Shown here: in pieces, positions 1 to 64,000 of the stretch
How positions within the stretch are numbered: the first letter of the stretch is position 1
Layout: each line of letters opens with the position of its first letter
Assembly: GCF_025353065.1 (NCBI RefSeq)
Contig: NZ_JANXRJ010000319.1
Coordinates: 1 to 64,000, forward strand
Length of the DNA: 64,000 nucleotides
Direction: 5' to 3'
Origin: Lapillicoccus sp.
Lineage (GTDB): Bacteria; Actinomycetota; Actinomycetes; Actinomycetales; Dermatophilaceae
The notes under the pieces: generated by a model
Seen by the model: the letters and a program-made list of their open reading frames with translations, nothing else
Told to the model about the DNA's origin: nothing
The model's database searches: none
Position numbers and translations under genes: made by a program

Positions 1-1035
1 ACGCGGTCGCCGTTCTCCTCGTGGGCGCTGGCGACGCGATAGGTCATGGGGTAGGTCGGCCACGGCTGGGCGCCGGACCGCTCCTCGTCGGGCCGCGGCA
101 TGATCTCCAGCTGGGTCACCGACCGGGCGGCCTGGCGGGTCGCCGTGCCGAGGCAGTCGGCGCCGGTGTCGCCACCACCGATGATGATGACGTCCTTGCC
201 GGTGGCGAGGATCTGCCCCTCGACCTGCTCGCCGAGGGCGACGCGGTTGGACGGCGGGAGGTAGTCCATCGCCTGGTGTATGCCGTGCAGCTCGCGCCCG
301 GGGACCGGCAGGTCACGCGGGACGGTCGACCCGATGGCGAGCACGACTGCGTCGTAGCGCGCCCGGAGCTGGGAGCCGGTGATCTCCTCACCCACCGCGA
401 CGCCGGCCCGGAAGCGGGTGCCCTCGGCCTCCATCTGCGCGAGGCGACGGTCGAGGACGGCCTTCTCCATCTTGAACTCGGGGATCCCGTAGCGCAGCAG
501 GCCGCCCGGCTTGTCGGCGCGTTCGTAGACCGCGACGGTGTGACCCGCACGGGTCAGCTGCTGGGCCGCCGCGAGACCCGCGGGGCCCGAGCCGACGACC
601 GCGACGGTCTTGCCGGACAGCCGCTCGGGCGGTTGCGGCGTGACCGACCCGGCCTCGAAGGCCTGCTCGATCGTCGTGAGCTCGACCTGCTTGATCGTCA
701 CGGCCGGCTGGTTGATGCCGAGCACGCAGGCCGTCTCGCACGGGGCCGGGCACAGCCGACCGGTGAACTCCGGGAAGTTGTTGGTCGCGTGCAGCCGCTC
801 GATGGCCTCGCGCCAGTCGCCCTTCCACGCCAGGTCGTTCCACTCGGGGATCAGGTTGCCGAGCGGACAACCGTTGTGGCAGAACGGGATTCCGCAGTCC
901 ATGCAGCGGCCGGCCTGTCGCTGGAGCTGGCCGAGCTCCTGCTCCTGGTAGACCTCCTTCCAGTCCCTGATGCGGACCGGGACGGGGCGGCGCGTCGGCA
1001 GCTCCCGCTCGCGGACCTTGAGAAAGCCTTGGGGA

Positions 1036-1043
<8 letters not shown>
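1..1043 (-). CDS. gltD: glutamate synthase small subunit (partial)
   Basis: This is the NADPH-oxidising beta subunit of glutamate synthase, which passes electrons to GltB for making glutamate from glutamine and 2-oxoglutarate in the cytoplasm. About 347 N-terminal residues lie in the window; the C-terminus continues past the left edge (the family is about 480 residues). Two iron-sulfur cysteine sets are visible, C45/C48/C53/C57 and C96/C100/C104, followed by a [10 protein letters not shown] dinucleotide-binding motif near residues 149-158. The GTG start overlaps the gltB stop by 8 bases, so the two are translated together. The product name is secure; only the missing end is unseen. Confidence 0.96.
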
Positions 1044-5592
<4,549 letters not shown>

Positions 5593-5730
5593 GCGGTCTC
5601 ACCGTCCTTCGTGGTCAGCTGTCGGTGTGTCGTGGCACACCTTGATCACCTGGAAGCGCACCTGGACGGCGATGGCCGGTGCTGGGGCAGGATAGCCGGA
5701 AGGATCCGGCGTCCTAGGATCTGGGACAAC

Positions 5731-6735
5731 TCATTCCGCGATGTGAGATGCCCGCGACGGTGACGGGTGGTCTCCGTCCCCGTCGGCATCGTCGTCACGA
5801 GGGCTGAGGGAGTCATGGACACCATTCTGGCCCAGCTCGTCCGGCTGGGCATCAGACCCGGATGTGTCGGAGATCTCCCCGCTCTCTCCCGAGGTCGACA
5901 GCGGTCGGGATCGCCGACCGAATCCGATGTAGAGGGCCACGCCGAGCAGGAACACCAGGAGCGACACCCACACGTTGACCCGCAACCCAAGGATGTGGTT
6001 GGCGTCGTCCGTGCGCATGAACTCCAGCACCACCCTACCGAGCGGGTAGCCCGCGACATAGAGCGCGAACACCTGGCCCGGGGCGAACCTGAGGCGACGG
6101 TCGAGCAGCAGCAGCACGATCGCGAGCAGCAGGCAGAAGATCGACTCGTAGAGGAAGGTCGGCTGGAAGATGCCGAGCACGATCGGGTGACCGCTCGCGT
6201 CGAGGACGGCGTGCCCGTCGGCCTGGTCCCACTGGTAGATCTTCAGGCCCCAGGGGAGCGTCGTCGGACCGCCGTAGATCTCGTTGTTGAAGTAGTTGCC
6301 CCACCGGCCCATCGCCTGGGCGACGAGGATGCCCGGCGCCGCCGCGTCGATGAAGTGCCGCAGCGAGACGCCCTGACGGTGGCAGCCGATGGCTGCGCCG
6401 ACCGCGCCGAGCGCGATCGCGCCCCAGATGCCGAGACCGCCGTTCCAGATCTTGAACGCGTCGATCGGGTGGCCACCCTCGCCGAAGTAGGCCTGCGGCG
6501 AGGTGATCAGGTGATAGATGCGGCCGCCGAGGATGCCGAAGGGCACGGCCCACGCGGAGATGTCGAGGGTCTGCCCCGCCTTCCCGCCACGGTCCAGCAG
6601 CCGCCGCTGGGTGATCCACAGGCAGACGACGATCCCGGCGAGGATGCACATCGCGTAGCCGCGCACGGGGAAGATGCCGAGGTGCCAGACCCCCGAGGTG
6701 GGGCTGGGGATCTCCAGGGAGAGGGCGGTGATCAT
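5731..6735 (-). CDS. lgt: prolipoprotein diacylglyceryl transferase
   Basis: Lgt moves a diacylglyceryl group from phosphatidylglycerol to the lipobox cysteine of prolipoproteins at the cytoplasmic membrane. The protein (334 residues) shows several hydrophobic segments and the family signature GRWGNYFNNEIYGG at residues 143-156, plus GGRIYHLIT near 70 and GRVVLEFMR near the end of the core. A hydrophilic, acidic tail of roughly 65 residues follows the last membrane segment, as is common in actinobacterial Lgt. The ATG overlaps the trpA stop as ATGA, so lgt is probably read from the trp transcript. lgt downstream of trpA is a familiar actinobacterial order. Confidence 0.96.
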   Translation of the reverse strand: MITALSLEIPSPTSGVWHLGIFPVRGYAMCILAGIVVCLWITQRRLLDRGGKAGQTLDISAWAVPFGILGGRIYHLITSPQAYFGEGGHPIDAFKIWNGGLGIWGAIALGAVGAAIGCHRQGVSLRHFIDAAAPGILVAQAMGRWGNYFNNEIYGGPTTLPWGLKIYQWDQADGHAVLDASGHPIVLGIFQPTFLYESIFCLLLAIVLLLLDRRLRFAPGQVFALYVAGYPLGRVVLEFMRTDDANHILGLRVNVWVSLLVFLLGVALYIGFGRRSRPLSTSGESGEISDTSGSDAQPDELGQNGVHDSLSPRDDDADGDGDHPSPSRASHIAE

Positions 6736-7579
6736 GCCGAGGCCACCATTCCGGAGGCCCCGCCGGGGGCACCGCCGGGCGTCGAGCGGCGGGCACGGAC
6801 ACCCTCGGCGAGCTCGCGGGTGAGGTCGGTGAGCGCCCGTATGCCGTCCGCCCGGGTGGGTGCCTCGGTCAGGCACCGGACGAGGGCGGACCCGACGATG
6901 ACCCCGTCGGCGAACCGCGCGACGTCGGCCGCCTGCTCGCCGTTGGAGACCCCGAGGCCGACGCAGACCGGGACGTCGGTGACCGCACGGGTGCGCGCGA
7001 CCAGCCCCTCCGCGGCGCTGCCCACGCTGGTGCGGGTGCCGGTGACGCCCATCGTCGACGCGGCATACACGAACCCGCGGCAGGCCGACGTGGCCCTGGT
7101 GAGGCGCTCCGACGTCGAGCTCGGGGCGACGAGGAAGACGCGGTCGAGGCCGTGGGACTCCGACGACGCGATCCAGTCGCCCGCCTCGTCGGGGATGAGG
7201 TCGGGGGTGATCAGGCCCGAGCCGCCGCCGGCGGCGAGGTCGCTCGCGAAGGTCTCCACCCCGCGGCGCATGACGAGGTTCCAGTAGGTCATCACGAGGG
7301 CGGGGGCCCCGGCGTCGCGGACGGCCGCCGTGGCCGTGAACACGTCGTCGACCCTGGTGCCGCCGGCGAGAGCCGTCTCCACGGCGTACTGGATGACCGG
7401 CCCGTCCATCAGCGGGTCGCTGTAGGGGACCCCGACCTCGACGATGTCGACGCCGGCCTCGACCATCGCGGTCATCGCCTCGATCGATCCGGGGACGTCG
7501 GGGTAGCCGACGGGGAGGTAGCCGATGAGGGCCGCGCGACCCTCGGCGCGGCACCGGGCCAGGACGTCACCGACGCGGG

Positions 7580-7583
<4 letters not shown>
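6732..7583 (-). CDS. trpA: tryptophan synthase alpha chain
   Basis: TrpA cleaves indole-3-glycerol phosphate to indole and glyceraldehyde 3-phosphate and channels indole to TrpB. The protein is 283 residues. The two catalytic acids fall at Glu49 and Asp60 (context [17 protein letters not shown]), the same numbering as in the well-studied enterobacterial enzyme. A phosphate-binding GLGVSNGEQ loop and GVIVGSALV follow in the second half. The C-terminal 15 or so residues are Gly/Pro/Ser-rich and look unstructured. It overlaps trpB upstream (ATGA) and lgt downstream (ATGA), so the three form a translationally coupled run. Confidence 0.97.
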
Positions 7584-8838
<1,255 letters not shown>

Positions 8839-8842
<4 letters not shown>

Positions 8843-9711
8843 CGCACACGCTCTCTGTCGTCGGTGGTGAGGGCTCTGTCGTCGGTGGTGCTGAGGGGCG
8901 CCGGTGGGCCATGGAGCACAGGGACGCGGGCGAAGCGGGCGACCGCGTCGCGCGGGTCGCCGCCGGTGACCAGGGCCTCGCCGACGAGGACCCCGCGGGC
9001 CCCGGCGGCGGCATACTCCTCGACGTCGGCGAGGTCACGGACCCCCGACTCGGCGATGGTCACCACGGAGTCGGGGACGAGCGGCCGCAGTCGCGCGAAG
9101 GTCGAGCGGTCGATCTCGAGGGTCTTGAGGTTGCGCGCGTTGACCCCGATGACACTGGCCCCGCTGTCGACGGCGCGGCGCGTCTCCTCCTCGTCGTGGA
9201 CCTCGACGAGGGCGGTCATGCCGAGCGCCTCGGCCTGCTCGCGCATCGCGACGAGGGCGGTCTGGTCGAGGGCCGCGACGATGAGCAGGATCAGGTCGGC
9301 GCCCCAGGCCCGGGCCTCGTCGACCTGGTAGCTGGTGACCATGAAGTCCTTGCGCAGCAACGGGGTTCGCACGGCGGCGCGCACCACGGCGAGGTCGTCG
9401 AGGCTGCCGTGGAAGCGGCGCTGCTCGGTGAGGACGCTGATGGCAGCGGCGCCGCCAGCGGCATACCGGGCGGCGAGGTCGGCGGGGTCGGCGATGGTCG
9501 CGAGGACGCCCTTGCTCGGGCTCGAGCGCTTGACCTCGGCGATCACGGCGAGCCCCGGGGCCGCTCGCAGGGCCGCCGTTGCGTCGAGGGCGGGGGCGAC
9601 CGTCGTGAGCAGGCGGTCGAGCTCTGCGCGAGGCGTCCGGGACTGACGCTCTGCGAGGTCGAGGCGCACGCCGACGATGATCTCGTCGAGGACGGTGGGC
9701 AGGCTGGACAC
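8839..9711 (-). CDS. trpC: indole-3-glycerol-phosphate synthase
   Basis: TrpC closes the indole ring of 1-(2-carboxyphenylamino)-1-deoxyribulose 5-phosphate, releasing CO2. The TIM-barrel motifs are clear: [13 protein letters not shown] (Lys61 region), [24 protein letters not shown] and AESGVRD. I chose GTG at 9711 (290 residues) because the open frame above it has no family similarity. A tail of about 28 residues after the barrel, ending TTDDRERVR, is longer than usual. The stop overlaps the trpB start. trpD and trpG are not in this window, so the pathway is split. Confidence 0.95.
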
Positions 9712-9776
9712 AAGCCCAAGGTTACGGCGAGGGAGGGGGTCTGCGAGACACCGGTCCATCTCGGCACCGGCTGGGC

Positions 9777-10232
9777 TCAGGGGGCGAGCCACACGCCGAG
9801 CGGGACCTGGGGCAGGTTGCGCCACACGGCGAAGGCGAGGAAGAGGATCCCCAGCAGGACCCAGGTGCGGTTGGAGATACCGATCCGCGGTGTGGGACGG
9901 CCGGTCACCGAGGCCCGGACCCCCAGGCCCCACGTGATCGCGATCGCCGGCAGCACTAGGAGGACGACGGGAAGGTTGGACGACAACGCTGACGGGACGT
10001 CGAGGTGGGTGAGGTCGGCGACGGCGCGCAGGCTGCCGCAGAAGGGGCACCACAGGCCCGTGACGGCGTGGAAGGGGCAGAGCGGCACCGGGGCGACGTC
10101 GATGCCGTGGGTGGCGTGGAGCCGGACCAGGGCAGCCCCGAGCAGGGCCGCGCTGCCCCCGACTACAGCGAGGGCCCGCGGCCGGGAGATGCTCCCGGCC
10201 GACGGCCCTGCGATGAGTGATGCGTCAGTCAC
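9777..10232 (-). CDS. DUF2752 membrane protein
   Basis: This is a small predicted membrane protein (151 residues) of the DUF2752 family, whose function is unknown. The family signature is visible as a proline/cysteine block, [19 protein letters not shown], with cysteines at about 52, 62 and 65. Three hydrophobic stretches lie around residues 20-38, 84-100 and 125-140. It sits between the RDD-family gene and trpC on the same strand, 65 bases before trpC, an arrangement seen in other actinobacteria. The GTG start at 10232 is the first plausible one. The family assignment is firmer than any idea of its role. Confidence 0.85.
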
Positions 10233-10254
10233 GCGGTGCTTGCCGGCGCCCGGG

Positions 10255-10971
10255 TCAGGACTTGGCGACGGTCACGACGACGGTGCCGACGATCTTGTCG
10301 GCGAGGGTCTGCCGCTTGGGGTCCCAGAGCGGGAAGAGCCAGCCGATGTAGAAGATGACGTTGTCGGCGACGTGCGCGATGTCGCGGACGAACGCCATCC
10401 CCGGCCCGATCGGCTGGCCGGTCTTCTCGCTGATCAGCTTGACGCCGACCACCCCGCGGCCGATCGTCTGGCCGGTCTTGCCGCCGCGGTACCAGCGGTT
10501 GTAGATGACCACAGCCAGCACGTAGATCGCCCCGATGAGGTAGGTCACCCCGATCGTTCCCAGCTGGCCGGTGGCCGCATCGGTGCGGGGTATGCCTATC
10601 GCCAGGAGGATGTAGCCGGGGATGAGCACGGCGCTGTCGATGAGGTATCCGAGAAAGCGCGTGAGCCACGTGGCGAGGGATCCAACGCCGTCCTGGGCGT
10701 AGGACTGGGCGTAGGGCTGACCGTAGGCCGGGCCGGCGCCGTACTGCGGGGTGGCGCCGTACTGCGGAGGGCTTCCGTAGGGAGCGGCCGGGGCGGAGCC
10801 GTAGGGGTTCGCGGGCGGCAGCGGGGCACCGTAGGACGACGGCGGCCCGTAGGAGGGCGGCGGCGGTGTCGCGCCGTAGGACGGCGGCGGCGGTGTCCCG
10901 TAGCCCGGGCTCTGGGGTTCCTGCGGGGAATCGGCCGGGCCCCCGGGAGGTGGCGTGTTTCCGTAGGACAT
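10255..10971 (-). CDS. RDD family membrane protein
   Basis: The first 95 residues are low-complexity and rich in Pro, Gly and Tyr, with repeats such as PPPPSYG and QYGATPQYG. An RDD domain follows (about 105-238) with hydrophobic segments, the SLATWLTRFLGYLIDS arginine/aspartate motif at its start, and GKTGQTIGRGVVGVKL typical of the family. RDD proteins are membrane proteins of unsettled function; some take part in ion exchange. The length is 238 residues from ATG at 10971. It lies 22 bases upstream of the DUF2752 gene and is probably co-transcribed with it. Confidence 0.88.
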   Translation of the reverse strand: MSYGNTPPPGGPADSPQEPQSPGYGTPPPPSYGATPPPPSYGPPSSYGAPLPPANPYGSAPAAPYGSPPQYGATPQYGAGPAYGQPYAQSYAQDGVGSLATWLTRFLGYLIDSAVLIPGYILLAIGIPRTDAATGQLGTIGVTYLIGAIYVLAVVIYNRWYRGGKTGQTIGRGVVGVKLISEKTGQPIGPGMAFVRDIAHVADNVIFYIGWLFPLWDPKRQTLADKIVGTVVVTVAKS

Positions 10972-11152
10972 GGTGTCGAGCCTCTCTGATGGACGGTGCG
11001 CCCCCTGGGCGCGACAGGGTTGGACATTAGTCCCTGTCCCGCGTCGACGCACCGTTCAGACTACGCGGCGAGGACAACGGTTCCCGTGGGAAGGAATCGT
11101 CGTCCCGCGCGGTCGGACCAGTATCCCGCACTACCGCGCGAAAGTGGTCAAA

Positions 11153-11434
11153 TCAGGAGGTTCCGCTGTTGTGGCGACTCTTGCCGGGGAGCGGCGCCGC
11201 GCGGCCGTTGTCACCGCGGGCCGACGCGTGGGTGGCTGCCTTGGCGCCGTAGCCGGCCATCGAGAGGACCTTGCCGGCCACCACTCCGGCGACGCAGATC
11301 AGGACGCCGACGATGAACAGGACGACCGACGGGATGACGACCGCGACGGCCATCACGAGCGACCCACCCATGATCGTGAACACGCCGGTCCACGCAGCGA
11401 TGCTGCGACCTTCGGTGTCGAGGTGCTCGTTCAT
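11153..11434 (-). CDS. HGxxPAAW-type small membrane protein
   Basis: This small protein (93 residues) has two predicted membrane helices and a short N-terminal block, EGRSIAAWTG, that I read as a diverged form of the HGxxPAAW motif. Proteins of that family usually sit between trpE and trpC in actinobacteria, as here. The C-terminus is basic and serine/glycine rich. Function is unknown; the association with the trp operon is by position only. ATG at 11434 is preceded by an in-frame region without similarity. The family call is moderate because the histidine and proline of the motif are not kept. Confidence 0.7.
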   Translation of the reverse strand: MNEHLDTEGRSIAAWTGVFTIMGGSLVMAVAVVIPSVVLFIVGVLICVAGVVAGKVLSMAGYGAKAATHASARGDNGRAAPLPGKSRHNSGTS

Positions 11435-11510
11435 CGGTATGCCGTCCTCTCGGGGGTGCTGCTGCTCGTCGAGCCGCCGACCAGATTCTGCCATTGCGGT
11501 CCGGACGTCA

Positions 11511-12290
11511 TCACGGCGGTGGCTCGGCCCTGTCCGGATCGGGGCCGGCCGGCCGGCTGCCCGCGTCGGGGGTGTCGGCGGTGTCGGCGGTGTCGGCGGT
11601 GTCGGCGGTGTCGGCGGTGTCGGCGGTGTCGGTGTCGTCGGTGTCGTCGGTGTCGTCGGCGTCGTCGGCGTCCGCTCCCAGCGTGGGGTCCTCGCCCTCG
11701 CTGAGCTCGTCCCAGGCGGATCGCCGGGCACCGCGGGCATCGGCAGAGCCGGCGTCGGGGCGGTCGAACCGGCTCGAGAGCCCCTCCCACCGTCCCGAGG
11801 CCGGCACCACCAGGATCCCCAGCACCGTGACCAGCGCCCCCGCGAGGAGCCCCGGCCAGACCCAGAAGGTCAGCGACGCGACCGTGCCGACCCGACCGGT
11901 CTGGCCCACCCGCTCCGCGGCGGCGGTGCCCAGCGCACCCGAGGGGTCGAGAACCACGAGCAGCGTGAGGACCGTCGCGCCGGCCGCGGCCAGGATGATG
12001 AAGACGGCGGAGACACGGCGCAGCCGGGGACCGGCGGTGAGCAGGGCGACGGTCCCGGCGAGGGCGACCGCGGCCAGGGCGACGACGCCCGGGGCGGCCT
12101 GGGAGCCGGCGACCTCGATGGTCGCGCCGCCGAGGACGGGGTCGGCGGACCGGCCGGTGACCCACGTCCTGGTGGCCGCGAGGAGGAGGACGAGCGAGGG
12201 GACCACGAGCACGAGGAACGTGCGCCGCTTCGTCAGGCCCGCGAAGGGCCGGACGGCGTCGACGTCGTCGTCGACCTGAGTGGGGGTCAC
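11511..12290 (-). CDS. TIGR02234 family trp-operon membrane protein
   Basis: This is a membrane protein of 259 residues found next to trpE in actinobacteria (TIGR02234 family); its role is unknown. About four hydrophobic segments lie between residues 20 and 165. The C-terminal 80 residues are hydrophilic and end in a striking run of Asp-Asp-Thr and Ala-Asp-Thr units encoded by a 9-bp tandem repeat. The GTG start at 12290 overlaps the trpE stop (GTGA), so it is translationally coupled. The tail looks like a recent repeat expansion rather than a conserved domain. Confidence 0.85.
   Translation of the reverse strand: MTPTQVDDDVDAVRPFAGLTKRRTFLVLVVPSLVLLLAATRTWVTGRSADPVLGGATIEVAGSQAAPGVVALAAVALAGTVALLTAGPRLRRVSAVFIILAAAGATVLTLLVVLDPSGALGTAAAERVGQTGRVGTVASLTFWVWPGLLAGALVTVLGILVVPASGRWEGLSSRFDRPDAGSADARGARRSAWDELSEGEDPTLGADADDADDTDDTDDTDTADTADTADTADTADTADTPDAGSRPAGPDPDRAEPPP
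11572..11652. repeat. 9-bp tandem repeat in a coding 3' end
   Basis: Six perfect copies of gtgtcggcg run from 11572 to 11625, followed by three copies of gtgtcgtcg and then degenerate units up to about 11671. On the minus strand this encodes repeated Ala-Asp-Thr and Asp-Asp-Thr at the end of the trp-associated membrane protein. Whole 9-bp units keep the frame, so copy number can vary without breaking the gene. Confidence 0.95.
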
Positions 12291-13873
12291 CTCGGCGCCC
12301 GCAGGCCCGTGGCGGCGCGCACGGCGCGGACCACGGCAGCGGCCTTGTGCTGGGTCTCCTCGTACTCCAGCTTCGGCACCGAGTCGGCGACGATGCCGGC
12401 GCCCGCCTGGACGTAGGCGCGGCCGTCCTTGATCAGGGCCGTCCGGATCGCGATCGCCATGTCGAGGTCTCCGGCGAAGTCGAAGTAGCCCACCACTCCC
12501 CCGTAGACCCCACGCCGCGACCCCTCCATCTCGTCGATCAGGGCCATGGCGCGCGGCTTCGGCGCCCCGGACAGGGTGCCCGCCGGGAAGGTCGCGACGA
12601 GGACGTCGTAGGCGGTGCTGCCGGGACGGAGGTCGCCGACCACCGTGGACTCGAGATGCATGATGTGGGAGTAGTGCCGGACGGACATGAACTCCACCGT
12701 GTCGACGGTGCCGGGGCGGCATACGCGCTGGAGGTCGTTGCGCGAGAGGTCGACGAGCATCACGTGCTCGGCCCGTTCCTTCGTGTCGGCGGCCAGCTCC
12801 TCGCCGAGGCGCACGTCCTCCTCGGGGGTCTTGCCCCGCGGCCGCGACCCGGCGATGGGGTGAGTGATCGCCCGTCGACCGGTGACCTTGACCAGCGCCT
12901 CGGGGCTCGAGCCGACGATGTCGTAGGTGCTGCCGTCGGGGTGGGGCAGCCGGAAGAGGTACATGTAGGGGCTGGGGTTGGAGGCCCGCAGCGCGCGGTA
13001 GACGTCGAGCGAGTCGGCGTCGCAGGGCAGCGAGAAGCGTTGCGAGACAACGATCTGGAAGGCCTCCCCCGCCCGGATCTCCTCCTTGCTGCGTTCCACC
13101 AGGTCGTAGAACTGCTCCTGGGTGTGGCTGCTGTGCAGCCCGAGGTCGACCGACTCGATCACCGCCACGGTGCTGTCGGCGGGCGCGGCCAGCTCCGCCG
13201 TCATCCGGTCGAGCCGGTCGATGCCGTCGGCCCAGGCCCACTCCATCCGCTCGTCGGTGTCGTCGTAGTTGATGACGTTGGCGACGAGCAGCAGCGAGCC
13301 GTCGGTGTGGTCGAGGATGGCGAGGTCGGTGGCGAGCACCATCGCGATCTCGGGCAGCCCGAGCTCGTCGACCCCGGTGTCGGGGACCTTCTCCCAGCGC
13401 CGCACGGCGTCGTAGGTGATGGCGCCGACCAGGCCCCCGGTCAGCGGCGGGAGTCCGGCGATCCGGCTCGTGGCCAGGGCGCTGATGGTGTCGCGCAGCG
13501 CCACGGTGGGGTCGCCCGAGGTCGGCACCCCGACCGGTGGCTCACCGATCCACCAGGCCTCGCCGTCCTTCTCCGTCAGGGTCGCCCGGCTGCGCGCACC
13601 GATGATGGAGTAGCGCGACCACACCCCGCCGTGCTCGGCGGACTCGAGGAGGAAGGTGCCGGGAGCGTCCTGGGCGAGCTTGCGGTAGACCCCGATCGGG
13701 GTCTCGCCGTCGGCGAGCAGCCGCCGGACGAGGGGGATCACCCGACGGCTGCGGGCCAGCTCGCTGAAGACCTGCAGGCTGGGCCAGGTCTGTCCCCAGG
13801 CGAGCTCGGCGGTGACGTCGGGGGCCGGCGCGGCGCCGGGGCCGGGGCCGGCCGTGACCGTGGCGTCAGCCAT
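12287..13873 (-). CDS. trpE: anthranilate synthase component I
   Basis: TrpE converts chorismate to anthranilate with ammonia from its glutamine amidotransferase partner TrpG, which is not in this window. The protein is 528 residues. The LLES block at residues 75-78 belongs to the tryptophan-binding regulatory site, so feedback inhibition is expected. The chorismate-binding core shows [43 protein letters not shown] and a GAGIVADS block. ATG at 13873 overlaps the hisI end by 8 bases. No leader-peptide attenuator is evident, since hisI lies directly upstream. Confidence 0.97.
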
Positions 13874-14267
13874 CGACGGTCACCGCCCGCTGGTCGGCGG
13901 GCAGGACCACGGCGTCGAGCGGGCGCGCGTCGAAGCAGCTGTGGTCTCCGGTGTGGCACGCGGCGCCCACCTGGTCGACCCGCACCAGCAGCGCGTCCCC
14001 GTCGCAGTCGACCGCCACCGACCGGACGAACTGTGCATGCCCCGAGGTGTCGCCCTTGCGCCACAGCTCCCCCCGGCTGCGGGACCAGAACGTCACGCGC
14101 CCCGTCGTGAGGGTGCGGGCGAGGGCCTCGTCGTTCATCCACCCGACCATGAGCACGTCGCCGGTGTCGTGCTGCTGGACGACGGCGGCGACGAGTCCTG
14201 CGGCGTCACGCCGGAGAAGCGCCGCCACCTGCGGGTCGAGCGGGGTGGGCGGAGTGGGAGCGGGCAC
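13866..14267 (-). CDS. hisI: phosphoribosyl-AMP cyclohydrolase
   Basis: HisI opens the adenine ring of phosphoribosyl-AMP in histidine synthesis. The protein (133 residues) has the family motifs [28 protein letters not shown] and the zinc-binding cysteine/histidine block [14 protein letters not shown] followed by CHTGDHSCF. It is the monofunctional form; HisE is separate at 29.4 kb. The start is GTG at 14267. It is the first gene of the minus-strand operon that continues into trpE, and its upstream region holds a doublet of 44-bp palindromes. Confidence 0.95.
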
Positions 14268-14340
14268 CCGCCCATTCTGCCGAACTCTCCGGTATGCCGC
14301 GTCGCCTCCTCACGGCGGCGGTATACCCCCCCACGCGCTT

Positions 14341-14447
14341 GCGTCCGCGCCGACGCGACACCGGTGTGCCGTCGGCGCGGACGTTGCGGGGGCCCCAACC
14401 AGGACGTCCGCGCCGACGCGACACCGGTATGCCGTCGATGCGGACGT
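14341..14447. repeat. doublet of 44-bp palindromic elements
   Basis: Two 44-bp elements, 14341-14384 and 14404-14447, are separated by 19 bp. Each begins with CGTCCGCGCCGACGCGACAC, has GGT(A/G)TGCCGTC in the middle and ends in GCGGACGT, so the ends pair as GTCCGCG/CGCGGAC-type arms. They fill the space between the divergent hisI and DUF402 genes and match elements near 48.9 kb and 56.2 kb. Confidence 0.9.
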
Positions 14448-14471
14448 TGTGGGTCTGTAGCGTGGCGCCTC

Positions 14472-15224
14472 GTGAGCGACCGACCACTGCTGCCGTGGGA
14501 GGCCGACCTGCGTCCGGCGGGGACGGCGCCCTACTGGGAGCCGGGCGGGGTCGTGTGGTGGCACTACCGCCGCCGGACCTGGCGGCCGGGCGACCCCGAG
14601 ACCGTCCATCCGATGCGCGTCGTCGCCGACGACGACCGGGCGCTCGTGGCTTGGCTGGCGGGCGGGACGCCGATCCTCGCGCCGACCCTCCCGAGCGGCG
14701 GGCACGTGCGGGAGCGCCCGCTCGGCGAGATGTTCACCACGCCGCGGATCCAGGGCCGGATGCTCTGGAAGGGCCGCGGCACCCTGCGGATCGCCCCGAC
14801 CGGGCGCCCGTGGTCGGTGTGGCTGTTCTGGGACGGCACCGACTTCGACGGCTGGTACGTCAACCTCGAGACCCCCCACCGTCGTTCCGGGCAGCACACC
14901 GTCAGCGCCGACCACGTCCTCGACGTCCTCGTGGCCCCGGACCTCGGCTGGCGGCTCAAGGACGAGCACGAGGTGGTGGCCGCCGTCGAGCAGGGTCGGT
15001 ACACCACGACCGAGGCCGCCTTGATCCGCGCCGACGGCGACGCGGTCGTCGAGGTCACCGAGAGTCGCGGCTTTCCCTTCGGCGTCGACGAGCAGCACTG
15101 GCAGTCATGGCTGCCCGACCCCGGGTGGAGCATTCCCGGCCTCCCGCCCGAGCTCGACGCCCCCCCGGCACCGGGCCCCGCGGCATACCCGCGGACGATC
15201 CGGCCCGAGGAGTCGCGCTACTGA
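14472..15224 (+). CDS. DUF402 domain protein
   Basis: The 250-residue protein matches the DUF402 fold (the FomD/nucleoside-diphosphatase-like group): GGVVWWHYRR, then WSVWLFWDGTDFDGWYVNLE, and a downstream DHVLDVLVAPD followed by LKDEHEV, the acidic residues that bind metal in characterised members. Substrate is not predictable; relatives hydrolyse nucleoside diphosphates or act on RNA-linked substrates. The start is GTG at 14472, just after a pair of palindromic elements. It is divergent from hisI and convergent with the ABC exporter genes. Confidence 0.82.
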   Translation: MSDRPLLPWEADLRPAGTAPYWEPGGVVWWHYRRRTWRPGDPETVHPMRVVADDDRALVAWLAGGTPILAPTLPSGGHVRERPLGEMFTTPRIQGRMLWKGRGTLRIAPTGRPWSVWLFWDGTDFDGWYVNLETPHRRSGQHTVSADHVLDVLVAPDLGWRLKDEHEVVAAVEQGRYTTTEAALIRADGDAVVEVTESRGFPFGVDEQHWQSWLPDPGWSIPGLPPELDAPPAPGPAAYPRTIRPEESRY

Positions 15225-15230
15225 CGTCTT

Positions 15231-15305
15231 CGTTCCGAACACCTGTTTTGTCAAGCCCTGGCCGCGGATCCGCCCTGGAACTTCACACAACGTGTGTTCG
15301 GAACG
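15231..15305. terminator. long inverted repeat between convergent genes
   Basis: Perfect 12-bp arms CGTTCCGAACAC (15231-15242) and GTGTTCGGAACG (15294-15305) extend with a few mismatches to about 25 bp each, leaving a spacer near 25 bp. The element lies exactly between the stop of the DUF402 gene and the stop of the convergent ABC exporter gene, so a two-way transcription terminator is the simplest reading. No T-run is present. Confidence 0.6.
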
Positions 15306-15329
15306 AGAGGGGGGTGGCGGGCCGGGTCA

Positions 15330-17138
15330 TCAGCCGCGCTGCTGAGAGACCCAGCTGGCGTGGAGGCCGGAGTAGACGCCGCCGCGGCCGACGAGCTCGG
15401 TGTGGTGGCCGCGCTCGACGATCCGGCCCTTGTCGACGACGATGACCTCGTCGGCGGCTTGGGCTGTGGAGAGCCGGTGGGCGATGGCGATCGAGGTGCG
15501 GCCGCGGGTGAGGCTGTCGAGGGCGCGCTGGATGCGGACCTCGGTGCTGGGGTCGACGGCCGAGGTGGCCTCGTCGAGGACGAGCAGGTCGGGGTCGGCG
15601 AGGTAGGCGCGGGCGAGGGCGACGAGCTGCCGCTCCCCGGCCGACATCGACTCGCCGCGCTGGCCCACGTCGGTGGCCAGCCCGTTGGGCAGGGTCGAGA
15701 GCCATCCGTCGAGCCCGAGCTCGGTCAGCGTGAGCAGGACCTCGTCGGGCGTCGCGTCGGGGGCACCGAAGGTGATGTTGGCCAGCAGCGAGTCGTCGAA
15801 GAGGAACCCCTCCTGAGGCACGAGGACGACCCGTGAGCGCAGTGAGCGGAACCGGATCTCGCGCAGGTCGGTCCCGTCGAGGCGGACGACCCCGTCGGAG
15901 GGGTCCATCAGGCGGGTGAGCAGCTTCGCGAAGGTGGACTTGCCGGACCCCGTCTCGCCGACGATGGCGACCCGGCTGCGCGGCTCGATCCGCAGCGACA
16001 CGTCGTGCAGGACCCGGTCGCCGCCGGGATAGGCATACCTCACGTCGTCGAAGTCGACGGTGATCGGCCCCCGCGGGAGGTCCACGCCGTCGTCCCCCGG
16101 GTCGGCGACGTCGGCGTGCGTGTCGATGATCCCGATGACGCGGCGCCATCCGGCGACGGCGTTCTGCATCTCGTTGAGGATCTCGGTGGCCTGCTGGACG
16201 GGGGTGGTGAAGAGGTTGACGAGGAAGAGGAAGGCGAGCAGCTCGCCGAGGGTCAGGTCGCCGCGGACCGCCAGCAGGGTCCCGACGACGATGACGACCG
16301 CCGTGGTCAAGCCAGAGACCAGCTGGCCGGAGGTGAAGGCGACCACGGCTCGCGCCTGGGCCCCGATCGCCGCGCGGCGGTGCTGGTCGATGGCCTCGTC
16401 GATGCGGGCCGCCGTGCGGTCCTCGACGCCGTAGGCCCGGATCGTCGCGGCGCCGACGACGGCTTCGGAGATCCCGCCGAGCATGTCGCCGACCCGCTCG
16501 CGCACCGTGGTGTAGGCGCGGCCGACGATGCCCTGGAACTGGCGGATGACGACGAACAGCGGGATGTAGCAGACCCATACGACCAGGGCGAGCAGCGGGC
16601 TGTAGATGATCATCAGGACGGTCGCCAGGGTCAGCTGGGCGATGTTGATCATGAGCATCAGCCCACCGAACTGGACGAACATCGAGATCGTGTCGACGTC
16701 GGAGGTCACCCGCGAGACGAGGGAGCCGCGGCGCTCGGTGTTCTGGGTGAGCATCGACAGGTCGTGGATGTGCCGGAAGGCCCGGATCCGCAACGAGGAC
16801 AAGCCGTTCTCGGAGGCGGTGAAGAGCCGGATGTTGACCAAGTAGGAGCTGAAGGCGGTGATCGCGACGCCGACGAGCGCGAGCAGGACGTAGCGAAGGA
16901 CGACGGCGAGGTCGGGGCCTCCCGTGGCGAGGATCCCCTCGTCGGTGGTGCGCTGGACGACGAACGGGATGAGGACGCGGCCGAGGGTCGAGAGCATCGC
17001 CAGGGCGACGGTCACCCAGATCCCCTTGCGCAGCTCCGGAGAGAGCTGCACCCCGCGCTTGAGGGTCTGCCAGGTGCCGAGGTTCTGGCCGGCCTCGATC
17101 CCGGAGTGGTCGGTGACGGGGGTGCTGCGCAGGCTCAT
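15330..17138 (-). CDS. ABC exporter half-transporter (catalytically complete ATP site)
   Basis: This is an ABC exporter half: an N-terminal membrane domain (about residues 40-330) fused to an ATPase domain. Walker A is GETGSGKST, Walker B LLVLDEATSAVD keeps the catalytic Glu, and the switch histidine is in AIAHRLST. Its signature, however, is MSAGE rather than LSGGQ. The start (ATG, 17138) overlaps the stop of the upstream half-transporter as ATGA, so the pair is co-translated and should form a heterodimer. Substrate cannot be told from sequence; drugs, lipids or peptides are all possible. Length is 602 residues. Confidence 0.93.
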   Translation of the reverse strand: MSLRSTPVTDHSGIEAGQNLGTWQTLKRGVQLSPELRKGIWVTVALAMLSTLGRVLIPFVVQRTTDEGILATGGPDLAVVLRYVLLALVGVAITAFSSYLVNIRLFTASENGLSSLRIRAFRHIHDLSMLTQNTERRGSLVSRVTSDVDTISMFVQFGGLMLMINIAQLTLATVLMIIYSPLLALVVWVCYIPLFVVIRQFQGIVGRAYTTVRERVGDMLGGISEAVVGAATIRAYGVEDRTAARIDEAIDQHRRAAIGAQARAVVAFTSGQLVSGLTTAVVIVVGTLLAVRGDLTLGELLAFLFLVNLFTTPVQQATEILNEMQNAVAGWRRVIGIIDTHADVADPGDDGVDLPRGPITVDFDDVRYAYPGGDRVLHDVSLRIEPRSRVAIVGETGSGKSTFAKLLTRLMDPSDGVVRLDGTDLREIRFRSLRSRVVLVPQEGFLFDDSLLANITFGAPDATPDEVLLTLTELGLDGWLSTLPNGLATDVGQRGESMSAGERQLVALARAYLADPDLLVLDEATSAVDPSTEVRIQRALDSLTRGRTSIAIAHRLSTAQAADEVIVVDKGRIVERGHHTELVGRGGVYSGLHASWVSQQRG

Positions 17139-19084
17139 GACTCCACCGCGACGTTCTCGTCGTCGGCCCGGGTGAGCGCGGCCTCGGCCCGCTCCTCCTC
17201 GCGCAGCCGCAGCTCTCGGGGGTCGGTGGGCTCGGCGGGCCTGGGCGGCTCCTCGTCGGCGGCCACCGCCGCGCGCTCGGCCGCTTCCCTGGCGTATGCC
17301 GTGACGAGACGCTGATAGCCCACGCATCGTCCGAGCAGCTCGGCGTGGGTGCCATGGTCGACGACCCGCCCCTCCTCGAGGTAGATGATGTCGTCGGCGA
17401 GCGCGATCGTCGCCATCCGGTAGGCGACGACGAGCACGGTTGTCCCCGCAGCCGACTCGCGCAGCGCACCGAGGATGGCCTGCTCGACGCTGGGGTCGAC
17501 GGCGGAGGTCGCGTCGTCGAGGATCAGGAGCTGAGGCTCGCGGATGACGGCGCGCGCCAACGCGATTCGCTGCCGCTGGCCACCGGACAGGCTGGCGCCC
17601 CGCTCCCCCACCCGCGTGTGGATCCCCGAGGCGAGGTGGGCCACGAAGCCGTCGCCCTGGGCGACCCGCAGCGCCTGCCAGACCTCCTCGTCGGTGCGTT
17701 CGGCGCCGAGGGCGATGTTGCCGCGCACGGTGTCGTCAAACATGAAAGTCTGCTGGGCCACGAGTGCGGCGACCTCGGAGATCCCGCCCCGCCGGACCGA
17801 GCGGAGGTCGACGTCGTCGACGAGGACCGCCCCGGTGTCGGGGTCGACGAGCCGCATCATCAGGTTGGTGAGGGTCGACTTGCCCGAACCGGTGGGACCG
17901 ACGAGCGCGGTGGTGCCGCCCGCCGGGACGTCGAGGGTGACGGCGGAGACGGCCCGGTGCCGACCGGGCAGGCCGTCGCCCTCACCGGAGTCGGCGACCT
18001 CGTAGGAGTAGCTGACGTCGTCGGCCCGCAGCTCGCTCGCGCCGGCACGCGGCAGGGCGGCCGAGCCGTGCTCCATCGAGCCGGTGGCCCGCAGGACGGC
18101 GTCGACGCGGTCCCAGCCGACGACCGCCCGGGGCATCTCGGCGAGGACCCAGCCGAGGGCGCGCACGGGGAAGGCGAGGATGGAGAAGAGGTAGGCGATC
18201 TGGACGACCTCGCCCGCCGTGAGGTGTCCGGTGGACACCCGCCACACCCCGACGGCGAGGACGGCGAGCGTCCCGAGCGTCGGGATGGCCTCGATGGCGG
18301 GGTCGAAGACTCCGCGGGTGCGGCCGACCTCGATGTTGGCGTCCCGCAGCTCGTGGGTCACGGCGCGGAACCGCTCGGCCTCCTGGTCCTCCCGGCCGAG
18401 GCTCTTGACGATCAGCGCGGCCTCGAAGCTCTCGTGGGCGACCTCGGAGACCTCGGCACGCAGCTGCTGCGCGCGGGTGACCTTGGGCGACATGACGCGC
18501 TGGAAGGCGATGTTGACGAGGAAGAGCGCCGGGAAGACGGTCAGCCCGATGACGGCGAGGAAGACGTCGACGAGGAACATCTGCACGGCGGCGAAGACGA
18601 GCATCACGACGACGCCGATGGCCATGGGGAGGGGGTTGAACACGTTCCAGGTCGCCTCGACGTCCGCGTTGGCGTTGGACAGCAGCTGGCCGGAGGGGTG
18701 GCGGTGGTGCCAGCTGAGCGGGAGCTGCAGATATTGCCGGGTGACCCGGCGGCGGAAGATCGCGCCGAGGTTGAAGACCGCGACGCCGGCCGCGACCCGG
18801 CGAACCACGATGCCGATGACGTTGAGCACCACGACCGCGGCGAGCAGGAGCGCGGCGTGCCACAGCTGCCCCGAGGTGACGGAGCGGGCGGCGATGGCGG
18901 GCGCCACGGTCTCGTTGGTCACCTTGCCGATGACGTAGGCCGTGCCACCGGTCATGATCCCGTAGATCGTGCTGCCGATGACAGAGACGGTGAACCACCG
19001 AGGTTGTTCACGGATGCCTTGGCCGATGACGCCGAAGCCCCGCCTGAGGGTCGCTGCCGAGGGATGGGGGACGAGGGTCGACAA
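17135..19084 (-). CDS. ABC exporter half-transporter (degenerate ATP site)
   Basis: This is the first half of the exporter pair (649 residues): a membrane domain followed by an ATPase domain. Walker A is GPTGSGKST and the signature LSGGQRQRIALARA is perfect, but Walker B reads LLILDDATSAVD (Asp where Glu is catalytic) and the switch histidine is replaced by Tyr in VVAYRMATI. These losses fit the non-hydrolysing half of heterodimeric exporters. The start is TTG at 19084 with GGGAG about ten bases before it. A charged tail of about 50 residues after the ATPase is rich in Glu, Arg and Ala. Confidence 0.93.
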   Translation of the reverse strand: MSTLVPHPSAATLRRGFGVIGQGIREQPRWFTVSVIGSTIYGIMTGGTAYVIGKVTNETVAPAIAARSVTSGQLWHAALLLAAVVVLNVIGIVVRRVAAGVAVFNLGAIFRRRVTRQYLQLPLSWHHRHPSGQLLSNANADVEATWNVFNPLPMAIGVVVMLVFAAVQMFLVDVFLAVIGLTVFPALFLVNIAFQRVMSPKVTRAQQLRAEVSEVAHESFEAALIVKSLGREDQEAERFRAVTHELRDANIEVGRTRGVFDPAIEAIPTLGTLAVLAVGVWRVSTGHLTAGEVVQIAYLFSILAFPVRALGWVLAEMPRAVVGWDRVDAVLRATGSMEHGSAALPRAGASELRADDVSYSYEVADSGEGDGLPGRHRAVSAVTLDVPAGGTTALVGPTGSGKSTLTNLMMRLVDPDTGAVLVDDVDLRSVRRGGISEVAALVAQQTFMFDDTVRGNIALGAERTDEEVWQALRVAQGDGFVAHLASGIHTRVGERGASLSGGQRQRIALARAVIREPQLLILDDATSAVDPSVEQAILGALRESAAGTTVLVVAYRMATIALADDIIYLEEGRVVDHGTHAELLGRCVGYQRLVTAYAREAAERAAVAADEEPPRPAEPTDPRELRLREEERAEAALTRADDENVAVES

Positions 19085-19135
19085 CGGAGGAAACTCCCGG
19101 CAGTGCGCTGGTCTGGGTGGGCAACAACCAGTTTC

Positions 19136-20476
19136 TCACGTTGCACCGACAGCCTCGACCGGCCGTCTGCGGATCGAGGCGCAGAGCGAGGCGGCGACGA
19201 CGCAGAGGGCGCCCGCGGCATACCAGGCCAGGTCGTAGGTGCCGAGCTGGTCGCGGATCATCCCCGCTCCGGCGGCGGCGATCGCGGCCCCGATCTGGTG
19301 CGAGGCGAAGACCCAGCCGAAGACGACCGGCGCCCGCTCGCCGAACGCGATCCGGCAGAGCGCCATCGTCGGGGGGATGGTGGCGACCCAGTCGAGGCCG
19401 TAGAACAGGACGAACGCCAGCATGTTGACGTGCATCCGGTCGCTGAACAGCGAGGGCAGGAGGAAGAGGGAGGCTCCCCGGAGCGTGTAGTAGACCGCGA
19501 GCAGGAACCGCGCGTCGACCCGGTCGGTGAGCCAGCCCGAGAAGATCGTGCCGACGATGTCGAAGACCCCGACGAGCGCGAGCAGGCCCGCCGCCGTGGT
19601 CATCGGCATCCCGTGGTCGTGGGCGGCCGGGATGAAGTGGGTGCCGACGAGGCCGTTGGTCGACATCCCGCAGACGGCGAAGCTCCCGACGAGCAGCCAG
19701 AAGACGCCGTGCCGCGAGGCCTCGCGCAGCGTCCGGATCGCGACGAGGGCGGGGTTGCCGGCCGGCGGGGGCGGCGGGGTGACGGGGGTCCCCTCCGGAG
19801 CCCCGTATGCCGCGACGCCGAGATCGCTCGGATGGCTGTGGAACCGCCAGAGCACGACCGGGACGACCGCGACCGAGACCGCCGCGGTGGCGATCGCGGC
19901 CGAGCGCCAGCCGTGGTTCTGCGCGAGCCAGGCGAGCCCCGGCAGGAAGACGAGCTGGCCCGTCGCGCCCGCGGCGGTCAGCACCCCGGTCACGAGCCCG
20001 CGGCGCTTGACGAACCAGCGTCCGGTGACGGTCGCGACGAGCGACATCGACATCGTGCCGGTGCCGAGCCCGACGAGGACGCCCCACGAGAGGATCAGCT
20101 GCCAGGAGGACGTCATCCAGATCGGCAGCAGCGAGCCGAGCGAGACGAGGACGAGGGCGGCCGCGACGACCCGGCGCACGCCGAGGCGCTCCATCAGGGC
20201 CGCGGAGAAGGGCGCCGTCAGCCCGAAGAGGACGAGGTTGACCGACACCGCGGTGCCGATCAGGCCCAGCGGCCAACCGAACTCGTCGTGCAGCGGCTCG
20301 ATGAGCACGCCGGGTGTCGAGCGAAAGCCTGCGGCGCCGATCGCCGTGAGGAAGGCGACCGCGGCGACCCACCACGCCGGGTGGATGCGGGGCGAGTGCC
20401 GGGCCGACGGGGCGTCGAGGGCGTCCGCCGGAGTGAGGTCAGGGTCGATGAGGGCCACGACGACGAGTGTGTGCAT
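19136..20476 (-). CDS. MFS transporter
   Basis: This is a 12-helix major facilitator transporter of 446 residues. It resembles the monocarboxylate/oxalate-formate branch (SVNLVLFGLTAPFSAALMERLGVRR after the first helix, and a PPPPPAG loop between the two halves). Substrate is not predictable. I chose ATG at 20476; GAGG lies only two bases before it, so a slightly later start (for example at the GTG four to five codons on) is possible. It is divergent from the metallo-hydrolase gene across a 207-bp region with strong inverted repeats, which may control either gene. Confidence 0.85.
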   Translation of the reverse strand: MHTLVVVALIDPDLTPADALDAPSARHSPRIHPAWWVAAVAFLTAIGAAGFRSTPGVLIEPLHDEFGWPLGLIGTAVSVNLVLFGLTAPFSAALMERLGVRRVVAAALVLVSLGSLLPIWMTSSWQLILSWGVLVGLGTGTMSMSLVATVTGRWFVKRRGLVTGVLTAAGATGQLVFLPGLAWLAQNHGWRSAAIATAAVSVAVVPVVLWRFHSHPSDLGVAAYGAPEGTPVTPPPPPAGNPALVAIRTLREASRHGVFWLLVGSFAVCGMSTNGLVGTHFIPAAHDHGMPMTTAAGLLALVGVFDIVGTIFSGWLTDRVDARFLLAVYYTLRGASLFLLPSLFSDRMHVNMLAFVLFYGLDWVATIPPTMALCRIAFGERAPVVFGWVFASHQIGAAIAAAGAGMIRDQLGTYDLAWYAAGALCVVAASLCASIRRRPVEAVGAT

Positions 20477-20594
20477 CACCTCGCGCTTCGGCGAGTGGCC
20501 GAAAAGACAACATACGCAAAGATCCCGCCATATCTGTGTGATCTTCGGTCTTCGACGCGGCTCCTGGTGGCTCCTGCTGGCTCCCCTGGAGAAG

Positions 20595-20661
20595 GGGACG
20601 CTTCGCTCGAGGACGGTTCCCACGCGAAGCGTCCCTTTATCGGGTCACCCGATAAAGGGAC
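20595..20661. promoter_or_regulatory. two mutually exclusive inverted repeats upstream of the MBL gene
   Basis: Arm pair one is GGGACGCTTCGC (20595-20606) with GCGAAGCGTCCC (20624-20635). Arm pair two is a perfect 14-bp palindrome, GTCCCTTTATCGGG (20631-20644) and CCCGATAAAGGGAC (20648-20661), with a 3-base loop. The two share GTCCC at 20631-20635, so both cannot form at once. The second ends 22 bases before the ATG of the downstream gene. The rest of the 20477-20683 gap shows no gene. Confidence 0.7.
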
Positions 20662-20683
20662 GGGGCGTCCTAGGCTCGGGGCC

Positions 20684-21379
20684 ATGTCCGACCACGAGGT
20701 GCTGCGCATCGACCTCGGGTGGTTCGTGCGCCCGGCAGAGGAGACCGGCACCGGGTCCCCGCGCGTCGAACCCTGCCTCGCGTATGTCGTGCGCCTCGAC
20801 CGCGCTGACGGCGGTCTCCTGCTCTTCGACACCGGCATGGGATCGGACCCCGAGGTCGACGCGCACTACCGCCCGCAGCGGCAGCCGCTGCGAGAAGCGT
20901 TGGCAGCACACGGCATACGCCTCGACGAGGTGACCCACGTCAGCAACTGCCACCTCCACTTCGACCACTGCGGCGGCAACCCGCTCCTCGCTGGGAGGCC
21001 CGTCTTCGTCCAGCGCGTCGAGCTCGAGGCGGCCCGCACGACCGTCGACTACACGCTGCCGCGGCTCGTCGAGGACGACGACCACGTCGTCCTCGACGGC
21101 GAGGCGCAGATCCTGCCCGGCCTGCACCTCGTGCCGACGCCCGGCCACACCGACGGGCACCAGTCCCTCGTCGTCGAGCAGCGGGACGGCACCGTGGTCG
21201 TCGCCGGACAGAGCCACGACACGGCGTCCGCCTGGTCCGCCGACGTCCTGTCCCGTCGGGCGGCCCGGGAGGGAGCTGCCCCGCCGCTCCCGACCACGCC
21301 CGGCTGGCTCGACCGGATCGCCGAGTTCGACCCGCGCAGAGTGGTGTTCGCCCACGACCACTCGATCTGGGTGCCCTGA
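20684..21379 (+). CDS. metallo-beta-lactamase-fold hydrolase, lactonase-like
   Basis: The 231-residue protein has the HxHxDH metal motif in CHLHFDHCGG (H90, H92, D94, H95), a third ligand in PTPGHTDGH, an aspartate-bearing SHDTASAW block where a bridging acid is expected, and a final AHDHSIW histidine. This pattern fits the N-acyl-homoserine-lactone lactonase branch of the fold, but many members act on other esters or lactones, so the substrate is open. ATG at 20684 is clear. It is preceded by a strong pair of hairpins and followed directly by an 18-bp tandem repeat. Confidence 0.88.
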   Translation: MSDHEVLRIDLGWFVRPAEETGTGSPRVEPCLAYVVRLDRADGGLLLFDTGMGSDPEVDAHYRPQRQPLREALAAHGIRLDEVTHVSNCHLHFDHCGGNPLLAGRPVFVQRVELEAARTTVDYTLPRLVEDDDHVVLDGEAQILPGLHLVPTPGHTDGHQSLVVEQRDGTVVVAGQSHDTASAWSADVLSRRAAREGAAPPLPTTPGWLDRIAEFDPRRVVFAHDHSIWVP

Positions 21380-21380
21380 C

Positions 21381-21487
21381 GTGATCCCGAGCCGAAGCGT
21401 GATCCCGAGCCGAAGCGTGATCCCGAGCCGAAGCGTGATCCCGAGCCGGAGCGTGATCCCGAGCCGGAGCGTGATCCCGAGCCGAAG
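21381..21487. repeat. 18-bp tandem repeat, six copies
   Basis: Six adjacent copies of gtgatcccgagccgaagc (two copies have ccggagc) begin one base after the MBL-fold gene stop and end 23 bases before the stop of the convergent GNAT gene. The sixth copy lacks its last base. There are no spacers, so this is a minisatellite, not a CRISPR. It can be open in both directions but shows no start signal. Confidence 0.95.
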
Positions 21488-21509
21488 ATCCCGTGCAGCG
21501 GGTCCGCAA

Positions 21510-22040
21510 TCATCGCTGCGACAACGAGATCCAGGAGCGGCGGATTCCCCCCTCGACCTCCTCGAGCGCTCCGCCCTGGTGCTCGATGGTCCGCGCCGAC
21601 GCGACGTTGTCGTCGCGGCAGGTGATCAGGACGGGGTCGATCCCGCGGTCGAGGCACTCCTGCTGGACGAGCCCGAGAGCGGCCGTCGCGACACCACGAC
21701 CACGGGCGGTGGGGCGAACGGCATACCCGATGTGGCCGCCCACCCGTCGGAGGTAGTCGTTGAGCTCGTGCCGCAGGCTGATCGTGCCGATGACCGTCGT
21801 GGGCTCACGGTCGTCGATGACCCACCGGAGAGTCGAAGCGACGAGCTCGGGAGGCACCCGCTCGCCGCGCTCGTGTGCCGTGGTCTCGGCCACCCAGCCG
21901 GCGAAGGCGTCGGCCCCCTCGAGGTCCTCGAGCGACCGTTCCATCACACCGGAGCCATCGATGTGCGCGCCGTGGAACTCACGCACCATGACGAGCCACG
22001 CAGCGTGCAGGTCCGTCGTGGGCCGGATCAGGGCGATCAT
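21510..22040 (-). CDS. GNAT family N-acetyltransferase
   Basis: This is an acetyl-CoA-dependent N-acetyltransferase of 176 residues. The GNAT core is clear: IGTISLRHELND, then HIGYAVRPTARGRGVATAAL (the RGRGVA pyrophosphate-binding loop, motif A), ITCRDDNVASART and GGALEEVE. The acceptor substrate is unknown; the overall shape resembles RimJ/RimL-type or small-molecule acetyltransferases. ATG at 22040 has no close competitor. It is convergent with the MBL-fold gene and divergent from the TIGR03085 gene, with 77 bases between the two starts. Confidence 0.92.
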   Translation of the reverse strand: MIALIRPTTDLHAAWLVMVREFHGAHIDGSGVMERSLEDLEGADAFAGWVAETTAHERGERVPPELVASTLRWVIDDREPTTVIGTISLRHELNDYLRRVGGHIGYAVRPTARGRGVATAALGLVQQECLDRGIDPVLITCRDDNVASARTIEHQGGALEEVEGGIRRSWISLSQR

Positions 22041-22117
22041 GCCAGCACCGTATCCGTGACCGCGATCCCGGCGCGGGCGATGACGACCCGACGATCGGCC
22101 TGGGGCACGATGGCGGC

Positions 22118-22756
22118 ATGACCGGATTCGCCCGACAGGAACGCCACGCCCTCTGCGACACCATGCTCCAGGTGGGTCCGGACGTGCCCACACTGTGCAG
22201 CCCCTGGCGCGCAAGGGATCTCGCGGCCCACCTCGTCATCCGCGACTCCCGGCCCGACCTCGCCCTGGGCATGTTCGTCCCGGCGCTCAAGGGCCGGCTC
22301 GATGCGGCGATGACGTCGTATGCCGCGGTCGCCTGGCCCGGGCTCGTCGACCGCGTCCGCTCCGGGCCGCCGTTCTGGTCACCGACCCGGTTGCCGCCCG
22401 TGGACGAGGCGGTCAACCTCGCGGAGTTCTTCATCCACCACGAGGACGTCCTCCGGGGGGCGCCGGGCTTCACGCGGAGGGTGCTCGACGCACCTCTGGA
22501 GGCGGCGATCTGGAAGGGCTTACGGTCCCAGTCGAAGCTCATGCTCCGGGGGGCCACGGTCGGCGTCGTCCTCGCGGCACCTGGCTTCGGACGGTTCACC
22601 GCGAAGGGTCCCAGCGGGCCCGGGACCGCGGTCGTGACCGCCACCCCGGGAGAGCTCAGCCTCTTCGTGGCCGGTCGCCAGCGGGTCGCCGAGGTCGAGG
22701 TCGAGGGACCCGACGCGGCCGTCACGGCCATCTCCGGGGAGCCCCTCGGGGCGTAG
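22118..22756 (+). CDS. TIGR03085 family metal-binding protein
   Basis: This 212-residue protein belongs to the TIGR03085 family within the DinB/mycothiol-dependent maleylpyruvate isomerase-like helical bundle. Visible family parts are FARQERHALCDTM, the CSPWRARDLAAHL block, DEAVNLAEFFIHHEDVLRG with paired histidines, and a C-terminal sterol-carrier-like stretch. Actinobacteria often place this gene between hisF and hisI, and here it also lies between them though not adjacent. A mycothiol-linked activity is possible but not shown by the sequence. Confidence 0.88.
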   Translation: MTGFARQERHALCDTMLQVGPDVPTLCSPWRARDLAAHLVIRDSRPDLALGMFVPALKGRLDAAMTSYAAVAWPGLVDRVRSGPPFWSPTRLPPVDEAVNLAEFFIHHEDVLRGAPGFTRRVLDAPLEAAIWKGLRSQSKLMLRGATVGVVLAAPGFGRFTAKGPSGPGTAVVTATPGELSLFVAGRQRVAEVEVEGPDAAVTAISGEPLGA

Positions 22757-22812
22757 GAGTGTCGGCGACTCTGTCCCGGCGAGCAGCGGGGCCAGCGCCT
22801 ACAGTGCCCTGT

Positions 22813-24459
22813 GTGCGCCGCCTCCTGGGACTCCTTCCTGCCCCCACACTGCTGTGCGCGGCATACGGGCTGCTGCTGCTGAGCTGGGCAATGAGCAACG
22901 CGCCGTTCGCGGGCGCCGACGAGACGTCCCACTACGTGCGGGCCATCGCCGTGGGCGACGGGCAGCTGGTCGGTCCGCTGGATCCCTTTACGACCGCCGA
23001 CTTCCCGAACAGCCCGACCACCCTCGGCTGGCTCAACGACGCCACCCGGGCGGTGACCGTGCCGGGAGACAAGCTGAGCCGCACCGCCACGTGCAACGCC
23101 TTCCACGTCCTCGTCAGTGCCGCCTGCCTGGACGACCCGGCGGCGATCACGGGCACGACGGTGGTCCAGAACCCGGTGGGGAACTACCAGCCGCTGCCGT
23201 ATGTGCTGCCGGGCCTGGCGATCGACCGGACGGACGGACCCTTCACCGCGGACCGGCTCGGTCGCCTCGTCTCGGCCCTCAGCTGCTGGGTCTTCCTGTG
23301 CCTCGCGGTCCGGCTGGCGTGGAACCGGGAGGCGCCGTCCCTCGTCGGCATCGCCCTGGCGGTGACGCCGATGGTGCTGTTCACCGCGTCGATCATCAAC
23401 CCCAGCGGCCTCGAGATCGCGACCGGCCTGGCCTTCGCCGCAGCCGTGCTCCGCCTCCGACAGCACGAGCGGCCGCCGGCGTGGGTCTGGGCGGCGACCG
23501 CGGTCTCCGGCTTCACGCTGTCCCTGAGCCGCAGCCCCGGCCCCGTCTGGGTGGTCGTCGACCTCGTGGTGCTGACCCTGCTGCTCTCGTGGCGGGAGAC
23601 CGGACGCCGTCTCCGGGCCCAACCCGTGGCAGCCACGATCACCCTGCTGGTCCTGGTCCTCGGCATCGTGCTCAACCGGATCTGGGAGGGCCTCTACGGA
23701 TCCCGCCTGCGTCTGACGCTCGCCGAGGTGAGAGCGCTGGGGCGGCCGTCGCGAACGCTGCTCGACACCTTGTTCCGGCAGCAGGTCGGCAACTTCGGCT
23801 GGACCGAGACCCCGATGTCGCCGACTCTCGTCTTTGCCTGGTTCGCCCTCGTCCTCCTGCTCGTGGTGCTCGCTCTCGTCCTCGGCACCTGGCGCGAACG
23901 GATCGTGCTCGTCCTCACCACCGTCGGTGCGGTCGCGGTGACCATCGGGCTCCAGGTGGTCTTCCTGGCCGGCACGGGTTTTGGTGCGCAGGGGCGGCAC
24001 GTGCTCCCGGTCACGGTGATGATGCCGCTGCTGGCAGGCCACATCATCGCCGCGCACCGGACCCGGATACCGCCGCACCCCCGGCAGCGGCCGCAGATCC
24101 TCGGCGGGTCGTCGGCCGCGGTCGTCGGCCTGCTGGTGGCGGTCCCGGTGGCGGTCCTCGTGGCCGTCGTCCAGGTTGGCGGGTGGTACACCAACAGCAG
24201 GCGCAACGCGGTCGGGGCCGCCGGGCCACGCTGGTTCTTCTCGCACCCGGAGTGGCAACCACCGCTGGGCTGGTACCCCTGGCTGGCGATCACCGTGGTG
24301 GCGGGCGCGCTGATCGTCATCGCCCTGTGCCTCCCGGGCGGTCTCCTGCCTGCGCGACCAGGGCCGCCTTATCCGTCGCCGGATCCATCGCCGGACGCGA
24401 GCGACACCAGCGACGCCTCCGGGAGCGGAGCCCGTCAGGGTGCGGTCATCGGACGGTGA
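22813..24459 (+). CDS. DUF2142 membrane protein
   Basis: This is a polytopic membrane protein (548 residues, about 9-11 hydrophobic segments) of the DUF2142 family, which resembles glycosyltransferase-type membrane proteins. The diagnostic N-terminal part is [14 protein letters not shown] after the first helix. The acidic D-E-x-x-H motif recalls the lipid-phosphate-sugar-using GT-C enzymes, but activity is unproven. GTG at 22813 gives a signal-anchor start; GTG at 22759 or 22804 is possible. The last 14 bases overlap the convergent hisF end. The C-terminal tail is rich in Pro, Asp and Ser. Confidence 0.82.
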
Positions 24460-25219
24460 CGCCCTCGGCCCGCAGGGCCGCCTTCACCTGCGCGACGGTG
24501 AGCTCGCCGAAGTGGAAGACGCTCGCGGCGAGCACGGCGTCGGCGCCGGCGGCGACCGCAGGCGCGAAGTGCATGGCCGCGCCCGCTCCCCCGCTGGCGA
24601 CGAGCGGCACGGTGACGGCGGCCCGCACGCGGGCGATCAGCTCGAGGTCGAACCCGTCCCTGGTGCCGTCGGCATCCATCGAGTTCAGCAGGATCTCCCC
24701 CGCCCCCAGCTCGGCCGCGCGGGCGCACCACTCGATGGCGTCGAGGTCCACGGGCGTCCGGCCACCGTGCGTCGTCATGACGAATTCGCCTGTGCGGCGG
24801 CCGTCGTCGCCGATCCGTCGGCGGACGTCGGCGGAGAGGACGAGCACCTGCGCCCCGAAGCGATCGGCGATCTCGGCGATGAGCTCGGGCCGCGCGATGG
24901 CGGCGGTGTTGACCCCCACCTTGTCGGCTCCCGCTCGCAGCAGCCGGTCGACGTCATCGACCGACCGCACCCCGCCGCCGACGGTGAGGGGGATGAAGAC
25001 CTGCTCGGCCGTCCGCGTGACGACGTCGTAGGTCGTGGCCCGGTCCCCGCTGCTGGCTGTGACGTCGAGGAAGGTGAGCTCGTCGACTCCCTGGGCGTCG
25101 TAGAGCTTGGCCAGCTCGACCGGGTCGCCGGCGTCGCGGAGGTTCTCGAAGTTGACCCCCTTGACGACCCGCCCGGCATCGACGTCGAGGCAGGCGATGA
25201 CGCGGGTGGCAACACTCAC
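24446..25219 (-). CDS. hisF: imidazole glycerol phosphate synthase cyclase subunit
   Basis: HisF uses ammonia from HisH to make imidazole glycerol phosphate and AICAR. The 257-residue TIM barrel has both catalytic aspartates in the expected places: [10 protein letters not shown] (Asp12) and [12 protein letters not shown]. Phosphate sites [10 protein letters not shown] and VASGGAG are also present. The GTG start at 25219 is divergent from the P-loop kinase gene, 37 bases away. hisH and hisA are not in this window. Its stop overlaps the end of the convergent DUF2142 gene. Confidence 0.97.
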
Positions 25220-25256
25220 GGCGGCCACGCTACCGGGCTGCCGTAACCTCCCTCGG

Positions 25257-25841
25257 GTGGCACCGGGACCCCAGCGCGCCGACCCGGCGACGGCGGCGGC
25301 CGTCGCCGCCCTGGTCGAGCGGGCGACGCCCCGGTGCGGGGCCGTCCTCGTCGTCGCGATCGACGGGCCCAGCGGCGCCGGGAAGACGACTCTCGCCCGC
25401 GCGGTGGGGCGCCTCGTGGACGCACACGTCATCCACATGGACGACATCTACCCGGGGTGGGACGGGCTCGCCGAGGCCGTCCCGCTGGTGACCAGCCAGG
25501 TGCTGGAGCCGCTCTCGCGTGGTGAGGACGCGGCATACCGGCGATGGGACTGGATGCGCCACCGCTGGGGCCGGACCCAGCCCGTCGCCCACGCGCCACG
25601 GCTCGTCCTCGAGGGCGTCGGCTCGAGCGTCATGCCCGCGGGCACGTATGCCGCAGTGCGGGTCTGGGTCGAAGCGTCCCGCGAGCTGCGGTTCGAGCGA
25701 GGCATGCGGCGCGACGGTGAGACCTACCGGCCGCAGTGGGAGCGGTGGGCCGCGCAGGAGACCGCCCTCTTCGCCGCCGACGGCACCCGCGCGCGGGCCG
25801 ACCTCGTCATCGACACGGGACCGGCTGCCGCCGACTCATGA
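25257..25841 (+). CDS. P-loop kinase, uridine-kinase-like
   Basis: This is a small kinase-like NTPase of 194 residues. Walker A is GPSGAGKTT at about residues 37-45, followed by [14 protein letters not shown], which matches the substrate-binding part of uridine/nucleoside kinases, and LVLEGVGSS as the Walker B-type strand. A lid-like stretch [14 protein letters not shown] follows. The substrate may be a nucleoside or another small alcohol. The GTG start at 25257 fits the divergent spacing with hisF. A long hairpin follows the stop. Confidence 0.85.
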
Positions 25842-25872
25842 CGGGGGTGGTCCCAGAGACCTACCGGCGCGT

Positions 25873-25948
25873 AACGACGACCGTTGGTCACCCAGCGCGA
25901 CCCCGGTAGGCGTGGCAGCTCGGCGGTCACGGACCAACGGTCGTCGTT
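25873..25948. terminator. 16-bp perfect inverted repeat between tandem genes
   Basis: AACGACGACCGTTGGT (25873-25888) is repeated in inverse as ACCAACGGTCGTCGTT (25933-25948), with 44 bases between. Inside and around it, CCTACCGG near 25860 also pairs with CCGGTAGG near 25903. It lies between the kinase stop (25841) and the SGNH hydrolase start (25988). A terminator for the kinase gene is likely, though there is no T-run. Confidence 0.55.
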
Positions 25949-25987
25949 GCGTCGTGTGCCGGCTGCAGCGGGGTCTGGGACAATGGT

Positions 25988-26740
25988 GTGGTGGCGGCCT
26001 TCACCTACTCCAACGTCAGTGACCGGCCACCCGGTCGGTTCGTCAGCGTGGCCGGTGTCTTCCTCCCGGGGGTGCGCGCGGTCCAGCGCGAGGTCGGCCC
26101 GTATGCCGCGGCCTGGGAACGCGACAACGCCGCCGCCGTGCGGTCGACGGGACCGTTGTGGGTGGCCATCGGTGACTCGATGACCCAGGGCATCGGGGCC
26201 TCGGCGCACGACCGGGGCTACGTCGGGCAGCTCAGTGACCACCTCACCGGCCAAGGGTGGTCCCACCGGCTCGTCAACCTGTCCGTGACCGGCGCGCGGG
26301 TGGAGGACGTCCTCGACCGTCAGCTGCCGGCGCTCGAGGCCCTCATCGCGAGCCAGGGCCCACCGGCGTTGGTAACAGCGGTGATCGGGTCCAACGACAT
26401 CTTCCTGCGACGCTATCGGGAGCGGCTGGTCGAGCGCTTCACGGAGATGATCGACCGCTTCCCGCCCGGCGCAGTCGTGTCCAACCTGCCCAACCCGCAC
26501 CAGGAGGCCAGGCAGATCGACCAGCTGCTGCAGCGGCGGGAGCGCGAGGGTGGCCTCGTGCTGGCCGACATGATGCGCGACGGGCCGAGTTCGTGGCGGG
26601 GCAAGCTCGCGGCCGACAAGTTCCACCCCAACGACCGCGGCTACGCGGACATGTCCGCCGCCTTCGAGCGCGCTCTCGACCGGTCGGGACTGACCTCGCG
26701 CGAGTCCCGCGATCCCCAGGTGGGGACCGACGGTCGGTGA
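25988..26740 (+). CDS. SGNH/GDSL hydrolase
   Basis: This is an esterase/lipase-like SGNH hydrolase of 250 residues. Block I is WVAIGDSMTQG (nucleophile Ser64), block II glycine is in NLSVTGARVEDV, block III is IGSNDIF, and block V is DKFHPNDRGY, giving the full Ser/Gly/Asn/His set. There is no clear signal peptide, so it is probably cytoplasmic. The start is GTG at 25988 (a second GTG follows at once). The stop overlaps the next gene as GTGA, so the two are coupled. Substrate is unknown. Confidence 0.9.
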   Translation: MVAAFTYSNVSDRPPGRFVSVAGVFLPGVRAVQREVGPYAAAWERDNAAAVRSTGPLWVAIGDSMTQGIGASAHDRGYVGQLSDHLTGQGWSHRLVNLSVTGARVEDVLDRQLPALEALIASQGPPALVTAVIGSNDIFLRRYRERLVERFTEMIDRFPPGAVVSNLPNPHQEARQIDQLLQRREREGGLVLADMMRDGPSSWRGKLAADKFHPNDRGYADMSAAFERALDRSGLTSRESRDPQVGTDGR

Positions 26741-27360
26741 CCGCGGTCCGGCAGCGATTCGACGGGCGGATCGCCGGGGTCGGCACGACTTCGGGCACCC
26801 GGCTGGTCGTCGGGCGATGGACCCGGACGCCCCTCGGACCCTTTGCCGACGTCATGGTCGAGCGGGCCGACGGGTGGCGGGTCCTGCTCGCCCCGAGCGC
26901 GGTGGTGCGCGACGTCATCGAGGCGACCTACGTCTTCGACGAGGTGCGGATCGAGCCGGTCGAGGTGGCCGACGTCGACGCCCCGACCGGTATGCCGGGC
27001 TGGCGGGTCAGCACCGGCTCCCTCGAGCTCGACCTCGACATCGGCACCCGGCCGCTCCTCGGTCGGCTGCTGCGCCTGGTACCGCGCCCGCTCGCGACGA
27101 GCACGGGCTGGGCGACCCTCATCGACCCGGTCGCCGGGCGCGTCGTCGCCGGGGTGCGCACCCGGGGCACCGCCCGGGCAGGTCGACGAGAGTGGTACGG
27201 CGCGACCGACCTCCACCGGGTCGTCGCGGTTCGGGGTCGGTTCGACGACGGCGACCTCGGCCACCTCGCGCCCGTCGACCCGCCGTGCCGGTTCGGCTTC
27301 TCCTCGACCCCCCGCAGCCCCTCGGTGACGACCGTCGTCACGACGATCGAGCAGAGGTAG
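26737..27360 (+). CDS. conserved-looking protein of unknown function
   Basis: I do not recognise this 207-residue protein. It has no membrane segment or signal peptide and looks like a mostly beta protein: RFDGRIAGVGTTSGTRLVVGRW, FADVMVERADGWRVLLAP, a W-R-V-S-T-G-S-L-E-L-D block, and a basic proline-containing middle (LLRLVPRPLATS). Codon use matches the neighbours. It is coupled by a GTGA overlap to the SGNH hydrolase upstream and sits eight bases before the cysteine hydrolase, so the three are likely one operon. Confidence 0.8.
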   Translation: MTAVRQRFDGRIAGVGTTSGTRLVVGRWTRTPLGPFADVMVERADGWRVLLAPSAVVRDVIEATYVFDEVRIEPVEVADVDAPTGMPGWRVSTGSLELDLDIGTRPLLGRLLRLVPRPLATSTGWATLIDPVAGRVVAGVRTRGTARAGRREWYGATDLHRVVAVRGRFDDGDLGHLAPVDPPCRFGFSSTPRSPSVTTVVTTIEQR

Positions 27361-27368
27361 CCCGGACG

Positions 27369-28049
27369 ATGGACGAGCCGCCGCGCCACGACTGGCGGAT
27401 CGAGGAGCGGCAGTACCAGCGCCACGAGCAGCGCCGCGGACGGCGGCACGCGTTCACCACGCTCGCTCCCGAGCAGACCGCTCTCGTGGTGGTCGACATG
27501 GTGCCGTTCTTTGTCGCGGAGATGCCCTACTGCCGAGGCATCGTCCCCGTCATCGGCCGGCTCGCGACCGCGTTTCGCTTGGCGGGCGGCACCGTGGCCT
27601 GGGTGGTCCCCAGCCCCGGTCCCCGGCCTGACCTCGAGGTGGAGTTCTTCGGAGCCGAGGCTGCCGCGGCCTACCAGGGCTCAGGTGGTGTCGGACCGCT
27701 GCGGGACCGGCTGTGGCCGGAGCTCCGAGTGGAGGAGACCGACCTGCTCGTCGAGAAGACCGCGGCGAGTGCCTTCTTCCCCGGCCGCTCGCCGCTGCCT
27801 GCGCTGCTGGCCGACCGCGGCATCGACACCGTCGTCATCACCGGCACCGTCACCAACGTGTGCTGCGAGTCCTCAGCCCGCGACGCCAGCACCCTCGGCT
27901 ACCGCGTGATCCTCGTCGCTGACGGCACCGCCGCACGCTGCGACGAGGACCACAACGCGGCGCTCCGCACGATCTACCGGACCTTCGGCGACGTCCGTGG
28001 CGCGGCTGAGGTCCTCGCCTTGCTCGCGGCCGGGCGCCACCACTCGTGA
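27369..28049 (+). CDS. isochorismatase-type cysteine hydrolase
   Basis: This is a 226-residue cysteine hydrolase of the isochorismatase superfamily. The catalytic triad is visible: Asp43 in VVVDMVPFF, Lys130 in VEKTAASAF and Cys165 in GTVTNVCCESSARDA. Members hydrolyse amides (nicotinamide, biuret, N-carbamoyl compounds) or vinyl ethers, and sequence alone does not choose among them. It has an N-terminal extension of about 30 charged residues. It ends an apparent three-gene operon and is convergent with the PH-domain gene, six bases away. Confidence 0.9.
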   Translation: MDEPPRHDWRIEERQYQRHEQRRGRRHAFTTLAPEQTALVVVDMVPFFVAEMPYCRGIVPVIGRLATAFRLAGGTVAWVVPSPGPRPDLEVEFFGAEAAAAYQGSGGVGPLRDRLWPELRVEETDLLVEKTAASAFFPGRSPLPALLADRGIDTVVITGTVTNVCCESSARDASTLGYRVILVADGTAARCDEDHNAALRTIYRTFGDVRGAAEVLALLAAGRHHS

Positions 28050-28055
28050 GGCGGG

Positions 28056-28517
28056 CTACGGGCGGGCCTCGCCCAGGGCCTGGACGAGTGCGGCGAGGCG
28101 CGAGGCCTCGGCCGAGGAGACCGGGCCGTCGGCGCGCTGGATCGCCATCACGGCGACCGAGTCGGTGTCGTCGAGGTCGAGGGTGACCCACGGGGCGCCG
28201 CCGCCGTACTGGACCTTGAGCACCTGGGGCCAGGTGAGCTCGCGGGTCGTCATGAGGTTGCGCACGACGAGGCCCTGCCGGGTCGGGGTCGCCCGGATGG
28301 TGGCGTAGCGCCAGCACATGACGGCGATCGCGATCCCGAAGGTGCTGATCAGGATCCGGTCGGTGGGGGTGGCGTCCTGGAGCCCCACGGAGATGCCGAC
28401 GAAGATGAGGACGGCGAGCACCCCCATCGTCGTGGCGACGATCCGGCCGCGGCGGGACCGGAAGACCCGGAAGGGGTCGTCGCCGGGAGGCGGGCTGGGG
28501 AGGTGCTCATCGGCCAC
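28056..28517 (-). CDS. PH-domain membrane protein
   Basis: This is a 153-residue membrane protein with two hydrophobic segments (about residues 27-46 and 55-72) followed by a bacterial PH-like domain: ATPTRQGLVVRNLMTTRELTW, then GGGAPWVTLDLDDTDSVAVMAIQRAD. This group is common in actinobacteria, often close to hisG/hisE or the rib genes, and its function is unknown. The start is GTG at 28517. It follows hisG by 8 bases on the same strand and is probably the last gene of that transcript. Confidence 0.85.
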   Translation of the reverse strand: MADEHLPSPPPGDDPFRVFRSRRGRIVATTMGVLAVLIFVGISVGLQDATPTDRILISTFGIAIAVMCWRYATIRATPTRQGLVVRNLMTTRELTWPQVLKVQYGGGAPWVTLDLDDTDSVAVMAIQRADGPVSSAEASRLAALVQALGEARP

Positions 28518-28525
28518 GACGGACC

Positions 28526-29389
28526 TCAGATCCGGCAGGCGGCGATGTCGGTGACGAGGATCGCCCGCGCCCCGAGGTCGTAGAGCTCGTCCATCACGCG
28601 GTTCGTGCGCGCCCGCGGCACCATGGCGCGGACCGCGCACCACGCCTTGTCCTGCAGCGGTGAGACCGTCGGCGACTCGAGGCCGGGGGTGATCGTGCAG
28701 GCGCTGTCGACCAGGTCGGCCGGCACGTCGTAGTCCATCATCACGTAGGACCGGGCGGTGACGACACCGAGCAGCCGGCGCCGCAGCACCTCGAATGCCG
28801 CGTCAGCGCCGGGCTCGACCGTCCCGCCACGCTGGATGAGCACGGCCTCGCTGCGCAGGATCGGGTCCCCGAAGATGGCCAGCCCCTGGCTGCGCAGGGT
28901 CGCGCCGGTCTCGACGACGTCGGCGATGACGTCGGCCACCCCGAGGGTGATGGCGGTCTCGACCGCGCCGTCGAGGCGCACGACGGAGGCGGAGACGCCG
29001 TGACCGGCGAGGTCCTTCTCGACGAGACCGGGATAGCTCGTCGCGACCCGCTTGCCCTCGAGGTCGGCGACCTGGGACACCTCACCGGGCCGACCGGCAT
29101 ACCGGAAGGTGGAGCCGCCGAAACCGAGGGCCATCACCTCGACGGCGCTGCTGCCGGAGTCGAGCAGCAGATCGCGCCCGGTCACCCCGGCGTCGACGGT
29201 GCCCGACCCGACGTAGATGGCGATGTCGCGGGGACGGAGGTAGAAGAACTCGACGTCGTTGTCGACGTCGGTGACGATGAGCTCCTTAGTGTCACGGCGC
29301 ACGGCGTAGCCGGACTCGCGGAGCATGTCGATCGCGGAGTCAGCCAGGGATCCCTTGTTGGGGACCGCGATTCGCAGTGTGGACGGCAT
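28526..29389 (-). CDS. hisG: ATP phosphoribosyltransferase
   Basis: HisG starts histidine synthesis by joining ATP to PRPP. At 287 residues it is the long form, which carries a C-terminal ACT-like domain for histidine feedback; no HisZ would be needed. Visible parts are LRIAVPNKGSLADSA, the substrate-binding DIAIYVGSGTVDAGVTGRD, ETGATLRSQGL and the C-terminal block TNRVMDELYDLGARAIL. ATG at 29389 is the standard start. It lies 55 bases after hisE on the same strand, as in most actinobacteria. Confidence 0.97.
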   Translation of the reverse strand: MPSTLRIAVPNKGSLADSAIDMLRESGYAVRRDTKELIVTDVDNDVEFFYLRPRDIAIYVGSGTVDAGVTGRDLLLDSGSSAVEVMALGFGGSTFRYAGRPGEVSQVADLEGKRVATSYPGLVEKDLAGHGVSASVVRLDGAVETAITLGVADVIADVVETGATLRSQGLAIFGDPILRSEAVLIQRGGTVEPGADAAFEVLRRRLLGVVTARSYVMMDYDVPADLVDSACTITPGLESPTVSPLQDKAWCAVRAMVPRARTNRVMDELYDLGARAILVTDIAACRI

Positions 29390-29444
29390 CACGTCGGAAG
29401 ACTTTCTGGGGTGGTGAGGGGAAAGCAGGTGAGGGCGCAACAGG

Positions 29445-29708
29445 TCAGAGGTGGGCGTAGACGTCGTCGAGCGACAGGCCCGTCGCGTGCATCAGCACCT
29501 GGAGGTGGTAGAGCAGCTGGCTGATCTCCTCGGCCGTCTTCGCGGAGCCCTCGTACTCCGCGGCCATCCACACCTCAGCGGCTTCCTCGACGATCTTCTT
29601 GCCGATCGCGTGGACGCCGGCGTCGAGGGCGGCGACGGTGCCCGACCCTTCGGGCCGTGTCGCCGCCTTCTCGCCCAGCTCGGCGAACAGCTGCTCGAAG
29701 GTCTTCAC
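29445..29708 (-). CDS. hisE: phosphoribosyl-ATP pyrophosphatase
   Basis: HisE removes pyrophosphate from phosphoribosyl-ATP, the second step in histidine synthesis. It is an 87-residue all-helical MazG-fold protein with the metal-binding acidic pairs in [17 protein letters not shown] and [14 protein letters not shown]. The start is GTG at 29708. It sits between ribH (11 bases upstream) and hisG, so the rib and his genes may share a transcript. Confidence 0.96.
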
Positions 29709-29719
29709 GAGGGACAAGC

Positions 29720-30226
29720 CTACGGGGCGACCGTTCCCACCCCGGCGGGCGTCCGGGGCGCGGTCAGGGCGAGGAGGGTGACGGCGGTCGACACCGCGGC
29801 GTTCGCCGCCTCGTGCCCCTTGTCCTCGTGCGATCCGGGGAGGCCCGAGCGGTCGAGGGCCTGGGCGTCGTCGTCGCAGGTGAGCACCCCGAAACCGATG
29901 GGCACGCCCGTGCGGACGCCGACCTCTGTCAGCCCGAGCGTCGCGGCCTGGCAGACGTAGTCGAAGTGGGGAGTGCCACCTCGGACCACGACCCCGAGCG
30001 CCACGAGGGCGTCGTAGGCCGGCGCGAGTCGGGCGCAGGCGACCGCCAGCTCGAACGTACCCGGCACCCGCACGACGTCGACGTCGGTCACGCCGGCCTC
30101 CGCGAGTCCCCGCCGCGCGCCGTCGAGCAGACCGTCCATCACCGTGGCGTGCCACGAGGCAGCGACGACCGCGACGCGCAGTCCGCGTCCGTCGACCGTC
30201 AGGAGCGGCGCACCGGACCCGCTCAC
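29720..30226 (-). CDS. ribH: 6,7-dimethyl-8-ribityllumazine synthase
   Basis: RibH joins the ribitylamino-uracil with dihydroxybutanone phosphate to make lumazine, the substrate of RibE. The 168-residue protein has [36 protein letters not shown], the catalytic-site [16 protein letters not shown] and [13 protein letters not shown]. The usual GLT-like substrate block is kept. GTG at 30226 overlaps the ribBA stop. It is the last rib gene of the operon. Confidence 0.96.
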
Positions 30227-31500
30227 GCCGACACCGTCCAGGGACGGGGCGAGGCGCGTCCCTCGTCGGGGTCGCAGACGTCCGCGAGCAGGACGCGGTG
30301 CCCGAGGCGGTCCCGCTTCGCCCGCAGGTATGCCGTGTTGTCACGGGTGGCGGGGACGGCGAGCCGCTGGGGGGTGACCTCGAACCCGAGGGCGCGCAGG
30401 GCGTCGACCTTGTCGGGGTTGTTGGTGAGCAGATCCAGCCGGCTGACGCCGAGGTCGGCGAGGATCGCCGCACCCACGGCGTAGTCGCGGGCGTCGACGG
30501 GCAGCCCGAGCGCGGTCTGGGCGTCGACCGTGTCGAGGCCTTGGTCCTGGACGGCATACGCGCGGAGCTTGTCGACGAGACCGACACCTCGACCCTCGTG
30601 ACCGCGGAGATAGACGACGGCACCGCCCTGGGCTGCGACGAGGGCCATCGAGCGCTCGAGCTGGGGGCCGCAGTCGCAGCGCCGCGAGCCGAGGACGTCG
30701 CCGGTGAGGCACTCGGAGTGCAGCCGCACGAGGGGGGCTCCGCCGTCCGTCCCTCGCAGCCCGCGGGGGCTGACGAGCGCCAGGTGCTCGACGCCGGTAA
30801 GCCGGTCGCGGTAGCCGAGAACGACGAACTCGCCGTGCTCCGTAGGGATCCGCGTCTCCGCCAGCCGGTCGACCCGGTCGTGGAGCTGACGGTGCGCGAC
30901 GAGCTGCTCGATGGTGATGACGGGAAGATCGTGCTCGGCGCCGAGGGCCAGCACGTCGTCCCGACGCATCATCGTGCCGTCGTCGTGGACGAGCTCGGCG
31001 ATCGCGCCGACCGGTGTCAGCCCGGCGAGACGACACAGGTCGACGGCCGCCTCGGTGTGGCCAGGGCGCTCCAGCACCCCGCCGGCACGGGCCCGCAGCG
31101 GCAGCACGTGACCGGGTCGGACGAAGTCGTCGGCGCTGACGGTGTCCGCAGCCAGCAGGCGGATGGTCAGGGCACGGTCGGCCGCGCTGATCCCCGTCGT
31201 GATGCCCCAGCCGGCGTCCACCGAGACCGTGTAGGCCGTCCGCAGCGGGTCGCGGTTCCGCGTCACCATGAGCGGCAGGTCGAGGCGGTCGGCGAGTGCG
31301 GCCGGCATCGGGGCGCAGACGTAGCCGGACGTGTGCCGGATCGTCCAGGCGAGCCAGTCGTCGGTGAGGGTCTCCCCGGCGAGGACGACGTCGCCCTCGT
31401 TCTCCCGGTCGGCCGCGTCGAGGACGAGCACCGGGCGGCCCTCCCGCATCGCGGCGAGGGCCTTCCCGACGGTGGACAGACCGCTCACTGTGGTGGTCAT
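30223..31500 (-). CDS. ribBA: dihydroxybutanone-phosphate synthase / GTP cyclohydrolase II
   Basis: This bifunctional enzyme of 425 residues makes both riboflavin precursors. The N-terminal RibB half (about 1-205) has [12 protein letters not shown] and the [24 protein letters not shown] block. The C-terminal RibA half has the zinc cysteines in [18 protein letters not shown] and the EGRGVGL motif in [18 protein letters not shown]. Both active sites look intact. ATG at 31500 overlaps the ribM stop as ATGA and its own stop overlaps ribH, so it is coupled on both sides. Confidence 0.97.
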
Positions 31501-32201
31501 CGTGACGCCACCTGCTCCGGCTCCCGCTCGGGCGCCTCGGTGCGAGAGGCCTTGAGCCAGACGAAGAAACCGTAGACGACCAGCCCGGCATACACGATGT
31601 AGAGGACGGCCGAGGGGTAGTACTGCGAGTGCCAGAGCAGGGGGACGCCGACGAGGTCGACGGCGATCCACGCCAGCCAGAAGTCGTTCCAGCCGCGAGC
31701 CATGGCGTAGGTCGCGACGATCGAGCCGATGAAGATCCAGGCGTCGCACCAGTAGTACCAGCGCTCGGCCGGGAAGCCGGCGCCGACGCTCGCGAACACC
31801 CACTGCGCGACCACGACGCCCGCGACCCAGAAGCCGAGGTAGCCGAGCCGCTCGCGCTGCGTGGCCCACCGGGGGATGACCGCGGGTGCGTTGCTGTCGT
31901 GGTGGTTGAGCTTCTTTACCTCGTTCCACCGGTACCAGCCGTAGATGCTGGTGATGATGAAGAAGATCTGACGGGCGGCCTGACCGAAGAGCGGCGGCTG
32001 GGACGAGGCGAAGGCCACGCCGAAGAAGACGGTGAACAGGAGCGCGTTGCCGATGATGCCGATCGGCCAGGCCCAGACGCGGCGACGCAGTCCGCCGACC
32101 GCCGACAGGAAGCCGAAGAGGTTGCCGACGATCTCGCGCCAGTAGATGGCGTGGCCGGCGATCGTCAGCTGGGCCTCGAAGAGGCGTTCGAGGAGGGTCA
32201 T
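31497..32201 (-). CDS. ribM: PnuC-family riboflavin transporter
   Basis: This is a membrane protein of 234 residues with about seven helices, of the PnuC family (IVGNLFGFLSAVGG near the start, WAWPIGIIGNALLF, and WYYWCDAWIFIGSIVAT). PnuC proteins take up nicotinamide riboside, but the actinobacterial ones inside FMN-riboswitch-controlled rib operons (RibM, formerly PnuX) carry riboflavin. Its position between ribE and ribBA supports that role; this is inference from context and family knowledge. It overlaps ribBA by four bases. Confidence 0.85.
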   Translation of the reverse strand: MTLLERLFEAQLTIAGHAIYWREIVGNLFGFLSAVGGLRRRVWAWPIGIIGNALLFTVFFGVAFASSQPPLFGQAARQIFFIITSIYGWYRWNEVKKLNHHDSNAPAVIPRWATQRERLGYLGFWVAGVVVAQWVFASVGAGFPAERWYYWCDAWIFIGSIVATYAMARGWNDFWLAWIAVDLVGVPLLWHSQYYPSAVLYIVYAGLVVYGFFVWLKASRTEAPEREPEQVASR

Positions 32202-32202
32202 G

Positions 32203-32904
32203 TCAGGACTCCTTGGTCGGGACGGCCGTGGCGGTGGCAGTGGGGATGGGGGTGGTCGGGAGGGTGCCGGTCGGGGTGGTGGTCGGGGTGGCGGTCGGGG
32301 TGGCGGCGGTCGTGACTCCGGCGGCGAGCAGCCGCTCGACGTACTTCGCGAGGACGTCGACCTCGAGGTTGACGAGATCGCCGACTCCCTTGTGCCCCAA
32401 CGTCGTCAGGGCCAGCGTCGTTGGGATGAGGGAGACCTCGAAGCCGTCGTGGTGGACGGCCGACACGGTGAGCGAGACCCCGTCGACGGTGACCGACCCC
32501 TTCTTCACGACGTAGCGGGTCAGGTCGGTGGGCAGGCCGATCTCGACGACCTCCCACCGGTCCCCCGGCGCCCGGCGCCGGATCGTGCCGACGCCGTCGA
32601 CGTGCCCCTGCACGACGTGTCCGCCGAACCGTCCGTCGGCCCGCATCGCGCGTTCGAGGTTGACGCGGTCACCGGGGTGGAGGCTGCCGAGGCTGGTGCG
32701 GTCGAGGGTCTCGGCCATCACGTCGACGCTGAAGCTCTCGGTGTCGTGCTCGACGACGGTGAGGCAGATGCCGTTGACGGCGATCGAGGCGCCGTGCGTC
32801 GCGTCCTCGACGACGAGTGGGCCACGCACGTGGAGGATCGCGGAGTCGGTGCCACGGTCGAGGCGCAGCACCTCGCCCAGCTCCTCGACGATTCCGGTGA
32901 ACAT
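32203..32904 (-). CDS. ribE: riboflavin synthase alpha chain
   Basis: RibE dismutates two lumazines to riboflavin. The 233-residue protein shows the two tandem barrel repeats: MFTGIVEELGEV with GASIAVNGICLTV, then GGHVVQGHVDGVG and GSVTVDGVSLTVS. The core ends near residue 200. After it comes a tail of about 33 residues made mostly of Thr, Pro and Ala, encoded by a GGTCGGGGTGGC-like repetitive stretch, which is not part of the family. The ATG overlaps the ribD stop by one base (TGATG). Confidence 0.96.
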   Translation of the reverse strand: MFTGIVEELGEVLRLDRGTDSAILHVRGPLVVEDATHGASIAVNGICLTVVEHDTESFSVDVMAETLDRTSLGSLHPGDRVNLERAMRADGRFGGHVVQGHVDGVGTIRRRAPGDRWEVVEIGLPTDLTRYVVKKGSVTVDGVSLTVSAVHHDGFEVSLIPTTLALTTLGHKGVGDLVNLEVDVLAKYVERLLAAGVTTAATPTATPTTTPTGTLPTTPIPTATATAVPTKES

Positions 32905-34016
32905 CAGTGGCTCTCCTCAGGCGGGGTGGGGCGGGTGGCGGGGTCCGTGGTTCTTGGCGAGGCCGTGGCGACCCGGGCCCGGATGCGCACGTCGGCGCCG
33001 AGGACGGTGACATCGACCGGCTCGAGCCGCAACGCCGAGTCGATGGTCGTGATTCCGAGGTCGCCGACGGTCGGGTGGCCGGCGCCGAGCAGGACGGGAG
33101 CGACGTAGGCGACGACCTCGTCGACGACACCGGCTCGCAGGAAGGCGGCGGCCAGGGTCGGCCCGCCTTCGAGGAGAACGTGCCGAATACCCTTGTCCCA
33201 CAATGCTTGCAGGGCGAGGCGCGGGTCGTGCGTGGTCAGGTGCAGTGTCGGCGCGCTCTCGTCGAGCAGTGTCGCGCCCGCCGGCAACGAGCGCCGGCCC
33301 ATGACCACCCGCAGCGGTTGCCGCGCTCGGAGGGACCCGTCGGGGTGCCGGGCGGTGAGAGAGGCGTCGTCGGCGAGCGCCGTGCCGGTGCCGACGAGCA
33401 CCGCTTCGCACGAGGCGCGCAGGTCGTGGACGTCCGCACGCGCCGCCTCCCCGGTGATCCACCGGCTCGTCCCGTCGGTCGCCGCAGCCCGTCCGTCGAG
33501 GGTCGTCGCGAGCTTCCACGTGACCATCGGTCGCCCGTGCCGGTGGGCGAAGGTCCAGGCCGAGTTCAGCGCCTCGGCCTCGCCCGCGAGGACTCCCCCG
33601 AGGACATCGACACCCGCGTCCCGCAGCCGCTCGGCGCCACCACCTGCGACGGGGGTGGGGTCGGCCTGCGCATAGAAGACGCGGGCGATACCGCTCACCA
33701 GCAGGGCGTCGGTGCACGGCCCGGTGCGGCCGGTGTGGGCGCAGGGCTCGAGCGTGACGTAAGCCGCGCCGCCCCGGGCCATCTCGCCGGCCTCGCTGAG
33801 GGCAACGACCTCCGCGTGCGCCGTGCCGGCTCCGGCGTGGAAACCCTGCCCCACGACGGCACCGTAGGCGTCCGTGACGACTGCCCCGACGCGCGGGTTG
33901 GGATCTCCGAGGGGCCCCCGAGCGGCGAGCGCGAGCGCGGAACGCAGGTGCTCCAGATCAGCCGTCGACGGAGGGGTCGCGGCGACGCCCGGTGCGGGTA
34001 GCTCGCGTCCGGTCAC
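32904..34016 (-). CDS. ribD: bifunctional riboflavin deaminase/reductase
   Basis: RibD deaminates the diaminopyrimidine made from GTP and then reduces its ribosyl side chain. The deaminase domain (about residues 20-155) has zinc ligands in GTAHAEVVAL and LEPCAHTGRTGPCTDALL. The reductase domain follows with MVTWKLATTLDGRAAATDGTSRWI and LLEGGPTLAAAFL. Length is 370 residues. GTG at 34016 has AGAGGA about nine bases before it. It is the first gene behind the FMN riboswitch at 34178-34302. Confidence 0.97.
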   Translation of the reverse strand: MTGRELPAPGVAATPPSTADLEHLRSALALAARGPLGDPNPRVGAVVTDAYGAVVGQGFHAGAGTAHAEVVALSEAGEMARGGAAYVTLEPCAHTGRTGPCTDALLVSGIARVFYAQADPTPVAGGGAERLRDAGVDVLGGVLAGEAEALNSAWTFAHRHGRPMVTWKLATTLDGRAAATDGTSRWITGEAARADVHDLRASCEAVLVGTGTALADDASLTARHPDGSLRARQPLRVVMGRRSLPAGATLLDESAPTLHLTTHDPRLALQALWDKGIRHVLLEGGPTLAAAFLRAGVVDEVVAYVAPVLLGAGHPTVGDLGITTIDSALRLEPVDVTVLGADVRIRARVATASPRTTDPATRPTPPEESH

Positions 34017-34141
34017 CTGACTCGTCCTCTCCCTCGTGCTCTGCCTGGTGGGGCGAGCTCCGGGAGAGGGCGATCTCGGCTACCTCGAACGGCGACGCCA
34101 GAGGCCCCTGACGGGACCCCGCGGCATACCGGTCGAGCGAT

Positions 34142-34178
34142 GTGACGAGACGCCGACGGGGCCTCACGGCCTCGTCAC
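34142..34178 (-). promoter_or_regulatory. probable expression-platform hairpin of the FMN riboswitch
   Basis: Arms GTGACGAG (34142-34149) and CTCGTCAC (34171-34178) enclose an inner GCCG/CGGC pair. The hairpin directly follows the riboswitch aptamer in the direction of transcription and touches the last base of its P1 stem. No T-run follows, so whether it acts by termination or by hiding a later site cannot be read from sequence. Confidence 0.55.
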
Positions 34179-34302
34179 GTGCTGCCTACCATCCGGACTT
34201 TCACCGTCGGTCCTGGAGTTTCACCAGATCAACCGGCCGCTGGCTGCGGCCGGGTCGCGGACTGTTACCGCCGGTTCGGAGTTGCACCGACCCCGGAGCA
34301 CG
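34178..34302 (-). promoter_or_regulatory. FMN riboswitch (RFN element)
   Basis: On the minus strand the conserved RFN blocks appear in order: GGGGTCGGTGCAACTCCG, ACCGGCGGTAACAGTCCGCG, then GGTGAAACTCCAGGACCGAC and GGTGAAAGTCCGGATGG. The closing P1 stem is CGTGCT (34178-34183) with AGCACG (34297-34302). It binds FMN and is expected to switch off ribD-ribE-ribM-ribBA-ribH when FMN is plentiful. ribD starts about 160 bases downstream. Confidence 0.96.
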
Positions 34303-34373
34303 TTGCCCTCGAGTATGACACCAGCACTGGCCGACGCGGAACCGTTGGCCTCCGTGACCGCCGCCACGGCAGA

Positions 34374-35033
34374 TCAGGCATGCGTATGCCGCGTGGCCAA
34401 CGCCCGCAGGTCCGCGATCGCGGCCGCCGCGTCGTCAGCGCCGTAGACCGCGGACCCGGCGACGAACACGTCGGCGCCGGCCTCGGCACACTGCTCGATC
34501 GTCTCGGCGCTGACTCCGCCGTCGACCTGGACCCACACCTCACCACCGTGCCGGCGGACCGAGTCGCGCACCGCGCGCACCTTGGGCATCTGGTCGGCCA
34601 TGAACGACTGGCCGCCGAAACCGGGTTCGACGGTCATCACGAGCACCATGTCGAGCTCGGGCAGCAACCCGGCATACGGCTCCCACGCGGTGCCCGGCTT
34701 GAGCGCGAGGCCGGCGCGGGCGCCCGCCGCACGCAGGGCGCGGGCCAGCTGTTGCGGGTGGGCGGCCGCCTCGACGTGGAAGGTCACCGACTGCGCCCCC
34801 GCTTCGGCGTATGCCGGTGCCCACCGATCGGGGTCGTCGATCATCAGGTGGCAGTCGATCGGGATCGGGCTGACCTTGATGAGCGCCTCGACGACCGGCA
34901 GCCCGAAGGTGAGGTTGGGCACGAAATGGTTGTCCATGACGTCGACGTGGGCCCAGTCGGCACTGCCGATGGCGGCCAGCTGAGCCTCGAGGTTGGCGAA
35001 GTCGGCTGCGAGGATGCTCGGGGAGATCTGCAC
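34374..35033 (-). CDS. rpe: ribulose-phosphate 3-epimerase
   Basis: Rpe interconverts ribulose 5-phosphate and xylulose 5-phosphate in the pentose phosphate pathway. The 219-residue TIM barrel has [14 protein letters not shown] at its start, [15 protein letters not shown] and [12 protein letters not shown] (metal-binding His and Asp), [12 protein letters not shown] and [11 protein letters not shown]. The start is GTG at 35033. In most actinobacteria rsmB is the upstream neighbour; here rsmB is 8.3 kb away, with an accessory island between. Confidence 0.97.
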
Positions 35034-35165
35034 CGTGCGACCTTAGCCAACCAGCTCCCACGAGGTCCGCGACGACGACGACCTGGCGACCGACGACCGT
35101 CGCACCGACGACCAGGCACTCGAAGCTCAGGCTGGCGTCATCGAGGACGGGGGCGCCGACATGGA

Positions 35166-35774
35166 TCACCCATAGGGAAGGCCACCACTGGCGCAGCTCG
35201 CGGCGACTGCGTCCACCAGGTCGACTCCGCTGTGGCGGTCGAAGACGACCGGTTCTCCGGTGTAGGCGTCGATCGCCGTGATGACGAGCGACCGCTCCGG
35301 CCACCGCTGGCTGGGCAGCCGCGAGGCGACGGTGGCGCGCCAGCGAGCCGGCCAGGACCCGTCCGAGGCCGCCTCCTTGGCGAGAGCAGCCGCTCCCATT
35401 CTGCGGCGCATGTCAGTCACGTCGGCGGCGGCGGCGATGATCGCCAGGAAGCTCTCGAGGTGGGTCGCCACCGGCCGAGGGGTGACGCGTCCCCGATCGG
35501 ATCCGGTGGGGGTCGTGGCGTGCCGGGGCGGAGCGGCAACGGTGGCGGCGAACAGCTCGGTCGGGCTCGCGCCGGCGATCTGGGCGGCTGCCGTGGATCC
35601 GGCCGATGTCCCGACGGTCATGTCGGCGGTCGTCACGTCCAGCCCCGCGCCGAACAGGCCCGCGATGACGCCGATGAGCCACGCGTTGCCGGTCGAGCCA
35701 CCGCCACCGAGGACCAGAGCCCGGTTGCCGGTTGTTTCCGTGAAGTACTTGGTCGGGAAAAGGATGGTGTTCAT
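35166..35774 (-). pseudogene. patatin-like phospholipase, truncated
   Basis: The first 200 or so residues match patatin-like phospholipases: oxyanion loop LVLGGGGSTGNAW and nucleophile motif GTSAGS, then ITAIDAYTGEPVVFDRHSGVDL and AVAASCASGGLP. The frame then ends in Tyr-Gly-stop, just where the family continues into the part bearing the catalytic Asp (the DGG/DGA motif). So the acyl hydrolase cannot be complete. ATG at 35774 has AAAGG about nine bases before it; a GTG lies 18 bases further up. The break coincides with a 9-bp sequence, acccatagg, repeated in inverse at 36048-36056. Confidence 0.85.
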
Positions 35775-35825
35775 GGGAGCTGCCTTTCGCACGCTGCGCG
35801 AGGGCGCTCCCGGCTGGCGACGTGG

Positions 35826-35876
35826 TCAGTCGCGTGTCGTGGACTGCGGGGAGCACCCACTGGACGTGGGGTTCAT
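35826..35876 (-). CDS. possible 16-residue leader-like ORF
   Basis: A very short frame, MNPTSSGCSPQSTTRD, begins with ATG at 35876 behind a good ribosome-binding sequence (AAGAGGTG, six bases before the ATG) and ends 51 bases before the patatin start. It could be a leader peptide or the start of a disrupted gene. Only the ribosome-binding site supports it. Confidence 0.25.
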   Translation of the reverse strand: MNPTSSGCSPQSTTRD

Positions 35877-36058
35877 GGGTTCTCACCTCTTGCCGGTCGA
35901 TCACGGTTCTCCTGGAACATCATCGTCGGCGAACCAGCGGACAAGGGGAATCGGTGTCCTCGAGGCGACGGCCGCCGCCACGTCGACGACCCGGTGAGGC
36001 GGGTATCGCCCACGGCGCCGTCGGCACCCGCTTCGCCAAAGGACGCTCCTATGGGTTG

Positions 36059-36244
36059 TCAAGTGGTGGTGGGGCCGTGTTCCAGGAGTCGGTAGAGGTC
36101 TCGGGCGATGTCGCGCTTGAGGATGCGGCGGATGTCGCGGGGGGTTTTGCAGTCGGTACGGCGGGCGGTGTAGGCCCTGGTCGGTTCGTCGTAGCGTTGC
36201 CGGGAGACGGTGATGGTGTGCAGGGCGCGGTTAAGGTGGCGGTC
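36059..36244 (-). pseudogene. IS110-family transposase, C-terminal fragment
   Basis: About 60 residues match the C-terminal end of IS110-type transposases: DRHLNRALHTITVSRQRYDE, then AYTARRTDCKTPRDIRRILK and a final ARDLYRLLEHG. This is the basic region after the Tnp domain. Everything upstream (the DEDD domain and most of the Ser domain) is gone, replaced abruptly by Rhs-like sequence on the other strand at about 36243. It is a remnant, not a working element. Confidence 0.85.
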
Positions 36245-37125
36245 GCCCAGCGGCGGCACGACCACCTACACCCACACCCCCAGCGGCAAGCCCGCGACCA
36301 CCACCGGCCCGACCGGCACGGTCACCACCTACACCTACAGCCCGACCACCGGCCAGCTCCTCGAGACCGACATGAGCCGGGCCGGCGCGACGACCCAGAA
36401 GACCGCCTACACCTACTATCCGGACAGTGGGCTGGTCAAAACCATCGGCGATCCTGGCCAACCCACCGACGTGATCACGTATCAGTACGACCCCGACGGT
36501 CACACCATCAGCAAGCAGTATCCGGACGGCACCACCAGCGCCGCCCGCTTCGCGCCCGACGGATCACTGGCCACCGCCACCGACGTCACCGGTGCCGTGA
36601 CCACCTACCAGTACGACGGCACGGGGCTGGTCAAAGGTGCGACTGAGGCCCGCCCCGGCACCACGATCGGTTCTGTCGCCTATACCTACGATTCCCTTGA
36701 CCGGATCCACACCATCGACCGTGGCAACGGTGTGACCACCACGATCACCTACAGCGACGCCAACCAGGTCACCGACCAGACCACGACCGGGCCTGACGGC
36801 ACCGCACTGCACGACGACGCCTACACCTACGACGCGCACGGCAACGTCGCCACGCATACGACGACGACCGCTACTGCCACCACGACGTCGCGCTACGGCT
36901 ATGACGCCTATGACCGGCTGGTCTCCTCGGCCGTCTACCCGAACGCGGCCGGCACCGGGACGCCCACCTCGACCACGGGCTACGTCCTCGATGCCGGCGG
37001 CAACGTCACCCGCCTGACCGCGACCGCAGCCGGCACGACGTCGACGACCGTCAACACGGTGACGTCGGGAGACCAGCTCACGACCCAGACCGTCGACGGC
37101 ACCGCCACCAGCCAGATCTTCAACG
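36243..37125 (+). pseudogene. Rhs/YD-repeat protein fragment
   Basis: About 295 residues of classic YD-repeat sequence run without a start or proper end: units such as GTVTTYTYSPTTGQL, VITYQYDPDGHTISKQYPDG, YTYDSLDRIHTIDRGNG and YGYDAYDRLVSS, all threonine and tyrosine rich. Such repeats form the shell of Rhs/wall-associated toxin proteins. There is no signal peptide, no core RHS motif and no toxin tip. The left junction is with an IS110 fragment and the right with an ISL3 fragment, so this is a cut-out internal piece. Confidence 0.9.
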
Positions 37126-37126
37126 C

Positions 37127-37250
37127 TGATTGGTCCCACGAGACCCGCCGGCGGACCGCGGTTAGCATGTCGTTGCCGAGCTTGACCAAGTGGAACCGAT
37201 CGGCCACGACGACAGCGTCCGGGAGGGCGTAGTGGTCAAGGGGCCCGGAT
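37127..37250 (-). pseudogene. ISL3-family transposase fragment
   Basis: About 40 residues resemble the DDE region of ISL3-type transposases: HYALPDAVVVADRFHLVKLG followed by NDMLTAVRRRVSWDQ, where the Asp in VADRFHLVKL is one of the catalytic acids. Nothing else of the element is visible. On its left it abuts Rhs sequence and on its right it runs into the truncated flavin reductase gene in a different frame. Confidence 0.75.
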
Positions 37251-37593
37251 GCCATGGGAAGCAGTCGAACTGGTGACGTCCCTCACCGCGCGAGCGGCTC
37301 CCGAACCATGTCGCGACCGCCTCCTGACCCGGGGACATGACCGACGCGGCGAACGTACCGGTCTCAGCGACCACCGACCACCACCGCGAGTCCCGGCGGA
37401 CGGCGACGACCACGCGCATCGGGTCCGGACAGATGGCGGCGAGCGAGTCGACCGTCATGCCGTGCACGACGTCGCCTCGGCGAGCCGACACCACGGACAC
37501 GTTCCGGGCCAGGTCCTCGAAGGCGTCGCGCCCCGTGGTGAGCGCGCGCACACCATCGGGTGGGGGAGTCGAGATCGGTCGGGACACGGACAT
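37240..37593 (-). pseudogene. flavin reductase-like gene, 3' truncated
   Basis: The first 118 residues match the flavin reductase (FMN-binding split barrel) family: DAFEDLARNVSVVSARRGD, HGMTVDSLAAICPDPMRVVV, FAASVMSPGQEAVATWFGSR and the HQFDCFPWHPGP block. The family normally continues for another 40-50 residues. Here the frame runs on into antisense ISL3-derived sequence and stops at 37162. ATG at 37593. It is divergent from the RiPP-like precursor gene, 116 bases away, so it may once have served that pathway; that link is inference. Confidence 0.8.
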
Positions 37594-37709
37594 GGTCACG
37601 CCGACAAGGACGCCCCCGGAGCGGTGGAGATACCGGCCGGTCGAGGGTGTATCTGCGGGGACGTCCGCTGCCCCCTCTCGGCGACCCACGAGGAAAGGGG
37701 GTGACTCAG
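37594..37709. promoter_or_regulatory. divergent promoter region of the peptide locus
   Basis: The 116 bases between the truncated flavin reductase and the small peptide gene contain AGATAC (37628-37633) and GTATCT (37649-37654), an inverted pair that places a similar -10-like GTATCT on each strand, facing away from each other. No convincing -35 is seen. A strong ribosome-binding sequence, AAAGGGGGTG, lies seven bases before the peptide ATG. Confidence 0.35.
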
Positions 37710-37841
37710 ATGACGACCACCATCCACACCCCGGCGATGCCGGCGACCCCGTCGCTCAAGCGCATCGTCGTGCGCAACGCCGGTCAGGTTCGGCTCACGG
37801 CTCGCTGCAGCAACTACTGCTACGGCAACTACTGCTGCTAG
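37710..37841 (+). CDS. putative RiPP precursor peptide, four-cysteine core
   Basis: This encodes a 43-residue peptide with a very good ribosome-binding site (AAAGGGGGTG, seven bases before ATG 37710). The first 32 residues are leader-like (MTTTIHTPAMPATPSLKR, then IVVRNAGQVRLTAR) and the last eleven are CSNYCYGNYCC, with cysteines at 33, 37, 42 and 43 and three tyrosines. That layout, with a hairpin and then a PqqD-like/M50 protease gene directly downstream, fits a ribosomally made, modified peptide. I do not recognise its family. A metal-binding or disulfide peptide is the other possibility. Confidence 0.7.
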   Translation: MTTTIHTPAMPATPSLKRIVVRNAGQVRLTARCSNYCYGNYCC

Positions 37842-37851
37842 TCCAGCGCGG

Positions 37852-37889
37852 GGAGCCCGCCTGGTCTCGCCGCCGCTTGGTCGGGCTCC
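37852..37889 (+). terminator. hairpin after the precursor gene
   Basis: GGAGCCCG (37852-37859) pairs with CGGGCTCC (37882-37889), starting 11 bases after the precursor stop and ending 22 bases before the ATG at 37912. A partial terminator here would give more precursor than processing enzyme, a common arrangement in peptide loci. Confidence 0.5.
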
Positions 37890-37988
37890 TCGTCCTACCT
37901 CCGAGACTCTCATGCCATCTGTGATCCTGCGTCAGCTGACCTTCCTCGAGGAAGGTGACGGCGTGTCGTCGGGTGCGCCGAGTCCGAC

Positions 37989-39101
37989 GTGTATGCCGTC
38001 CTGCCACCGGACGGTGCCGCGCTCCTTCGACTCCTCGGTGACCTACCGGTCGACGAGGCCGCCGACCGCTACGCACGGACCTACGGCGAGTCGGTCGACA
38101 TCGACGACTTCCTCGAGGCGATGGCCGACCTGGGTTTCATCGAGGTGCGCGAGGACTCTGACGACGGGCCGTCGCATCCCCGGGTGGCGCCTCCCGTGCG
38201 CTGGCAACGCGCCGGGCGACTGCTCTTCTCCCCCGTCGTCGCCCTGCTGGCTGCGGCGCTGGTGGCCGCGGCCGTGGTCATCGCGATGCTCGACCCCGCG
38301 TTGCGTCCGCACCCAGGAGTGGTGTTCTTCAGCGACTACCTCGTCCTCATCGAGGTCGTCGTCGCTGTCGGACAACTCCCCCTCATCCTCCTGCACGAGC
38401 TCTGCCATGTCCTGGCGGCCCGGCGGCTCGGTGTCCACGCGCGGATCCGGGTCAGCCATCGGCTGTCCTTCGTCGTCTTCGAGACCGTCATGGACGGGCT
38501 CGTCGTCGTGCCGCGACGCCAGCGCTACCTGCCGATGCTGGCCGGGATGGCCGCGGACCTCGTTGTCGCCGCAGGGCTCACCGTCGGCGCCGCCGCGACC
38601 CGTGGGGAATGGGGTGCGACCGGTGTCCTCTCGGGGGTTTTCCTGGCGCTGGCCTTCACGACGCTCGTCCGGTTCGGCCTGGAGTTCGTCCTGTTCCTGA
38701 GGGCCGACGTCGGCTACCTCATCCTCACCCTCACGGGCGCCCACGACCTGCACTGCACCTCGAGCCAGATCACCGCGAACTGGTTCTGGCGCCGGCTCGG
38801 TCGCACCGACCAGCTCCACGACCCGACGCTGTGGCACGCCACCGACGTCCGGGCCGCCCGGTGGTACACCCCGATGCACCTGCTCGGATACGCGCTGTCC
38901 TTCGTCATGCTCGCTACGGTGCTGCTGCCGATCAGCTGGCGGTTCCTCGCCACTGCTGTCGGCCGGATCCTCCACCCCGACCTCTCGTCGGGTCCGTTCT
39001 ACGACGCCGTGCTGCTCCTGCTGCTCAACCTCGCCCAGCCGGCCACCACCGGTGCGCTCTGGCTGAGGGAGCGCCTGCGCGCCGAACGGCGCACCGGTTA
39101 A
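37989..39101 (+). CDS. PqqD-like/M50-type membrane metalloprotease (5' frameshift)
   Basis: The 370-residue frame has the end of a PqqD-like peptide-binding (RRE) domain (YAVLPPDGAALLRLLGDLP to about residue 53) and then a membrane protein with about six helices and a zinc-protease motif, LLHELCHVLAARRLG (HELCH at 136-140). Such proteins cut leader peptides in RiPP pathways. The first part of the RRE seems to lie in another frame: ATG at 37912 gives MPSVILRQLTFLEEGDGV, and adding one base near 37966 would join it to VVGCAESDVYAVLPP here. GTG at 37989 is the only start in this frame after a stop at 37956. Confidence 0.75.
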   Translation: MYAVLPPDGAALLRLLGDLPVDEAADRYARTYGESVDIDDFLEAMADLGFIEVREDSDDGPSHPRVAPPVRWQRAGRLLFSPVVALLAAALVAAAVVIAMLDPALRPHPGVVFFSDYLVLIEVVVAVGQLPLILLHELCHVLAARRLGVHARIRVSHRLSFVVFETVMDGLVVVPRRQRYLPMLAGMAADLVVAAGLTVGAAATRGEWGATGVLSGVFLALAFTTLVRFGLEFVLFLRADVGYLILTLTGAHDLHCTSSQITANWFWRRLGRTDQLHDPTLWHATDVRAARWYTPMHLLGYALSFVMLATVLLPISWRFLATAVGRILHPDLSSGPFYDAVLLLLLNLAQPATTGALWLRERLRAERRTG

Positions 39102-39174
39102 GGGTCGCGCTCACCGGCGTCGCGACACTCACCGTCCCGTCCCCCTCCGCCATAGACAGAAGCGAGACCACCCC

Positions 39175-40080
39175 ATGAACCGGCATCTCTGGCTCGTCAC
39201 CGAGCCGTCCGACCTCTCCGAGAACCTCCCTGAGCCCACCGAACGGTGGTGGACCGTGAGCGGCGACCGGCGTTGCCGGGGCGCCTTCACCGCCGCGGGC
39301 GGTGTGATGCGGATCGTCGTCCCCGCCCTCCTGGCGGGCGACGCCGAGCTGGTGCAGCGCTACGACATCGAGGTCCTCGCTGCCGCACCCGAGCTGGCCG
39401 ACCGAGTCGAGAACCGACGCACCACCCTGACGTCTCAGGCGGACGCCGCGACGCGGACGCGGTACTACCCCCACGACCGGGCGACCTGGATCGCGCACGG
39501 TCTGACCGACGTCGTCCTGGCCGCGGCGTCACGCGGTGGACGCGGGCACGTCCTCGTCGTCACCGAGGCCGACTGGCTCGACCCGACCGACGCGACGTGG
39601 CTCGCCGAGCTCGTCCGCCGGGCCGACCCCGATCTGCTGCGCCTCGTCGTAGTCACGAGCGGGCGGGAGGTGCCCGAGCCCCTCGGCGGGGCGTTGCGCG
39701 CCTCCGCGGAGCAGGTGAGCGCGACGGCTGCGTGGGCGACCGCCGCCCAAGCGGGCCGGTGGCTGTCCGTGGGGTCCGAACTCACGGCCGCCGTCGACGC
39801 CGGCCTCGCCCTCGACCCGGAGAGCGCTCACCTGCTCTCGCTGCGCGGTCAGCTCTGTCAGGACGCCGGGGACCTCGAGGGCGCACGCGCGTCCCTCGAG
39901 GCCGCCACCCACGTCGACCCCGGTCTCGCTGTCGCGTGGGCGAACCTCGGATCGGTCCTCTACGACCTCGGAGACCTGGCCGGCTGCGTCACCAGTCTGA
40001 AGGGCTCGCTCGCGATCGTCGACGACGCGGACGTCCGCGACAACCTCGCCGTGGTGTCGCGGGTCCTCGCGGCCGGGTGA
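39175..40080 (+). CDS. TPR protein with degenerate ATPase-like domain
   Basis: The 301-residue protein follows the protease gene by 73 bases and is probably in the same operon. The N-terminal 190 residues look like a decayed STAND/AAA-type domain: ATWIAHGLTDVVLAAASRG and VLVVTEADWLDPTDATWLAE (Walker B-like), but with no P-loop. The C-terminal 100 residues form about three tetratricopeptide repeats (SAHLLSLRGQLCQDAGDLEG, then AVAWANLGSVLYDLGDLAG). A scaffold or peptide-binding role in the locus is possible; no enzyme motif is seen. ATG at 39175. Confidence 0.75.
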   Translation: MNRHLWLVTEPSDLSENLPEPTERWWTVSGDRRCRGAFTAAGGVMRIVVPALLAGDAELVQRYDIEVLAAAPELADRVENRRTTLTSQADAATRTRYYPHDRATWIAHGLTDVVLAAASRGGRGHVLVVTEADWLDPTDATWLAELVRRADPDLLRLVVVTSGREVPEPLGGALRASAEQVSATAAWATAAQAGRWLSVGSELTAAVDAGLALDPESAHLLSLRGQLCQDAGDLEGARASLEAATHVDPGLAVAWANLGSVLYDLGDLAGCVTSLKGSLAIVDDADVRDNLAVVSRVLAAG

Positions 40081-40121
40081 GGTCACGATCGCCGCTCCGG
40101 TCGCGCCGTGAAGGTGGAGGG

Positions 40122-40598
40122 TCACATGTTCTGGGCGCCGCTCACGATCGCCTGCCGGATGCGGTTGTAGGTGCCGCACCGACAGACGTTGCGGATGGCG
40201 TCGAGGTCGGCGTCGGTGATCGACCGTCCCTGGGCCTTCACCTCGTGCACGAGGGCCACGGCCGCCATGATCTGGCCCGGCTGGCAGTAGCCGCACTGGG
40301 CCACATCGCGCGCGATCCATGCGTCCTGCATGGGGTGCAGATCACCCGGCACGGTGTCCGCGAGGCCCTCGATGGTCGTGATCTCGTCGGTGGCCTTGAT
40401 GTCGGCCACCCGGACCGCGCAGGGGTTGAACGCCTTGCCGTTGATGTGCGAGGTGCACGCCTTGCAGACGTTGATGCCGCAGCCGTACTTGGGACCGGTG
40501 ACGCCGAGGACGTCGCGCAGGACCCAGAGCAGCCGGACGTCGTCTGCGACATCGACCGTGACGTTCTGGCCATTGAGCCGAAAAGTGTGTTGTGCCAT
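40122..40598 (-). CDS. 2Fe-2S subunit of a molybdenum hydroxylase
   Basis: This 158-residue protein has two [2Fe-2S] domains typical of the small subunit of xanthine oxidase-family enzymes: a plant-type cluster (C40, C45, C48, C60 in YGCGINVCKACTSHING and beyond) and a second with C102/C105 (QCGYCQPGQ) and C139/C141 (NVCRCGTYNRI). It passes electrons from the molybdenum centre. It lies 59 bases after the large-subunit gene on the same strand. The closest type is isoquinoline 1-oxidoreductase alpha (IorA). No FAD subunit gene is present. Confidence 0.95.
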   Translation of the reverse strand: MAQHTFRLNGQNVTVDVADDVRLLWVLRDVLGVTGPKYGCGINVCKACTSHINGKAFNPCAVRVADIKATDEITTIEGLADTVPGDLHPMQDAWIARDVAQCGYCQPGQIMAAVALVHEVKAQGRSITDADLDAIRNVCRCGTYNRIRQAIVSGAQNM

Positions 40599-40657
40599 GA
40601 GGTTTCGCCTTTTCTGCAGGTGGGGGGCCAGAAGGCAGGGGCCCAGGATGAGAGGAC

Positions 40658-43012
40658 TCAGAAGGTGGAGGAGAGGCCGTCGGTCGGGGACTGCTGCACC
40701 GGCGGGATGTAGGGCTTCGGGGTGAAGGAGATGGTGCCGTGGTTGATCGGGAACCGGGTCGGGACGGTACCCGTGGCCCGGGCATACGCGCAGGCGGTGG
40801 CCGCGACCGTCGAGGCGACGCCGGCCTCCCCCGCACCCCCGGGGGCGTCGCCGTTCGACGGCATGATGATGCACTCGAAGTCGAGCGGGGTGTTCCACTG
40901 CCGCGTGTAGAAGTAGTTGTCCCAGCTCGCTTCGAGGAAGGCACCCGCCTGCAGGTGGTTGCTGCTCGTGAGCGCGAGGGCGATGCCGTCGTTGACGCCG
41001 CCCATCATCTGCGCCTCGAGTCCCACGGGGTTCACCACGAGGCCCGCATCCACCGCGATGACCGCCTTGGTCACCCTCGGTCCCGTGACCCCGTCCCGGA
41101 TCGGCCGGTTGACGGTGGCGGGACGCGCGTCGATCTCGATGAGCACGGCGGTCGCCCCCTTGTACTCCGCGTGCAGCGCGATGCCCTGCGCGGTCCCGGC
41201 CGGCATCGAGCGCCCCCAGGTCCCGACCTGGGCGACCTTCTGGAGCACCGCTCTGGCCTTGGCGTTCTTGACGAACGCGAGCCGGACGGCGAGCGGGTCG
41301 AGGCCGAGCTTCTTGCCCAGTTGGTCGATGAACAGCTCGTTGGCACAGGCGACGTCGGGTGAGTAGATGTTGCGCATGCTGCCCGTGTTGAAGCCCATGT
41401 CGACCTCGTTGAGCAGCTGGGTCACCACCCCGAAGTTGTAGGGCAGCTCCTGGGTGAGCTCGAAGATCGACTCGGCGAGCCCGAGGTTGCCCAGGCCGGT
41501 CGGCAGCTCCGCGACCATGGCGGTCAGCCGCTCCCCGAGGCCGTGCGAGAAGTCGGTCCGGATGCTCGTATGCCGCTGCTCGAAGGTCAGCACGTTGCCG
41601 GCCAGGACGGTGGCGCGGATGCGGGACGTGGCCATCGGGTGGGTCCGTCCCTGGCGTGGCTCGTCGGCACGGTGCCACATCAGCTTGACGGGCTTCCCCA
41701 TCGCCTTGGAGATCTTCGCCGACTCGAGGGCGGCGTCACCAAAGAGCTTGTGCCCGAACGACCCTCCTCCGGTGACGACATTGACCGTGACGTTGGTCTG
41801 GAGCATCCCCAGTGCGTCGGCGATGTTCTTCTGGGCGACGATCGGCGACTTGAGGCCCGCCCACACCGTCGCGGTGGTGGCGCGGACGTCGGCGATGGCG
41901 CAGTTGGGCTCGAGGGCGGCGCTGCTGCGGAACATGAACTCGAAGCGCATGTCGATCGTCTGGGTGAGGATCGGGACGCGTGGCACGGTCATCGGCAGCT
42001 CGGCCGCCTTGAGCCGCGCGAGCACCGAGGCGTCGGACTGGCCCTCGACCGGACCTCCCTGCCACACGACGTCGAGCGCGCGCACCGCATCGATGCACTG
42101 GCCGAAGGTGGCCGCCCGCACGGCGACCCCGGTGTCGATCATCACGACGTCGGTCACCCCGGGCATCGCCAGGACGACGGGCAGGTTGCGGATCGCCGTG
42201 GGTGACCCGTTGAGGGTCGGCGGCCGGCAGACCATCGTCGGCAGCGCACCCGGCACCTGCAGGTCGGTGGTGAAGGTCTTCTTCCCCGTGACGATGTCGC
42301 GGGCGTCGACCCGGCCGTAGCCCTGGCCGATCACCGAGTAGGCCGACGTCGGCTTGAGGGTCACCGTGACGGGACGGGTCGTGGAGCTCGCGGCCTTCGC
42401 GGCCAGCTGGCCGTAGGTGCGGGTCGCGCCACCGGGCGCCGAGATGACCCCCAGCTTCGTGACGAGATCCGAGACGTTGGCGCCCAGCTCGATCGCCGCG
42501 GCCTGCAGCAGCGCGCCGCGGGCGATCGTGGCCGCCACCCGGATGGGGGTGAACATCGACTCCATCGTGTTGGAGCCGCCGGTCAGCTGGTTGAAGATCA
42601 GCTCGGGGCGGGCCGGTGCCAGGGTGACGTCCACCTTGTCGACGGACACGGCGAGCTCCTCCGCGATGATCATCGCCGCGGCCGTGGTGATGCCCTGACC
42701 GACCTCGGCCCTCGGGATGGCAAAGTGCGCGATCCCCTGGCTGTCGACCGTGATCGTGATCAGCGCCGACGTCGGGAGGGCGGACTGGGTCTGGAGGTCA
42801 CCCAGGTCGTAGGTCTCGGCGATCTGCGGCGGTGAGGGGATCGCGGCCTGGGCCGGCGCCGCCCCCACGCTCAGATCGGCGGCGACCGCGAGGGTGGCGC
42901 CGCCGAGGACGAAGCCGACGAAGGTGCGCCGCTTCAGCCCTGTCTGTCCGGCCTGCTCGGCCTGCACCTCGCGACCCTGCTGGTCGTGTCGATCGTGTGC
43001 CGTCGTGGTCAT
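40658..43012 (-). CDS. molybdopterin-binding aldehyde/isoquinoline oxidoreductase large subunit
   Basis: This 784-residue protein is the molybdenum-cofactor subunit of the IorB type. An N-terminal Tat signal is clear: LKRRTFVGFVLGGATLAVAA at residues 26-45, with cleavage likely after AQA. Cofactor-binding blocks include AEVGQGITTAAAMIIAEEL, GGSFGHKLFGDAALE and, near the end, GGAGEAGVAS with the catalytic Glu. ATG at 43012 has GAGGGG about five bases before it. With the small subunit it should form a periplasm-facing dehydrogenase using an unknown aldehyde or N-heterocycle and a membrane or soluble electron acceptor. Confidence 0.92.
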   Translation of the reverse strand: MTTTAHDRHDQQGREVQAEQAGQTGLKRRTFVGFVLGGATLAVAADLSVGAAPAQAAIPSPPQIAETYDLGDLQTQSALPTSALITITVDSQGIAHFAIPRAEVGQGITTAAAMIIAEELAVSVDKVDVTLAPARPELIFNQLTGGSNTMESMFTPIRVAATIARGALLQAAAIELGANVSDLVTKLGVISAPGGATRTYGQLAAKAASSTTRPVTVTLKPTSAYSVIGQGYGRVDARDIVTGKKTFTTDLQVPGALPTMVCRPPTLNGSPTAIRNLPVVLAMPGVTDVVMIDTGVAVRAATFGQCIDAVRALDVVWQGGPVEGQSDASVLARLKAAELPMTVPRVPILTQTIDMRFEFMFRSSAALEPNCAIADVRATTATVWAGLKSPIVAQKNIADALGMLQTNVTVNVVTGGGSFGHKLFGDAALESAKISKAMGKPVKLMWHRADEPRQGRTHPMATSRIRATVLAGNVLTFEQRHTSIRTDFSHGLGERLTAMVAELPTGLGNLGLAESIFELTQELPYNFGVVTQLLNEVDMGFNTGSMRNIYSPDVACANELFIDQLGKKLGLDPLAVRLAFVKNAKARAVLQKVAQVGTWGRSMPAGTAQGIALHAEYKGATAVLIEIDARPATVNRPIRDGVTGPRVTKAVIAVDAGLVVNPVGLEAQMMGGVNDGIALALTSSNHLQAGAFLEASWDNYFYTRQWNTPLDFECIIMPSNGDAPGGAGEAGVASTVAATACAYARATGTVPTRFPINHGTISFTPKPYIPPVQQSPTDGLSSTF

Positions 43013-43330
43013 CTGAACCCCTCGCTCCGTGGCGATGCGCGACAGACCTCCTGTCGCGGTCCTTGCCCAACGAGCCGACGGCACGGAAGTTACGCGGGGT
43101 AAGGAGTCCCAAGACCGTCACACGGCAAGGCCCGTCCCGCATCCTGCAGGGGAGGAGAGCAACCTCACAAAACGGGCGTCAGATCGCCTCGTGCACCCCC
43201 CCACCACCCCCGCTTCTTGCTTCTGCCGGGCCCGTTCTTACGACATTCCGGTCAGGTTCGGGCACCCTCGGAGCAACAAGCGGGGTCTTGAGATGGCGAC
43301 GGTGCGTCACGCTCGCCGGTCGACGCCTCG
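43013..43330. other. intergenic region between the molybdenum hydroxylase and rsmB
   Basis: No gene is seen in these 318 bases. Close to the hydroxylase start, GCGACAG (43039-43045) and CTGTCGC (43051-43057) form a short hairpin whose loop reads GAGGT on the minus strand, about 30 bases before the ATG; it might affect translation. The rest probably holds the hydroxylase promoter, but no convincing -35/-10 pair stands out. This is the right-hand border of the accessory island. Confidence 0.5.
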
Positions 43331-44857
43331 TCAGCGCTTGCGCAGCAGCGCGAAGAACATCGCATCGGTGCCGTGCCGGTGCGGCCAGAGCTGGACGAAC
43401 GGCCCGTCGCCGAGGTCGGACACGGGGCTGCCGTCGGGACGTGCAAAGAGGGAGCGGGCATCCACGACCTCCACGTCGTCGCGCTCCTTCACGACGTCGA
43501 GGACGACGAAACGGGTCTCGTTGAGGTGGGGGCTGCAGGTCGCATAGGCGATGACGCCGCCCGGGCGGGTGGCGTCGATGCCGCTGGCGAGCAGCTCCCG
43601 CTGGAGGCTGGCGAGCGCCACGACGTCGGCGGGCTGCCGGCGCCAGCGGGCCTCCGGCCGCCGGCGCAACGCTCCGAGTCCCGTGCACGGCGCATCGATG
43701 AGCACCCTGTCGTAGGAGTCGGGTTCGTCAGCGCCGATCTCCCGGCCGTCCCCGACCCGGACGGTGATCTGGCCGTCGCCGCCGTCCGCGATGGCCGGCG
43801 CCAGGGTATGCCGCACGAGCTCGGCCCGGTGGTCGCTCACCTCGTTGGCCACCAGCCCGGCCCCACGCAGCAGGGCGAGCCCTGCGAGCAGCCCGGCCTT
43901 CCCGCCGGGCCCGGCGCACAGGTCGAGCCACTCCTCGCTCCCCGAACCGTCCTCGCGCTCCACCTCTGCTGCGGCGACGGCGAGCGCGACGAGCTGAGAA
44001 CCCTCGTCCTGCACGGCCGCTCGCCCCTCTCGCACCGCCCGGATGGCTCCGGGGTCACCCTCGTCGAGCACTACCGCCGTCCGCGCCAGCCGGCCGCGCT
44101 CGCCTCCGGCCTCGAGCAGCTCGTCGATGCTCGAGAGCCCGGGCCGGGCCACGAGCGTGACCCGAGCCGGCGCGTTGTCGGCCGCGAGCAGGGCGTCGAG
44201 CTCGGCGTCCACGGTGTCGGCCGTGGCCGCGCCGTGGCCGAGGAGGGCGGCACGCAGGGCCCGGACGATCCACTCAGGGTGGCTCGTGCGGATCGCCCGC
44301 GCAGCGGTGGGCTCGAGCCCCTCCGGGACGACGTGGGTCAGCCACGCGTCGCGGTCGCGCTCGGACACCCGCCGCATCACGGCGTTGACGAACCCCGACG
44401 CACCGATCCCGTTGACCTGCCGGGCGAGGGCGACCGTCTCGTCGACGGCCGCGTGCACCGGCACCCGCATCCCGAGCAGCTGGTGGACGCCGAGCCGAAG
44501 GGTGTCGAGGACATTGGCGTCGATCGCCTCGACGCCACGGCCCGAGGCGAGGGCGATGACGGGGTCGTAGAGACCACGCATGCGCGTGGCGCCGTAGACG
44601 AGCTCGGTCGCGAAGGCAGCGTCCCGACCGCGGATTCCCTTCTCACGCAGCTGTTTCGGCAGCTCGAGGTTGGCGTAGGCACCGTCCGAGACCGCGCGCA
44701 TGACGGTGTATGCCGCGAGCCGCGTCGCATCGGTGTGCCGCGAGCGGTCGGCCGGTCGCTGGACCGAGCCCCCGTCGGCACGCCGCCCGTCGGACCCCTT
44801 GCGTCCGGCGCCGCCGTCGTCACGGGACCGCCCGCGGTCGCGGCGCTCGTCAGACAT
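43331..44857 (-). CDS. rsmB: 16S rRNA (cytosine-C5)-methyltransferase, RsmB-type
   Basis: This 508-residue protein methylates a cytosine in 16S rRNA (position 967 in E. coli). The first 45 residues are a basic, low-complexity extension; an NusB-like RNA-binding domain (about 45-200) and the methyltransferase domain follow. SAM motif I is [14 protein letters not shown]; the two catalytic cysteines are in [17 protein letters not shown] and [16 protein letters not shown] at 44857 overlaps the fmt end by 8 bases. Its usual downstream neighbour rpe is displaced by the island. Confidence 0.95.
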
Positions 44858-45785
44858 CGCCGAGCCGTTCGCCGGAGTCGATCCGCAGCCCGCGTGCCCA
44901 GTCGGCGGCCGGCATCGGTTTCTTGCCGTCCGCCTGGACGATCCCGAGCTGGACCGCACCTGCGCCAGTCCCCACGCATACCGACTTCTTGGTCACGAGA
45001 ACCGTTCCAGCAGTCAGAGTTTCGGTCAGATCGGGCGCCAACGACACGGGGAGGACCTTGAGCCGTTCACCCCGGAAGGTCGTCCACGCACCCGGCGCCG
45101 GCGTGCACCCCCGCACCAGCCGGTCGATCGCGAACGCCGGCCGCTCCCAGTCGATCCGGGCGTCCTCGACCGAGATCTTGGGCGCGAGGGACACACCGTC
45201 CGCCGGCTGGGGGCGGGCCACGAGCTCTCCGCTCGCGATGCCGTCCATCGTCGCGACGAGCAGGCCGGCCCCCGCGAGCGCGAGCCGGGCGAGCAGGGCG
45301 CCGCTGGTGTCGTCGGCGCGGATCGTCTCGGTCATCGTGCCGAAGACCGGCCCTGTGTCGAGCCCCTCCTCGATGAGGAAGGTGCTCGCCCCGGTGACCT
45401 CGTCCCCCGCCATGACGGCGTGCTGCACCGGAGCCGCGCCCCGCCAGGCCGGGAGGAGAGAGAAGTGCAGGTTGACCCAGCCGTGCACCGGGATGTCGAG
45501 GGCGCTCCTCGGGATGAGCGCGCCGTAGGCGACCACCGGGCAGACGTCGGGAGCGAGGTCACGCAGGTCGCTCTGGAAATCCGGGTCCCGCGGGCTCTTC
45601 GGCGTGAGCACCGGCACCCCGAGCGCCTCGGCCCGCTGTCGCACCGGTGAGGCGACGAGCGACCGCCCACGACCGGCGGGCGCGTCCGGGCGGGTGACGA
45701 CGCCGACGACCTCGTGGCTCGACGCCGCGAGCGCCTCGAGAGCCGGCACCGCGACCGCCGGCGTCCCGGCGAGGACGAGGCGCAC
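44850..45785 (-). CDS. fmt: methionyl-tRNA formyltransferase
   Basis: Fmt puts a formyl group on initiator Met-tRNA. The 311-residue protein has the formyltransferase signature [20 protein letters not shown] followed by [12 protein letters not shown], and a C-terminal OB-like tRNA-binding domain ([13 protein letters not shown]). The start is GTG at 45785, one base after the def stop. The order def-fmt-rsmB is standard. Confidence 0.97.
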
Positions 45786-45786
45786 G

Positions 45787-46329
45787 TTAGAGGCCCCGCC
45801 CGAAGCTCCCGTGCGGACTCACCTTGACCAGGGGCGCGGGGCCACCCCAGTCCGACTCGCGGATCGCCCGCATCGCCAACCGGCGCTGCTCGGGGTCGAG
45901 CCGGTCGATGAAGAGGATGCCGTCGAGGTGATCGGTCTCGTGCTGGATGCACCGGGCCAGCAGGTCGGACCCCTCGAGCCGGACCGGCTCGCCGTGCATG
46001 TCGAAGCCGGAGGCCACGACGCGCAGCGCCCGGGAGGTGTCGTACGTCAGGCCGGGGAACGACAGGCACCCCTCCGGTCCGAGCTGCAGCTCCGGCGACA
46101 GCTCGAGCCGCGGGTTGACGAGGTGCCCGACGACCTCGTCGACGAAGTAGGTGAAGACCCGCAGCCCCACCCCGAGCTGGGGGGCCGCCAGACCCCGACC
46201 CGGCGCCGCGAGCATCGTGTCGGTGAGGTCGGCGACCAGCCGCTGCAGCTCCTTGTCGAAGTCGACGACCTCGAGCGCGGGGGTGCGCAGGATCGGATCG
46301 CCGAACAGACGGATGTCGGTGATCGACAC
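45787..46329 (-). CDS. def: peptide deformylase
   Basis: Def removes the formyl group from new proteins. All three metal-enzyme motifs are present in the 180-residue protein: [20 protein letters not shown] (metal Cys) and [12 protein letters not shown] (metal histidines and catalytic Glu). The start is GTG at 46329; the open frame upstream has no similarity. The next gene, fmt, is one base away. The 144 bases upstream, up to the MFS gene end at 46474, hold no gene and probably contain the promoter. Confidence 0.97.
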
Positions 46330-46473
46330 GGGTGGGGACTCCTGCAGGACGGGACGGGACGTGGCGGAAACGGGATGAGCCGGGTGGGGCGTTGTGGCGC
46401 GCGTCAGTCTAGGCCGCGCCGGTATGCCGTCCTGCTCACCCACCGGCCGCGCCGCACCGACCGGCGGGGTCCG

Positions 46474-47715
46474 TCAGCCGACGGGCTGGCGGACGGACCG
46501 CTCGAGGGTGCGGACGGACCGCGAGAGGGTCGTGCCGAGGGCGATGGCGGCATACGTGACGGCACTGACCACCAAGAGGGTCCTGACGTCGACGAGAGCG
46601 GCGAGCGCGCCGAAGGCGAGGGTGCCCACGGGGATGGCCACGATGGATCCCAGCATGTCGTAGCTGGAGACCCGGGAGAGCACCTCCTCCGGGATGTGTT
46701 CGTGCAACGCGGTGCTCCACCCCACGCCGAAGACCTCGGTGCCGGCGCCCGCGACGACCATCGCCACGACGAGCGGCAGCGTCGTGGGGGCCACCCCGAG
46801 CAGGCCGATCGGGACGGCGATGGCGGCGATGCCGATCATCCCGGCGCGCAGCGGGAAGCGGAAGCTCAGCCGCAGCATGAACAGGGTCATCACGACCGTG
46901 CCGGCGGCCTCGGCGCTGAGGGCCAGGGCCCAGCCGTTGACGCCGAGGGCGGGTACGCGGGTGGCGATGAGCGGGCCGAGCACGCTGAGGGCGCCGGCCT
47001 GGATCGCGTTGATGACGCCGAAGACGACGACGATGAGCCAGAGCCAGGTGCGGGAGGTGAACTCGCCCCAGCCCTCGCGGAGGTCGGCGATCATCGACGG
47101 ACGCGGGACGGAGACGTCGTGCACCCGACCGGGCAGCCGGACGCCGAGGAGACAGAGGATCGCCAGCACGTAGGCGAACGAGTCGGCCGCGAGCGCCCAG
47201 CCGGCGCCGACGGTCACGACGAGGACGCCGGCGATCGAGGGGCCGATGATCGCCAGGCCGCTTCGGCTGAAGGAGAGCAGTGCGTTGGCCTGCTGGAGCC
47301 GGGAGCGGTCGACGACGAGCGGGACGATGCCCATCATCGCCGGCATGGTGAACGCGGAGACGGCGCCGTTGACCGCCTCGATGGCGATGATGGCACCGAG
47401 TTCGGCCCGGCCCGTGACGAACAGCGCGGCCGCCAGACCCTGGGTGAGGAAGGTCAGGGCGTGCGACACCTGCATCACGGTGGTGCGCGACATCCGGTCG
47501 GAGACCACACCTCCGACCAAGAGGAAGACGACCATCGCCGCCGTCCGTGCGGCGAGCACCTGGGCGAGGGCGCCGGCCGACCCGGTGAGCTCGAGGATCG
47601 CGAAGGTCAGCGCCACAGGTGCCATCGAGGACCCCGCGGTGGAGATCGTGCGGGCCGAGAAGTACCACGCGAAACGCCGGTCCCCCAGCGCTCCGAGGGA
47701 GTCGCGCAGTCTCAC
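46474..47715 (-). CDS. MFS exporter (MFS_3 type)
   Basis: This is a 12-helix transporter of 413 residues, similar in layout to the MFS_3/enterobactin-exporter-like group: FAWYFSARTISTAGSSMAPVAL near the start, VSDRMSRTTVMQ in the loop after helix 2, and an AFTMPAMMGIVP block. It could export a drug or a small natural product. GTG at 47715 overlaps the stop of the ArsR-type regulator (GTGA), so the two are co-translated and regulator control of the exporter is likely. Confidence 0.88.
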   Translation of the reverse strand: MRLRDSLGALGDRRFAWYFSARTISTAGSSMAPVALTFAILELTGSAGALAQVLAARTAAMVVFLLVGGVVSDRMSRTTVMQVSHALTFLTQGLAAALFVTGRAELGAIIAIEAVNGAVSAFTMPAMMGIVPLVVDRSRLQQANALLSFSRSGLAIIGPSIAGVLVVTVGAGWALAADSFAYVLAILCLLGVRLPGRVHDVSVPRPSMIADLREGWGEFTSRTWLWLIVVVFGVINAIQAGALSVLGPLIATRVPALGVNGWALALSAEAAGTVVMTLFMLRLSFRFPLRAGMIGIAAIAVPIGLLGVAPTTLPLVVAMVVAGAGTEVFGVGWSTALHEHIPEEVLSRVSSYDMLGSIVAIPVGTLAFGALAALVDVRTLLVVSAVTYAAIALGTTLSRSVRTLERSVRQPVG

Positions 47716-48263
47716 CGGCCCTCCTCCATCCGGAAGACGGCGATGGACATCGTCGCGCGGAGGGTGCCCTCGGTGCGCGGCGGTCTGGCGTTCGCGTGCA
47801 GGAGATACGAGGCCTGCCGGGCGAGCGCCATCGCCTCCTCCCATATCTCCGGCTCGACCCAGGTGTCGATGTCGGAGAAGAAGGTGGGTTCCGGTGCCCC
47901 CTCCGCGCCCCGCAGCCGCTTCCGGAAGCGGCGCGGGACCGCGTCGGCCATGACCTGCACCTCCGCGAGCCGGTCGACCTCGGTCGCCGGGCCCTCGGCA
48001 TCCGGCTCGACGTCCCACGGGTGGCGGTACTTCTTCGCCGTGCCGCCGTTGACCTTCTCCTCGCCGTCGATGACGAGCAGGCCCGCGGTCAGCAGGCGGC
48101 GCAGGTGGTAGGACGCGTTGGCCTGGGTGATGTCGAGCTCGCGGGCCACCTCGGCCGCGCTCAGGGTCGCGCCCGTGAGCAGCGAGAGCATCTCGAGCCG
48201 CACCGGGTGGGCGACGGACCGCAGTCGGTCGACCTGAGCAGGGGAGGGATCCGCCAAAGACAC
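47712..48263 (-). CDS. ArsR-type winged-helix regulator
   Basis: This 183-residue DNA-binding protein has an ArsR/HTH_20-type winged helix in its first 90 residues: LRSVAHPVRLEMLSLLTG, then AAEVARELDITQANASYHLR (recognition helix) and a wing at INGEEKVNGG-like sequence. There are no metal-binding cysteines, so it probably senses a drug or metabolite. The GTG start at 48263 is divergent from arfB. It is coupled to the MFS gene and likely regulates it and itself. Confidence 0.88.
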   Translation of the reverse strand: MSLADPSPAQVDRLRSVAHPVRLEMLSLLTGATLSAAEVARELDITQANASYHLRRLLTAGLLVIDGEEKVNGGTAKKYRHPWDVEPDAEGPATEVDRLAEVQVMADAVPRRFRKRLRGAEGAPEPTFFSDIDTWVEPEIWEEAMALARQASYLLHANARPPRTEGTLRATMSIAVFRMEEGR

Positions 48264-48347
48264 GTTGGGGAGTATGCCGTCGGGCTGACCGACCTGTCAA
48301 GCACCTGTTGGGGAGGTGGCTCGCACGGGCCGCCCTAAACTGAGGAG

Positions 48348-48836
48348 ATGAGCCTCGAACCGACGCCGCGGTCCCGGCCCGGAGGCGACCTCGTCGTCCC
48401 AGCTGGTCCCGGTCTGCGCTCGGGCCTCGTCATCCCCGCCAGCGAGCTGCTCGAACGGTTCTCGCGCTCGTCCGGCCCCGGCGGGCAGGGCGTCAACACG
48501 ACCGACAGCCGGGTCGAGCTGGTCTTCCGGCCGAGCACGTCGATCGCGGTCCTCGCCCTGCCGTCGGCCACCCGCGAACGCCTCCTCAACGCACTCGCTC
48601 CCCGGCTCGTCGGCGAGGACATCGCCATCGCCGCCTCCGAGCAGCGGTCGCAACGGCAGAACCGGTCGGCGGCCCGCGAGCGTCTGGTGGCGATGCTCCG
48701 CGAGGCGGCCGCTCCCCCGCCTCCGCCGCGTCGGGCCACCAGGCCCACGCTCGGCTCGCAGCGGCGGCGGCTCGCGGGCAAGAAGCGGCGGGCCGGCACC
48801 AAGGCCGCCCGAGGTCGGGTCTCGCCCGACGACTGA
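48348..48836 (+). CDS. arfB: alternative ribosome-rescue hydrolase ArfB-type
   Basis: ArfB releases stalled peptides from ribosomes on truncated mRNA. The 162-residue protein has the release-factor GGQ motif in SSGPGGQGVNTTDSRVEL (GGQ at 45-47) and a strongly basic C-terminal tail (RRRLAGKKRRAGTKAARG) that enters the empty mRNA channel. ATG at 48348 follows TGAGGAG closely. It is a single plus-strand gene among minus-strand operons and is followed by a doublet of 44-bp palindromes. Confidence 0.93.
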   Translation: MSLEPTPRSRPGGDLVVPAGPGLRSGLVIPASELLERFSRSSGPGGQGVNTTDSRVELVFRPSTSIAVLALPSATRERLLNALAPRLVGEDIAIAASEQRSQRQNRSAARERLVAMLREAAAPPPPPRRATRPTLGSQRRRLAGKKRRAGTKAARGRVSPDD

Positions 48837-48850
48837 CCTTCTCCCCCGTA

Positions 48851-48958
48851 ACGTCCGCGTCAGCGCTCGCTGGAGCAGGCGTTGCCGCGGACGCAAACGG
48901 GGGCCAGCCCGGCAACGTCCGCGTCAACGCTGGCTGGACCAGACATCCACGCGGGCGC
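48851..48958. repeat. doublet of 44-bp palindromic elements
   Basis: Two elements, 48851-48894 and 48915-48958, are separated by 20 bp. Both begin ACGTCCGCGTCA and end in (G/C)G(G/C)CGC-type sequence (GCGGACGC and GCGGGCGC), 44 bp each. Ends match those of the doublet at 14.3 kb and the single copy at 56.2 kb, though the middles differ. They lie between the convergent arfB and priA genes. Confidence 0.85.
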
Positions 48959-48975
48959 AACGGTGGTGGCCCGGC

Positions 48976-51153
48976 TCAGCCCATACCGTCGACGGGGTCC
49001 ATCCGGACCTGGAGCGACTCGGGCTCCTTGCGGGCGCTGCGTCCGGCGCGGACGGCGGCCAGGGACCGGGCAAGGCCGGGCGCTCGGGCGAGCGGCGCCC
49101 TCAGCAGGACCTGGACGAGCGTCCCCCCGCCGGGACGGCCACCCGGCCGTTCGGCGCCAGGACCGCTCCCCCACTGGTCGGCGCCGCCCCGGGAATCGGC
49201 CCGGGAGCCGGCCCGTCCGGCCCCAGCCCGACCGCCTCGGAACGGCAACGGCCCCAGCCGCTCGACGCCCTGCAGCTGCGCCTCGTCGAGGCCGTCGATC
49301 GAGGCCTGCACGACCGCGCGCTCGCCGACGAGCTGCGCGAGGGTCACCGCGGGTGGCAGGCCCAGCTCGGTGCGGTCGTCGAGCTCGCGACCGGCCAGCC
49401 AGGCCGGGTCCCAACGCACGAGGGCCTCGACGGCCGGGATCGTCGTATGACCCGGCGCGCCCGCGAGCACCACGATGCCGCCCTCGGCGACACCCCGGGT
49501 CAGGGCAGCCGCCGCGGTCCACCGGCGCATCGCCTCGATCGAGGCGTCGAGCGCGGCTCGGTCGAGCAGGGCCCAGGCGTCAAGGAGGAGGCACGCGGCA
49601 TACCGGCCCTCGGCGACGGGCTCGGCCCCCGGCGTCGCGATGACGAGCGCCGGCTCGGACCCCACGGCCGCCAGGACCTCGCCCGACCCGGACGTCCGCA
49701 CGGGCACGCCGGGGAAGGCCCGACCGAGCTCCTCGGCGGTGCGTCGCGCTCCGACGACGGTCGAGCGCAGCGACCGACCTTCGCAGTGGGGACAGGTGAA
49801 CCCCTCGGGACCGTAGGTCGCACCGCACCACCGACAGCGCGGCGGAGTCCCGGGCGCAGCCTGGCCCATCGGCCCGTGGCACCGCGGACAGCGCGCCGGC
49901 TCGCGACAGTGTTGACACGTCAACGAGGGGAGGTACCCGCGGCGCGGCACCTGGATGAGCACCGGCCCGCGCTCGAGGGCCGCCTTGGCGGTGCGCCAGG
50001 CGACCGACGGCAGGTGGGCCCGCGCCGTCGGGCCGTCGCGCTCGACCTCGACGTCGTCCCCGGCGACGACCACCCGGGGGGCCGCGGCACGGACCTCCCT
50101 GGCCGTCGCCACGACGGCGACCGCCCGCCCCTCGCGGACCTCCAGCTCCAACGGCACGCTGCGCGCGAAGCCCCCGCTCAGTGCTGCGGCACCGGCGCGT
50201 CGGGCGCGTTCGCGCAGGACCTCGCGGACGTGGGGGTAGGGCGCCCGCGGCTCGTCCAGCAGGTCGTCGCCGTCGTCCCACCAGGCCACGAGGCCGAGGT
50301 CGTGCACCGGCGCGAACGCGGCCGCCCGTGTGCCGACAACGCACCCCACGTGGCCGCGCAGCACCTTCAGCCAGGCGGTGTAGCGCGCCTGCGGGCCCTG
50401 GTCGGCGGTCAGTCGCACATGGGCACCTCGGCCGAGCAGCTGGGTCAGCTCGGCGTCCACCCGGTCGACGTCGCGGTGGTCGGGCACGACGACGACGCAG
50501 CCGCGTCCTGCCGCCAGCGCCGTGCCCGCGGCGACCGCCAGCGCCCGCGGCCAGTCGCGCTCGGGCGGCTGTCCCGGCAGTGCGAGCCAGGAGGCGGCCG
50601 GCGCCTCGCCCGCGACCACCCGGCGCAGGAACGACCCCCCCGCCGGGTATGCCGCCCACGGCCCCGGCTCGGGCAGCTCCACCTGCGGAGGGGACGCCTC
50701 GAGCGCGAGCGCCTTCTCGGCCCCGGCGTGCCGCTTGGGGACGGCGAGCCGCAGGACGTCGCCGAGGGTACCGGCATACCGGTCGGCGATGGCGCGGGCG
50801 GCCGCGAGGACCTCGGGGGTGAGGACGGGTTCCGGGCTGACGACGCGCCGCAGCTCCGCGAGCCGCCCGCCGTGCTCGGGCTGCTCGCGTCGCTCGACGA
50901 CGAAGCCGTCGAGGTCGCGCCCGGCGAAGCGGATCCGCACCCGGGCTCCGGGGACGGCGCCGGCGTCCATCTCGGGTGGCACGGCGTACTCGAAGATGCG
51001 GTCGAGGTGCGGCAGACCGGTGTCGACGACGACAGCGGCGACACCCGCGCGAGCCATTGGCGCGGAGCTCGTGAGGGGCGCAGCAGGCGTGCGGGACCGG
51101 GCGGCGGCCGTGCTGGCCGGTGCCTCGAAGAGCCCCGCGGCCTCGTGCGTCAC
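48976..51153 (-). CDS. priA: actinobacterial PriA-like protein without helicase motifs
   Basis: This 725-residue protein is the actinobacterial version of the replication-restart factor PriA. The N-terminal DNA-binding domain and the zinc-binding cysteines (CQHC, CPRC, CRWC, CPHC between about residues 435 and 480) are kept. The Walker A and DEEH-type helicase motifs are missing: a GRGCVVVVPDHRD block stands where the P-loop region should follow. So it may work in DNA binding and primosome assembly without unwinding. GTG at 51153. A low-complexity Gly/Arg/Ala insert lies near residues 650-680. Confidence 0.88.
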   Translation of the reverse strand: MTHEAAGLFEAPASTAAARSRTPAAPLTSSAPMARAGVAAVVVDTGLPHLDRIFEYAVPPEMDAGAVPGARVRIRFAGRDLDGFVVERREQPEHGGRLAELRRVVSPEPVLTPEVLAAARAIADRYAGTLGDVLRLAVPKRHAGAEKALALEASPPQVELPEPGPWAAYPAGGSFLRRVVAGEAPAASWLALPGQPPERDWPRALAVAAGTALAAGRGCVVVVPDHRDVDRVDAELTQLLGRGAHVRLTADQGPQARYTAWLKVLRGHVGCVVGTRAAAFAPVHDLGLVAWWDDGDDLLDEPRAPYPHVREVLRERARRAGAAALSGGFARSVPLELEVREGRAVAVVATAREVRAAAPRVVVAGDDVEVERDGPTARAHLPSVAWRTAKAALERGPVLIQVPRRGYLPSLTCQHCREPARCPRCHGPMGQAAPGTPPRCRWCGATYGPEGFTCPHCEGRSLRSTVVGARRTAEELGRAFPGVPVRTSGSGEVLAAVGSEPALVIATPGAEPVAEGRYAACLLLDAWALLDRAALDASIEAMRRWTAAAALTRGVAEGGIVVLAGAPGHTTIPAVEALVRWDPAWLAGRELDDRTELGLPPAVTLAQLVGERAVVQASIDGLDEAQLQGVERLGPLPFRGGRAGAGRAGSRADSRGGADQWGSGPGAERPGGRPGGGTLVQVLLRAPLARAPGLARSLAAVRAGRSARKEPESLQVRMDPVDGMG

Positions 51154-51193
51154 GGCGCCAGTCTCACAGACACCTCGGACATCCGGCCGACCC

Positions 51194-51245
51194 CCGGATT
51201 GAGGTGAAACCGCGCTCTCGAAGACGCGTTCTCACCCCAATCCGG
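51194..51245 (-). terminator. terminator-like hairpin after metK
   Basis: CCGGATTGAGGTGAAACCGCG (51194-51214) pairs at 18 of 21 positions with the sequence ending CAATCCGG at 51245, with a loop of about ten bases. It starts 17 bases after the metK stop and ends before the priA start, so it should limit read-through. There is no T-run. Confidence 0.65.
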
Positions 51246-51261
51246 AGGCGGGAGAAGGGAC

Positions 51262-52482
51262 TCAGCCGCGGACCGCGGCCTGGAGCGCCTCGATGCGGGT
51301 CGTCTGCTCCCACGGGAAGGCGTTGGCGACGCCGTCGAGGGAGATCCGACCGAAGTGTCCGTAGGCGGCCGTCGCCTTGTAGATCGGGCGGAGCAGGTCG
51401 AGCTGGTCGATGATCGCGCCGGGACGCAGGTCGAAGACCGACTGGATGGCCGACTGGATCTTGTCGACGGGCGCCGTCTCGGTGCCGAAGGTCTCGACGT
51501 AGAGGCCCACCGGCTTGGACGCGCCGATGGCGTACGCGACCTGGATCTCGCAGCGGCCGGCGAGCCCGGCGGCGACGATGTTCTTGGCGACCCACCGCAT
51601 CGCGTAGGCGGCCGAGCGGTCGACCTTGCTCGGGTCCTTGCCGGAGAAGGCGCCGCCACCGTGCCGGGCCATGCCCCCGTAGGTGTCGACGATGATCTTG
51701 CGACCGGTGAGGCCGGCGTCGCCCATCGGGCCGCCGATCTCGAACCGGCCGGTGGGGTTGATCAGGGTGCGGTAGTCCGACACGTCGAGGTCGGAACCGC
51801 CCTCGAGCAGCTCGGCGAGCACCGGCTTGATCACGTGCTCGAGGATGTCGGGCTGCAGCAGGCCCTCGAGCGAGATGTCGGCGGCATGCTGGGTGGACAG
51901 GACGACGGTGTCGAGCTTGACGGCCTTGTCGCCGTCGTAGGCGATGGTCACCTGGGTCTTGCCGTCGGGCCGCAGGTAGGCGACGTCACCGCTCTTGCGG
52001 ACCGCGGTGAGCCGCTCTGCGAGGCGGTGCGCGAGGTGGATCGGCAGCGGCATGAGCTCGGCCGTGTCGCCGCACGCGTAGCCGAACATCAGGCCCTGGT
52101 CGCCGGCGCCCTGCTTGTCGAGCGGGTCGATGCCACCCGTCCGGTTCTCGTATGCCGTGTCGACGCCCTGCGCGATGTCCGACGACTGCTGGCCGATGGA
52201 GACCTCCACCCCGCAGGAGGCCCCGTCGAAGCCCTTGGTCGACGAGTCGTAGCCGATGCCGAGGATCGTCTCCCGGACGATCTTGGGGATCTCGACGTAG
52301 GCCTCCGTCGTCACCTCACCGGCGACGTGGACGAGCCCGGTCGTGACCATCGTCTCGACGGCGACGCGGCTGCCCGGATCCTGCTCGAGCATCGCATCGA
52401 GGATGGAGTCGCTGATCTGGTCGCAGATCTTGTCCGGGTGACCCTCGGTGACGGACTCGGACGTGAACAGGCGTGCGGACAA
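51262..52482 (-). CDS. metK: S-adenosylmethionine synthetase
   Basis: MetK makes SAM from ATP and methionine. The 406-residue protein has the signature blocks [31 protein letters not shown] and [20 protein letters not shown] chose TTG at 52482 because AGGAG lies seven bases before it and the family begins with this segment ([14 protein letters not shown]). No SAM riboswitch is recognisable in the 112 bases upstream, which are very G-rich. A hairpin follows the gene. Confidence 0.97.
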
Positions 52483-52594
52483 CTTCTTCTCCTGGCATGG
52501 GGGGCGGGGGGCTCGGACGGACGGGGGGAGAGCGGGCACGGCGGGAAGGGCGGGAACGGGGGCGGCCACCGGCCGCCGCAGAATCTATGCGGAC

Positions 52595-53866
52595 TCAGAG
52601 CAGCGGCTGGATCCCGTCCCACACCACGGCCGCGATGGCCTCCTTGGGAGCGGGACCGGCGGTTCGTTCTCCGGGCGCACCGGCCAGCCCGGGACGGTAG
52701 AACAGGTGGACCGTGTTGGTGTCGGTGCCGAACGCGACGCCGTCGCCCACCTCGTTGGCGACCAGGAGGTCGCAGCCCTTGCGGACGAGCTTCTCGCGGG
52801 CCAGGTCGAGGACCGAGCCGGCGGCATCACCGGTCTCGGCGGCGAACCCGACGACGATCGGCCGCAGCCGGTCGCCGCGTGCCCGGTCGCCGCGTGCCTG
52901 CACGAGGCCGGCGAGGATGTCGGGGTTGCGGACGAGCTCGATGGTCGGCGCCGACTCGTCGGGCCCGGCGACCGTCTCCGCGTGCGTCTTCTTGATCTTG
53001 GACGACGCCACCGTCCTCGGCCGGAAGTCGGCGACCGCGGCGGCCATGACGACGACGTCGGCGTCCTTCGCGGCGCGGGTGACGGCGTCCTGGAGCTCGA
53101 TGGCGGTGCCGACCTCGACGACGTCGACGCCGGCTGGCACGGGGAGGGTCACGTTGGCGCTGACGAGGGTCACCCGGGCCCCCCGCGCGGCGGCCACCGC
53201 GGCCAGCGCGTAGCCCTGCTTGCCCGACGAGCGGTTGCCGAGGAAGCGCACCGGGTCGAGCGGTTCGCGGGTCCCGCCGGCGCTCACGACGACGTGACGC
53301 CCCGCCAGAACCCCGCGTGAGGGGGCGGCGGGGGCGGCGGACTCGAGCAGGTGCAGGCACGCGGCATACAGGTCGCCGGGCTCGGGGAGTCGGCCCGGGC
53401 CGGTGTCCGCGCCCGTGAGCCGGCCCGAGGCCGGGGGGATGACGTGGACGCCGCGCCCGACGAGCGTGGCGACGTTGGCCTGCGTCGCGGGATGGAGCCA
53501 CATCTCGGTGTGCATCGCCGGCGCGAACACCACCGGGCAGCTGGCCGTGAGGAGCGTCGTCGTGAGCAGGTCGTCGGCCATCCCGGCAGCGGCGCGGGCG
53601 ATGAGGTCGGCCGTCGCGGGCGCCACGACGACGAGGTCGGCCTGCTGGCCGATCCGGACGTGCGGCACCCGCGCCACGTCGCTCCAGACGTCCGTGGCCA
53701 CCGGCTTGCCCGACAGCGCCGACCAGGTCGGTGCCCCGACGAACTGCAGGGCGGAGGCTGTCGGGACGACCGTGACGTCGTGGCCGTGCTCGGTGAAGAG
53801 GCGCAGCAGCGAGGCGACCTTGTAGGCCGCGATGCCGCCGCCGACACCGAGGACGACGTTGCTCAC
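52595..53866 (-). CDS. coaBC: phosphopantothenoylcysteine decarboxylase / synthetase
   Basis: This bifunctional enzyme of 423 residues makes phosphopantetheine for coenzyme A. The N-terminal CoaC flavoprotein has VVLGVGGGIAAYKVASLLR, the catalytic-His region RVPHVRIGQQADLVVVAPAT, and the PAMHTEMWLHPATQ motif. The C-terminal CoaB part has GGTREPLDPVRFLGNRSSGK, AAAVADFRP and KIKKTH. The start is GTG at 53866. It follows rpoZ by 17 bases. Confidence 0.96.
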   Translation of the reverse strand: MSNVVLGVGGGIAAYKVASLLRLFTEHGHDVTVVPTASALQFVGAPTWSALSGKPVATDVWSDVARVPHVRIGQQADLVVVAPATADLIARAAAGMADDLLTTTLLTASCPVVFAPAMHTEMWLHPATQANVATLVGRGVHVIPPASGRLTGADTGPGRLPEPGDLYAACLHLLESAAPAAPSRGVLAGRHVVVSAGGTREPLDPVRFLGNRSSGKQGYALAAVAAARGARVTLVSANVTLPVPAGVDVVEVGTAIELQDAVTRAAKDADVVVMAAAVADFRPRTVASSKIKKTHAETVAGPDESAPTIELVRNPDILAGLVQARGDRARGDRLRPIVVGFAAETGDAAGSVLDLAREKLVRKGCDLLVANEVGDGVAFGTDTNTVHLFYRPGLAGAPGERTAGPAPKEAIAAVVWDGIQPLL

Positions 53867-53883
53867 GAGGGAGAGGCTAACGC

Positions 53884-54147
53884 TCAGCCCTCGGTGACCT
53901 GCGAGGTGAGCAGGCCCTGGTTGATCTCGCGCAGGGCGATCGAGAGCGGCTTCTCGTGGACCGCGGTCTCGACGAGCGGGCCGACGTAGTCGAGCAGGCC
54001 CTCCTGCAGCTGGGCGTAGTAGGCGTTGATCTGACGGGCGCGCTTGGCGGAGTAGATCACCAGGGCGTACTTGCTGTCGGCCACCTTGAGGAGGTCGTCG
54101 ATCGGCGGGTTGGTGATCCCGATGGGGTTCGCGACGGTTCCGGACAT
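53884..54147 (-). CDS. rpoZ: DNA-directed RNA polymerase omega subunit
   Basis: The omega subunit helps assemble RNA polymerase around the beta-prime C-terminus. At 87 residues it has the standard blocks: [20 protein letters not shown], then [19 protein letters not shown] and a C-terminal [16 protein letters not shown]. The start is ATG at 54147. gmk lies 80 bases upstream and coaBC directly downstream, the usual actinobacterial order. Confidence 0.96.
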
Positions 54148-54227
54148 GGGTGCGCTCTCGATTCTGTGGTTCTCGTCGATCTCGTCGTTCTCGTGCCCGG
54201 ACCACTCGTGGCATCTTGGGGGCAGCG

Positions 54228-54797
54228 TCAAGCGTCTCGCTGACGCGAACTCATCAATGATACGAGGTGTTCGCTCGCCCGGCGTACATCGTCGTTGACG
54301 ATGACCTCGTCGAACTCCGAGACGGAGGCCAGCTCGCGCCGCGCGGTCTCGAGCCGGACCTCGCGCTCGACCGACGTCTCGGTGCCGCGGCCGACCAGCC
54401 GTCGGACGAGCTCCTCCCACGACGGCGGCTCGAGGAAGACGAACAACGCCTCGGGCATCGTCGCGCGCACCTGCCGGGCCCCTTGCAGGTCGATCTCCAG
54501 CAGCGCGAGCTGGCCTTCGCGCAGAGCGCGCTCCAGCGGAGCGCGCGGGGTGCCGTACTTCGCCCGGCCGTGCACGACGGCATACTCGAGGAACTCGCCT
54601 GCGCTGACGAGCCGGTCGAACTCCGCGTCGTCGACGAAGTGGTAGTGCACCCCGTCGATCTCGGCCGGACGGGGCCGACGGGTGGTCATGGAGACCGACA
54701 GCCAGACCTGGGGGAAGAACCGGCGGACGTATGCCGCGACCGTCCCCTTCCCGACGGCGGTGGGTCCGGCGAGGACGGTCAGCCGTCCGGTCGTCAC
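54228..54797 (-). CDS. gmk: guanylate kinase
   Basis: Gmk phosphorylates GMP to GDP. The 189-residue protein has the P-loop as GPTAVGKGT (residues 11-19; Ala-Val in place of the commoner Ser-Gly), the GMP-binding block [22 protein letters not shown] and [13 protein letters not shown], and [16 protein letters not shown]. The start is GTG at 54797, which overlaps the mihF stop as GTGA. The P-loop with GxTAVGKGT is seen in other actinobacterial Gmk proteins. Confidence 0.96.
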
Positions 54798-55123
54798 GCC
54801 CGCGCGGAGCCGGCGTCGAAGCGGGTGATCAGCGCCGCCGCCTGGTTGGTGCCGAGGCCGCGGACCCGGCGCGACTCGGAGATGCCGATCTCCTCCATGA
54901 TCTGGCGGGCACGCACGCGCCCGACCCCGGGCATCGACTCCAGCAGGGCCGAGACCTTCATCTTGCCGATGACGTCGTCGTCCTTGCCGAGGGTGATCAC
55001 CTCGGCCAGCGAGCCCTGGGAGTACTTCAGCCGGTTCTTCACCGCGGCACGCTCGCGACGGGCCACGGCGGCCTTCTCCAGAGCGGCGGTGCGTTGCTCC
55101 GGGGTCAGCGGGGGTAGGGCCAC
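54794..55123 (-). CDS. mihF: actinobacterial integration host factor
   Basis: MihF is a nucleoid protein needed for phage-type integration and for DNA shaping in actinobacteria. The 109-residue protein has a basic N-terminal helix ([20 protein letters not shown]) and a helix-hairpin-helix-like DNA-binding block, [20 protein letters not shown]. The start is GTG at 55123 with GAGGAG eight bases before it. It usually lies between pyrF and gmk; here a VapBC module separates it from pyrF. Confidence 0.95.
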
Positions 55124-55465
55124 GTCGGAACTCCTCGGGCGGTGCTGGGGCTGGTGTCTGAACCCATCGGCTCCGCTTCGGTCGGGGACCATGGCGCTGG
55201 CGCTGGCGCGCAGGCGGAGTCGACCGGGGCGGGAGACCGCACAGGTCGGTCAGCGACGAACCTACCGAGTGGTCACGACCGGTGCAACGACGGGTCGTCA
55301 ACGTGCTGCCGCTGCGCGCCGCTACAGAAGTGGTCAGGTGCCCAGCGGTGTGCGCTCGCCGTCGCGGACCCCGCCGTCACCACAGAAGCTGAGCTCTCGT
55401 TCCCCAGTTGAGAGATGATTCCACCTACCTTCCCCCTGGCTCCCGCACCACCACGCGGATCGCAG
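55124..55465 (-). promoter_or_regulatory. mihF-gmk-rpoZ upstream region with a possible promoter
   Basis: No gene is seen in these 342 bases. On the minus strand TTGCAC (55287-55282) and TAGGTT (55264-55259) are separated by 17 bases, a sigma-70-like pair about 135 bases before the mihF start. The promoter call rests on this spacing alone. The 55400-55465 part is the 3' flank of vapC. Confidence 0.4.
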
Positions 55466-55870
55466 TCACGCAGGCGGCAGACCCAGTCGGATCTCGCACG
55501 CCAGGCCGGGCGCCCGGGTCAGGCGCGCGTCGCACGTGACCAGGGCGGCCTGAACGGCCTCCGCGACCGCGACGTAGGAGGCGTCGTAGCCCGTCAAGTT
55601 GGCCCGCAGCTCCCACATCCGCGGCAACAGCGGCGCGGTTTCGACGAGGTCGAGCGCCGCCTCCGACACCGCCGCGAGCGCGTCGAGGGCCCGCCTGTCG
55701 TCCAGCTGCCCACCAAGCCAGCGCCCCCGGACGGCCGAGAAGACCTCGACCACGAGGTGCTCGGGCGCCACCCAGTGCGGATCGTCGGCGAGCAGCGTCC
55801 GGCACTTCTCACCGACGGGTCCGTCGTCCGTGAGCGCATTGGTGAACGCCGAGGCGTCGATGACGATCAC
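55466..55870 (-). CDS. vapC: VapC-type PIN-domain toxin
   Basis: This is a PIN-domain ribonuclease of 134 residues, the toxin of a type II toxin-antitoxin pair. The acidic active-site residues are in place: Asp5 (VIDASAF), Glu42 (VVEVFSA), Asp96 (TGYDASYVAVAE) and Asp114 (TCDARL). The GTG start overlaps the vapB stop as GTGA, the usual coupling. Targets of VapC proteins are tRNAs or rRNA; which one is not predictable. It seems intact. Confidence 0.92.
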   Translation of the reverse strand: MIVIDASAFTNALTDDGPVGEKCRTLLADDPHWVAPEHLVVEVFSAVRGRWLGGQLDDRRALDALAAVSEAALDLVETAPLLPRMWELRANLTGYDASYVAVAEAVQAALVTCDARLTRAPGLACEIRLGLPPA

Positions 55871-56142
55871 GATGGGAGCGACGGCGGGGTCAGCTTCGTC
55901 AGAGACGCCTCCCGCTCGGCGCGGATGGGGTCAAGGGTGAGCGCAGGGTCGGCCGAGGAGATCCAGGTCCCGTCGACGCGCCCGGTGAACCGTCCCAGCA
56001 GGGTGAGGTTGCCGGTCCGCCGAGCCTCCGCCGTGAGCACGGCCAGGAGATAGGCCTGGAGCGACTGACCCCGGGCCGCTGCCCCGGCAGCGAGGACGCG
56101 ACGGACATCATCCGGCACGTCTCGGATCTGTAGAGCGACCAT
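55867..56142 (-). CDS. vapB: VapB-type antitoxin
   Basis: This is a 91-residue antitoxin with a ribbon-helix-helix-like N-terminus: VALQIRDVPDDVRRVLAAGAAARGQSLQAYLL, matching the FitA/VapB type that represses its own operon. The C-terminal half would wrap the toxin. ATG at 56142 follows a candidate operator. The overlap with vapC confirms the pair. It lies between pyrF and mihF, which are normally neighbours. Confidence 0.9.
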   Translation of the reverse strand: MVALQIRDVPDDVRRVLAAGAAARGQSLQAYLLAVLTAEARRTGNLTLLGRFTGRVDGTWISSADPALTLDPIRAEREASLTKLTPPSLPS

Positions 56143-56161
56143 GCATGCAGAATACATGCAG
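56141..56161. promoter_or_regulatory. candidate VapB operator
   Basis: ATGCAG occurs at 56145-56150 and again at 56156-56161, 11 bases apart (one helical turn), inside an AT-richer stretch with overlapping GCATGC palindromes. It begins at the vapB start codon, where VapBC complexes usually bind. Confidence 0.45.
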
Positions 56162-56183
56162 ATGGGGCCGACCAGTGCACAGG

Positions 56184-56227
56184 ACGTCCGCGCCGACGGC
56201 ATACCGGTGTCGTTTCGGTGCGGACGC
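56184..56227. repeat. 44-bp palindromic element, inverted copy
   Basis: This 44-bp element begins ACGTCCGCGCCGACGGCATA and ends GTGCGGACGC. Read in the other direction it matches the two elements at 14.3 kb, including the GGTATGCCG centre. It lies between vapB and pyrF, beside the point where the toxin-antitoxin module was inserted. Confidence 0.85.
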
Positions 56228-56240
56228 AAGGGCCTCGGGC

Positions 56241-57110
56241 TCAGTCGGCGAGCAGCTCCCGCAGCCGGTATGCCGTGTCGACGGCGGCCGCCCGCAGCCT
56301 CGCGACGTCGGGGCCGGCCGAGAGGACCTCGCGGCTGCTGCTCGCGAGCACGTGGGGGAGGGCGGCGCCGAAGACGGCGCGGATGCTGTCGGCGCTGCCG
56401 CCCTGGGCGCCGAACCCCGGCGCGAGGACCGGGGTCCCTGCCGCCACGAGGTCGAGCCCGAGGTCCTGGACCGCGGTGCCGACGGTGGCCCCGATGACCA
56501 CGCCGACCGAGCCGAGCTCACCTCGCGCGACCGCTGCGGCGTTGTCCGCGGCGGCTCCGTCGAGGATCGACGCGGCGACCGACCGGCCGTCGAGGACGGC
56601 GTGCTGCACCTGCGGCCCCTCGGGGTTCGAGGTCAGGGCCAGGACGAAGACGCCGCGGCCGGTGCTCTCGGCGAGGTCGAGCGCGGGGCGCAGGGAGCCG
56701 TAGCCGAGGAACGGGCTCACGGTCACCGCGTCGGCCGCGACCGGGCTGTCCTTGCCGAGGTAGGCCTCGGCATAGGCCAGCATCGTCGAGCCGATGTCGC
56801 CGCGCTTGGCGTCGAGCAGGACGAGGGTCCCTGCGGCCCGGAGCCGGGCCATCGCCTGCTCGAGGACGCGGATGCCGGGAGAGCCGAAGACCTCGAAGAA
56901 CGCGGACTGCGGCTTGACGACCGCGACGTGCCCCCCGAAGGCCTCGACGCACGTCATCGCGAAGCGCTCGAGGCCGGCGACGGAGTAGTCCAGCCCCCAG
57001 GACTCGACGAGGGCGCGGTGGGGATCGAGCCCGGCACACAGCGGGCCGAGGTCGTCCATCGCCGCGCGCAGCCGGACCCCGAAGGGGGTGGTCATAGGGC
57101 TAGCCGTCAT
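56241..57110 (-). CDS. pyrF: orotidine 5'-phosphate decarboxylase
   Basis: PyrF makes UMP from OMP. The 289-residue protein belongs to the longer actinobacterial type: LCAGLDPHRALVESWGLD, VAVVKPQSAFFEVFG, then the catalytic LLDAKRGDIGST (Asp-Ala-Lys-Arg-Gly-Asp) and APGFGAQGGS phosphate site. ATG at 57110; a second ATG five codons later could also serve. It lies 43 bases after pyrD. Confidence 0.96.
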   Translation of the reverse strand: MTASPMTTPFGVRLRAAMDDLGPLCAGLDPHRALVESWGLDYSVAGLERFAMTCVEAFGGHVAVVKPQSAFFEVFGSPGIRVLEQAMARLRAAGTLVLLDAKRGDIGSTMLAYAEAYLGKDSPVAADAVTVSPFLGYGSLRPALDLAESTGRGVFVLALTSNPEGPQVQHAVLDGRSVAASILDGAAADNAAAVARGELGSVGVVIGATVGTAVQDLGLDLVAAGTPVLAPGFGAQGGSADSIRAVFGAALPHVLASSSREVLSAGPDVARLRAAAVDTAYRLRELLAD

Positions 57111-57153
57111 CCGCAGGGCTCTCTCTCAACAGGTTTCGTGAGGTCGGATCCGG

Positions 57154-58101
57154 TCACTGCCCGTGGGCGATGCCGATGACCTCGGTGAACGCGGCATACC
57201 CCTTGGCCTCGAGCAGTGCCTCCAGCTCGCCGAGGACGCGCATCGGCGCGGTGGGGTCGTTGAAGGTCGCGGTGCCGACCTGCACCGCGCTGGCTCCTGC
57301 GGCCACCAGCTCGAGGGCGTCGCGGCCGGTGCGCACTCCCCCGACCCCGATGATCGGGACGGCCCGGAAACGGCCCTGGTCCATGGCCGCGCGCACCTGC
57401 CAGATGGCGCGGACGGCGACAGGGCGGATCGCCGGCCCGGAGAGACCGCCCGTGATCCCGCCGAGCTGCGGACGCATCCGGTCGGTGTCGATCGCTATGC
57501 CGAGCAGCGTGTTGATCATCGTCAGGCCCGACGCGCCCGCCTTGACGCAGGCTGCGGCGATGCCGGAGATGTCGGTGACGTCGGGGCTGAGCTTGGCGAA
57601 GATGGGGATGTCCCGGGGCAGCTGCTCACGCACCAGGGCCACGACCTTCGCCGAGGCGAGCGGGTCGCAGGCGAAGACGAGGCCGCGGTTGGCGACGTTG
57701 GGGCAGGAGATGTTGACCTCGACCCCGACGACCGCGCCGAAGGAGTCACTGTTGCGCAGGGCCGCGGCGACGTCCGCGAACTCACCGCTCGAGGACCCGG
57801 CGATGGACACCAGAGCCCGCGCCCCCGCCGACTTGAGCCAGGCGAGGTCCTCCTCGACGAACGCGTCGATGCCGGGGCCCTGCAGACCGATGGAGTTGAG
57901 CATCCCCGAGGGGGTCTCGGCCATCCGCGGGGTCCCGCGACCGGAACGTGGCGCGGACATCACCGACTTGGTCACGAACGCGCCGAGCCCCGCGACGTCG
58001 AAGAACCGGCTCAGCTCCTTGCCGTTGGCCGCGCACCCGGATGCCGTCATCAGGGGGTTGGGCAGGTGGGCCTCCGCGAGGGTCACCGACATGTCCACCA
58101 T
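57154..58101 (-). CDS. pyrD: dihydroorotate dehydrogenase B, catalytic subunit
   Basis: This FMN enzyme oxidises dihydroorotate to orotate. With pyrK next to it, it is the class 1B, NAD-linked type. The 315-residue TIM barrel has TASGCAANGKELSRF, TPSGMLNSIGLQGPG, the catalytic-Cys block VEVNISCPNVANRG and GVGGVRTGRDAL. The ATG overlaps the pyrK stop by one base (TGATG), so the two subunits are coupled. Confidence 0.96.
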   Translation of the reverse strand: MVDMSVTLAEAHLPNPLMTASGCAANGKELSRFFDVAGLGAFVTKSVMSAPRSGRGTPRMAETPSGMLNSIGLQGPGIDAFVEEDLAWLKSAGARALVSIAGSSSGEFADVAAALRNSDSFGAVVGVEVNISCPNVANRGLVFACDPLASAKVVALVREQLPRDIPIFAKLSPDVTDISGIAAACVKAGASGLTMINTLLGIAIDTDRMRPQLGGITGGLSGPAIRPVAVRAIWQVRAAMDQGRFRAVPIIGVGGVRTGRDALELVAAGASAVQVGTATFNDPTAPMRVLGELEALLEAKGYAAFTEVIGIAHGQ

Positions 58102-58987
58102 CAGTGGCCTCCGCTCGCCGGCGGGGCGCCGACGGCGTCCTCCGGGACCACGCAGTAGCCGTCGGCGAACGCGTCCCAGCGCACCCGGTCGCCCCGGAAG
58201 ACCGGGCCCTCGACGCAGGAGCGCACCATCCGCGTGCGGCCGTCGTTGCCGACGACCGGCATGACGCAGGTCATGCAGACCCCGATCCCGCACGCCATCG
58301 CCTCCTCGACGGCGACCTGGGCCACGGCGCCCTCACGGGTGGCGACCTCGGTGATCGAGCGCAGCATGCCCATCGGTCCGCAACCGTAGACCACGGCCGC
58401 TCCCGTGCGCCGGATCACCTCTGGCAGCACGTCGCTCACCCACCCCTGAGTGCCCGCGGACCCGTCGTCGGTCGTCACGGTGACGCCGTCAGCCGACCGA
58501 CGGGCCAGGGCGGCTCCGAAGAGCCGGTCCTCCGACGCGGCACCGAGCACCATCTCGACGTGGCAGCCGCGTTCGCGCAGGTGCTCGGCGAGCCAGAACA
58601 AGGGGGCACTGCCGTAGCCCCCGCCCACGAGGACGCACGCGACGGGCTCGTTGGGCAGCGGGAAGGGCCGACCCAGCGGGCCGACGACGTCGACCTGGCC
58701 GTGCAACGGCAGCTCGGTGATCCACGTCGATCCCGGACCGGCGGCCGCCAGCACGAGCTCCACGGTGCCGCCGTAGGTGCCGCTGGGGCTGACCCGGTGG
58801 ATCGAGAAGCAGCGGCGCAGCAGGTTGGCCGAGGTGCTGCCGCCGACGGCGAGCGCCACGAACTGCCCCGGCCGCGCCAGCTCGGCGACCCCGGGGGCGA
58901 CGAGGGTGAGGTGGTGGTAGGCCCCGACCCGCCTGGTCGCGATCAGCTCGCCGGCGACCTGCGTGACGCCCGCGTTGGGGATGGCGC

Positions 58988-58991
<4 letters not shown>
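58101..58991 (-). CDS. pyrK: dihydroorotate dehydrogenase electron transfer subunit
   Basis: PyrK carries electrons from PyrD to NAD through FAD and a [2Fe-2S] cluster. The 296-residue protein has an FAD-binding [12 protein letters not shown] block, NAD-binding [12 protein letters not shown], and the C-terminal cysteine set in [16 protein letters not shown] with a later [12 protein letters not shown] at 58991 overlaps the carB stop. This is a normal member, with no lost ligands. Confidence 0.95.
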
Positions 58992-62304
<3,313 letters not shown>

Positions 62305-62305
<1 letters not shown>

Positions 62306-63567
62306 CAGGCCTGCGCCTCCTTCGGGTGGTGGTGCTGCGTCTGGTGGTGCTGCGTCTGGTGGTGCTGCATGAGCTCGACGAACCGGTCGAAGAGATAAGC
62401 CGCGTCGTGCGGTCCGGCCGCCGCCTCCGGGTGGTACTGCACGGAGTAGGCCGGCACGTCGAGGCACTCGAGGCCCTCCACGACACCGTCGTTGAGGCAG
62501 ACGTGCGAGACCTGCACCCGCCCGTATGCCGTGTCGCTGTCCCGGTCGGTCGGGGCGTCGACCGCGAAGCCGTGGTTGTGGGCCGTCACCTCGACCTTGC
62601 CCGTCCGGCGGTCCATCACCGGCTGGTTGATCCCGCGGTGGCCGTACTTCAGCTTGAAGGTGCCGAACCCGAGCGCCCGCCCGAGGATCTGGTTGCCGAA
62701 GCAGATGCCGAAGAAGGGTATCCGCGCGTCGAGCACCCGGCGCAGCAGCGCGACCTCGGTGTCCGCGGTCGACGGGTCGCCCGGGCCGTTGGAGAAGAAC
62801 ACCCCGTCGGGCCGCAAGGCCCGGATCTGCTCGAAGGTGGTCGTCGCCGGCAGCACGTGCACCTCGATCCCCTGCTGCGACAACAGCTGTGGCGTCATCG
62901 CCTTGATCCCGAGGTCGAGGGCGGCGACCGTGAACCGCTTCTCTCCCACCGCCTCGACGACGTAGGGCTCGGCCGTGCTGACCTCGGCCGCGAGGGCCGC
63001 GCCCGCCATCGGGGGTGACTCGCGCACCCGGTCGGCCAGCGACGCCGTCGACGGGGGCGGCATATCGGTGGGGTGGTCGCCGGAGAAGATGCCGGCACGC
63101 ATCGAGCCCCGCTCGCGCAGGTGACGGGTGAGGGCGCGGGTGTCGATGCCGCTGATGCCGACGACGCCCTGGTCGCGCAGGGCGTCCTCGAGCGACCTCG
63201 TGGAGCGCCAGCTGCTCGGGCGCAGGGCCGGGTCGCGCACGACGTAGCCCGCGACCCAGATCCGGTTCGACTCCGCATCCTCAGCATTGACACCGGTGTT
63301 GCCGATGTGCGGAGCCGTCATCACGACGACCTGCCGGTGGTAGCTCGGGTCGGTGAGCGTCTCCTGGTAGCCCGTCATCCCGGTCGAGAACACCGCCTCG
63401 CCGACGGTCTCCCCGACGGCGCCGTAGGCCTCGCCGTGGAAGGCCCGACCGTCCTCGAGGACGAGGACCGCCGGACCACGGTCGGGCAGCAGGTCGAGGG
63501 TCGGCAGTGGAGCGCTCACGGGTGCTCTTTCGGGTGCAGAGGGGACAGGGGTCCGGGACGGGCTCAT
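62305..63567 (-). CDS. carA: carbamoyl-phosphate synthase small subunit
   Basis: CarA supplies ammonia to CarB from glutamine. The class I amidotransferase domain has the nucleophile in [15 protein letters not shown] and the His-Glu pair in [14 protein letters not shown]. Length is 420 residues, above the usual 380-390: there is an N-terminal Pro/Ala extension (a GTG at 63519 is another possible start) and a C-terminal tail, [18 protein letters not shown], encoded by a 15-bp repeat. ATG at 63567 overlaps the pyrC stop (ATGA), which favours the longer start. Confidence 0.96.
62328..62370. repeat. 15-bp tandem repeat encoding a His/Gln tail
   Basis: Two perfect copies of ggtggtgctgcgtct (62328-62342 and 62343-62357) and a third, shortened one (62358-62370) lie at the 3' end of carA. 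Each unit encodes Gln-Thr-Gln-His-His on the minus strand, giving a run with seven histidines just before the carA stop. Confidence 0.95.
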
Positions 63568-64000
63568 GACGGCCGCCCCGGGTCGGACGTGCGGCGACCG
63601 CGCAGCCAGGTGCCGACGACCGCGCCGGTGAGGGTGCGCCCGTGCCAGGGGTTGTTGCGTGACAACGACACCGACGTGGCCCGGTCGACGGTCGTGATGG
63701 CGGACGGGTCGACCAGGGTGATGTTGGCGGGCGACCCGGCGGTCAACGGCATACCGTGCGCGGCCACTCCACCCGATCCCCGCAGCTGCGCGATGCGGGC
63801 CGGCGCGACCGACATCACCCGGGCGACCCCCTCCCAGTCGAGCAGGCCCGTCAGCACCATCGACTCGCTGACGACCGCGAGCGCGGTCTCGAGGCCGAGC
63901 ATCCCGAAGGCCGCGTCGACGAAGGCGTGCTCCTTGTCGTGCCGGGCGTGCGGTGCGTGGTCGGTGGCGACGGCGTCGATCGTGCCGTCGGCGAGACCGG
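63564..64000 (-). CDS. pyrC: dihydroorotase (partial)
   Basis: This is the C-terminal 145 residues of dihydroorotase, which closes carbamoyl aspartate to dihydroorotate; the start lies beyond the right edge. The metal-site Asp is in [16 protein letters not shown], followed by [13 protein letters not shown] and [12 protein letters not shown], with the [22 protein letters not shown] block at the end. The stop overlaps the carA start. pyrB and pyrR probably lie just outside the window. Confidence 0.95.

Follow-up and report, generated by a model that had tools for sequence, protein, structure and literature searches.

The daptide protease MpaP is described as an intramembrane peptidase that depends on an RRE and takes off the leader, and daptide clusters, in the available text of their description, are composed of MpaA–D, M and P, with several precursors per cluster and Actinomycetota among the hosts (PMC10036551). 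The epipeptide protease EpeP and the pearlin proteases TglG and TmoG are M50 membrane proteases that act on RiPP or RiPP-like precursors, as given in the part of the source used here (PMC10885120). The window, a 64,000-nucleotide stretch of Lapillicoccus DNA, probably contains a damaged RRE-dependent RiPP or RiPP-like cassette, composed of one or more precursors, an RRE-M50 protease and a TPR protein, joined in the majority of the loci examined by a flavin enzyme. The cassette family is most likely an undescribed RiPP or RiPP-like class that shares the RRE–site-2-protease fusion with daptides; no description was found in the literature searched, which left most subscription journals outside its coverage. 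The class appears to be a recurring, patchily distributed group of actinobacterial ribosomal peptides, in dozens of genomes.

Precursor gene, leader and core

The precursor peptide gene was located at positions 37710–37841 of the plus strand, from the ATG at 37710 to the end of the stop codon at 37841 (43 codons, 43 aa), and was preceded by GAGGAAAGGGGGTGA. Its translation, MTTTIHTPAMPATPSLKRIVVRNAGQVRLTARCSNYCYGNYCC, was composed of a 15-residue N-terminal extension, the leader LKRIVVRNAGQVRLT and the core ARCSNYCYGNYCC. A near-identical core, ARCSNYCYGNCCCL, was encoded in the Frankiales MAG RYN_135 (L067), where the precursor adjoins a protease 57% identical (best segment) to that of the window.

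The original prediction had taken the 43-residue frame for a precursor gene and had named beforehand the recurrence of a similar small frame beside homologous proteases as the point to be checked. Upstream sequence was available for 61 loci that encode a close homologue of the RRE-M50 protein, and all of them carried the same leader, KKIx[VI]RKxGx[VI]RLT (consensus KKIxVRKAGxVRLT), on one to eight short frames, found by pattern in 60 loci and by eye in L168; the precursor assignment was thereby borne out. The strict leader motif occurred 91 times in the 93,773 upstream bases of the 61 loci, against none in the antisense of the same regions and none in 700,458 strand-bases elsewhere (23 wide regions). 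The small length of 43 aa and the lack of any family match in Pfam and NCBIfam searches are what a chance reading frame would also give, but the recurrence of the leader contradicts chance, as does the near-identical core beside the related protease in another genome, and a chance origin can hardly be credited. Besides L168, the pattern search gave no precursor in L068, where the contig begins inside the protease, or in L145 and L147, which belong to another type. A protein-similarity search used alone on 186 genomes of the family returned matches at E ≤ 10 in 152; these were noise except for the window's own frame, and the best foreign match (E 0.005) lay within a 384-codon frame.

The precursors occurred in tandem, up to eight per locus, with a constant leader and varied tails, and many were shorter than 30 aa. 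All 84 distinct cores identified by the leader pattern contained both Tyr and Cys, compared with about 3 expected from composition, and these cores are far from independent because 30 of them begin with SAAQPLY. In 73 of 92 precursors, the first Tyr was residue 7 of the core. The CxxxCxxxxCC ending, by which related short frames were to be sought, did not hold as a family signature and was only one among several core types. The peptide of L069, with the Cys-rich core CYCYCCCCC, matched streptolysin S weakly (15.8 bits, cut-off 35), and this assignment was rejected. On a plasmid with a divergent protease homologue (L201, 372 bits), the candidate peptide had neither Tyr nor Cys.

In the interval between precursor and protease, a stem-loop was predicted at about 37845–37896 of the plus strand. 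The hairpin noted after the precursor was thus present as a predicted stem, but the 110-nt stretch of the window was no more stable than its own shuffles (z −0.44); across loci, z was below −2 in 45 of 60 such stretches.

RRE-M50 protease and TPR protein

The RRE-M50 (site-2 protease) fusion gene extended from 37912 to 39101 on the plus strand. Its N-terminal start at 37912 (MPSVILRQLTFLEEGDG) was out of frame with the open frame 37989–39101, in agreement with the earlier remark that the frame needs repair, and the HELCH motif was located within the latter at 38394–38408. The His, Glu and His residues of HExxH were invariant in all 28 aligned proteases, including that of the window. The Pfam matches of the window protease were weak and below the curated cut-offs (PqqD, E 0.06; M50, E 0.052), and the M50 match of the L067 homologue (1e-4) was also below the cut-off. 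The predicted fold of the L067 homologue matched leader-bound TbiB1 (PDB code 5v1u) with a probability of 1.00 and a TM score of 0.69 by target. It also matched CteB and ThcOx, with probabilities of 0.94–1.00 for the RRE structures (5v1u, 6jx3, 5wgg), and RseP (7w6x) with a probability of 0.96; the Foldseek E-values of these matches were 0.16–1.4. The predicted PqqD-like domain fused to an HExxH membrane protease was weak in Pfam and backed for both domains by the fold comparison, which supports a model of the window-type protease as an RRE joined to an RseP-like protease.

The two remaining genomes of the genus lacked the protease. A phylum-level search matched 3 of 296 genomes, namely the window's own, one already known (G278) and one distant (249 bits), and a contig scan with two narrow patterns gave three loci. 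The contig of L068, assigned to a 'Deltaproteobacteria' MAG, may be mis-binned.

The TPR or degenerate STAND-ATPase-like protein (301 aa) was encoded at 39175–40080 of the plus strand, with a best Pfam TPR match of 1.3e-6 and a weak AAA_16 match (0.0024). About 350–400 internal residues found in three homologues were missing from it. The gene was expected to be part of a recurring set, and a TPR gene was found directly downstream of the protease in 62 of 62 loci (8–120 nt past the protease match in 61, and confirmed separately in L128). Relatives of the protein also occur away from RRE-M50 proteases. The Walker A pattern was found in the first 230 residues of none of 26 homologues, so an active ATPase is unlikely. 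The first 50 matches listed for the predicted fold of the L068 protein were proteins built of TPR or other helical repeats, such as OGT and Tom70, with no clear enzyme among them for the N-terminal part. PADLOC gave two weak matches in the TPR region, in L068 only.

In the mechanism proposed for the cassette, the winged-helix RRE at the N-terminus of the protease would grip the conserved leader, and the intramembrane zinc site (HExxH) would cut near the RLT/A junction to free a core of 10–27 residues. The TPR superhelix would bind the precursor or the enzyme as a scaffold.

Flavin enzyme and gene neighbourhood

Upstream of the precursor, a frame on the minus strand (37165–37689) contained the truncated remnant of a flavin reductase-like gene (PF01613), with the domain match at about 37243–37512. 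The remnant matched Pfam at 7e-18 (profile 4–94 of 153) and the cassette HMM at 2.6e-17 (14–109 of 168), and was closest to the protein of L181 (39.5% over 114 aa). It was abutted by a fragment of an ISL3-type transposase (36983–37255, minus strand; PF01610, 6.1e-8, profile 73–105 of 240).

A Flavin_Reduct gene was present in 14 of 30 loci and other flavoenzymes in 5 more. The three genes of the original prediction, precursor, protease and TPR protein, do recur together, but the set was incomplete, with a Flavin_Reduct, OYE or FNR-like enzyme as a fourth member in 19 of 30 loci. The Flavin_Reduct gene followed the TPR gene in 13 of 30 loci, with gaps of −4 to 166 nt and a 4-nt overlap in 8. 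No gene of these three types, intact or remnant, was found in 10 of 30 loci, one of which (L194) had a PNPOx-like gene upstream. A monooxygenase is the usual partner of a flavin reductase, and none was among the 25 Pfam families seen most often in 112 neighbour proteins (27 loci).

As judged from its sequence, the window copy is damaged, assembly errors being possible, because a break interrupts the N-terminal part of the protease frame, some 360 residues are missing from inside the TPR protein and the flavin gene is truncated. Unless these defects are assembly errors, it probably no longer makes a product. The loss of most of the flavin enzyme gene agrees with the suggestion that the locus is the remainder of a larger cluster. 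The damaged locus led to an intact family: Blastococcus mobilis DSM 44272 (L069) has open frames for all four genes (precursor, protease, TPR protein and flavin enzyme).

Where present, the co-transcribed flavin enzyme would carry out or feed a redox reaction of the Tyr/Cys pair. A tentative and rather unlikely extension is that the TPR scaffold guides a flavin reductase-like enzyme, which oxidatively modifies the constant Tyr or cross-links it with Cys (C-x2-Y or Y-x3-C) before RRE-guided intramembrane removal of the leader, which would make a new RiPP class. The Cys in the cross-link reading is three residues before or four after the Tyr. The constant pair and the translationally coupled enzyme point to testable, possibly new peptide chemistry. 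It is unlikely that the chemistry is instead performed by enzymes outside the cassette, or that the peptides carry only disulfides or bind a metal through Cys/Tyr ligands. The loci without the three flavoenzyme types and Cys-rich cores such as that of L069 are in line with this, but 71 of 92 cores contain just one Cys, which rules out an internal disulfide in them, and several members of the family share the coupled flavin gene.

The earlier statement that no radical SAM, YcaO, LanM or transporter gene is adjacent in the window fits the list of open reading frames inspected by eye. No transporter was directly adjacent to a cassette, and 8 of 30 regions had ABC-type genes at a distance of 5.6–9.4 kb. 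A LanM gene (DUF4135 + LANC) adjoined the cassette in L038 and L182, and a graspetide-like cluster, recognised by eye only, adjoined L070. These neighbours could make the cassette a satellite of a lanthipeptide or other RiPP cluster, which is very improbable: LanM made up 2 of the 112 neighbour proteins and came from 2 of the 27 loci, both LanM genes have other small frames nearby, and 6 of 84 distinct cores lack Ser and Thr. LanM as the modifying enzyme of the cassette was rejected on the same count of loci. The loci have no common classical modifying enzyme, and their precursors are missed by NCBIfam and Pfam.

Of the 30 wide regions, 15 contained a SARP/BTAD-like family, at distances of up to about 7 kb, and BTAD matches were found in 9 of 112 neighbour proteins. 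Eep-type proteases release short linear pheromones and TPR superhelices bind peptides; the M50 protease might likewise free a short linear pheromone that the TPR protein senses, with SARP regulators as targets. The OGT-like predicted fold of the TPR protein and the many very short precursors also favour such signalling, but it is distinctly improbable. Up to eight different cores per locus are unusual for a pheromone, no DNA-binding family was among the Pfam matches of the two TPR proteins searched, those of the window and of L075, and the constant Tyr and Cys and the coupled flavin enzyme are left unexplained.

Comparison with known systems

As a probable RRE-dependent RiPP cassette, the locus was compared with described systems. 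Epipeptide systems use a radical SAM enzyme and pearlin systems use PEARLs as partners, whereas neither was among the 25 commonest families of cassette neighbours. The likeness of EpeP and TglG/TmoG to the cassette lies in the M50 membrane protease type, as far as the part of the source used here describes them (PMC10885120). Lanthipeptides have a lanthionine synthetase and Ser/Thr with Cys in every core, unlike the cassettes with their sporadic LanM and their cores without Ser/Thr.

The RRE–site-2 protease fusion is common to daptides and, by predicted fold, to the cassette (PMC10036551). However, the daptide leader ELExMEAP is absent from the cassette, which has KKIxVRKAGxVRLT, and none of the 84 distinct cores ends in Thr, the C-terminal residue of daptides (PMC10036551). 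The aminotransferase, Fe-alcohol dehydrogenase and methyltransferase, which daptide clusters carry together with a DUF-RRE protein, were not among the 25 commonest families of the 112 neighbour proteins (27 loci), and the available text on daptides mentions neither the TPR gene nor the flavin gene of the cassette (PMC10036551).

Loci with an E1-like (ThiF) gene, an RRE-M50 protease and a short peptide (e.g. L039–L042, L078, L080, L145 and L147, with short E1-type peptides adjoining the proteases of the last two) were also without a description in the literature searched. Their protease is related to that of the cassette, and the leader of L039–L042, MKIEIxxxENxRLT, is recognisably related. A ThiF gene was present in 15 of 17 more distant protease regions and in 0 of 30 cassette regions (search with the L042 ThiF protein, E ≤ 1e-5), whereas the cassette TPR protein was present in 0 of 17 and 30 of 30, respectively; the TPR gene therefore marks a distinct system. 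Tyr and Cys were combined in none of five neighbouring peptides of L039–L042. With RRE-dependent RiPPs in general, the cassette shares a short precursor, adjacent to the enzyme, whose leader is conserved and whose core varies, as found in 61 of 61 loci.

Cassette architecture and precursor genes

The locus set comprised 64 distinct loci (the window and the homologous loci L038, L067, L068, L069, and L122–L180). The protease, a PqqD-like leader-binding domain fused to a site-2 protease (RRE-M50), scored above 430 bits to the profile in 62 loci; L145 and L147 (~246 bits) were of another type, carrying ThiF genes. The TPR match began 8–120 nt past the protease match in 61 of the 62 loci, and the TPR gene of the 62nd, L128, lay outside this distance rule. 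Upstream sequence was available at 61 loci, and a regular expression found at least one precursor in 60 of them; the sole locus missed, L168, had the precursor MKKITIRKAGPVRLIAAACSQYKVPTLPAS, giving 92 precursors by pattern plus one. There was one precursor in 53 loci and two to eight in seven. The nearest precursor started 143–422 nt before the protease match, and tandem copies up to 1,413 nt (1,500 nt upstream searched). Arrays of six to eight tandem precursors were observed in L157–L161, mostly with a constant SAAQPLY and variable tails past the Cys.

The strict leader motif occurred 91 times in 93,773 upstream bases, never in their antisense and never in the DNA around them (700,458 strand-bases), and a looser motif 92 times, never, and once, respectively; because the motif was derived from the same loci, these counts indicate specificity of place, not independence. 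A hairpin between the precursor and protease genes had z < −2 at 45 of 60 loci (window, z −0.44).

The His, Glu, and His residues matching HELCH did not vary across an alignment of 28 proteases that included three of the ThiF-associated (E1) type. In the model of the L067 protease (pLDDT 92), the N-terminal part matched the leader-bound lasso-peptide RREs 5v1u (probability 1.00, TM 0.69 by target) and 6jx3 and parts of CteB (5wgg) and ThcOx (5lq4), and the membrane part matched RseP (7w6x, probability 0.96), with weak E-values of 0.16–1.4. The L068 TPR homologue (pLDDT 94) matched OGT-type TPR superhelices, and the Walker A pattern was absent from all 26 TPR homologues. By gene calls, relatives of the TPR protein also occurred in other chromosomal contexts, apart from RRE-M50 proteases, so it may have been recruited to the cassette. 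Relatives of this TPR/degenerate-ATPase protein in L108–L121 lay in recurring settings, with a neighbouring gene that by eye looked GNAT-like or smc-like.

The copy in the window

The 43-residue precursor ORF (37710–37841) has a strong ribosome-binding site and is followed on its 3′ side by a predicted stem-loop. From its start at 37912 (MPSVILRQLTFLEEGDG...), the protease gene has an N-terminal stretch in a different reading frame from the main open frame (37989–39101; HELCH at 38394–38408), whereas homologues carry the same stretches uninterrupted in one frame. The TPR gene (39175–40080, 301 codons) encodes a protein whose two ends align with three homologues of 650–697 residues, with the middle stretch missing. 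A flavin reductase-like fragment (PF01613, 7e-18, profile positions 4–94 of 153) occupies the minus strand just upstream of the precursor; it is nearest to the L181 enzyme (39.5% over 114 aa, E 5.7e-17) and is abutted by an ISL3 transposase fragment identified by Pfam. Judged from these sequence features, namely the frame break, the internal gap, and the fragment, three of the four cassette genes of the window are damaged. The genome sequence is a draft in 343 contigs, so misassembly might account for the frame break or for the deletion.

By eye, fragments resembling patatin-like and RHS-repeat proteins at 35166–37255, together with the ISL3 fragment, look like gene remains adjoining the cassette. 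After the TPR gene, 40122–43084 (minus strand) resembled genes for a (2Fe-2S) subunit and a molybdopterin-binding oxidoreductase subunit, again by eye, which appear unrelated to the cassette.

Neighbouring enzymes, distribution, and a sister family

Neighbours were surveyed at 30 loci with wide flanks, using our own gene caller and all-against-all BLAST. Flavin_Reduct was the one further operonic family found. In 13 loci it was located 3′ of the TPR gene at a gap of −4 to 166 nt, eight of these loci having a 4-nt overlap, and in L069 it preceded the precursor on the upstream side. In L072–L075, where a SARP regulator was observed upstream, an OYE-family gene followed the TPR gene in place of the flavin reductase, and L038 had an FNR-like gene at that position. 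An intact flavoenzyme was thus present in 19 of the 30 loci, with a remnant in the window; none of the three types was found in the other ten, among which L194 had a PNPOx-like gene upstream. Among 112 neighbours drawn from 27 loci, Pfam matched Flavin_Reduct in 14, BTAD in 9, NB-ARC in 5, and LanM in 2, all among the 25 commonest of 115 families. ABC-type genes occurred in eight of the 30 regions, at 5.6–9.4 kb, and a SARP/BTAD-like family in 15. Such regulators near the cassette, and the TPR protein within it, would also fit signalling as an alternative to a RiPP-type product. The RiPP-like locus of the original prediction was supported by the constant leader, the variable multi-copy cores, the RRE-fused protease, the coupled accessory enzyme, and the hairpin in many loci.

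LanM genes lay just upstream of L038 and L182 in divergent orientation, with other small ORFs close by, and sites of this kind may accumulate peptide clusters. Upstream of L197 (same place as L178) was a flavoprotein of PF02441, the EpiD/LanD family; the core there, SSAPGYCTPCC, ends in Cys, and decarboxylation of this residue is conceivable.

With the window protease as query, five of 186 same-family genomes matched (own genome included), and the other four held a single close-type copy, in G089; at class level, 17 of 394 matched at E ≤ 1e-10, own genome included. A profile from nine close relatives (E ≤ 1e-70) matched 24/260, 15/150, 1/1, and 15/120 genomes in four further groups, which are not population rates because the groups were picked for already holding matches. 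Across the phylum it matched 3/296, one of them new and distant. Carriers included Blastococcus mobilis DSM 44272, a MAG assigned to Frankiales, and a MAG contig labelled Deltaproteobacteria, and Streptomyces sp. NBC_01450 had a divergent locus on a plasmid.

In a protein search, relatives of the L042 ThiF-like protein turned up in 15 of the 17 regions around more distant proteases (L039–L042, L077–L087, L145, and L147; all but L077 and L079) and in none of the 30 regions of the TPR type. A search with the TPR profile gave the opposite result, 0/17 and 30/30, respectively. Peptides beside L039–L042 share the leader end ...RLT (MKIEIREVENTRLT...) with the cassette precursors, and by sequence the two systems appear to have leader and protease in common with a different partner protein. 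Short peptides were observed at those ThiF-type loci that were inspected for them, for example MKIEIREVENTRLTVWVPEEDS and MKLEIRKVENTRLTYFIPDYDS. The loci with RRE-M50 and ThiF/E1-like genes (L039–L042, L078, L080–L087, L145, and L147) are a sister peptide family, for which no description was found in the literature searched.

Core peptides and known systems

All 84 distinct cores, the precursor part after the leader, contained both Tyr and Cys, against about 24 with Tyr, 10 with Cys, and three with both expected from neighbouring-protein composition, an excess that is not a probability because the cores are related by descent. Ala occurred in 83 of the 84, and SAAQPLY opened 30. Core position 7 was the first Tyr in 73 of 92 precursors, and the Cys nearest to this Tyr lay at +4 residues in 36 of 84 cores and at −3 in 20. 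The window core ARCSNYCYGNYCC was nearest to ARCSNYCYGNCCCL (L067) and also similar to RLCNNYCYGMCCCAEFLG (L149, same place as L181). A counter-example was the plasmid locus L201 (protease 372 bits, TPR 300 bits), whose candidate peptide ...MRKISVRRTEPIKVTSAPFSHQPAIVPV has neither residue. A single Cys in 71 of 92 cores rules out an internal disulfide for these. The flavin enzyme, along with the Tyr/Cys pair and the spacing within it, hints at a redox step on the core, although the flavin enzyme gene is missing from a third of the loci.

The precursors submitted to NCBIfam and Pfam gave no match, barring one below threshold. No description of the cassette was found in the literature searched, which leaves out most subscription journals, and an existing description is possible. 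The RRE-M50 protein would bind the leader and cut it, a likely role given the precedent of MpaP from daptides, described as an RRE-dependent intramembrane peptidase that takes off the leader (PMC10036551). The RRE–site-2-protease fusion is common to daptides and the cassette, which differ in leader, C-terminus, and partner genes.
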